DNA from: a virus
Length of the DNA stretch: 30,629 bases
IMG/VR virus record: IMGVR_UViG_3300036828_000480
Location: 1 to 30,629 of that record
Direction: 5' to 3' (one strand)
Shown here piece after piece: positions 1-30,629 of this stretch. Position 1 is the first letter of the stretch. Each line of letters begins with the position of its first letter. Both the position numbers and the translations under genes were made by a program. Under the pieces are notes generated by a model. That model made no database searches and was not told the origin of the DNA. It worked only from the letters and a program-made list of their open reading frames with translations.

Positions 1-372
1 GTCGCCAGCGACGCTCACCGTCCCCAATTGCGCCTGCGCAAAGGTCGCGTTGCTCGAGTTGAGGGTCGCGATCGAGCCAAAGGTCGCCGTCAAATTGGCG
101 ATGCACGCCTGTTGCGCCTCGAGGAAGTTGATGGCGGCGTTGGAAACTTGCGCCGAGCCGCCTTGGAACGACAGCGCCGATAGCGCGCCGCCGATCGCCA
201 TGGCGCCGCCGCCCGACAGCGCCGTGCCGACGAAGTCCGCCGCGTCGATCGACATGTAGGGCCCGCCGAGGCCGCCGCGCTGGATCACGAGGGCGTCCGA
301 GGCGATGGCGGTGGCGGTCGCGGTGTAGCCGGCGATTTGGCGGACGTTGAGGATCAGGTCGCTGCTTGGCAT
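1..372 (-). CDS. Phage tail fibre-type structural protein, N-terminal part (cut by window edge)
   Basis: 124 codons are visible from ATG at 372, and the frame stays open to the window edge, so the C-terminus is missing. The start overlaps the stop of the gene before it (TGATG), which points to translational coupling. The visible protein is rich in Ala, Ser, Gly and Thr. It opens with MPSSDLILNVRQIAGYTATA and contains a segment IQRGGLGGPYMSIDAADFVG. That style is typical of the N-terminal, virion-attached part of phage fibres. It lies directly after a fibre-tail adaptor-like gene, which fits a fibre or tail-tip role. I cannot see the receptor-binding end, so host specificity cannot be judged. 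Assignment to a structural protein is inference from composition and position. Confidence 0.6.
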   Translation of the reverse strand, partial: MPSSDLILNVRQIAGYTATATAIASDALVIQRGGLGGPYMSIDAADFVGTALSGGGAMAIGGALSALSFQGGSAQVSNAAINFLEAQQACIANLTATFGSIATLNSSNATFAQAQLGTVSVAGD

Positions 373-689
373 CAGCTTGTGTCCGCGCAAAGCACGAGGG
401 TCGTGCGTGGCCAGACGTTCCCCGCCGAATCGGTCGCCGTCCACTTGATCTGATAGTCGGTGCCGGAAACGCCGCCGGCCAAACTAGCGTAGATCGCGCG
501 GTCGCGCACGCTGACCGGGCCGATCGTCCAGTCGGCCGCAGCGTCGACCGGCGCGGCGGTGTTGGTTAGTACCTGAACTGTTCCCTGTTCGATCCCGACG
601 CCGACGGGGATAATGAACGAATAGTCAAGCCCGAATAGACAGCTTTCCCCCGGTGGATGCTCCGGCGTGTACCGTCTCGACAGGGGCAC
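372..689 (-). CDS. Phage fibre-tail adaptor-like protein
   Basis: 105 residues, starting with GTG at 689, three bases after the preceding stop. The pattern is a short leader, then an LDYSFIIPVG-type strand, a middle DWTIGPVSV segment and a C-terminal immunoglobulin-like beta portion (IKWTATDSAGNVWPRTTLVL). I recall this arrangement from the roughly 100-residue proteins that databases call phage fibre-tail adaptor. These sit between tail-tube genes and fibres and probably anchor fibres to the tail. The neighbouring leftward genes support a tail context. No catalytic residues are evident. The family call comes from remembered sequence style, not a search; an unassigned small structural protein is the alternative. 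Confidence 0.6.
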   Translation of the reverse strand: MPLSRRYTPEHPPGESCLFGLDYSFIIPVGVGIEQGTVQVLTNTAAPVDAAADWTIGPVSVRDRAIYASLAGGVSGTDYQIKWTATDSAGNVWPRTTLVLCADTS

Positions 690-692
690 GAG

Positions 693-998
693 TCACCAGC
701 CCAAGCGGCGGGTGTCTTCGGTGAAGCGAACCGTCAGCATCCGGCTGACCCACACCGCAGGCTCGCCGACGAGCGCGCCATCCGGATCCGCGAGGTAGGC
801 TGCGCCGGGATCACGGACAACGGTTGGTGGCGATAGCAGATGGGGGCCCGGGTCGAGCGGCAGCGCAAACAGGACGCGCTCACGGCCAAGAGGACCGGGC
901 CGGCCGACAACTGTTCCGGTTGACGGGTCAAAGACGCCGAAGGCCGCCGGGTCGAGGACGACACTCGGTCGAGCGCTGGGGTGTCGTAAATGTTCCAC
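693..998 (-). CDS. Small hypothetical phage protein, first gene of the leftward tail block
   Basis: 101 residues with a GTG start at 998. The protein is rich in Pro, Gly, Val and Arg, with predicted beta-type stretches such as RVLFALPLDPGPHLL and AVWVSRMLTVRF. No motif is recognised. It is preferred over overlapping ORFs in other frames because it has ordinary protein composition and is followed after three bases by the adaptor gene on the same strand. The ORFs in other frames here are rich in Cys, Ser and Arg and look like shadows. It would be the first gene of a leftward transcript starting in the gap to 1104. A role in tail or fibre assembly is inferred from position only. Confidence 0.5.
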   Translation of the reverse strand: MEHLRHPSARPSVVLDPAAFGVFDPSTGTVVGRPGPLGRERVLFALPLDPGPHLLSPPTVVRDPGAAYLADPDGALVGEPAVWVSRMLTVRFTEDTRRLGW

Positions 999-1040
999 AC
1001 AGGGCGCCTTGCACGGGGGCAGGGCCAGCTTACAGTGAAA

Positions 1041-1064
1041 GGGCCGCGTCGGTAAACGCGGCCC
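1041..1064. other. Perfect GC-rich hairpin in the divergent gap 999-1104
   Basis: Two 9-base arms (GGGCCGCGT and ACGCGGCCC) flank a six-base loop. Read leftward, the stem is followed by TTT and then mixed sequence; read rightward there is no T run. It lies between divergent genes, so it could be a weak leftward terminator, a leader hairpin of the leftward tail transcript, or a protein-binding site. I see no convincing sigma-70 promoter in the rest of the gap. Confidence 0.5.
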
Positions 1065-1104
1065 AAATCATTCGAGTGCCGATCATCCAGCAAATGAACA
1101 GGCA

Positions 1105-1494
1105 ATGCCAGATGTAGACCAAAATCCCCAAGACAGCAACCGTTTAGCGGAGTTCGAAGCGTCACTCGACGCGCTCGTGCGCGGCGCCCCTGCGTCCGTC
1201 TCCGAAAAGTACATCCCTTATCCCGGCGACCATCCCTGCGAAATTAAGGCCTGCGCCAACAACGCCCCGTTTGGCTTGGCCGCGCTGCCGCGTCGCGTCT
1301 GGTTTTGCAAACAACATTTGGAGGAAATCCAATGCCTAATGACAAGCTCACGGCCGCCCTGGACCTTGACCGATTCCACGAGCTTGCCCGGCAGGCGGAC
1401 CTTGGCGTCAACCTATGGTCCTCACTCCTCCTCGCCGCCCAGCGCGGCGACGACGCCATCGCCCGAACCAACGCAAGGCAAATTTCAGTTCTGA
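1105..1494 (+). CDS. Small zinc-finger-like protein with run-on tail
   Basis: 129 codons from ATG at 1105. The first 76 or so residues look genuine: an acidic helical start, then Cys45, Cys50, Cys68 and His71 in a CEIKAC...WFCKQH arrangement that would bind one zinc. The last 50 residues are Ser/Pro/Thr-rich and overlap the next gene by about 160 bases, so they look like out-of-frame read-through rather than a conserved domain. An indel, or tolerated run-on, near 1330 would explain this, because another frame stops at TAATGA right at the next gene's start. It is first in the rightward operon that ends with the helicase. Function unknown; a small DNA-binding or regulatory protein is possible. 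Confidence 0.5.
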   Translation: MPDVDQNPQDSNRLAEFEASLDALVRGAPASVSEKYIPYPGDHPCEIKACANNAPFGLAALPRRVWFCKQHLEEIQCLMTSSRPPWTLTDSTSLPGRRTLASTYGPHSSSPPSAATTPSPEPTQGKFQF

Positions 1495-1559
1495 CCAAGG
1501 CGACGATCGCGCTCGTCAACCGTCTCGGCAAAGCGGAGCCCGACGATGCCCGACAATAG
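1332..1559 (+). CDS. Small helical hypothetical protein upstream of helicase
   Basis: 75 residues. The ATG at 1332 is chosen over an in-frame upstream start because a strong GGAGG lies seven bases before it. The protein is mostly alpha-helical (LDRFHELARQADLGVNLWSS, then a QISVLTKATIALVNRL helix) with no cysteines and no known motif. The next gene starts inside its 3' end, which is typical of the early operon. It sits two genes before the replicative helicase, so a replication accessory role is possible but unproven. Confidence 0.65.
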   Translation: MPNDKLTAALDLDRFHELARQADLGVNLWSSLLLAAQRGDDAIARTNARQISVLTKATIALVNRLGKAEPDDARQ

Positions 1560-1779
1560 CCTCAAGGTATGGGCCGCCAGCGCGCGAGCCAACAATAATC
1601 CGACCGGCGACGCGATCCGCGACATGCGGTCGGATGATACGCTGCCCGACTGCCGCACGTTCGAAGAACTGCGAGCGCACGCGTTCAAGGCGTCGCGAGG
1701 GCAAAGCTACCATTCTGATGTCCATCGCGCCCTCGCCGCGGCTTGGCGACGCTACCTCCAATGGCGGGCGCGGCAATGA
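1546..1779 (+). CDS. Small hypothetical protein coupled to helicase
   Basis: 77 residues. ATG at 1546 has GGAG seven bases upstream, and its stop overlaps the helicase start (ATGA). The N-terminal half is polar and Asn/Asp-rich. The C-terminal half is a basic helix (VHRALAAAWRRYLQWRARQ) following TFEELRAHAFKAS. A small helix-bundle nucleic-acid-binding fold is possible, but I cannot name a family. Translational coupling to the helicase suggests it is made in similar amounts and may act with it. Confidence 0.6.
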   Translation: MPDNSLKVWAASARANNNPTGDAIRDMRSDDTLPDCRTFEELRAHAFKASRGQSYHSDVHRALAAAWRRYLQWRARQ

Positions 1780-3089
1780 CCAGCGGGCCGCGCGTCGTCC
1801 CGCTGCGGCCAGCGCCCAGCGCGCCGCTGACCGAGCAAATGGTGATGCGCCAGTTCGTCGCCGCCCACAAAGACGACCTCCGCTATAACCACGACTCGGG
1901 GACGTGGCTGATCTGGCACAACAATCGTTGGCGCGAGGACCGCAAGCAGAAGGTGTTGGGGATGATCCTCGCCCTCTGCCGGGGACTGTCGCCCAACGCC
2001 ACGGTGCAGAAAATCCGCTTCGCCAAGGCGGTCGAGGACGGGTCGCGGTCACAGGAGGAAGTCGCCACCGTCAACGAGAATTGGGACAACGATCCGTGGA
2101 TGATCGGCACACAGGGCGGAACGGTCGATCTTGTCGCCGGAACGCTGCGGCCCGGCCTGCCTGACGACATGATTTCCAAAGTCACCGCCTGCGCGCCCGC
2201 CGAACGCGCCGACTGTCCGCGCTGGCTGTCGTTCCTCGACGATGCGCTTCAGGGCAAGGCCGAAAACATTCAGTTCTTCCAGCGCGCCTGCGGCTACAGC
2301 CTGACCGGCCTGACATCCGAGGAAGCGCTGTTCTACCTCGCCGGGAAGTCCGGCGCCGGCAAGGGCACGGCGACCACCACAATCAAGGCGATTCTACGCG
2401 ACTACGCCGCCACCGTGCCGATGACGATGTTCACCGATACCGGCTGGCGGGCGCTCGAATACTACCGCGCCAAGCTGCCCGGCAAACGTCTCGTGTTGGC
2501 TAGCGAACCGGACAAAGGAGCGACGTGGAGCGACGCCTTCGTCAACGAAATCACCGGCTCCGATCACCTGTCCGGCCGCCAGCCGCGGGGCCGGGTGTTC
2601 GACTTCGTGCCGTCGCACAAGCTGTGGATCAACGGCGAGCAAGTGCCCGAGCTCAAAAGTGTCGCCAGCGGACTCCGGCGCCGCCTGCGCATCATCCCGT
2701 TCAACCATCCGCCCGCTTCGCCCGACCCGAACCTCAAGCAGGCGCTGCGCCAGGAGTACCCCGCCATCCTGCGCTGGATGATCGACGGCGGCCTCGATTG
2801 GCAGGAACACGGGCTTAATCCACCGCCTGATGTTGTAGCCGCCAGCGAGGCCTATTTCGCCGCTCAGGATACAATCGCACGTTGGATTGAGGAGCGTTGC
2901 GACTTAAACGGGAGTTTCAGCGAGCGGCCCGGCGTGCTGCTCGTCTCGTATAACGATTGGGCCCGCAAGTATGGCGAAAAGCCCATGAACACCAATGCCT
3001 TCCACGAAGCCACCAAACACCGCTGGGAAACGACGCGGCTGCACGGCGAACGTTGGATGCGCGGCCTCGCCCTCAAAACTGCCTACTAG
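1776..3089 (+). CDS. Superfamily 3 replicative helicase, D5/P4-type primase C-terminal family
   Basis: 437 residues from ATG at 1776, chosen because it forms an ATGA overlap with the previous stop; in-frame ATGs at 1743 and 1761 are less likely. The N-terminal 150 residues resemble the D5 N-terminal region (NHDSGTWLIW, WMIGTQGGTVDLVAGTLRPG). The ATPase core carries a Walker A motif AGKSGAGKGT near residues 189-198, a Walker B-like strand with LVLASEPDKG, and a later KLWINGEQVP strand (sensor-like). In this family the hexamer unwinds DNA at the phage origin. No toprim or AEP primase domain is visible, so priming would be done by another protein or by the host. The gap directly downstream is a candidate origin or terminator. 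Confidence 0.9.
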   Translation: MTSGPRVVPLRPAPSAPLTEQMVMRQFVAAHKDDLRYNHDSGTWLIWHNNRWREDRKQKVLGMILALCRGLSPNATVQKIRFAKAVEDGSRSQEEVATVNENWDNDPWMIGTQGGTVDLVAGTLRPGLPDDMISKVTACAPAERADCPRWLSFLDDALQGKAENIQFFQRACGYSLTGLTSEEALFYLAGKSGAGKGTATTTIKAILRDYAATVPMTMFTDTGWRALEYYRAKLPGKRLVLASEPDKGATWSDAFVNEITGSDHLSGRQPRGRVFDFVPSHKLWINGEQVPELKSVASGLRRRLRIIPFNHPPASPDPNLKQALRQEYPAILRWMIDGGLDWQEHGLNPPPDVVAASEAYFAAQDTIARWIEERCDLNGSFSERPGVLLVSYNDWARKYGEKPMNTNAFHEATKHRWETTRLHGERWMRGLALKTAY

Positions 3090-3178
3090 GGTACCGTCGG
3101 GTACCGGCATTTTACTATCATCTCCCTGCGTACATACGCGCGCGCGCGCAGGGGGCTTATATGAAATAGACGGTACCC
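3089..3178. repeat. GGTACC repeats and hairpin downstream of the helicase
   Basis: GGGTACCGTC at 3089-3098 is followed at once by a near-copy GGGTACCGGC at 3099-3108. The exact inverse GACGGTACCC lies at 3169-3178, so the two ends can pair over 10 bases. Between them CCCTGCG (3124-3130) pairs with CGCAGGG (3147-3153), enclosing GCGTACATACGC and an alternating CG tract. It could be a bidirectional terminator between converging genes or iteron-like helicase binding sites. No T run follows, so a classical intrinsic terminator is not clear. Confidence 0.5.
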
Positions 3179-3508
3179 GCCGACCCCCAGCCCCCCGAGA
3201 CGGCCGGAATTGTACAGAAGCGGAAGTGGTTTATGGTTCCGGCTTGGGTAAAAACATCGGACCTGCTGCGCAAGCGCGCGCCACAGCCGACCGGGAGACG
3301 TTCGGGAGGACCCAAGGGACTTCGGAAATTCCGAAGCTCGTATAGGTGTGCTGAGCATCCGAAGGAGTAGAGTAGAGCGCAAGCATCGTGCAAGTAAAGC
3401 ATCGCGATATACTGCGCCAATACTGAGAGGTTGCTTTAAGGGGCATTCGAGGAAGATAGGCGCGACCTTACCACCGTGAGTTGAGGTAGCGGGAAGGCGG
3501 TTCTCGAC
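3179..3508. other. Gene-free stretch with palindrome and direct repeats, possible origin or small RNA
   Basis: I see no convincing gene on either strand. CTTCGGAA and TTCCGAAG form a 17-base palindrome around one central A at 3320-3336. GAGTAGAGTAGAG lies at 3365-3377. AAGCATCG occurs at 3381-3388 and again at 3397-3404, and a good -10-like TATACT is at 3408-3413 without a matching -35. The genes on both sides converge here, so no promoter is needed for either. This makes the operator-like palindrome and -10 hexamer unexplained. An origin, a small RNA or a relic are all possible. Confidence 0.4.
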
Positions 3509-4012
3509 TTAGCGTCTACCTATGAACAGGGCGCTATGGGCCTTGCGGTCGAACAGGAGCCAAGCGGCGTTGTCCTTCCCGACCCAGCTCGAGCCCGGAA
3601 TCCATTTCACCCGGCCCACGGCGACGATGCGACGCAGGCGCCGGGTCAGCGGTCCCGACGACTGGTTGAACAACCAGTCGGCCGACATCAGAAGCCATGT
3701 CGGCGCTTGGTCCGACAGATTGACGATCAGCGGGTGCAGATCGTTAGGGCGGCCCCAATAGGGCGGGTTGGTGATGAACAGGGCGCCGTCGGGCGCCGGA
3801 TAGCGCATGGTGCGCGCGTCATCGGGCAGATCGTGGCCCGCGATCATGACGTGGCCGGCTTGGATCAGGTGTTCGGCGAGACAGGCTTCGCCTACGCATG
3901 GCTCGATGAAGCGGGTTTTTGGTGCGAGCCAAGGGAGGAGCGGCGTCGCCGCGGCGAGCGGCGTGTCGTATTTGTCTCTGCGGATTCGCGCGAACGATGA
4001 GCGTTTGCCCAC
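3509..4012 (-). CDS. Orphan SAM-dependent DNA methyltransferase (N6-adenine type)
   Basis: 167 residues with a GTG start at 4012. The N-terminus KYDTPLAAATPLLPWL leads into a motif I-like FIEPCVGEACLAEHLIQAG for SAM binding. This is followed by LFITNPPYWGRP, whose NPPY is the catalytic motif IV of amino-methyltransferases. The protein is short but complete for the compact phage-encoded class. No restriction endonuclease lies beside it, so it probably methylates phage DNA to evade host restriction or affects regulation. Target specificity cannot be read from the sequence. It is the last gene of a leftward group that begins with the HTH regulator. Confidence 0.8.
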   Translation of the reverse strand: MGKRSSFARIRRDKYDTPLAAATPLLPWLAPKTRFIEPCVGEACLAEHLIQAGHVMIAGHDLPDDARTMRYPAPDGALFITNPPYWGRPNDLHPLIVNLSDQAPTWLLMSADWLFNQSSGPLTRRLRRIVAVGRVKWIPGSSWVGKDNAAWLLFDRKAHSALFIGRR

Positions 4013-4024
4013 CTAGTTGTCACC

Positions 4025-4288
4025 TTACTTGGTGCAGTCCGGGCATGGACGCAGATCGCCTAACAGCTCGTTCCAATATTTTCCCGTGCCTTGGCAAGTT
4101 GGGCATGTGGAATCCCACTCCAAATCATGGCGCGAGGTTCCCTTGGCGTGCGTCTCGTCGCCATAGCGCACGAACACGGTGTGCTTCGTGAACTGTGTGA
4201 TCACGCCGTATTCGAGCTGGCCGCCGGGGTGGCGGTTGCCGGTGTAGACGACCCTGCGGCCGATGTCGGCTTCCGTCGGTTCGATCAT
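4025..4288 (-). CDS. Small hypothetical protein with C-terminal zinc ribbon
   Basis: 87 residues. ATG at 4288 is chosen because it overlaps the stop of the previous gene (ATGA); an in-frame start at 4315 is less likely. The first half is a small beta barrel-like region (DIGRRVVYTG, GVITQFTKHTVFVRYG) of a kind I recall in small phage proteins. The end has CPTCQGTG and CPDC, a DnaJ-like zinc ribbon. There is no enzymatic motif. It sits between the methyltransferase and another small zinc-binding protein, so it may be an accessory early protein. Confidence 0.7.
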   Translation of the reverse strand: MIEPTEADIGRRVVYTGNRHPGGQLEYGVITQFTKHTVFVRYGDETHAKGTSRHDLEWDSTCPTCQGTGKYWNELLGDLRPCPDCTK

Positions 4289-4485
4289 TGGAATCCCCAC
4301 CACCGCTTCATGCACTTCTCACAGAATCGGATTGTCCAGCCTTCGTCGTTGAACATGATCAGCGGCACGTCGTCCTCGTTCAACGAAGCGGAGCAATAGG
4401 AGCATAGGACCGAGGGCGGGCTGTCGGGCCGTCCCCATGTCAGCTTCGTCCAGTCGAAATCAGGCGCGGGCTTTAGCACTGCCAT
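4285..4485 (-). CDS. Small zinc-ribbon protein
   Basis: 66 residues from ATG at 4485. CSYC and CEKC lie 25 residues apart and make a four-cysteine zinc ribbon, with tryptophans at the end (KRWWGFQ). The start overlaps the 3' end of the coiled-coil gene and the stop overlaps the next start. Such proteins often bind nucleic acid or another protein; the partner here is unknown. Confidence 0.65.
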   Translation of the reverse strand: MAVLKPAPDFDWTKLTWGRPDSPPSVLCSYCSASLNEDDVPLIMFNDEGWTIRFCEKCMKRWWGFQ

Positions 4486-4669
4486 TTCGCGCCGACAGGT
4501 CAGCCGCCAGTTCGCTTGCGACGCGCTCGAACACTTCGGCTTCGCTTTTGTGTAACAACCACTCGTTTTTGTCTATTTCCTCGTCCAGTTCGTCCATCGA
4601 CTCCCGGTGCTGCTTGGCTGCGGCCTGCCAGTTTCGCAGCCGCCTTACGAGCCGTTCCTCCAATGTCAT
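4460..4669 (-). CDS. Short coiled-coil protein
   Basis: 69 residues from ATG at 4669 with GGAGG nine bases upstream. The sequence is charged and helical throughout (LRNWQAAAKQHRESMDELDE, then KSEAEVFERVASELAADL), which predicts a coiled coil. Its whole first part overlaps the 3' end of the regulator gene in another frame. The better protein composition and the good ribosome site favour this frame over the regulator's Arg-rich tail in the shared region. Function unknown. Confidence 0.6.
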   Translation of the reverse strand: MTLEERLVRRLRNWQAAAKQHRESMDELDEEIDKNEWLLHKSEAEVFERVASELAADLSARNGSAKARA

Positions 4670-4967
4670 TATTCCCGTCCTCCAATTCCATAATGTGTTC
4701 CGCCGGGACGCCGGTCAGTTTGGAAATCTTGTCGGCGATTGCCGCGATCGGGCGGAATTTTTCGTCCTGCCAGATGTAGAGTGTCTGGCGCGACACGCCG
4801 ATCGCTTCGGCGCGTTCTGCGACACTGTCGCCGGGAACCTTGGCGAGGATGGCGCGCATTGGGTAGCGCAGCTTGTGGATGGTCGCGCGCAGCTCATGTT
4901 GGAGCGCCGGAATGGCGAGTGATCCGGTAATCTTATCGAGGGTATCAAGAGGATTGGCGTATCGCAT
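4500..4967 (-). CDS. Helix-turn-helix transcriptional regulator (repressor candidate)
   Basis: 155 codons from ATG at 4967. A helix-turn-helix spans about residues 46-68 (SVAERAEAIGVSRQTLYIWQ), followed by ISKLTGVPAEHIMELE as in Xre/YdaS-like regulators. The N-terminal 45 residues are helical and could dimerise. It is transcribed away from the ERF operon, with an operator-like dyad between them. This is the classical layout for an early-gene repressor. The last 50 or so codons overlap the next gene by 170 bases and encode an Arg-rich stretch that looks like run-on; another frame would end in TAATG near residue 102. No integrase is seen in the window, so lysogeny is not shown. Confidence 0.75.
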   Translation of the reverse strand: MRYANPLDTLDKITGSLAIPALQHELRATIHKLRYPMRAILAKVPGDSVAERAEAIGVSRQTLYIWQDEKFRPIAAIADKISKLTGVPAEHIMELEDGNNDIGGTARKAAAKLAGRSQAAPGVDGRTGRGNRQKRVVVTQKRSRSVRARRKRTGG

Positions 4968-4980
4968 CGGGTTGTCTCAC

Positions 4981-5025
4981 TGTCGTATGAGCTGCTTGAC
5001 AAGTCAAGTGGTTGACTTTACGACA
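4981..5025. promoter_or_regulatory. Operator-like nested dyad between regulator and ERF operon
   Basis: The outer arms TGTCGTA (4981-4987) and TACGACA (5019-5025) are exact inverses. Inside lies CTTGACAAGTCAAG (4995-5008), six-base arms around AA, and another inverse pair GTCAA/TTGAC at 5003-5016. TTGACA at 4996-5001 could be a -35 for the rightward genes, with a weak TACGAC seventeen bases further on. The layout suggests the HTH regulator binds here and controls both directions. Confidence 0.6.
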
Positions 5026-5045
5026 TCAGCAGGCGCGGAGGAAGC

Positions 5046-5801
5046 ATGAACGATCAAGGCACTGAGGGCCAGATCATCGAGCGGATCGACCGTCCTGCGC
5101 CTGCCGAGGGCTTCGCGCAATTCCTGATGGAGGCGATGCGCGATCCGAACATCCCGGCTGACAAGCTGGAAGTGATGATGAAGATGCGGCGCGAAGTCCT
5201 CGCCGATCAGGCGCGCGAGGCGTTCCAATTCAACTATGCGGCGTTCAGCGCGGAGATGCCGCAAGTTGAACGCGATGGGACCGTCGCGTTGGTCAAGGAT
5301 GGCGTCGAGAAGGGGCGCTATCCGTTCACCACGATCGAGGCGATGGATATCGTCATTCGTCCACTTCTGGCCAAGCATGGCTTCGCCATCAGCTTCACGT
5401 CGCGCGACGACAAGGACAGCGTGACGATCACGGGCACGCTCGCCGGCTGGGGGTGGGAGCGCTCGTCAACCTACACCCTGCCGCCCGACGCGGGGCCGGG
5501 CCGGAACGCGCTTCAGGCGCGCGGTTCGTCGCGCAGGTACGCGAAAAGATACATCACCGATGATTTGTGCAATGTCGTGCGCAAGGGCAAGGACGATGAC
5601 GGTCGCGTTTCCATGGAGACGCTGATCGACGCGGCGCAGACCGCAGAGCTGATCGAGCTGATCAAGGCGACGAAGACCAACGAGGCGGCTTTCCTCAAGT
5701 TGATGGTCAACGGTGCGGAGCGCTTGGAGGACGTGCGTCAACGTGACTTCAGCCGTCTCATTCTGGCGCTCAAGGACAAGCAACGGAGGACGAAGAAATG
5801 A
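5046..5801 (+). CDS. ERF-family single-strand annealing protein
   Basis: 251 residues from ATG at 5046 with GGAGG four bases upstream. The ERF-family core is visible: AAFSAEMPQVERDG, then KGRYPFTTIEAMDIVIRPLL, then GFAISFTS, and a Gly-rich turn with GSSRRYAKRY. These proteins form rings that anneal complementary single strands during phage recombination and replication. The exonuclease needed to make the single strands is encoded four genes downstream, so the two make a Red-like pair. It is the first gene of the rightward early operon and directly faces the operator dyad. Confidence 0.9.
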   Translation: MNDQGTEGQIIERIDRPAPAEGFAQFLMEAMRDPNIPADKLEVMMKMRREVLADQAREAFQFNYAAFSAEMPQVERDGTVALVKDGVEKGRYPFTTIEAMDIVIRPLLAKHGFAISFTSRDDKDSVTITGTLAGWGWERSSTYTLPPDAGPGRNALQARGSSRRYAKRYITDDLCNVVRKGKDDDGRVSMETLIDAAQTAELIELIKATKTNEAAFLKLMVNGAERLEDVRQRDFSRLILALKDKQRRTKK

Positions 5802-6052
5802 GGCGGCGAGCGGTGTTTGGCATGGTGTTGCTCGTCGTCTTGGTCGGCGGGTCTGCGAGGGAGGCGCAGGCCTGCCGACGTTTTTCCATCTGGCAATATC
5901 CGTACCCGCAGCGGTGTAGTGTTACTCGGCCGCAGGTGAGTGACCATAGTTGGTACGTCGAACTCGTCCCCCTGCCGCCAGCGAAGCCGTTCGATTGGGA
6001 GGGCGAGCCGCTATGGGCGGCGGTCGCCAATCGGATCGAACCGAGGTTCTGA
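5798..6052 (+). CDS. Small exported protein with signal peptide
   Basis: 84 residues; its ATG overlaps the ERF stop (ATGA). Residues 1-25 form a signal peptide: a basic start (MRRR), a hydrophobic VFGMVLLVVLVGG core and an AQA cleavage site before a cysteine. A lipoprotein is possible but the lipobox is poor. The mature part has two cysteines, near residues 26 and 40, and several Trp, Tyr and Pro. An exported protein in an early operon may act on the host envelope, for example against superinfection. No family is recognised. Confidence 0.65.
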   Translation: MRRRAVFGMVLLVVLVGGSAREAQACRRFSIWQYPYPQRCSVTRPQVSDHSWYVELVPLPPAKPFDWEGEPLWAAVANRIEPRF

Positions 6053-6054
6053 CA

Positions 6055-6294
6055 ATGACGAAGTTGACGGTTGTATTTGACGACGACAATCCGATCTTCG
6101 CCGCCGACTTCCCGCACGCCTACCGAACCGGGTGGGCTTGGGACCGTGAGGCCGAGTGTTACGTGCTCACGCTGCACGGCAAGGACGGCAAGGTGTTCGC
6201 TGCCGCCTCCTACACGTGGGAGCATTGGCAGGAAGTGTTTCAGCAGTTGAGCGAGGCGCGAGCGTCGATCTTGTTGCAGAAAGGGAAAACATGA
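6055..6294 (+). CDS. Small acidic hypothetical protein
   Basis: 79 residues from ATG at 6055, two bases after the previous stop; the upstream in-frame part of the longer ORF overlaps the exported protein and is rejected. The protein is acidic and aromatic (VVFDDDNPIFAADF, GWAWDREAECYVLTL), probably an alpha/beta fold. No known motif. Its stop overlaps the next start (ATGA). Function unknown. Confidence 0.6.
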   Translation: MTKLTVVFDDDNPIFAADFPHAYRTGWAWDREAECYVLTLHGKDGKVFAAASYTWEHWQEVFQQLSEARASILLQKGKT

Positions 6295-6509
6295 AAGCTG
6301 AATGGACAGACAACACCGACAAGCAGCGTTGCCTTTGTTGCCAACAGTTTGTCGCGCGCGGCAGGCCGGTCATCTCGCCGGACAAGGCGGCGGCTGAGTT
6401 CGCCTTGCTTGAGGCCTTGGGCTTCACCCGCGAGATGTTGCTGACCAAGCACCGGCATCAAATCGACTTCCAGCTTCCCGGCTTGGCCGAGTGGCTGCAA
6501 GGGCAATGA
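6291..6509 (+). CDS. Small hypothetical protein with CxxC motif
   Basis: 72 residues; the ATG at 6291 overlaps the previous stop. It has CLCC near residue 14, then a helical part (PDKAAAEFALLEALGFTREM) with KHRHQ. The cysteines alone could bind metal, but a complete zinc site is not evident. The next gene, an HNH endonuclease, begins in its stop codon. Function unknown. Confidence 0.55.
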   Translation: MKAEWTDNTDKQRCLCCQQFVARGRPVISPDKAAAEFALLEALGFTREMLLTKHRHQIDFQLPGLAEWLQGQ

Positions 6510-6946
6510 ACATCGCCGAAAGGCTAGAGCGGCTTTCGATGCCCGAGCCGAATAGCGGTTGTCGGATTTGGACCGGGTACGCCGACCGACTTGGGTACGG
6601 GCATATCACGTGCGACAAGGAGTCACGCCTCGCCCACATCGTCGCTTGGGAACAGGCGAAAGGTCCGGTCCAAAAAGGGCTGGAGTTAGACCATCGTTGC
6701 AAGGTGCGTTGCTGCATCGAGCTGCGTCATTTGGAACCTGTGACACACAGCGTGAATGTGCTGCGCGGCAAGAGCCCGGCGCAACTCGCGGAGTGGAACA
6801 GAACGAACAGAACTAAAACCTTCTGCGACAAGTGCGGCTCGCCCTATGAGGTCATGGCAACTGACCGGGGTAGACCCGTGCGCCGTTGCCGCCGATGCAC
6901 GCTAGCACTAGCGCGAGCGAACTACGCGCGGAGGAAAGCCCAATGA
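6506..6946 (+). CDS. HNH endonuclease (free-standing), paralogue of the one at 29611
   Basis: 146 residues from ATG at 6506 (ATGA overlap). The HNH core is LELDH at 59-63, with Asp62-His63, Cys65, Cys69-Cys70 and His75 in RHLEPVT, followed by SVNVLRG. A C-terminal zinc ribbon CDKCG...CRRC follows. The N-terminal GCRIWTGYADRLGYGHI strand is typical of phage HNH proteins of this type, which nick or cut DNA and spread as mobile genes. The same domain order, with the same residue numbers for the catalytic pair, occurs in the HNH at 29611-30027. Confidence 0.85.
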   Translation: MNIAERLERLSMPEPNSGCRIWTGYADRLGYGHITCDKESRLAHIVAWEQAKGPVQKGLELDHRCKVRCCIELRHLEPVTHSVNVLRGKSPAQLAEWNRTNRTKTFCDKCGSPYEVMATDRGRPVRRCRRCTLALARANYARRKAQ

Positions 6947-7659
6947 TCCTTCACCGCGTCGATCAAGGCAGCGTGGCTTGGTACGAGGCGCGGCTCGGCA
7001 TCCCGACAGCATCTAACTTCAATCGGATTGTGACGGCTGGTGGCAAGCCGTCAAAGCAGGCCGATGTGTACATGTACAAGTTGATTTGTGAACGCCTGTT
7101 GCATGAAACGCAAGACGATCAGATCGGGTTTATCCGCTGGGTTGAGCATGGCCGCGCCAGCGAGCCAAACGCAATCGCGGCGTTCGAGTTCGTCAATGAC
7201 GTTCAACTAGAGCCCGGCGGCTTCATCACATCTAATGACCGACGGATCGGCGCGTCGCCCGATCGGCTGTTCAAAGGGCATCGCGAAGGGCTGGAGGTCA
7301 AGTGCCCAGCACCACACACCCACCTTGGTTATCTTTTGGACGGTCTTGGCGAGGATCACATGATCCAAGTGCAAGGACAGATTTTGGTTGGTGGTTTCGA
7401 GGCGGTGAATTTCCTGTCTTGGCATCCTCAAATGCCAATGTTTCACCGGGTCATTCTTCCCGATCGTGGGTTTCAGGGCGTGCTGGCGAGTGCGTTGAAT
7501 ACCTTCTGCGATCTTCTGGAGATGAAGACGGAGCGCGCCCGCGCGCTCGGCGCCTATGCCGTCATGCGCCGTGTCGAGACGCCCGCCGATATCGCCTATC
7601 AGGCTGACGAGGACGAGCAACTGAGGATCGTCAATCCGGAGGAAGGCGATGGAGCGTGA
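6943..7659 (+). CDS. YqaJ-type viral recombinase exonuclease (lambda exonuclease-like)
   Basis: 238 residues; ATG at 6943 overlaps the HNH stop. It opens with QGSVAWYEARLGIPTASNF, the hallmark of YqaJ exonucleases. The PD-(D/E)XK active site is visible as Glu74 (RASEPNA), Asp107 (GASPDRL), and Glu118 and Lys120 (LEVKCP), with Gln-rich helix QVQGQ after it. It should degrade one strand of dsDNA 5' to 3' to give tails for ERF annealing. Length fits the family. It lies four genes after ERF in the same operon, so the recombination module is complete, with an HNH gene inserted in it. Confidence 0.9.
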   Translation: MILHRVDQGSVAWYEARLGIPTASNFNRIVTAGGKPSKQADVYMYKLICERLLHETQDDQIGFIRWVEHGRASEPNAIAAFEFVNDVQLEPGGFITSNDRRIGASPDRLFKGHREGLEVKCPAPHTHLGYLLDGLGEDHMIQVQGQILVGGFEAVNFLSWHPQMPMFHRVILPDRGFQGVLASALNTFCDLLEMKTERARALGAYAVMRRVETPADIAYQADEDEQLRIVNPEEGDGA

Positions 7660-7930
7660 TCGTCACGCTGTCTTTGTCGTCGCGCGACGTGACAAGGCGA
7701 AGGGTCAGCTTTTCCGTGGTAACACGATGTCACCACGGGCAGAGCGGAAAACGCTTGAGCTTCCCTATCACCGCTGGCCGGTCGCCTACGATCCGAAGGA
7801 TTGGAAAGCGGGGAGCCTCATTCGCTGCGAGGGCGAAGGATGCCAATGGTGCGCGGCGGGGTGGAAACTGGTCGACCCGCACACTTTAGAGGACATGCCA
7901 GAAGGGGACATGGGCGATGGAAGCGCATGA
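7649..7930 (+). CDS. Small hypothetical protein with zinc-binding cysteines
   Basis: 93 residues from ATG at 7649 with GGAGG six bases upstream; overlaps the exonuclease by 11 bases. The N-terminus is basic. The second half has CEGEGCQWC, three cysteines near residue 65, followed by GWKLVDPHT. Probably a small metal-stabilised fold. No function recognised; position in the recombination operon is the only hint. Confidence 0.6.
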   Translation: MERDRHAVFVVARRDKAKGQLFRGNTMSPRAERKTLELPYHRWPVAYDPKDWKAGSLIRCEGEGCQWCAAGWKLVDPHTLEDMPEGDMGDGSA

Positions 7931-8096
7931 GTTTGTCTGCGCCGATTGCAAGGCGGACGTGTTCAGCTTTGGCGGTCGACCGGATGAGACGCGCTGCGCG
8001 AGCTGCAATCTTGTCCGCGAGATGCCGGGCTTAACGCCGGAACGGGAAAAGCTCCTGCGCGAAATCCTTGGCTGCATGATTCCGGAGGCCCAATGA
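7917..8096 (+). CDS. Small zinc-ribbon protein
   Basis: 59 residues. The sequence starts MEAHEFVCADCKADVF and has a second pair CASC, so two CxxC knuckles 17 residues apart make a treble-clef or ribbon. A helix follows (TPEREKLLREILGCM). The start overlaps the previous gene and the stop overlaps the next ATG (ATGA). The rubredoxin-like spacing suggests nucleic-acid or protein binding; nothing more can be said. Confidence 0.65.
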   Translation: MEAHEFVCADCKADVFSFGGRPDETRCASCNLVREMPGLTPEREKLLREILGCMIPEAQ

Positions 8097-8638
8097 GCGA
8101 TCGGACCTTCATTACGCTGACGCAGGATCAGCGGGATTTGGGTTTCGCTGTCGCCTGCATCCGGCGCGGCACGGCGTATCTGGACGGGCTTGTGCATATC
8201 AACGGCTGGGAGCCGACGTTTGCTGAAGCCTTGGCTTGCGAGCGGGTGGGGGCGTGCGCGGAGCTGGCGGCCCAACTGTGGCTCGGCAATGTCGAGTGGG
8301 ATCGGTTCGGGATCGGCAAGCCTGACTTGGCCGGGTTTATCGACGTGAAGGCGGTTGATCGCGCGACGGACTGCCTGATCGTGCAGCGGCTGGCGAAAAC
8401 CTCATGGGCCTATTTGTTGGTCGACGCCAGCGAGGAACCGAAGTTTGAAATCGTGCGCTGGATATGGGGCAAGGACGCCAAGCGCAACGAGTGGTGGCGG
8501 GAAAGGAAAAGCAAAACCGGCAAGGATCGTTCGGCCTATTTCATCGAGCGGAAGCATCTGACGCCGCTCAAATCACTCTACGAGGAGGTACAGCGCCGTG
8601 AACAAGCCATTCGAGGACAAGCCGCTATCACCGGCTGA
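8093..8638 (+). CDS. Possible PD-(D/E)XK-like nuclease, otherwise hypothetical
   Basis: 181 residues from ATG at 8093. Near the middle, KPDLAGFIDVKAVDR gives Asp...Asp-x-Lys, the order expected of a PD-(D/E)XK nuclease. Before it lies a helix with ERVGACAELAAQLW whose Glu could complete the site. The following strands (CLIVQRL, AYLLVD) fit a restriction-endonuclease fold. A similar layout is known to me from unassigned phage proteins. If real, it would process recombination intermediates or degrade host DNA. The active site is inferred from spacing only. Confidence 0.6.
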   Translation: MSDRTFITLTQDQRDLGFAVACIRRGTAYLDGLVHINGWEPTFAEALACERVGACAELAAQLWLGNVEWDRFGIGKPDLAGFIDVKAVDRATDCLIVQRLAKTSWAYLLVDASEEPKFEIVRWIWGKDAKRNEWWRERKSKTGKDRSAYFIERKHLTPLKSLYEEVQRREQAIRGQAAITG

Positions 8639-8852
8639 GAAGTTGCGTGTCGCCGTCGCCGTTCTGAACGACGGCTGGGATCAACACAAGGTGGCGGCTC
8701 TGCTGGGGGTGATGCCGGAGCGGGTTGCGGAGGCGATTGCTTCCATTCGACCGGCGCTGGACAGTCCCGCCAACGATCCGATCGGGCAGCGAATCTTGGG
8801 GCTGGAAGCTGTCGCCCGCGCCGTCGGGGGCAGGAGCGGAGACGATGGCTGA
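8598..8852 (+). CDS. Small helix-turn-helix-like protein
   Basis: 84 residues from GTG at 8598, with GGAGG about nine bases upstream; overlaps the previous gene by 41 bases. The segment AVAVLNDGWDQHKVAALLGVMPERVAEAIASI has the spacing of a helix-turn-helix (helix, GW turn, KVAALLGV, then recognition helix). It may be a small DNA-binding regulator of the early-to-late switch. The C-terminal third is flexible and Gly-rich and ends inside the next gene. Confidence 0.6.
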   Translation: MNKPFEDKPLSPAEKLRVAVAVLNDGWDQHKVAALLGVMPERVAEAIASIRPALDSPANDPIGQRILGLEAVARAVGGRSGDDG

Positions 8853-9228
8853 TGTTGAAATCGAAGTCGAGGACCGGCGGGTTTATGAAAAACGAGTGGG
8901 TTTAGACAAAACCCGGTTGCCGCCAGACGGAAAGCTTGTTTACATCGTTAGCCACGGCGGCGAGGAAATTGGTCGCTGGGTTGACCCGATATGTACGGCT
9001 GCGCGCTGGCTTGTAGATCATGACCGGGCGACTCGCGAGGACCGGCTTGTCATTTTCCGCCTTCTTGAGACGGGGCGCGTTAGGGCGCTAACCGGGAAGG
9101 TTGGATGGTACGCCGCTCGACGCATAGAGGAAACCGCGAAGGTCGGACCTCGATACGTCCTTTGGAGGCCATTTCCCGGTGTGCGGTCATTACAAGGAAC
9201 CGCCTTGGACGGGGGCGACGATGCCTAG
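8845..9228 (+). CDS. Hypothetical protein at end of early operon
   Basis: 127 residues from ATG at 8845, overlapping the previous stop by eight bases. It is a mixed alpha/beta, moderately basic protein with LVYIVSHGGEEIGRWVDP, a helix CTAARWLVDHDRATRED and RYVLWRPFPG near the end. No catalytic motif recognised. It is the last firm rightward gene before the late region converges on it. Confidence 0.6.
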   Translation: MADVEIEVEDRRVYEKRVGLDKTRLPPDGKLVYIVSHGGEEIGRWVDPICTAARWLVDHDRATREDRLVIFRLLETGRVRALTGKVGWYAARRIEETAKVGPRYVLWRPFPGVRSLQGTALDGGDDA

Positions 9229-9427
9229 GCGCTGGATCAATCTCGCGGAGTTAGCGGCGGCTGGAAAGCCAGACTACCGGGATCACTACCAAAAGACCGT
9301 AGACAACAAGCATAATAAGGGACGGATACGGGATCGGATCGGCCGATTTCGCGACCGTCCAGGCGAGGACGAGCGCGCCGACGACCGCGACCAAGAGGAT
9401 CGCCCTGACCGCGAGGATGACGAATAG
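9221..9427 (+). CDS. Doubtful small ORF antisense to a membrane protein gene
   Basis: 68 codons from ATG at 9221 with a G-rich stretch upstream, overlapping the previous stop. The first 30 residues (MPRRWINLAELAAAGKPDYR...) look protein-like. The rest is almost purely Asp, Arg and Glu, which is what the complement of a hydrophobic membrane segment gives. The opposite-strand gene at 9251-9529 is the better candidate, so this may be only a short real start or a shadow. Confidence 0.25.
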   Translation: MPRRWINLAELAAAGKPDYRDHYQKTVDNKHNKGRIRDRIGRFRDRPGEDERADDRDQEDRPDREDDE

Positions 9428-9529
9428 GGCGTTGACCGCGCCCAGGACGCCAGCGCGCCAAGCGGCTCGGGTGACAAACTCTGTTTCACGTGATAGGGCT
9501 GCGCTAGCCGGCGTCGTCGCCGTCGTCAT
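9251..9529 (-). CDS. Small membrane protein, possible holin
   Basis: 92 residues; ATG at 9529 is preferred because longer in-frame starts would overlap the previous gene by more than 60 bases. After a 25-residue polar start, two or three membrane segments follow: GVLGAVNALFVILAV, AILLVAVVGALVLAW and LIMLVVYGLLVVIPVVWL. The protein ends in SSRR. Size and layout fit a class I/II holin, but it is far from the endolysin. Another virion-associated membrane protein is equally possible. It is the last gene of the late transcript and converges on the early operon. Confidence 0.6.
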   Translation of the reverse strand: MTTATTPASAALSRETEFVTRAAWRAGVLGAVNALFVILAVRAILLVAVVGALVLAWTVAKSADPIPYPSLIMLVVYGLLVVIPVVWLSSRR

Positions 9530-9836
9530 TCCCGTTATCAAACTGGACAACGGTTGAGGATCGGGAGTTTGCTTTTCCGCCACGAGCTGCATGGGGGCGC
9601 GCGAAGGCCTCTGAGTATTTTCTGACTGCGCTTCCGGCTGTGCCATCGAGAAGGTCGCCTTTCCGTAGGTCGACGAAGATTTTCTGGACCCTCCCTACAG
9701 CAATGAGCGCGGCAATACGCTGCGGGAAGGTCATCGTGTCGTCGCGGTCGGCCGCCTCCATGTCGTCCAGCAGCCTGCCAAGCTGCTTGTAGAGCCGGGC
9801 GTTGACGTTGAGCGGGTCAGCGGTTTTGTGGGGCAT
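9504..9836 (-). CDS. Small helical phage protein
   Basis: 110 residues; ATG at 9836 is chosen over the in-frame start at 9905, which would lie deep in the previous gene. Mostly helical (ARLYKQLGRLLDDMEAADRD, FPQRIAALIAVGRVQKIFVD), with a basic linker and an acidic end rich in Asn, Asp and Gly. The style resembles small DNA-recognition subunits such as small terminases, but no helix-turn-helix is clear and no large terminase is next to it. Function open. Confidence 0.55.
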   Translation of the reverse strand: MPHKTADPLNVNARLYKQLGRLLDDMEAADRDDTMTFPQRIAALIAVGRVQKIFVDLRKGDLLDGTAGSAVRKYSEAFARPHAARGGKANSRSSTVVQFDNGNDDGDDAG

Positions 9837-10548
9837 CGTCCTGTCCTGCCTTGACTGCGCGTTCGACGGACGCTCCGGCGACGCCGGGATTGACGTACTT
9901 GACATACCGGGCGAGCGCGGCGAGCGGGCCGCCCATATGATACATCGCCCACCACGGCATGAAGTTGTGCCCGTGCGACAACACTTCCCCAGCTAGCCCA
10001 AGCCCATGCGCGGCCTTGCGCCACGGGACGAGGCCCAAGGCTTTTTGTCCGATCGCCGTCGCTGTGCCGGTTTCGGCGCCTTGCGCCGGATCATCCGGGC
10101 TTTGCTCGACGCCGCCGACTGCCCCTTTCCAGAGGTCTTGCGTACCGCGCATGATCGTCTTGGCGATTTGGGGATGGCGGACGATTTGCCCTCCCAGCCC
10201 CACCGCTCGCGCCGCGTTCAACAGTCCTAATTCTGGCGTGGCGAGGGAAGGGGCAATATCCGCGCCGAATCGGCCGACGCCTTCCATCGTTGGATGTTGG
10301 GGATCTTCCGAGGCCGCCCACTTGCCGAGTTCGGGATCCGCGACGCCGGGAGTGACGCCGCCGGGCGGCGCGGGCAGGCCAGCGAGTTCTTTGCCGACTC
10401 CCCCGATCATAGCCTTGGCGCCGCCCAACAATTGGCCGCCTAGGCTGTCGTCCTCGATCGCCCCGCCGTGGCCCTTTTCAAAGCCACCGGCTTGCTGCCA
10501 TTGATGGACCTTCGCCGCCCATTCCTCGTCGGACAGCTTGGGCATCAC
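9817..10548 (-). CDS. Internal virion protein candidate
   Basis: 243 residues from ATG at 10548, overlapping the previous stop. The N-terminus is charged (LSDEEWAAKVHQWQQAGG). The middle has glycine-rich and amphipathic stretches (GGQLLGGAKAMIGGVGKELA, FGADIAPSLATPELGLLNAA). No enzyme motif. It follows two large internal virion-type proteins in the same operon, and podoviruses usually carry three such ejection proteins, so it may be the smallest of the set. Assignment is from context. Confidence 0.55.
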   Translation of the reverse strand: MMPKLSDEEWAAKVHQWQQAGGFEKGHGGAIEDDSLGGQLLGGAKAMIGGVGKELAGLPAPPGGVTPGVADPELGKWAASEDPQHPTMEGVGRFGADIAPSLATPELGLLNAARAVGLGGQIVRHPQIAKTIMRGTQDLWKGAVGGVEQSPDDPAQGAETGTATAIGQKALGLVPWRKAAHGLGLAGEVLSHGHNFMPWWAMYHMGGPLAALARYVKYVNPGVAGASVERAVKAGQDDAPQNR

Positions 10549-12593
10549 TCGACCTGTTGATAGCGTTCGCTCGGCGACAATTTACGCCCGTCCTTGTCGT
10601 ACATCCCCATCCACTTCATCCGCGTTCCGTCAGGATGGATGATGATTTCGCCCGGCTGTTTGTTGTTGACCGGCTCGGTGTTGGCGATCTTCATGACTTT
10701 ATCGTAGGCGGCTTCGTCAAACCCGGGAAGGTGTCCGCGCCCGCCGATCGCGTGGAAGCGGGTATCGATTTGCTCCATGCGGTCTTTGGCGATTTCGGCG
10801 TCCTGCGCCATGACGCGCCGATAAGCCTCCGGCGTGCCCGTGTACGGGTTGACGTTGTGGAGCGCGGCTTCCAATTCGGTCAGACTTCCGCCCGTGCTTT
10901 TGATGACGGTGTTCAGTTCCTCGTTGTAGCGCAACCACGCGGCGTCGCGGGCGGCGAACACGCCTTCGCCGGTCAACTTGCCTACGGCGGTTCGCGCCCC
11001 GCGCATGATGAAGTTCGAGCTGTTGGCGCCGGGCGGCATGTTGTCGAGGGCTTCCATCATCTGTGCGCCAGCGTCGCCCATTGTTGTGATGCGGCCAAGC
11101 GTCTGTTGGGTCTGGTTGTTTTTGATCAAGTCTTGCTGGCGCTGGAAATAGCCTTGATTCCACTTTCCGTTAGTGATGCTTTCGGCGATCTGACGCAGCC
11201 GGTTTGAATATTGGCCGGATGGCGTGCCGGGTGACGCGCCGGTTCCGCTCTGCCCGCCGGAAGCGGGAAAATCGTAATTCAAAATGCCTTGGACATCGGA
11301 CGCCATGCCGGGATCGAGGGCGCGGACCATCGGCAGGATCTTGCTTCGATCCTGCGGCGGGTTTCTGAGCATATGGTCGAGGAACGAGTTTGCCTGATCC
11401 GTCCCCAGCATGACCGACTTGAACAGTGCCGGGTCCGTCTTCTGAATTTCCGGGTCGAATTTATTGTCCTTGAGCGCCTTATGGATTTCGGCGATGGCGG
11501 GATTGTCCTTGCCAGCCCACCGGGGGAGGGGGTTGTTCGGGTCGCCGCTCGTGGTGGCGGTTTCGCCGCCGGGCGGCGTCGTGTCGGCATCGGACGGCGC
11601 GCCAGGACCGGCGACTTCCTTATCGCCCGGCAATTTGGCCGCGGGCGCTGGGGCGGGCGCGGGCTGTCCGCTCACGGGATCGACCGCCGCCGGAGCTGCG
11701 GGAGCTGCGGCGGTTTCGCCCGGATCGCGCAGCCCTCCATAGGCGCTTGTGTCGGCTTGCCCGGGTTGCCCGCCCGTGATCGCGTCCATCCCCCAATTCT
11801 GTCGCTCAACAGTGTCGTCCTGCATCGCGGCGTTGGCTTTATGCAGATCGCGTAATCTTAGGTCGCGATGCTCCAAAAACTTCCTCACGTCGGATGGTTT
11901 GGCTCCTGCCTCGATTAGCTCGCCCAACGAGCCGGGGCCGATGTCGCCGATTTCGACCGCTTTGCCGTGGAGCGCGTCCATCACGCTCCTGCCTTTGATG
12001 GTGCGGCCGAGTGTCGGGTCGAGCGAGGTATATTCCCCAACGATGTCGGAATATGCGGTCAGTTGCTCGGTTGCGCGCTCTTTCAAGCGCTCCATGTGGA
12101 GGGCGAGTTGTTCCCTCGCCGCCTGCGCCCTTTCGTGCTGCCCTTGTTGGATGCCTTCGAGGAACGAGCCGGCGAAAGGGCCCATCATCATTGCGATTTG
12201 GGCGACGTTCGCGCCGCCGTTCTGGCTGTAATAGTTGCTCAAGCCCTTCGCGATGCCGGGAATCTCGAACCCATGCGGCAATTGCGGGAATTGTTCTTCC
12301 TGCCCCCATTGATGAGGGGCGCGCGCGATTGACGCGGGCCGGAACGACTGAAACGGGGCCGGGCGCGGGCTCGGGGCGCCGGGCGGAAGGGCTAAATTTT
12401 CCCGTCTTGGCTGTTTCCACGCGGCGGCGTCCGTGTTCGGCTGCTGCATGGCGGCTTGCTGCTCGAGGTTTGGCGGCGGCGCGGGCGCCGGTCGGCCGCC
12501 GTACATTTCACGGAAGCGCTGCACCATCATCGGAAGCGGGCTGTATGTTTGCTGCGCGTCACCGAGAGGGTTATTTTGGAAAGCATCGCTCAT
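10545..12593 (-). CDS. Large internal virion (ejection) protein candidate
   Basis: 682 residues from ATG at 12593. The first 100 residues are Pro/Gln-rich and disordered. Residues around 120-260 are helical, with a glycine-rich small hydrophobic patch (MMMGPFAGSFLEGIQQG) and a long charged helix. A Pro/Ala linker follows, then a second helical half. The last part contains a beta segment (PGEIIIHPDGTRMKWMGMYD). This mix of long helices and disordered linkers is usual for podovirus proteins that are ejected into the cell wall. The gene is preceded by the 23-base palindrome, which runs to two bases from its ATG and leaves little room for a Shine-Dalgarno site. Confidence 0.65.
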   Translation of the reverse strand: MSDAFQNNPLGDAQQTYSPLPMMVQRFREMYGGRPAPAPPPNLEQQAAMQQPNTDAAAWKQPRRENLALPPGAPSPRPAPFQSFRPASIARAPHQWGQEEQFPQLPHGFEIPGIAKGLSNYYSQNGGANVAQIAMMMGPFAGSFLEGIQQGQHERAQAAREQLALHMERLKERATEQLTAYSDIVGEYTSLDPTLGRTIKGRSVMDALHGKAVEIGDIGPGSLGELIEAGAKPSDVRKFLEHRDLRLRDLHKANAAMQDDTVERQNWGMDAITGGQPGQADTSAYGGLRDPGETAAAPAAPAAVDPVSGQPAPAPAPAAKLPGDKEVAGPGAPSDADTTPPGGETATTSGDPNNPLPRWAGKDNPAIAEIHKALKDNKFDPEIQKTDPALFKSVMLGTDQANSFLDHMLRNPPQDRSKILPMVRALDPGMASDVQGILNYDFPASGGQSGTGASPGTPSGQYSNRLRQIAESITNGKWNQGYFQRQQDLIKNNQTQQTLGRITTMGDAGAQMMEALDNMPPGANSSNFIMRGARTAVGKLTGEGVFAARDAAWLRYNEELNTVIKSTGGSLTELEAALHNVNPYTGTPEAYRRVMAQDAEIAKDRMEQIDTRFHAIGGRGHLPGFDEAAYDKVMKIANTEPVNNKQPGEIIIHPDGTRMKWMGMYDKDGRKLSPSERYQQVE

Positions 12594-12594
12594 T

Positions 12595-12617
12595 GTGTCA
12601 ACCTATTCGTATGACAC
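12595..12617 (-). promoter_or_regulatory. Copy 1 of a 23-base palindromic element
   Basis: Read leftward, GTGTCA, then TACGAATAGGT, then TGACAC: exact six-base inverted arms. It fills the gap between a stop (12624) and the ATG at 12593, two bases from that ATG. Nineteen of 23 positions agree with the copy at 25730, and the flanking GTTAGG-TAG is also shared. It may be an operator, a promoter element or an RNA hairpin at the start of the ejection-protein genes. Confidence 0.65.
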
Positions 12618-12623
12618 GCTACC

Positions 12624-14552
12624 CTAACCAGCCCCGGATGACACCGCGTCGGGCGCGGACGCTTGGGCCGCGGGCGCGGGCGCTGGCGCTGGCGCGCTTG
12701 CCGTTCGATTAGGCGCGTTCTGATTGATGCCGGACCATTGTTGAAGGCCGAGTTTGTTCATTGAAGTCCTCCACGGACCCCAGCCCTCTTTCTTGGCGTG
12801 GTCGAGGGCGTATTTGACCTGTTCCTGCCAATATTTGTGATCCCACGGCGCGTGTCCGGTGTCGCGCATGTACTGGTCGCCCATAGCCTTTCCGTCGGGG
12901 GCAAGGTGGAGCTGGAAGCCGCCGAAGCTGGTCGGTTTCCCGTCTCGAAAATCGCCGTAGATGTTCTGACCGAAGTTGCTTTCGGTGGCGAGCATCTTGG
13001 AGGCGGTGTCAGGGTCCATGCCGATCTGGCTGGCATAACTGCGGGTGAAGTTGTCGTAGGCTGACGCGGTGACGCCGGGCGTCCCCCTGTCGCTTGGAGC
13101 GTTTGGCACTTTGCTGGCGTCGAATTGTGTCTTGCCAGAGTCCCGTTGGTTGCGGCCGGGCGGGACGTTGCCGACGCTATCCAGATCGTCGCCGGTCTGG
13201 TCGCCACCGTCGGTCTGGTCGCCGCCTGCCTGTCTTTGGTTCGCCTGCCCTAGCAGGCTATTGCCAAACATGGCTTGCATCATCTGCGACGTCGGATCGG
13301 TGCCGCCGCCCTCTGCAATGCCGCGCATGTGATGCGGGTGGAGCGGCAACCAGCCGCCGCCGGGATGGTGGGCGTGCATCTGCCAACCCTGCATCGGGTG
13401 GTGGTAAGGCCAGTGGCCTTCGCCGCCGTGGTGGAAGCCGCCGAAGTGGCGGAAGCCGCCGCGGCCGTGGCGGCCGCCGAATCCGCCGGACAGGAGCATG
13501 GGCAGGAGCATCCCCATCGCCGCCATGGCGAGCTGGGGCAGGGCGGACGGGATGGCTTGGCCGCCGGTGACGTCGCGCATGATCGGGCCGGGCTGGGGCG
13601 GGATTAGGCCGGGCTTGTGGGTCGGCGGTTCGAGTCCGGGCTTGTGGGTCGGCGGGGGCACCTTGGTTGGCAGGTCGGCGGTTGTGGGCGCCGCCGCCTG
13701 CGGACCCTTTTTTTTGACGACGATATCGTTCCCTTGATCGTCTTTTTTCGGGAGCGGCTGGCCGCCGACGGTTGACGGCGGGGCCGGGCCGGTCGGTGTC
13801 GCGCTCGGGGGCGGGGCCGGTCCTGTGGAGGCGGCAGCGGTGTCAGGCGGCTGCGGCGGTTGATCGGCTTGGTCTGCCGTCTGGCCTGCAACCGCATCCG
13901 AACCAATACCGCCGTAACCAGCCGCCATCGCGCCCGGCAAAGCCCGAATCCCTGCGTCCGTGACGTTTTGCGGCGATGTCGGGCCGGTTTCGCCGGGCGT
14001 GGGCATGGGCAGCGATGCAGCGCCGGTTTCCCCCGGCGTGAGCTGCGGCAAGGGCGCGGGTTGCGGCGCAGGCTGGCCCAAGGCGCCCGGGACCGGCAAT
14101 TGGCTCGCCTGCTGCCCGCGATAGGTCTGCGGCTGGGGATTCCACGGGTCTTGCCGCTGCCCTTGGGCGAGCTGGGTCAGGGCTTTCTTGAGCCCGTCGA
14201 CGGCCGACTGCGGCGCGTATTGCTGGGCTGGCGTCTGCTGCTGTTGGTTTGGCTGCGGCGCGCCGCCCGACTGCGTTCCGCCGATGCTCGATTGCTGCTC
14301 TTGCGGCGAGCCTTGGCCGGGCGGGTTGATGGTTTCCTGCGCGCCGATCGAGCCGGTCGGATCAACCGCCTGTTGAACCGCTTGGGCTGACGCCGCTGGC
14401 GTCAAGGCAGAGCCAAGCCCGGTCGCGGCGTCGCTGACCGCCGTTCCAGCGCCGCTAAAAAGCGAGCTTAGACCGCTGCCAAGAGAGGCAAGCGGGTTGC
14501 CGCCGCTGCTTGACGAGGAGCCGCCGCCAAAAATATTGCTCAGATCACCCAA
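12624..14552 (-). CDS. Internal virion protein with C-terminal lytic transglycosylase-like domain
   Basis: 642 residues. The start is TTG at 14552, with GGAGG five bases upstream and overlapping the previous stop. Residues 1-350 are low-complexity Ser/Gly/Pro/Gln. A His/Gly-rich block follows (FGGRHGRGGFRHFGGFHHGG and beyond). Residues about 495-609 form a lysozyme-like fold with the catalytic glutamate near residue 524 (MLATESNFG), then SFGGFQLH and a WQEQVKYALDHAKK helix. This is the layout of virion transglycosylases that locally open peptidoglycan during DNA entry. The His-rich block could bind metal. It is the most confidently assigned of the ejection proteins. Confidence 0.75.
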   Translation of the reverse strand: MGDLSNIFGGGSSSSSGGNPLASLGSGLSSLFSGAGTAVSDAATGLGSALTPAASAQAVQQAVDPTGSIGAQETINPPGQGSPQEQQSSIGGTQSGGAPQPNQQQQTPAQQYAPQSAVDGLKKALTQLAQGQRQDPWNPQPQTYRGQQASQLPVPGALGQPAPQPAPLPQLTPGETGAASLPMPTPGETGPTSPQNVTDAGIRALPGAMAAGYGGIGSDAVAGQTADQADQPPQPPDTAAASTGPAPPPSATPTGPAPPSTVGGQPLPKKDDQGNDIVVKKKGPQAAAPTTADLPTKVPPPTHKPGLEPPTHKPGLIPPQPGPIMRDVTGGQAIPSALPQLAMAAMGMLLPMLLSGGFGGRHGRGGFRHFGGFHHGGEGHWPYHHPMQGWQMHAHHPGGGWLPLHPHHMRGIAEGGGTDPTSQMMQAMFGNSLLGQANQRQAGGDQTDGGDQTGDDLDSVGNVPPGRNQRDSGKTQFDASKVPNAPSDRGTPGVTASAYDNFTRSYASQIGMDPDTASKMLATESNFGQNIYGDFRDGKPTSFGGFQLHLAPDGKAMGDQYMRDTGHAPWDHKYWQEQVKYALDHAKKEGWGPWRTSMNKLGLQQWSGINQNAPNRTASAPAPAPAPAAQASAPDAVSSGAG

Positions 14553-15729
14553 CTGCGCCTCCCATGATGGCTTGCGCGAGCTGACTGAGGGTCGTTGGAC
14601 TGAGCCCGCCTAGGATGTCGGTGAGGATCGAACCGATGCCCGACGTTGACCCGGCGAGCTGCGTGGCTGACGGGGCGAGGCTTGTCGGGGCGCTGGCGAC
14701 GGGGCTCGGGCTCGCCGTCCCGCCGGCCGAAGTGGCCGGCGCCGCCGTGGGCGCAGTTGGTGATGCAGCGGTGGCGACGGCGGGAGCTGGCGCGGCTGGC
14801 GCTGGCGCGGGCGCCGGCGCAGTTGCGGCTACGGCGGGCGATGCTGGCGTTCCGACTGCGCTCGATCCTTTTGCGCCGGGGTCGCCAACGCCTTTCGTGC
14901 CGCCAAACCCGGTCGCGTCGGCCATGCCGCCGAAAGTCATAGCCGGCGTTCCGGTTGGGCTTTCTGAGGCGTTGCCCGGTCCCCCGCCAAGGGCGATGCT
15001 GTGCGCCAGCGAGGCGAGGCCGGAAGGCGCGCCTTGGGGTGGGCCGGTCAAACCTCTCAAGGCCGAGTTGAGGGCGGCGACTTGGCTTTGGCCGATGCCG
15101 CGCACGCCCATTCCACTCAGCGACGAGACTGAGACAGGCGTCGTCGCGGTCTGGACGCCGCTCAAAACGCCGGGCGGCACGCCCATCTGCGAGGCGAGGC
15201 CCATTAAGCCCTGAGTGAGGGCGTTTATTCCTTGGGGCGCGCCGAAGCCTGACCCGCCAGCGGCGGTTCCGCCGCCGCCGCCGGTCGCCGCGCCTCCGGG
15301 GCCGCCGCCGCCGACGCCTCCGGCTGGCCCGGCGCTCGCGCCAGGACCGCCGCCGCCGCCACCGCTGACACCAGCCGTTGAGACGCCGCCGGCCGGTCCT
15401 ACGCCCGCGTTTGCCGTGCCGCCGCCGCCAAAGCCGACCGAGCCGCTGACGCCGCCTGAAACGCCGCTGGCGGTCCCGCTGTCGCCGCCGCCCATGCCGC
15501 CGCCGAAGCTGCCGGTTCCGGTCGAGCTTGTGCCAGCGGGCGCGCCAGTCGTTCCGCCTTGCCCGCCGAAGCCAGCCGCCGCCGCATCGGCCGCAGCCGA
15601 CGACGCCGCAGCCGCGCTTGTCCCGTCGCCGCTGGAGCCGTCGCCGCCGCTAGAGCCGTCGCCGCCGGATGAACCGTCCCCGCTTTGCCAAAAAACGCCG
15701 AATAACCACTGTTTTGTATGGTTATACAT
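14545..15729 (-). CDS. Gly/Ala-rich virion protein candidate
   Basis: 394 residues from ATG at 15729, with GGAG eight bases upstream. After a short aromatic start (QWLFGVFWQ), it has a tandem GSSGGD repeat, then long Gly- and Ala-rich stretches, an Ala/Pro block and a hydrophobic end (IGSILTDILGGLSP...AQAIMGG). Such composition predicts disorder. The antisense strand also has a long Pro-rich ORF, but the chain of overlapping leftward genes supports this strand. Position before the transglycosylase protein suggests an internal virion protein. Confidence 0.6.
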   Translation of the reverse strand: MYNHTKQWLFGVFWQSGDGSSGGDGSSGGDGSSGDGTSAAAASSAAADAAAAGFGGQGGTTGAPAGTSSTGTGSFGGGMGGGDSGTASGVSGGVSGSVGFGGGGTANAGVGPAGGVSTAGVSGGGGGGPGASAGPAGGVGGGGPGGAATGGGGGTAAGGSGFGAPQGINALTQGLMGLASQMGVPPGVLSGVQTATTPVSVSSLSGMGVRGIGQSQVAALNSALRGLTGPPQGAPSGLASLAHSIALGGGPGNASESPTGTPAMTFGGMADATGFGGTKGVGDPGAKGSSAVGTPASPAVAATAPAPAPAPAAPAPAVATAASPTAPTAAPATSAGGTASPSPVASAPTSLAPSATQLAGSTSGIGSILTDILGGLSPTTLSQLAQAIMGGAVG

Positions 15730-15732
15730 AGC

Positions 15733-16161
15733 TTAGGCTCCGAACGCAGCTCCGGCGGTCAGCGCCTTTCCGGCCAGCCCCGCCAAGCTGGTAAGTCCAG
15801 TGATGCCGGCTCCGGCGTTCGTTCCGATCTGTTGGTTGAATTGCTGCTGCAAGGCCGGGTTGAGCGCCGGGTTGCCGACATTCGCGGTCTGCTCCTCCCC
15901 GGTCAGGGCTTGCCCTTGCGCGGTGTTGCCGCCGGTGAGGCTTGGCGTCGACCCAAGGTCTTGGCCTTCCGGCGTCGAGCCGCCGAGCCCAAGCTGGTTG
16001 TAGCGGTCGGTGATCGACGTGGCGTTCTGTCCGGTGGCGGTGTCGATCGCCGATTGATCGAACGGCGAGACGCCCCAGCTCCACGGCGCGTTCGCGCCGC
16101 CGCCCGTCACGTCGAAGCCGCCCTGCGCGCCGCCGCCCTTTGAACTGCCGCCAATGCTCAT
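15733..16161 (-). CDS. Small Gly/Gln-rich virion protein candidate
   Basis: 142 residues; ATG at 16161 overlaps the previous stop (ATGA). Gly/Ser-rich start, a middle with TSITDRYNQLGLGGSTPEGQ, and a C-terminal small-residue helix (GAGITGLTSLAGLAGKALTA) that could enter membranes. No motif. It belongs to the run of low-complexity late genes between lysis and ejection proteins, so a minor internal virion component is the most likely role. Confidence 0.6.
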   Translation of the reverse strand: MSIGGSSKGGGAQGGFDVTGGGANAPWSWGVSPFDQSAIDTATGQNATSITDRYNQLGLGGSTPEGQDLGSTPSLTGGNTAQGQALTGEEQTANVGNPALNPALQQQFNQQIGTNAGAGITGLTSLAGLAGKALTAGAAFGA

Positions 16162-16559
16162 GATGACGTAACCGGATTTGGGGCCAGCGCCGTGCCCAAC
16201 GCTTTTGCCGCTGGCTGTAAGGCGGCGGTTTCTTGCTGGGTGTTCGCCACTTGGTTCGCCAAGCCTTGCAGCTCGTTGCTCACGTCGCCCTGATACATCG
16301 CGTATTGAGCGCCTTGGTTGACATCGCTCATCCCGCCGACTTGCTTGGCTTCGCCTAAGTTGGCGCCGCCCGCCGCCTGCGTCGCCATCGTCGACATGCC
16401 AGTGCCAGACTGGCCGAACTCGTTGCCCGTGGCGTCGAGGTTTTCCCCATAGGTGTAGTCGCCAAAGGCTTGTTGCTGGGGCGTGATCCCGCCCGCGCTT
16501 TGGAACGACGGGATGTTGACATCCTGCGCGCCCTTGCCGCCGACGTTGCCAAGGCTCAT
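16158..16559 (-). CDS. Small Gln/Ala-rich virion protein candidate
   Basis: 133 residues; the ATG at 16559 makes an ATGA overlap with the acetyltransferase stop, so the longer in-frame start at 16718 is rejected. The N-terminus has GAQDVNIPSFQ and a Phe/Tyr patch, then helical Gln/Ala/Asn-rich sequence (ELQGLANQVANTQQETAALQ). No motif. It resembles the following gene in composition and may be a related minor virion protein. Confidence 0.6.
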   Translation of the reverse strand: MSLGNVGGKGAQDVNIPSFQSAGGITPQQQAFGDYTYGENLDATGNEFGQSGTGMSTMATQAAGGANLGEAKQVGGMSDVNQGAQYAMYQGDVSNELQGLANQVANTQQETAALQPAAKALGTALAPNPVTSS

Positions 16560-17020
16560 CGGAGCTTCACCTCGTAGCGGGGCTCGCACAGCCGGGCGCC
16601 GACCCGCTTGGCGATCGGGCCAAGGTCGTAAGCCGTTTCCGAACTGATATGCCAGACGGCGCAGCCGCGCTGCTCGGCCCAATCGAGGCTTTTGCGGATC
16701 ATCGCCATCGCTTGCCACATGTGGCCTTCCTCCGCGCAGACGAGGGCTACGTTACACTCCATGTCGGCCGGTTTCCACGGGATGCAGGAAAGCAGGGCGA
16801 TCAGGAAAGCGTCGTCCGTTCTGATTGGCAGGAACACCATCGGTTGCTTGAGGACGATGTTGCGGACCCAGCCCTCGGCCGACAAGAGGTCGAAATTTTG
16901 CGGATAGCGCCGCTTGGCCAGCCAGACCATCCACGGGATGTCATTTTCCGTGATCAGCCGGATGTCGGCAACACTCTGTTCGCGAGGTCGTGCAACAGCT
17001 TGTTCGACAGACTCCACCAC
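16556..17020 (-). CDS. GNAT-like acetyltransferase
   Basis: 154 residues from GTG at 17020. The pattern IRLITENDIPWMVWLAKRRY matches the first strand and helix of GNAT enzymes, followed by MVFLPIRTDDAFLIALL and a later VALVCAEEGHMWQAMAMIRK helix. The expected acetyl-CoA pyrophosphate loop (Q/R-x-x-G-x-G/A) is not clear, so activity is uncertain. It overlaps the previous gene by 66 bases. Related phage GNAT-like proteins lie among late genes and may modify a virion or host protein; the substrate is unknown. Confidence 0.6.
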   Translation of the reverse strand: MVESVEQAVARPREQSVADIRLITENDIPWMVWLAKRRYPQNFDLLSAEGWVRNIVLKQPMVFLPIRTDDAFLIALLSCIPWKPADMECNVALVCAEEGHMWQAMAMIRKSLDWAEQRGCAVWHISSETAYDLGPIAKRVGARLCEPRYEVKLR

Positions 17021-17295
17021 TCTCGCGCTCCCTCGGACAGGTTAATGTCCACCAAGGCTATGTTTGAGCCCGATGTTAGCGCCGGGAAGGCGTCGGCAAA
17101 GTCGCTGTGCGCCTGCGCATGGTTGAAGTTCCACCATCCGTTTGGAATAGCGGCGCCGATGATCGGGTCCAACTGGTAGGGTAGCGCCGTCGCCGCGCTG
17201 CCTGCCGGGAGGCCAATGAACATTTGCCGGTGCATTTGGTCGTGATCGAAATCGAACGACGGATCACTCGGGTTGAGGAGGCTCGCGGCTGACAT
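16954..17295 (-). CDS. Hypothetical late protein
   Basis: 113 residues; ATG at 17295 overlaps the previous stop (TAATG). Aromatic, His-rich sequence (DFDHDQMHRQMFIGLPAG, PNGWWNFNHAQAHSDFADAF) with a compact feel but no family I can name. The several His and Asp residues could bind a metal. Between the putative holin and the acetyltransferase, so a role in lysis or virion assembly is possible. Confidence 0.6.
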   Translation of the reverse strand: MSAASLLNPSDPSFDFDHDQMHRQMFIGLPAGSAATALPYQLDPIIGAAIPNGWWNFNHAQAHSDFADAFPALTSGSNIALVDINLSEGAREWWSLSNKLLHDLANRVLPTSG

Positions 17296-17528
17296 TATGG
17301 CGCTCGCGGGGTGAGTGTGCAGCGCGACAGCAGATCGCCGACGAATTGCCGGTTTTCGTACAAGAGCTTGCGCTCCTCAGACCGCTCGCGCTCTGCGATG
17401 GTCGCTGACCAATACAACAGTCCGACCAAACCAAGGTTGACGACGACCGACGCAAGCACGAACGGGTTGCTGCCAAGCAGACCGATGACCGAGCGGGCCG
17501 TATCGCCAGCCTCGCCAATCACACCCAT
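17295..17528 (-). CDS. Single-span membrane protein, holin or spanin-like
   Basis: 77 residues; the ATG at 17528 overlaps the endolysin stop (TAATG), so longer in-frame starts are rejected. One membrane segment (NPFVLASVVVNLGLVGLLYW) is followed by a charged helix with ERERSEERKLLYENRQFVGD and an end with one Cys. Size and place right after the endolysin fit a one-span (class III) holin or an inner-membrane spanin. The paired outer-membrane lipoprotein is not seen, which slightly favours holin. Confidence 0.65.
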   Translation of the reverse strand: MGVIGEAGDTARSVIGLLGSNPFVLASVVVNLGLVGLLYWSATIAERERSEERKLLYENRQFVGDLLSRCTLTPRAP

Positions 17529-17998
17529 TATCGTCGCTCGCGCATCCCGGCAACGTGCGCCGCGATGAGCCAATCCGGCGCGCGCTCGCCTCTCAATCCT
17601 CCCCACACCGCCGAACCGCCGCCGCCAATGTGGATGGTTGACGGTCCCATGTAGGGGACGCCTGCGCCGACGCCGGTTGCGCCTTGCTTGACGCAGCTCG
17701 TGACGTACCGGGCCATGTCCGGCACGTGGGCCGGAATGGTCATTTGCAACGTGTCTCCGGCCTTAAGCAATTGCACGTCGGCCGCGCCCATGCGCCCGCC
17801 GCCGACATCGTGGCGGGTCGAGCCGACGCGCCTCGTCGACGTGCCTTTCGGCGGCTGGCCGCCGCTGACGACGTGAACGTCGACGTCACATTCTATCGCC
17901 GCGCGAAGCAAGATGCCTGCGAGCTGACTGGATAGCGGCAAGTTGCGGGTGACGCCGCTGCGCGTCTTTTGCTTCTGCTTGACCCGGCTGGCGCTCAT
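17528..17998 (-). CDS. M15-like peptidase endolysin
   Basis: 156 residues from ATG at 17998, directly after the preceding stop. The sequence VHVVSGGQPP...GSTRHDVGGGRMGAADVQL carries the H/D zinc ligands typical of M15/VanY-like and Hedgehog-type peptidases: His63 and Asp74, with the third ligand His123 in STIHIGGGG. The GAGVPYMGPS segment before it matches phage relatives I recall. It should cut peptide links in host peptidoglycan at lysis. No signal peptide is visible, so release depends on the neighbouring membrane protein. Confidence 0.75.
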   Translation of the reverse strand: MSASRVKQKQKTRSGVTRNLPLSSQLAGILLRAAIECDVDVHVVSGGQPPKGTSTRRVGSTRHDVGGGRMGAADVQLLKAGDTLQMTIPAHVPDMARYVTSCVKQGATGVGAGVPYMGPSTIHIGGGGSAVWGGLRGERAPDWLIAAHVAGMRERR

Positions 17999-18298
17999 TC
18001 AATCGTCGCGACGCCCGCGGAGTTCGCGCGCAATCAGGTCCGAGTTGTACGGCGGTGGTGGCTTGCTGGTGCCCTTGTTGATGTCGCGCCCTGACGTGCC
18101 GTCGATCCGGTCCATGCCGAAGTCGCTTCGGGTCGAACGGTCGGACCACACGGCAGGGCCCTTCGGGCCGACTTCGGGCGTCGTCCCCATGCGCAGCGGG
18201 CCGACAAGATCGCGATCGGAGCGGTGATAGCCGTCAGGGACGGCGAAATAGGCTTCGGGCTCGCGCTTGACGCGCGGCCATTCGGATTGCTTTGCCAT
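17999..18298 (-). CDS. Small basic, Pro-rich hypothetical protein
   Basis: 99 residues; the ATG at 18298 overlaps the stop of the tiny basic ORF (TAATG). That ORF's CGG AGG codons give GGAGG five bases before this start. The sequence is charged and mostly without predicted structure (SEWPRVKREPEAYFAVPDGY, DLVGPLRMGTTPEVGPKG), ending in RELRGRRDD. No motif. It lies between RuvC and the endolysin. Confidence 0.6.
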   Translation of the reverse strand: MAKQSEWPRVKREPEAYFAVPDGYHRSDRDLVGPLRMGTTPEVGPKGPAVWSDRSTRSDFGMDRIDGTSGRDINKGTSKPPPPYNSDLIARELRGRRDD

Positions 18299-18372
18299 TA
18301 CGTCCTCCGTCGCTTCCGGCGTCCTTTTCGGAGGTTGCGCCGACGGGCTTTCTTCTGCGCTCGCGTTCCCAT
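18298..18372 (-). CDS. Tiny Arg/Lys-rich ORF after RuvC
   Basis: 24 residues. MGTRAQKKARRRNLRKGRR is followed by KRRRT; 14 of 24 residues are Arg or Lys and none is acidic. The start overlaps the RuvC stop (TGATG) and the stop overlaps the next ATG (TAATG), so the ORF fills exactly the gap between two good genes. Its CGG AGG Arg codons supply the Shine-Dalgarno of the next gene. It belongs in style with the basic ORFs at 18902-19666. A nucleic-acid-binding peptide is likely, but a translational relay without protein function is possible. Confidence 0.55.
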   Translation of the reverse strand: MGTRAQKKARRRNLRKGRRKRRRT

Positions 18373-18905
18373 CACGCACGCCCTTTGACTGCGTGTAGCG
18401 TGTCGATCGGGACGAGCTGGACAACATCGTTGAAGCGCAACAGTCCGGCGAGCCCGATCAGCGCCGCGTCGGCGAGCCCGTCATCGTTCTTGTGCGCAAA
18501 CTTCCCGGCGTGACGTGGCCAGCGGCGAATCGCTTCTGCGCGTGCCGCATCTTTCGCGCCATCTTTGCCGGGAGGCAGTCCGATGACACGCTTCCATTGC
18601 GCAGGCTGAATGAACAGCATGGGGACGGCTGCGGCGGCGAGTACGCCACGAATGACGCCCTTGCAGTCGCCGAACTGAAATGCTCCCACGGCGCCTTCGC
18701 CGGGACGCGGACCAACGCGCTCGACAAAGGCTCTTGTTGCGTGAGTTTTGTATACCAGCTCGGCAAGCAGGGGCGCATTGATCGTCCGTCGGTTCTTCGG
18801 GCCGTCGTGCAGGCAAGGCATGTCGAACACGTCGATCAAGTCGCCGTTGTCGTTCAAGTGCCCGATGCCGCCTGTCACGCCGATATCGATTCCAAGGATG
18901 GTCAT
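18372..18905 (-). CDS. RuvC-like Holliday junction resolvase
   Basis: 177 residues; ATG at 18905 overlaps the previous stop (ATGA). RNase H-fold active site: Asp7 in ILGIDIGVTGG, Glu62 in AFVERVGPRPGEG, and Asp142 and Asp146 in KNDDGLADAAL. The AQWKRVIGLPPGKDGAK segment is also typical of RuvC relatives. It should cut branched DNA before packaging and would complete the ERF/exonuclease recombination set. It is placed in the late operon, flanked on both sides by tiny basic ORFs. Confidence 0.85.
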   Translation of the reverse strand: MTILGIDIGVTGGIGHLNDNGDLIDVFDMPCLHDGPKNRRTINAPLLAELVYKTHATRAFVERVGPRPGEGAVGAFQFGDCKGVIRGVLAAAAVPMLFIQPAQWKRVIGLPPGKDGAKDAARAEAIRRWPRHAGKFAHKNDDGLADAALIGLAGLLRFNDVVQLVPIDTLHAVKGRA

Positions 18906-19069
18906 CGCCGCCTGCTCCTAACCGGCCCGGTGCGAGCGCCAGGACGCGGCGATCGGCCGCTTCGACCCTTCCCGCGGCGCCCTCGCGACCAATCAGGCGC
19001 CCAAGCGCCGTCGCTCCACGGCTGCCGGACAGTTGGTCCTCTGCCGGGCGCCTTGAAGCGACGAGCCAT
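18902..19069 (-). CDS. Small Arg-rich ORF, number 7 of the cluster
   Basis: 55 residues from ATG at 19069 with GGAGG eight bases upstream, the GGAGG lying in the end of the previous ORF. It begins MARRFKAPGRGPTVRQPWSD, has three tryptophans in the middle, and ends with GPVRSRRR. Fifteen Arg and two Lys stand against two Asp. Start and stop both overlap neighbours (TGATG and ATGA with RuvC). Probably disordered; RNA or DNA binding is likely from charge. I do not recognise a family. Confidence 0.6.
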   Translation of the reverse strand: MARRFKAPGRGPTVRQPWSDGAWAPDWSRGRRGKGRSGRSPRPGARTGPVRSRRR

Positions 19070-19215
19070 CACGGGTTCCTCCGTCCTCGACGGCCTCGCC
19101 CGGTTCCCTGCCGATGACCGCGCGCCCGCTTGACGCGGGTGGTCGGTCGCTTGGTCGGGAGTTTGCCAGCGGGATCGACGCGGCTGCGAGGCCCAAGCCT
19201 AATGCCTCGTGCCAT
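19069..19215 (-). CDS. Small Arg-rich ORF, number 6 of the cluster
   Basis: 48 residues from ATG at 19215, with GGAGG five bases upstream; that GGAGG consists of the last Arg codons of the previous ORF. MARGIRLGPRSRVDPAG begins it and GRGRRGRRNP ends it. Fourteen Arg and three Lys, one Asp. The stop overlaps the next ATG (TGATG). It shares the Arg-Gly-Arg-Arg end with its neighbours and a MAR start with the next ORF. Unknown function. Confidence 0.6.
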   Translation of the reverse strand: MARGIRLGPRSRVDPAGKLPTKRPTTRVKRARGHRQGTGRGRRGRRNP

Positions 19216-19217
19216 CG

Positions 19218-19328
19218 CTACCTCCGTCGTCCTCGCCGTCGGGCTCGGGCCGCTTTCCGCGACGCCGGAACCAACACCATTCTTCGTCGATCTTCAGTGA
19301 AGTCGAGCCAACCTAAATTAGGATTCAT
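19218..19328 (-). CDS. Arg-rich ORF, number 5, paralogue of number 2
   Basis: 36 residues from ATG at 19328 (ATGA overlap with the previous ORF). It begins MNPNLGWLDFTEDRRR and ends ARARRRGRRR. The opening matches MSPKLDWLDFTEDRRG of the ORF at 19539-19619, and the ends match too, so one arose from the other. Only the middle differs. The split into an amphipathic acidic head and a basic tail suggests a head that binds a protein and a tail that binds nucleic acid. The last codons CGG AGG form the ribosome site of the next ORF. Confidence 0.65.
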   Translation of the reverse strand: MNPNLGWLDFTEDRRRMVLVPASRKAARARRRGRRR

Positions 19329-19444
19329 AGCCGCCTGCCTTTCCGATATGAGTTAAGGCGGGGGCGCCAGCTCGGCAGACGCCAGCTTTTCGGCTGTAAC
19401 TGCCTGCGCAGGTTTTGAGTGTTGCGCAGGCCAGTCTTGGGCAT
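19325..19444 (-). CDS. Basic ORF, number 4 of the cluster
   Basis: 39 residues from ATG at 19444, three bases after the previous stop. It starts MPKTGLRNTQNLRRQL, has two Trp in a SWRLPSWRP segment and ends SYRKGRRL. Nine Arg and three Lys, no acidic residue. Its Shine-Dalgarno is weak, so it probably depends on reinitiation after the previous stop. The stop overlaps the next ATG (ATGA). The Trp/Arg pattern is like membrane-active or RNA-binding peptides, but that is only a comparison. Confidence 0.5.
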   Translation of the reverse strand: MPKTGLRNTQNLRRQLQPKSWRLPSWRPRLNSYRKGRRL

Positions 19445-19447
19445 CTG

Positions 19448-19525
19448 TTAACGCCCGCGTCTGCGCGCTCGGATACGTCTCGCGCGGCGTGTCATCCGCA
19501 GCGGTCGGGACCTTCGCCAAGCCAT
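19448..19525 (-). CDS. Arg-rich tiny ORF, number 3 of the cluster
   Basis: 25 residues from ATG at 19525 with a strong AGGAGGGG ending three bases before the ATG. MAWRRSRPLRMTRRARR begins it and ARRRGR ends it; 13 of 25 residues are Arg and none is acidic. Such a strong ribosome site on so short an ORF argues that it is translated. Nucleic-acid binding is the obvious guess. Confidence 0.6.
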   Translation of the reverse strand: MAWRRSRPLRMTRRARRIRARRRGR

Positions 19526-19538
19526 CGTCCCCTCCTAC

Positions 19539-19619
19539 TTACCTCCGGCGGCCTCGACGGCGGCCACGGCGACCACGACGATCTTCGGTGAAATCAAGCC
19601 AGTCGAGTTTGGGGGACAT
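19539..19619 (-). CDS. Arg-rich tiny ORF, number 2, paralogue of number 5
   Basis: 26 residues from ATG at 19619, with AGGAG five bases upstream. MSPKLDWLDFTEDRRG is followed by RRGRRRGRRR. The acidic, hydrophobic head and pure Arg/Gly tail are shared with the ORF at 19218-19328. Ten of 26 residues are Arg. The DNA of the two heads is similar but differs at several third positions, so selection on protein is plausible. Confidence 0.65.
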   Translation of the reverse strand: MSPKLDWLDFTEDRRGRRGRRRGRRR

Positions 19620-19627
19620 GGTTGCTC

Positions 19628-19666
19628 CTATCGGTAATAGCGACGCCCTCGGCGACGCACACGCAT
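19628..19666 (-). CDS. Arg-rich mini-ORF, number 1 of the cluster
   Basis: 12 residues, MRVRRRGRRYYR, from ATG at 19666 with GAGG six bases upstream. It starts 15 bases after the tail gene's stop, and the next ORF starts eight bases after its own stop. Seven of 12 residues are Arg. It is too short to be sure of by itself, but it repeats the RRRGRR motif of its neighbours and has a proper ribosome site. Confidence 0.45.
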   Translation of the reverse strand: MRVRRRGRRYYR

Positions 19667-19681
19667 GGTCAGCCTCTTTCG

Positions 19682-21319
19682 TTAAGCGCCGAACAAGGTC
19701 CGCTCCTCGGCGGCCAAGTGCAAACGCTCAATCGTAAAATCGGGCGAAACGCTGGTTAAGTCAATCGAGCCCCAAATCCCGCCGCCCTCGATCGGCGCGG
19801 GAATGATCTTGTGTCCTTCGCCGGGCGCCAGATCGAAGGCGACGCCCTGCACGCCGCCCGGCACGCCGCCATCGCCGCATGTCACGGTGCCGGTGATCTG
19901 GACGCCGCGGCCGTCGTTGTCGTCGAGTTCGCAATAGAGCCGCTTGAAATTCTTGATCGTGAGCTGCGAGTTTGGCGCCGCCAGCGTGCGCAGCGACTTC
20001 GAGGCGTATCGCTTGATCAGCGTCGGGTCCGGCTGCGCGAACAGTCGATAGAGGCTCGTCCCGTCGGTGCCATAGGCGGTCGGACTGCTGTCTTGTTCAT
20101 AGGTGCCGATGTTCGTCAACTGGACCGTTTGACTGGCGACGGACCAAAATTCATGGCCGCGCGTCGGGTGGTACATGAGTAACAGGTTTCGCACGACGCC
20201 GAACGGATCTTTGAACCGTCCGTTGGCGAGGACGACGCGGAAGCCGTGCATCGTCGCGGTGGCGAAGGTCGGAAGATAGAGCGACGTGTCGAGGGTGTTC
20301 CAAATGTTGGTAGTCTTGTCGCCGATCGGCTGCGCGTCGCCGCCCTGCATGAGGAAAAACCCGGCCTTGTTGAACAGGATCGAATAGCGTCCGATGACGC
20401 CGACCGGACGCGGGAACCGCTGGCCGACTTGCGGATCGACGTTTTCGTAATTGAAGTTGGTCGTGTAGGGGCTTTCCGGCGTGCCGGACCCGGTGAGGAG
20501 GAGGTTGCTAATCAGATCGGTTGACGAGTCGCCGAAGACGAACATGTAGCCGCCGACGGCGTGCAAATCCATATACGAGTAGACCAGCTTATCCCCAAAG
20601 TACCCGAACGAACCGCCACCGTCGGTCGTCGAGAAGTCCGCTCCGTTCGACGGCGCTGAAAAACTGATCACGTCCTTCCCAGCAACCCACAATCGAGACT
20701 GATACACTTCCATCGCGTAGATGCCCGGAAGCCCCGTCGGCATCGGCAGCGGCGTCGCGCCGGGATCTGTCTCTTGCAGATCGGTCAGCCAATCCGGCGC
20801 CGGATCGCCGGGCGCGCTCAGTGTCGTTCCGTCCCATCCGTACAATCCTCCCGGGCTTCCGAACAGGACGCCGCCTTGCTGGCCTGCCGTCGAGCCGAAG
20901 AACGCCGGTCGCCAGACTTTCGCGCTGGCCCAATATTGCGGCGCGATCGGGTGCCAGACGACGCCGCTGGCGCGGAGGCCAGTGACGATTCCGGTGTTTA
21001 AATCAACCTCTTCGATGGACCCATCCGAAAGAAAGAGCCAGCCCATAGCGCCAGGAGGAGGAGCGCCAAATTGAGGGGTCTGATTCCCGTAAAAGCCAAA
21101 AAATACGCGCAGGATCGAAAGGTTAGACCCCGCGGGGACGGTGTATATCGGGGCAGACGGTCCCCAGCATGTACGCAGATTTCCGGGGCCGATCGCGAAT
21201 AGGTTTTCGTCCCACCATTCTTCGTTGTCATCAATGCTTCCCCGCTTCGATTGCTGGTTCAGTCCCTTCCACTGATCCAGCGTGATTAGCTCGGGGGGAT
21301 TATCGCTTTGGATCGGCAT
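19682..21319 (-). CDS. Tail-tube/DNA-stabilisation type protein (tail tubular B-like)
   Basis: 545 residues from ATG at 21319; the longer frame to 21409 overlaps the previous gene and is rejected. Beta-rich with many Gly/Trp/Tyr repeats (GGLYGWDGTTLSAPG, YQSRLWVAGKDVISFSAPSN, GRYSILFNKAGFFLMQGGDA), a pattern of beta-propeller-like podovirus tail proteins such as P22 gp10 or T7 gp12 types. It follows the adaptor gene as in those phages. It should form the nozzle or tail tube that closes the portal. The 23-base palindrome lies directly before the ATG. Confidence 0.75.
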   Translation of the reverse strand: MPIQSDNPPELITLDQWKGLNQQSKRGSIDDNEEWWDENLFAIGPGNLRTCWGPSAPIYTVPAGSNLSILRVFFGFYGNQTPQFGAPPPGAMGWLFLSDGSIEEVDLNTGIVTGLRASGVVWHPIAPQYWASAKVWRPAFFGSTAGQQGGVLFGSPGGLYGWDGTTLSAPGDPAPDWLTDLQETDPGATPLPMPTGLPGIYAMEVYQSRLWVAGKDVISFSAPSNGADFSTTDGGGSFGYFGDKLVYSYMDLHAVGGYMFVFGDSSTDLISNLLLTGSGTPESPYTTNFNYENVDPQVGQRFPRPVGVIGRYSILFNKAGFFLMQGGDAQPIGDKTTNIWNTLDTSLYLPTFATATMHGFRVVLANGRFKDPFGVVRNLLLMYHPTRGHEFWSVASQTVQLTNIGTYEQDSSPTAYGTDGTSLYRLFAQPDPTLIKRYASKSLRTLAAPNSQLTIKNFKRLYCELDDNDGRGVQITGTVTCGDGGVPGGVQGVAFDLAPGEGHKIIPAPIEGGGIWGSIDLTSVSPDFTIERLHLAAEERTLFGA

Positions 21320-21320
21320 T

Positions 21321-21343
21321 TTGTCAAGTGATCCGTTTGACGC
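21321..21343 (-). promoter_or_regulatory. Copy 3 of the 23-base palindromic element
   Basis: Read leftward, GCGTCAA, then ACGGATCAC, then TTGACAA. The inner five bases of the arms (GTCAA/TTGAC) are exact inverses. It fills the gap between the adaptor stop (21343) and the ATG at 21319 and agrees with the copy at 25730 at 19 of 23 positions. Like copy 1, it ends two bases before the start codon. Confidence 0.6.
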
Positions 21344-22077
21344 TATGCTGATCGCATCGTCGCGCCATAGGGGTTCTGGATGAACTGCGGGCAAACAACG
21401 GCGGCGCACATCGGCAAGTCGTCGTTAAACAACTGCGCCATTGCCTTCACGTCCTCCATGCGCTGCTGCTGCATCAACGCCAAGCAGGCCGCCCAATAGC
21501 TCACGGCGTCGCTCCACGGGAACGGGATCGGGTCGATATCGCCGTCGGTCACAAGCGGCTTGGGGATCAAGCTCAAGTCGACTTCCATGGGCGCGGCGAT
21601 CGACGGAATCGGCGCGAGGTAGAGCGAGCCCAACGGTCCTGAGCCATATTGCGCGTACCAGCCCGGTTGACTGATCGTGCCGTAAAACGTGCCGCCATAG
21701 ATGCGAAAGCGAGCCTGAAAGTCGGTCCAGACGATGCGGCGCCAAACCGGTTTCCACGTCCCCTTGGTGATCGACCAGATGCCGTCGTCATCTTCAGTCC
21801 AGTTCCCGCCGATGCCAATGGCAAGCGAGCGGCAGGCGAGAATCGATTGCGCCTGCGGACAGACTTGTTGGACGAGCGCGTTCCACTCGCTGAACGGATA
21901 GACCTCGCGCGACGGCTTGGTTTGCGTTCCGGGCGGGACAACGCGGACGCAGCCTGAGATGGCGGCGATTCGGCGGCGCGAGCGGTTGATGAAGCCGGTC
22001 AGGCGAGGGATCGAGAAGAACTGCCCTTGCGAGTCGTTTAAGTGCGACTGAACCTCGTCAATATATTGCGCGAGCAT
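21343..22077 (-). CDS. Head-to-tail adaptor (tail tubular A-like) protein
   Basis: 244 residues from ATG at 22077. It opens with LAQYIDEVQSHLNDSQGQFFSIPRLTGFIN, an all-helical start typical of gp6/gp11-like adaptors that bind under the portal. It continues with beta segments (YGGTFYGTISQPGWYAQYGS) and ends in a helix with SDAVSYWAACLALMQQQRME. Length fits the 190-250 residue family. The position between capsid-associated genes and the tail-tube protein is the one expected. Confidence 0.75.
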   Translation of the reverse strand: MLAQYIDEVQSHLNDSQGQFFSIPRLTGFINRSRRRIAAISGCVRVVPPGTQTKPSREVYPFSEWNALVQQVCPQAQSILACRSLAIGIGGNWTEDDDGIWSITKGTWKPVWRRIVWTDFQARFRIYGGTFYGTISQPGWYAQYGSGPLGSLYLAPIPSIAAPMEVDLSLIPKPLVTDGDIDPIPFPWSDAVSYWAACLALMQQQRMEDVKAMAQLFNDDLPMCAAVVCPQFIQNPYGATMRSA

Positions 22078-22083
22078 GGCGGA

Positions 22084-22938
22084 TCATACTCGCCTGCGCC
22101 TCGATTTGCGCGTTGGCTCCGGCGCGGCCTTCGACGCCTGCACCGCGGGCTCGGGCTCGTCGGCCTCCGGCGCTGGCTCGATAGGCCCCACTTCGAGGCT
22201 GTCCAGGCTTGCTTCGCCGCCAGCTCCGGTCGCGGTGACATTGACGGCGATCATCTCGCCCTGATCGTCGGCGGTGAGGGTGTACGTCGCCGCGGTCGCG
22301 CCTGCGATCGGCGAGCCGTTGCGCAGCCACTCGCGGGCGTAGCTCGTCGCGTTCGTCCAAGTGCCGGTGGTTGAGGTGAGGAGCTGGCCGACTTCCGCGG
22401 TGCCGGTGACTGCCGGCCGGACGGTGTTGATCGGCGGCGGGTGGACCGGCGATGGCGGCCAAGGAATTTGGGGAATGGTCGCCACGGGCGAAGGAACGAT
22501 TGGCGGCGGCGTTTGGCCCGGCGTCGACGGCGGGGCGACGTTGCCGATGTTGAAGATGTTGGCGAACACGATCGGCGGGCTCGGCGGCGTCGTGGTGAGC
22601 TCGGGAAACAGGCTGGCCGGGATGGTCGCGCTGCCGCCGCCGGCGAACTGCGGCTGGACGACGCCGGGGATGGACGGCGGGACGGGCGCCGTGCCGATCG
22701 CCGGGCCGACGAGCGGGCCGACGGGAACGGCAACCGGCGCGGTATCTGGATCCTCGGGCGGGAAAACCGGAACGCCTTCGGGATCGCCGATCGGCGGCGG
22801 CGGAATGATCGGCGTGCCGGTGATGTCGATCGGCGGGGCGGGTGTCTCGGCGTCGCCGGAGGCGAACACGGGCTGCGGGATGCCAGCGATCGACGGCGGG
22901 ACGGGCGCGGGCTCGATCGGGGCTGTGCCGTTGCTCAT
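22084..22938 (-). CDS. Pro-rich virion protein with C-terminal Ig-like domain
   Basis: 284 residues; ATG at 22938 overlaps the previous stop (ATGA), so the longer in-frame starts are rejected. Residues 1-170 are Pro-rich with a repeated unit (PVPPSIAGIPQPVF and PVPPSIPGVVQPQF). About residues 173-251 form an immunoglobulin-like domain (TGTAEVGQLLTSTTGTWTN, WLRNGSPIAGATAATYTL, IAVNVTATGAGG). The end is basic (RKSRRRRV). Ig-like domains on phage heads or tails often stick to cell surfaces or glycans. A head decoration or adhesion protein is likely. Confidence 0.65.
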   Translation of the reverse strand: MSNGTAPIEPAPVPPSIAGIPQPVFASGDAETPAPPIDITGTPIIPPPPIGDPEGVPVFPPEDPDTAPVAVPVGPLVGPAIGTAPVPPSIPGVVQPQFAGGGSATIPASLFPELTTTPPSPPIVFANIFNIGNVAPPSTPGQTPPPIVPSPVATIPQIPWPPSPVHPPPINTVRPAVTGTAEVGQLLTSTTGTWTNATSYAREWLRNGSPIAGATAATYTLTADDQGEMIAVNVTATGAGGEASLDSLEVGPIEPAPEADEPEPAVQASKAAPEPTRKSRRRRV

Positions 22939-23486
22939 ACCGAAAACGCCTGCGTGATGTTGGCGCAACCGGCTCCGGCGATGACGACGTTCTGCCCGTC
23001 GGCCAAAACGGTGCCGCCGGAATTGGCGTTGACCAAAACCGTTGCCGGCGCGCAGCGGTCGAACCGCCAGCCGAAGAAATTGGGCGGCACGCGGCCGGGA
23101 AGCGGCCGAATCGGCGGGTCGGTGCGGCCGGTTTTGCGCTGCCAAGCCCGCCACGCTTCAAGGTAGGCGTCGTGGGTCACGAACGGTGGTGTTGGGGGAG
23201 GACATCTAGCCTCAACACGGCTCGCCTCCCCCGCTCTTGGCCCAGCGGCCTTGGCGTTCGGAATTTGACCCGGCAAGATGCCGGTCCCCGGCGTGCGGGG
23301 TGGGTTGAAATGCGTGACTTCGGGCCGGAACATGATGACCCGGTTCGCCCCGGTCTGCACGACCCAGGCGCCCTTCGGCAGCACGAAGCCGTCGCAATGG
23401 CGCGCCAGATTGACCGTGCGCGGCCTCCCGAACGGCGAAAGTTGCGATCCGGGCGGTCCGGGCGGCCACGAACTGACGGGCAGCAT
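22935..23486 (-). CDS. Hypothetical head-associated protein
   Basis: 183 residues; ATG at 23486 overlaps the capsid stop (TAATG). A Pro/Gly-rich start, a beta-like middle (GAWVVQTGANRVIMFRPEVT), a helical YLEAWRAWQRKTGRTDPP and a beta end (TVLADGQNVVIAGAGCANIT). No family recognised. Between the capsid and Ig-like protein, so perhaps a minor capsid component. Confidence 0.6.
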   Translation of the reverse strand: MLPVSSWPPGPPGSQLSPFGRPRTVNLARHCDGFVLPKGAWVVQTGANRVIMFRPEVTHFNPPRTPGTGILPGQIPNAKAAGPRAGEASRVEARCPPPTPPFVTHDAYLEAWRAWQRKTGRTDPPIRPLPGRVPPNFFGWRFDRCAPATVLVNANSGGTVLADGQNVVIAGAGCANITQAFSV

Positions 23487-24502
23487 TAGAAGGGCGCGCC
23501 TCCCGTTATGCCTTGAAGCTGAATCCCGGTCGATGGCTTAGAGCAGACCAAATTGAGCGCAGTAAGCGATAGGCCCACGCTGGCAATCTGCCCTTGCGGG
23601 ATGGTGGAGTACCAGCCGGTCCAGGCGAAATTGGCGTCCTCATGGACAACCAACGTGATGTACTTTGAATTGAAGCCATAGGCGGTTCCCTGCGGACAAT
23701 TCAAATCGAAGAACAGCGGCGTGTCGCCAAGCAGCAGGCCACGGAAGCCGGAATTGACCGGATCATCCTTGCCCCAGCGTGACGACGGATCGTTGTTGTA
23801 GCGTTCGACCGACATGAAATCGGTCAGTAAGGTCGTCCAGTCTTCGACCGACATGACGACAAAATCGAGCGCCTCGCCGCCGGAGTTTTTGACCGCGGCG
23901 AGCATGTTGGGAATGAACGACGCCCGGGTGAGGATGTCGCCCGCCGCAGCCGTCACCAAGGCCTGCCAGTCGGGGTAGGTCGCGCGCGACAAGCCTCCGT
24001 AGGCTGGCGCGGTGGCTGCGTTGCCGTAGGCGTCTTGCAGCGAAAACATCTGCAAGACGTTGGTTGTCGGCGGGCCGAACAGGGCGCTCGACAAGGCCTG
24101 CAACGACGAGTTCTTGAGATCGTTGAGCTTCAACATGAGCCGCGAGGCGACGGCGATCGCGTCTTGCGTCACGAGCTGTTCGAGCCCCAGCGAGGACACT
24201 GGTGTCGCCAAGCAGCACATGTTGAACTCGGCATTGACCGTCGCGGCCACGTCTTGAGGCAAGTTGAATTGCCCGGCTGGCCCGATCCAGCTCGATTCGA
24301 CGTATTGCCCGGTCTGGACCGGCTGGGTGTAGGGACTGACGCCCCCGCTGGCCCGGATGGCGTTGCGCAAGAGCAGCGCGAGCAGCGGATTCTGCTTGTA
24401 AATGAGGATGACGACCATCTGCGCGAACACGCGCCGGACGGTTGCTTCCAGCTCCAGACCGATAGGTCCGCTTGGGATAATTCCCGCACCTAGAATGGGA
24501 AT
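23486..24502 (-). CDS. Major capsid protein, apparent ATT start
   Basis: 338 codons if read from ATT at 24502, or 314 from the first standard start, GTG at 24430. The ATT has GGAGG five bases upstream. The codons after it give PILGAGIIPSGPIGLELEAT, which looks like a real capsid N-terminus followed by VRRVFAQMVV. The GTG has no ribosome site and would cut a likely helix. The capsid call rests on the C-terminal part: DTPLFFDLNCPQGTAYGFNS, YITLVVHEDANFAWTGW and SLTALNLVCSKPSTG match phage capsids I recall. Its place after a scaffold candidate also fits. An HNH gene stands directly in front. Confidence 0.8.
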   Translation of the reverse strand: MPILGAGIIPSGPIGLELEATVRRVFAQMVVILIYKQNPLLALLLRNAIRASGGVSPYTQPVQTGQYVESSWIGPAGQFNLPQDVAATVNAEFNMCCLATPVSSLGLEQLVTQDAIAVASRLMLKLNDLKNSSLQALSSALFGPPTTNVLQMFSLQDAYGNAATAPAYGGLSRATYPDWQALVTAAAGDILTRASFIPNMLAAVKNSGGEALDFVVMSVEDWTTLLTDFMSVERYNNDPSSRWGKDDPVNSGFRGLLLGDTPLFFDLNCPQGTAYGFNSKYITLVVHEDANFAWTGWYSTIPQGQIASVGLSLTALNLVCSKPSTGIQLQGITGGAPF

Positions 24503-24511
24503 TGTAGCCTC

Positions 24512-24982
24512 CTACAGCGCGTTGTGGTGATAGGGCGGAATCATCCCGCTCCAGATGTCGGGCAAGTCGCTCGCCCGCTGTCCACGTCCGTGTCTGGAGG
24601 TCCACAATTCGAGGTTTTCCGGTCTGTTGTCGGAACGGACCCCGTTCTTGTGATGCACCGTTTCGTGTTTTTGCAGTTTTCTTCCCAGAGTTTTTTCCAT
24701 GACCGCGCGGTGCTGCGGTTGCTGGTAGTTCGTGCCGTTCACTCGCTCGGTGAGGATGACATAGCCGTGCTTGTCAAGCGACCATCCGCGTGCGTTGAGT
24801 TTGTTTTTCGGAGGATTGTTCGCGGCGTTGGCGCAATCGTGCGAACAGAACTTCGTTGGCTGATACCAACCCTTGCTGCGCCCTTGTTTGTCTATGTGCC
24901 GACGAGGCCAGATCGCTTCACCACATTGCGCACAGTGGCGCTTGGGCAAAGTTTCCGGTCGGCCCCATTCGTTCTGCGGCAT
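24512..24982 (-). CDS. HNH endonuclease (HNH_3 type) inserted before the capsid gene
   Basis: 156 residues; ATG at 24982 overlaps the scaffold-candidate stop (TGATG). An N-terminal zinc ribbon (CAQCGEAI, then CSHDC) is followed by an HNH_3 core: QHRAVMEKTLGRKLQKHETV, HHKNGVRSDNRPENLELW. It is a different subtype from the two paralogous HNH genes in the window. The TAG stop lies inside the capsid's Shine-Dalgarno. Free-standing HNH genes between virion genes are typical mobile elements, so it probably arrived here after the scaffold-capsid order was set. Confidence 0.85.
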   Translation of the reverse strand: MPQNEWGRPETLPKRHCAQCGEAIWPRRHIDKQGRSKGWYQPTKFCSHDCANAANNPPKNKLNARGWSLDKHGYVILTERVNGTNYQQPQHRAVMEKTLGRKLQKHETVHHKNGVRSDNRPENLELWTSRHGRGQRASDLPDIWSGMIPPYHHNAL

Positions 24983-25521
24983 CACCTACCTCTAGCGCGC
25001 TCCGAATCCCGGTGGATGGCTCCTAAGATTTCCTTCCGGCCCCATGCCTCGGGGTCCTTAGCAATTTCTTTGAAATTAGGTTCTTCTTCGTGCCTCCAGA
25101 ATTGCGAATCGTAAGTCGGTTCCGATGTCTGCGGGTTCTTGCTTGCCCTGTAGCTCGCGGCGACTTCGTGATCCGCCACCGCGTGTTCGTGCATCCACTT
25201 TTCGAGGTCGCCCATCGCCTCGTCGGTGAAGCCGTATTCCTTCTTGACCTTGCCGCGGCTGGCGTTCCAAGCGTCCATGTCGGCTTTGGTTCGCGCCGTC
25301 TCTTGCTCTTGCCGCTTGCGGTTTTCCTCGGCTCCGAGACGCTGGTCGATTTTTTCTTCCATGTCGTAGTCGGGGATGGCGAGGTTCGGGTATTTGCGCT
25401 TGATCAGGCGCTTGGCTTCCTTGTTCAGTTGCGGATCGTTGTAGATCGACTCGACGAAATCCGCTGTCATCCGCTTGTTCTGAAGGAAGCCATACTCCTC
25501 GTCTGATATGGTCTTAGGCAT
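24982..25521 (-). CDS. Scaffolding protein candidate
   Basis: 179 residues; ATG at 25521 overlaps the previous gene, and the longer frame to 25581 is rejected. Highly charged and helical (DYDMEEKIDQRLGAEENRKR, QEQETARTKADMDAWNASRG, MGDLEKWMHEHAVADHEVAA), as expected of a coiled-coil scaffold. Position upstream of the capsid gene, with only the HNH between, is the usual scaffold position. A head-assembly protein of another kind cannot be ruled out. Confidence 0.6.
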   Translation of the reverse strand: MPKTISDEEYGFLQNKRMTADFVESIYNDPQLNKEAKRLIKRKYPNLAIPDYDMEEKIDQRLGAEENRKRQEQETARTKADMDAWNASRGKVKKEYGFTDEAMGDLEKWMHEHAVADHEVAASYRASKNPQTSEPTYDSQFWRHEEEPNFKEIAKDPEAWGRKEILGAIHRDSERARGR

Positions 25522-25699
25522 TGTTTGTCTTGCCCGCGATCGTCGGTTGCAGCGGCACGCCGCCTTCAGGCTTCGGCACAACCTTGGGGATATTGCCCCA
25601 TTCGCCGGTTTCCGATTGCGTGTCGACTTGGAGGATGGTCCGGGGCGGGGTTTCGGGCGGCGTGGTGATCGGAGGGTCGTACGACCTATTTTGGGCCAT
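25514..25699 (-). CDS. Small Pro/Thr-rich hypothetical protein
   Basis: 61 residues from ATG at 25699, with AAGGA eight bases upstream. Pro/Thr-rich and without predicted structure (DPPITTPPETPPRTILQVDT, PKVVPKPEGGVPLQ). It is the first gene after the palindrome at 25727-25755 and overlaps the scaffold candidate by eight bases. Function unknown. Confidence 0.55.
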   Translation of the reverse strand: MAQNRSYDPPITTPPETPPRTILQVDTQSETGEWGNIPKVVPKPEGGVPLQPTIAGKTNNA

Positions 25700-25726
25700 T
25701 TCCGTATTCCTTCCCAAAGTTAGGTT

Positions 25727-25755
25727 AGTGTGTCAAACGTATCGCTTGACACACT
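25727..25755. promoter_or_regulatory. Copy 2 of the palindromic element, longest arms
   Basis: AGTGTGTCAA and TTGACACACT are perfect ten-base inverses around nine bases. Nineteen of the central 23 positions match copy 1 and 19 match copy 3. The left flank also shares GTTAGG-TAG with copy 1, though in the opposite orientation. It lies after the stop of the Ala/His-rich gene and before the head genes. As DNA it could bind a dimeric regulator; as RNA it would be a strong hairpin. Confidence 0.7.
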
Positions 25756-25961
25756 CATGTGTCTTCGTCGCCGCCCTTGTTCGCGTCTTCGCTGTGCTGG
25801 GCGGCTTCCTGCGCGGCCTTGTGCGCCGCTTCGGAATGCTCGCGGGCTTGGGCGTGTTTGCCCGCGTCGTACAATTGCGCCGCCGTCTGGTGCGCGTGGA
25901 CCGCGGCTTGATGCTTCTCGGCGGCCTTGCGGTGCGTTTCCGCGGTTGGATGTTTCGCCAT
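25755..25961 (-). CDS. Small Ala/His-rich helical protein
   Basis: 68 residues. ATG at 25961 is preferred to the one three bases earlier because GGAGG is then six bases away. It repeats short helical units of Ala, His, Glu, Lys and Gln (AETHRKAAEKHQAAVHAHQT, AREHSEAAHKAAQEAAQHSE) and ends acidic. I recall similar His/Ala repeats in alphaproteobacteria and their phages. His may bind metal. Function unknown. Confidence 0.6.
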   Translation of the reverse strand: MAKHPTAETHRKAAEKHQAAVHAHQTAAQLYDAGKHAQAREHSEAAHKAAQEAAQHSEDANKGGDEDT

Positions 25962-26107
25962 CATTTCCCTCCCATCGGCTCGTAGTATTTGACGGCGCCG
26001 CACTCGTCGCACTGCCAGCCGCACCACACTTCGCCGTCATGCGTGCCGCTGACGACATGGCCGCCGCAGCATCGGAACAAGCAGCGAAAAAAGCGCCAGA
26101 TCTTCAT
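25961..26107 (-). CDS. Short Cys-rich zinc-ribbon protein
   Basis: 48 residues from ATG at 26107. It starts MKIWRFFRCLFRCCGGH, then HDGEVWCGWQCDECGAVKYY, ending GGK. CDEC plus the earlier Cys/His residues could make a zinc knuckle. The stop overlaps the next start. Small basic aromatic proteins of this kind occur in phage head blocks; no function recognised. Confidence 0.6.
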   Translation of the reverse strand: MKIWRFFRCLFRCCGGHVVSGTHDGEVWCGWQCDECGAVKYYEPMGGK

Positions 26108-26113
26108 GGGTTA

Positions 26114-26635
26114 TCATGCCCCCGGAAGCGGTGTCGAGGGCATGGGCGCGCCGCCGCCGGGCGGCTGACCGGGCGGGCCGCCGCCGCCGGGTGGCTTTCC
26201 CTGTCCGAATAGCCGCTGGAGAAGCTGATTCTGGATGGTCCGCTTCATCTGGTCGCCCAGCATGGTCTTTTGCACGCCGACGGCCGCTCCCATGCCGCCG
26301 CCGCCGCCTAGGTGGCGCGAAAGCTGGCTTGCGGCGCGCAAAGCGTCGCGATGGAGCTGGCTTCCGGGCTCGAGGCCGAGCGCCGCTTGCTGGATGAGCT
26401 GGACGGCTTGCTGCAACAGCATGGAGGCGTCGGCTTGGTTGCCGGGGCCCGGCGCCGAGACTTGCGGTCCCATGCGCGAGCGCGCGAACGCCGCCAATCC
26501 ACCGGGTCCAGCGCCGCCGCCCCCCGTGGGAGGTGGTGGACCGGGAGACGGCGGCCCGCCGGGAGGTGGCCCGCCCGGAGCGCCACCTTGCCCCATCATC
26601 GGATCGTTGTCGTCAGTTGGGTCGCCGTTCGCCAT
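26114..26635 (-). CDS. Gly/Pro-rich protein between portal and head genes
   Basis: 173 residues from ATG at 26635. Both ends are Gly/Pro-rich and disordered. The middle is a helical core of about 70 residues (MLLQQAVQLIQQAALGLEPG, LHRDALRAASQLSRHLGGGG, QKTMLGDQMKRTIQNQLLQR). A helix between two flexible arms would suit a scaffold or portal-binding chaperone. No family recognised. Confidence 0.6.
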   Translation of the reverse strand: MANGDPTDDNDPMMGQGGAPGGPPPGGPPSPGPPPPTGGGGAGPGGLAAFARSRMGPQVSAPGPGNQADASMLLQQAVQLIQQAALGLEPGSQLHRDALRAASQLSRHLGGGGGMGAAVGVQKTMLGDQMKRTIQNQLLQRLFGQGKPPGGGGPPGQPPGGGAPMPSTPLPGA

Positions 26636-26655
26636 CGTTCTTCTACCGAAGGGCC

Positions 26656-26724
26656 GCCCCCGTCGGAAGCGGGGGCTCCATTGACGGAGGCGGTTGTCCC
26701 GTTAAATGTGCGCCCCCTAGGGGG
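26656..26724. other. Two GC-rich hairpins in the 120-base gap after the portal gene
   Basis: GCCCCCG (26656-26662) pairs with CGGGGGC (26670-26676) over seven bases, and CCCCCTAGGGGG is a perfect palindrome at 26713-26724. No T run follows either, so they are not clear terminators. They lie in the leftward leader of the next genes and could slow transcription or protect the downstream RNA end. The rest of 26636-26755 shows no gene. Confidence 0.4.
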
Positions 26725-26755
26725 TAAGGGGCCGGGACGGCGGGAAAATAGAACT

Positions 26756-28495
26756 CTAATGCTTGGTTTGTCCAGCGGGCGCGCCCTTGCGCCGCGAGCC
26801 GCCGCCGCCCTCTTTGATCCCCAGCACCGCCTTAACGAGTTCTTCCTTCTTGTCTTCCTTGGCGGCTTGGGCTTGGGCTTTTTGCCGTTGTTTTAACCGG
26901 GCCAAAAGCAATTCCGCACCCGGCGGATGTAACATGTGGATCAGATCCTCGGCATCGATCGCTCCCGCGCGGGCAAGCGCGATTGCAACTTGTCGGTTAT
27001 CCTCCGCAAAAGCTGGCGACGCTGAATGGCTGTCAACTTGGACTTGGAAATTTCCGGGGAGCTGGCTGAGTAGGAACTCTTGGGCGGTGTCGGCGGTGGT
27101 GTAGACGAGCGCATCCATGGCTTGCATGATGCGGAGGGCGAGCCAACCCACGTCCGCCAGTTGTCTCTCAATTCGAGCGGCTTGCTTGATAAGGTGGGGT
27201 GATGAAGTTCTAACCAGAGTCTGAGCGTGGACTCCAGCGCGGACTCCCGACTCGCCCTGTCCTGACATGATCGGGCTGAAGCCGCTAGCTTCATCAAACA
27301 GCTTGAAAACAAACTCAAGTTCTTCCAAGTAGTTTTCCGGTGGGGGGTCAAGTAGTTTCGACGCTTTCGCATTGGGATTTGGGTCGTTAAGAAAACCTCC
27401 CTCATTGATAATCTTGAAGTATTGTTCTTCGGTGACGGAGGTGAAGCCGGAAAAGACTTGTGGAGCATTGACGTTCCTATCCCACATGACTTTGATGTCG
27501 CGCAGCCGCTTGTTCAGCATGTCCTGCAACATCTGGACGTCGGCGATGATCGAACGGCCCCAAAAGTAGCCGGGCGTCTCCTGGCCCTGCACCTTGACAA
27601 AGGGCGACTTGCCGGGGATGCGCGACAGGTTGCGCCGGGTGTCATCGCCTTCGATGATGATCGGGTCATGACCGTAAAGGCATTGGATTGTCGTCCAGTC
27701 CTCGTCGCGGTCGCGATCCTTGATCCATACCTCGCAATGCTTGACGGTCGGGGCGAATCGCCGCGTCGGGCGCCACGGCGTCGGCGTGGGAAAGACGTTG
27801 ACGATGCCCGCGGCGGATGACGGGGCGTCGCCAACGTCCCCCAACGGTTGCAGGCCTCCTACAACCATCGAGTGAAAATAGGTCGCTTCCTCCTCGTCGC
27901 GGTCAGGCCCGGGATCGTCGTCCAGTTGCTTCATGATTTCCTCGTAACGAGGATGGTCCATGAGCGAGGTCCGCAGCCGCGATTTGGTCGGATAGCTGAC
28001 GTGACAGAACGCCTCTTGCTCGTCGAGATGCTGCGTCGTTTCGGATAGGACGCCGAAATTCTGCGGGTGGACTTGCGCCACCTTGAAGGTGCCGCTGTCG
28101 CCGTCAGGCAAAACCTTTAACAGGCCGCAGCCATTGATCAGGCTCCATGTCACGGTGTCGGCGAAAGTCACGTCGCCGTCGATTTGGCGAAAGTCGGCCG
28201 ACAGCTTTTCGCCGACAAGCTCGGAGCGTTCGAGGACGCTTTCGTCTTCGCCGCTGTCATAGACCAAGCGCAGCCGGACATCGGTCGGCTGCATGAGGAA
28301 TCCGGCCAGTTTGTCGACGAAGGACTTGGTTTTGTTGTAGATCGCCGCCCGGCTATCGGCCGCCCCGGTGTAGTAATATTGCCCCGCCCGGGTGTAGATC
28401 ATTCCGCGCTCGGACGACGACGCCATGCTTTCATCAATGATTTCCTTCGTCCAAGCCCGAAGATGCTCGGGCTTAGAGGGGATTTTAAGCGCCAT
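26756..28495 (-). CDS. Portal protein (podovirus head-to-tail connector)
   Basis: 579 residues; ATG at 28495 overlaps the previous stop (TGATG). Typical podovirus portal pattern: an N-terminal helix with ERGMIYTRAGQYYYTG, a wing with QPTDVRLRLVYDSGEDESVL, a clip and stem region around GYFWGRSIIADVQMLQDMLN and RLRDIKVMWDRNVNAP, and a basic disordered end. The size fits the T7-like connector family (about 530-600). Twelve copies should form the DNA channel at one vertex. No large terminase is seen; upstream, beyond the right edge, is the likely place. Confidence 0.85.
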   Translation of the reverse strand: MALKIPSKPEHLRAWTKEIIDESMASSSERGMIYTRAGQYYYTGAADSRAAIYNKTKSFVDKLAGFLMQPTDVRLRLVYDSGEDESVLERSELVGEKLSADFRQIDGDVTFADTVTWSLINGCGLLKVLPDGDSGTFKVAQVHPQNFGVLSETTQHLDEQEAFCHVSYPTKSRLRTSLMDHPRYEEIMKQLDDDPGPDRDEEEATYFHSMVVGGLQPLGDVGDAPSSAAGIVNVFPTPTPWRPTRRFAPTVKHCEVWIKDRDRDEDWTTIQCLYGHDPIIIEGDDTRRNLSRIPGKSPFVKVQGQETPGYFWGRSIIADVQMLQDMLNKRLRDIKVMWDRNVNAPQVFSGFTSVTEEQYFKIINEGGFLNDPNPNAKASKLLDPPPENYLEELEFVFKLFDEASGFSPIMSGQGESGVRAGVHAQTLVRTSSPHLIKQAARIERQLADVGWLALRIMQAMDALVYTTADTAQEFLLSQLPGNFQVQVDSHSASPAFAEDNRQVAIALARAGAIDAEDLIHMLHPPGAELLLARLKQRQKAQAQAAKEDKKEELVKAVLGIKEGGGGSRRKGAPAGQTKH

Positions 28496-29160
28496 CAGTC
28501 GGGCTCTTTGTCGAGTTCGCGCGCCACCGCGTCCTTGCCGTAGTGCGAGGCGCGCTGCCCCGCCGGCGCGTAGGGGGTCTGGCCCACCAGATCGGGCGTG
28601 GCGACTTGGTGCGGCGCGAAACTCGTGCCCGGCGCCGTCAACGGCATCGGTTCAAGCGGCGTTGTCCATCCCGGTGGGTTTTGCGGCGTGTGAAGTGCGT
28701 TTTCGACGCCGACTTGGCCCAGCGCCCGCGCCCACGCCGCGCTTTCCTCCGGCGTCCATCCGGGTTGCGCCGCCAACTGCGACATCATGTCGCGGACGCG
28801 CGACGGGCTCGTAGCGTCGGCGACCGCAGCTTGGCCTTCGGAACCGGCGCGCGCTACGTCGGCCTTGCGTCCCTGCATCTTGGCTTGCCAAGCCTCGGTC
28901 GCCGCCTTGTCCATTTCTTGGCCGACTGCACCCTTCCCGGCTGCGCTAGCGCGCATCCGGTTGCTCCATGCTTCGGTGTTCGCCTTGTCCATTTCGCGGT
29001 CGACGGCACCGGTTCCGGCCGCGCGAGCCGTTTCGCCGCTCACAGTCGGTTCGACACGGGGCGGCGGCGCGGGTGGGGGTGGGGCGTTGGATCGTTGCTG
29101 CAACAGTCCAACGAGGTCTTGCAGCGAAAAGCCTAAGCCGCGTCCCGTGTCGCCCATCAT
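28495..29160 (-). CDS. Hypothetical protein with repeated EMDKA units
   Basis: 221 residues. ATG at 29160 lies one base after the previous stop and is preferred to the start at 29199. The middle has two copies of an approximately 30-residue unit (GAVDREMDKANTEAW and GAVGQEMDKAATEAW), with a reduced third copy near the end (AVARELDKEPD). These are alternating charged helices and may be a head-assembly chaperone or a portal partner. No family recognised. Confidence 0.6.
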   Translation of the reverse strand: MMGDTGRGLGFSLQDLVGLLQQRSNAPPPPAPPPRVEPTVSGETARAAGTGAVDREMDKANTEAWSNRMRASAAGKGAVGQEMDKAATEAWQAKMQGRKADVARAGSEGQAAVADATSPSRVRDMMSQLAAQPGWTPEESAAWARALGQVGVENALHTPQNPPGWTTPLEPMPLTAPGTSFAPHQVATPDLVGQTPYAPAGQRASHYGKDAVARELDKEPD

Positions 29161-29161
29161 T

Positions 29162-29620
29162 TCACCAAACTTTGATGGCTTTCCGCTTGGAGGCCTCAAT
29201 TAGATCGGGTTGCGCCCCGCTGGCAAGATTGCGCTGGAGAATGTCGAGCCCGTTGCCGTGTTGCAAGCGCGTCTCGCGGCCGATCGCCACGGCGGTTTCG
29301 AGCGCGTTGGCGATTGAGCCCCAATTCGATTGCATCATGGTCGGCGACTGATCCTTGTAGCGGACCTTGGACGTGCCGCCCTGCCGGTTGCCGAATTGGA
29401 TGTCCGCTACAGAATAGTCATTCGCAATAATATCCTCCGCAATCCTCCGCGCTTTCGCTCCAACTGATCCACCGATCGCGGGCGGCTGGAATTGCTGTCT
29501 CATTTCGCGTGCGTCGCACGCCTCGCACGACGGCGGCGGCTTGTCCCAGTCCTCGGCTGGCAACACTACATCCATGCGGTGAAAACATTCAGGGCAGGCA
29601 TAGCTGCGAGCTATAGGCAT
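29162..29620 (-). CDS. Zinc-ribbon hypothetical protein before portal block
   Basis: 152 residues; ATG at 29620 overlaps the HNH stop. N-terminal zinc ribbon CPECFHRMDV...CEAC, similar in shape to FmdB-type ribbons. The rest is helical and basic (VGAKARRIAEDIIANDYSVA, ANALETAVAIGRETRLQ). Proteins with such ribbons beside the portal are seen in other phages, but their task is not known to me. Confidence 0.65.
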   Translation of the reverse strand: MPIARSYACPECFHRMDVVLPAEDWDKPPPSCEACDAREMRQQFQPPAIGGSVGAKARRIAEDIIANDYSVADIQFGNRQGGTSKVRYKDQSPTMMQSNWGSIANALETAVAIGRETRLQHGNGLDILQRNLASGAQPDLIEASKRKAIKVW

Positions 29621-30027
29621 GGTCGCGCCTCAGCCCATGTTTTCTTGTACGCGGCAGCGCACGGGCGGCAGCCCCGCTTCGGTCTGCCGGATGTCCTCAA
29701 CGTCAAGACTTCATACGCGGCGCCACACCTATCGCAGGCGAACTTTCGCGGTCCTGTGAGCGCGCCGCGAAGCACGTTAACGCCCTGCGTGACGGCTTCC
29801 AGATGATCCACGTTGACGCACGCGCGGTTCTTGCACAGGTGGTCGAGGACTTTCCCTTTCGGGACCGTTCCGTTCTTCTTCTCCCAAGCGACCGTCGCGG
29901 CTTTGCGATCGTTGATCCTCGCGTACCCGTCCCGGTCGATCGCTCCCGCCCAAGGCAGACAGCCGCTCGGGTCCGTCTTCGTGTAAAACGCCATCCGTTC
30001 CGCGATCGGTTGCGCTCGTCTCGTCAT
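29611..30027 (-). CDS. HNH endonuclease, paralogue of the early-region one
   Basis: 138 residues from ATG at 30027. GCLPWAGAIDRDGYARI, then VLDHLCKNRAC with Asp62-His63, and His75 in VDHLEAVTQGVNVLRG. A C-terminal zinc ribbon follows (CDRCG...CRPC). The catalytic pair has the same numbering as in the HNH at 6506-6946, and the zinc ribbon is shared, so the two are paralogues or arrived from one family. It lies over the 3' end of the preceding gene for 251 bases, which suggests that it landed on that gene's end. Confidence 0.85.
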   Translation of the reverse strand: MTRRAQPIAERMAFYTKTDPSGCLPWAGAIDRDGYARINDRKAATVAWEKKNGTVPKGKVLDHLCKNRACVNVDHLEAVTQGVNVLRGALTGPRKFACDRCGAAYEVLTLRTSGRPKRGCRPCAAAYKKTWAEARPCL

Positions 30028-30136
30028 CGCTCAACCCCAAGTGTTTGAGGACGCGCGCCATGTCCTGTTCAAGCGCGACGATTCGCTGCTCGGTTTCCGC
30101 AGTGCGCAGCATCATCGGCGAGCGGGGCGCGGTCAT
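29777..30136 (-). CDS. Small coiled-coil protein, C-terminus overrun by HNH
   Basis: 119 codons from ATG at 30136 (ATGA overlap). The first 36 residues are a real-looking helix (AETEQRIVALEQDMARVLKH), then GLSDDE. From there the frame runs through the HNH gene as an Arg/Gly/Pro-rich stretch that is probably not conserved. The original protein may have ended near residue 40, with the HNH insertion removing or displacing the natural stop. Function unknown. Confidence 0.45.
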   Translation of the reverse strand: MTAPRSPMMLRTAETEQRIVALEQDMARVLKHLGLSDDETSATDRGTDGVLHEDGPERLSALGGSDRPGRVREDQRSQSRDGRLGEEERNGPERESPRPPVQEPRVRQRGSSGSRHAGR

Positions 30137-30354
30137 GCTTTCCCCGCCCTGCTTTTCAACGCCATCGCGTGTTTGACAATCAGGCTGGCGAAGGCGAGCG
30201 CCTGATCCGGTGGTAAGGCAATCCACGCTGTCGGCTTGCCGAAGTCGACTCGCACGCAACCCGCTTCGGGTCCGATGGCGATGTTGAGGCCGCCTTCGTC
30301 ATGCTCGTTGAGCTTGCCGAGCGGAAAGTCGTTGGTCGGGCCTAGGCCTTCCAT
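30133..30354 (-). CDS. Small hypothetical protein downstream of Acb2-like gene
   Basis: 73 residues; ATG at 30354 lies 13 bases inside the 3' end of the previous gene, and the in-frame start at 30414 is rejected. The middle has alternating beta strands (GGLNIAIGPEAGCVRVDFGK, TAWIALPPDQALAFASLI) and ends in a helix with VKHAMALKSRAGKA. No family recognised. It may act with the Acb2-like protein because the two overlap, but that is only position. Confidence 0.6.
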   Translation of the reverse strand: MEGLGPTNDFPLGKLNEHDEGGLNIAIGPEAGCVRVDFGKPTAWIALPPDQALAFASLIVKHAMALKSRAGKA

Positions 30355-30596
30355 GTCACGGCCTTGACCGCCCACATTTGCGCGCCCTGCGCCTCGGTGA
30401 TGGCAATCGAACACAGGCGCTTGACCTCCTGATCGTTCGTCTCCTGCCGATACACCTCCATCACGTCGATAATTCCGGCGTAGAGCCGTTTGAGGTTATC
30501 CACGCTCTTGTCGCCGCTCGGATTGAAGGAAAGGCCGACGGCCTTCTCGCCGAATGTCGGTTTGTCGTTCAAGAGTTCCTCCATGTGCAACATCAT
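30342..30596 (-). CDS. Acb2/Tad1-type cyclic nucleotide sponge candidate (anti-CBASS)
   Basis: 84 residues from ATG at 30596. The frame stays open to the window edge, so an earlier start is possible; a later TTG at 30572 has GGAGG five bases upstream and gives MNDKPTFGEKAVG. The body, VGLSFNPSGDKSVDNLKRLY, then EVKRLCSIAITEAQGAQMWA and VKAVTW, matches the Acb2/Tad1 hairpin family (DUF7681) as I recall it: two helices, a conserved TEAQ-AQMWAVKA helix and an FNPSGD loop. Acb2 and Tad1 proteins bind cyclic nucleotide signals and blunt CBASS or Thoeris immunity. Ligand choice cannot be predicted here. Confidence 0.7.
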   Translation of the reverse strand: MMLHMEELLNDKPTFGEKAVGLSFNPSGDKSVDNLKRLYAGIIDVMEVYRQETNDQEVKRLCSIAITEAQGAQMWAVKAVTWKA

Positions 30597-30629
30597 TTCG
30601 AGCCCCGGCGCGAGCTTGGCCGCCTCTGC
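30597..30629. other. Window edge before the Acb2-like gene
   Basis: Thirty-three bases. On the leftward strand one frame ends in TGA at 30593-30595, overlapping the ATG at 30596 (ATGA), so it could be the end of an upstream gene. Another frame runs straight into the Acb2-like ORF. Too short to decide. Confidence 0.3.

Follow-up and report, generated by a model that had tools for sequence, protein, structure and literature searches.

The closest described phage proteins are J of the microviruses and VP8 of the gokushoviruses, which are Arg/Lys-rich DNA-binding proteins of 25–40 residues (PMC3091885). According to a reference cited in PMC7096446, J has a role in DNA packaging and is bound to the genome in the particle. 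In eukaryotic dsDNA viruses, small Arg-rich protamine-like proteins are thought to neutralise the packaged dsDNA (PMC6163548, PMC5491326). Examples are baculovirus P6.9 and the adenovirus core proteins, which usually number one to three and do not form a motif-bearing operon array. The standard view is that tailed phages use a motor to package naked DNA (PMC5491326), and they have been distinguished from viruses whose packing involves positively charged domains (PMC7096446).

Sequence comparison indicates that a large group of uncultured tailed phages has six to ten strongly conserved genes for highly positive tiny proteins in the gap behind the tail gene (those of the window are listed below, with the proteins behind ruvC). 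Like J and VP8, these proteins are small and Arg/Lys-rich; F2–F5 and F8 are at or near 25–40 residues, whereas F6 and F7 are longer. Microviridae have small circular ssDNA genomes with one such protein each, whereas the present locus lies among tailed-phage portal, capsid, and tail genes and the phage group has up to ten different families. No sequence relation to J or VP8 was detected in the PHROG and Pfam searches or with the F3, F4, and F8 profiles in the PDB, indirect comparisons whose sensitivity is limited for short basic peptides. Unlike J/VP8 and the protamines, the phage peptides come from an operon that encodes several different proteins and is arranged around a DNA-junction-nuclease slot with a changeable occupant. 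The short Arg-rich stretches with fixed non-basic positions also resemble arginine-rich-motif (ARM) peptides of the lambda N type. Lambda N acts early as a transcription antiterminator and has a part that binds RNA polymerase, whereas the array peptides are stand-alone and belong to a late structural operon. Gene callers and family libraries pass over ORFs of this size, which is why a conserved operon encoding proteins as short as 12 residues has escaped notice in a large phage clade.

Organization of the array and its surroundings

The window, which is the whole stretch of DNA analysed, is a virus record of 30,629 bases. Its minus strand carries a structural module consisting of portal, major capsid, and tail-type genes, the array, and then genes for large proteins; the array thus shares its strand with the portal, capsid, and tail genes. 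Replication genes (primase/helicase and exonuclease) lie on the plus strand. The portal (26756–28495, minus strand) has distant homologues annotated as portal and shows a weak SU10-portal match, and the major capsid gene matches PHROG 9953. The large proteins beyond the array have no PHROG matches and, judging from their position, may be internal virion proteins. The features of the array region are as follows.

19682–21319, minus strand: tail-type structural gene upstream of the array; the most conserved anchor (53–89% identity in relatives), without a Pfam or PHROG match
19628–19666, minus strand: F1, MRVRRRGRRYYR, 12 aa, without Asp or Glu
19539–19619, minus strand: F2, MSPKLDWLDFTEDRRGRRGRRRGRRR, 26 aa, acidic/aromatic head and Arg tail
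19448–19525, minus strand: F3, MAWRRSRPLRMTRRARRIRARRRGR, 25 aa, without Asp or Glu
19325–19444, minus strand: F4, 39 aa, ...SWRLPSWRPRLNSYRKGRRL, without Asp or Glu
19218–19328, minus strand: F5, 36 aa, accessory; F2-like head followed by MVLVPASRKAARARRRGRRR
19069–19215, minus strand: F6, 48 aa, MARGxxLGPRSRVDPAG...
18902–19069, minus strand: F7, 55 aa, PWSDxAWPxDW core and TPRPGGRTGPVR end
18372–18905, minus strand: RuvC-type Holliday junction resolvase (PHROG 1770, E = 1.2e-26)
18298–18372, minus strand: F8, MGTRAQKKARRRNLRKGRRKRRRT, 24 aa, directly behind ruvC
17999–18298, minus strand: F9, conserved protein of 99 aa, start overlapping the F8 stop by 1 nt

The minus-strand gap from the tail stop (19682) to the ruvC start (18905) contains exactly seven ORFs, which all begin with ATG and tile positions 19666–18902 with 12, 26, 25, 39, 36, 48, and 55 codons. 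An earlier note on this DNA had described these ORFs on the late strand, with no acidic residue in the first, third, and fourth, a ribosome site before five of them, and junctions of ATGA, TGATG, or a few bases. The coordinates and translations bear out this description. Ribosome sites of the GGAG/GAGG/AGGA type precede F1, F2, F3, F6, and F7, and the junctions are ATGA at F4/F5, TGATG at F6/F7, and ATGA (4-nt overlap) at F7/ruvC, with the others 2–13 nt apart. The seven ORFs of that description stand, but its boundary at RuvC does not, as F8 is of the same kind and lies behind ruvC (18372–18298), coupled by 1-nt overlaps to both ruvC and F9.

The acidic/aromatic head WLDFTEDRR is common to F2 and F5, which the earlier note did not mention. 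F5 of the window is a chimera in which this F2-type head sits on the MVLVPASRKAARARRRGRRR body; in relatives, the body starts with MARRR. F9 has the core AGPLRMGTxPxVGPKG and no Pfam or PHROG match, and is coupled to F8 in many of the loci that have both.

Comparison with chance ORFs

A GC content of 64–65% favours Arg codons, and basic ORFs could arise by chance in such DNA. However, 3,000 dinucleotide-preserving shuffles of the gap gave a mean of 0.5 and a maximum of 4 basic small ATG ORFs, and none reached the six observed inside the clipped gap. Such ORFs cover 74% of the gap compared with a mean of 7% after shuffling, and no shuffle reached the observed coverage. Throughout the 30.6-kb window, on both strands, the only basic ORFs of 12–60 codons with a ribosome site are F1, F2, F3, F6, and F7.

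Conservation in related phages

IMG/VR was searched with the tail protein (34 loci), the F6 protein alone (68 loci), F4 (41 loci), and a tail profile (80 loci). After removal of duplicates, the tail-protein, F6, and F4 searches yielded 78 distinct contigs including the window, the relatives' contigs reaching 40–43 kb. An array could be mapped in 73 of them, and several contigs end inside it. Profile matches among the 78 contigs numbered 43 for F2, 65 for F3, 73 for F4, 23 for F5, 73 for F6, 73 for F7, 40 for F8, and 69 for F9. The first slot is occupied by an F1-like Arg-rich ORF of 10–30 residues (for example, MARRRRRGRRGRR) in at least 38 of the 73 mapped loci. Apart from local losses and swaps, these loci keep the arrangement tail gene, F1, F2, F3, F4, (F5), F6, F7, nuclease, F8, F9.

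The loci found with the tail profile were scored separately, so that they were chosen independently of the array itself. Basic tiny ORFs occur on the coding strand in all 71 loci whose downstream sequence is long enough to be tested (2–7, mean 5.2 per ~1 kb); the corresponding means are 0.48 for the opposite strand and 0.25 for the tail gene. In distant members, whose tail proteins are 53–60% identical, different additional tiny Arg-rich ORFs occupy the same region. ORFs of fewer than 30 codons make up 38% of the array ORFs.

Maximum-likelihood codon models (IQ-TREE, GY model) gave ω values of 0.060 for F2, 0.047 for F3, 0.098 for F4, 0.064 for F5, 0.101 for F6, 0.219 for F7, and 0.084 for F8; RuvC from the same loci gave 0.126. 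The exact values are rough because synonymous changes approach saturation when all sequences are taken together, but their direction is not in doubt, and ω = 1 was rejected for every family tested (2ΔlnL 213–1029). Between the window and its relative L001, F2 is identical with four synonymous and no nonsynonymous changes, and F8 has seven synonymous and no nonsynonymous changes. The shuffles, the opposite strand, the tail-gene control, the conservation, and ω all contradict the chance reading, which we consider practically negligible. That the array ORFs are real protein-coding genes is close to certain on this comparative evidence. The earlier note had proposed genes of an undescribed kind, had asked for dN/dS over the cluster, and had named loss or disruption of the ORFs in relatives as evidence against them; the outcome favours genes in each respect, with kept order, purifying selection, conserved coupling and ribosome sites, and no database family.

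Two other candidate explanations were rejected. A split pseudogene of one basic protein does not fit, as every ORF begins at a conserved start of its own and belongs to a separate family. An Arg-codon attenuation leader does not fit either, as the six Arg codons are mixed, there are several distinct ORFs, and the residues are conserved.

Signals for expression are also conserved. An SD sequence precedes the start in 35 of 37 loci for F2, 47 of 62 for F3, 49 of 70 for F7, and 22 of 39 for F8, whereas the frequency for all ATGs in the same loci is 11.6%. The count for F6 (79/92) includes some alternate-frame matches inside F9, and F4 usually lacks an SD sequence (present in 23 of 72 loci). Stop and start codons overlap by 1 nt (spacing −1) at F4–F6 in 52 loci and at F6–F7 in 24 loci, and −1 is the commonest F8–F9 spacing (18 loci). 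A scan of the coding strand around the array found no promoter- or terminator-like site, an Rfam search of the window found no element, and a tRNA scan likewise gave nothing useful. The ribosome sites, the 1-nt overlaps, and the lack of a promoter or terminator on the coding strand fit one late transcript with coupled translation. The conserved coupling could also mean that the chain of starts and stops is what matters and that the peptides are inert, a relay that the earlier note had listed among possible roles. Because the amino acids themselves are under strong purifying selection, with ω = 1 rejected in every family tested, we regard a pure relay as very improbable.

Database searches

The small proteins tested have no match in Pfam or PHROGs. 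In tblastn searches of cultured phages, the tail gene, F6, and F7 found nothing, and F4 gave three matches at chance level (E 1–9). Searches of prokaryote genomes with F6 and with the tail profile returned no relative, and hence pointed to no host or prophage. Scans of viral sequences with the F8 and F3 profiles gave six and two loci, respectively, all on contigs already collected; these numbers are small because short queries miss the confirmation threshold. Taken at the level of sequence, the region represents an operon segment of at least seven Arg-rich proteins (12–55 aa), with an eighth behind ruvC, conserved in order, sequence, and coupling. We rate the gene system as categorically new, because no family, arrangement, or relative was found in the libraries searched and in the open-access literature, although the underlying physical principle may prove old.

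The nuclease slot

The slot between F7 and F8/F9 holds a RuvC-type protein in the window and its close relatives. At least 21 loci have a VRR-NUC-type protein in the same slot, of which the one representative examined scored above the Pfam cut-off. The slot proteins of other loci appear to be PDDEXK_15/Hjc-like, an assignment that is suggestive, with representatives below the Pfam cut-offs. The tiny genes are kept while the nuclease type changes.

The array harbours several junction-nuclease types between F7 and F8/F9, and F7 overlaps ruvC by 4 nt. These features raise the possibility that the peptides assist the nuclease or recombination by binding DNA that is branched or concatemeric and delivering it to RuvC, VRR-NUC, or Hjc. 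However, the F7–F8/F9 gap measures 1.7–2.6 kb in eight loci (L038, L040, L050, L054, L055, L058, L084, and L085), and the persistence of the small proteins through changes of nuclease type indicates that they are not specific partners of one enzyme. We consider such a helper role improbable. The slot of L027 holds a Gly-rich gene resembling window positions 14545–15729.

Composition and possible functions of the small proteins

Arginine makes up 30.7% of the array residues compared with 4.2% of those in the tail protein, and the R/K ratios are 5.2 and 2.0, respectively. These differences indicate that arginine itself is favoured beyond the effect of GC content. A ratio of at least 4 has been used to define protamine-like proteins (PMC7096446), and that of the array lies above it. 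The rarer Arg codons CGA, AGA, and AGG are commoner in the array, where they account for 34% of Arg codons versus 16%. The summed net charge of the eight window peptides is +93, and hydrophobic residues (ILVFMW) constitute 8–25% of the peptides. Besides the basic parts, there are conserved non-basic segments, namely WLDFTEDRR in F2, SWRxPxWRPR in F4, LGPRSRVDP in F6, and PWSDxAWPxDW and TPRPGGRTGPVR in F7, which argue for specific partners. AlphaFold models of F4 and F7 are of low confidence and mostly unstructured (pLDDT 68 and 60), which would fit disordered Arg-rich peptides.

The tiny proteins probably bind nucleic acid, and the target is perhaps the packaged genome. The earlier note had offered four roles without preferring any; we keep two of them, DNA condensation or packaging and the binding of RNA or ribosomes. 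We tentatively prefer, at slightly less than even chances, that they are late Arg-rich mini-proteins acting on the phage's own DNA, because the late position, the dominance of arginine, the predicted disorder, and the junction-nuclease neighbour favour it. The array proteins would be made late, alongside the tail and internal virion proteins. Their Arg-rich parts would bind nucleic acid, and WLDFTEDRR (F2/F5), PWSDDAWPSDW (F7), LGPRSRVDP (F6), and SWRxPxWRPR (F4) would tether each protein to a different partner. At the end of infection, they might neutralise or organise the DNA in the head, or accompany it through the portal and tail, on the model of J/VP8 and the protamine-like proteins of eukaryotic viruses. 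The swappable Holliday-junction-type nuclease inside the array would fit genome maturation before packaging, although the nuclease and the array may simply share a cargo site. This reading has to postulate a way in for the peptides, given the prevailing view that the DNA of tailed phages is packaged naked. It is possible, though doubtful, that in these tailed dsDNA phages the six to ten Arg-rich mini-proteins together form a multi-component, protamine-like nucleoprotein core or act as a set of packaging cofactors. Binding to the packaged genome would contradict the view that tailed phages pack their DNA with only a motor, polyamines, and metal ions.

A point against the preferred reading is that the constraint on exact residues (ω as low as 0.05) is tighter than neutralisation of bulk charge would need, which suggests specific RNA, DNA, or protein targets. 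The main rival is that the peptides bind RNA through arginine-rich motifs, or bind ribosomes, and regulate the late mRNA of the phage, antitermination, or translation in the host; the high conservation of individual residues in F3 and F8 speaks for it. F3 (TRRARRIRARKRR) and F8 (AQKRAARRNLRKARRRR) are short runs rich in Arg in which certain A, N, L, and T positions are invariant, similar in style to arginine-rich RNA-binding peptides such as that of lambda N. However, the F3, F4, and F8 profiles match no PDB chain, ribosomal proteins included, at E values up to 10; a late structural position is unusual for antiterminators; and the window has no Rfam element. On balance, we judge RNA or ribosome binding to be rather unlikely; if true, the array would provide a novel group of takeover peptides.

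The host is the target of many small phage proteins (reviewed in PMC11323111), and F4 is rich in Trp, Arg, and Pro, as might be expected of membrane-active or antimicrobial-like lysis aids; inhibitors of host enzymes would be another host-directed role. The membrane-active role suggested in the earlier note is disfavoured by the very low hydrophobic content given above. Genes directed at the host usually vary between relatives, whereas the order and sequence of the array are kept across a clade with tail identity down to ~53%. A host-directed function is quite improbable in view of these features.

A second, distant phage clade

The portal of the window is ~30% identical to those of two metagenomic Manatee Spring phage genomes. 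Behind both portals, and in 61 of 69 further IMG/VR loci, there are tiny ORFs with ribosome sites, which mostly encode Lys/Arg peptides of 12–15 residues of the MYKKMKRGRKTRR and MARKARKGRKGRK types. The count of these ORFs is 91 for the sense strand and zero for the opposite strand. The positions of the peptide pair are as follows.

L036:8277-8437 and L037:4758-4919, and behind the portal in L229-L308: second-clade peptide pair (the clade is large and mostly fragmentary in IMG/VR)

The ω values of 0.14 and 0.27, for which ω = 1 was rejected, are provisional because the sorting of the two peptide types is crude. The genome place differs from that of the window array, and the peptides are too short to judge shared ancestry. 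The adjacency of two tiny Lys/Arg peptides to a portal gene favours our preferred reading, that the array proteins act on the phage's own DNA. If the protamine-like core reading is true, the second-clade peptides would represent a minimal version of the strategy of the window. The finding also suggests where to look for more such genes, namely among small basic ORFs with ribosome sites in gaps between structural genes.

The annotation of MW202825 places a minus-strand hypothetical gene over these ORFs (8246–8506 of L036). Between the two peptides there is another ORF-like element, of very small size (M/V-A-A/S-F-P-L...) and with partial conservation of its DNA, at L036:8343–8369, at about 4825–4850 of L037, and in L229–L231; it could be a third micro-ORF or an RNA element.
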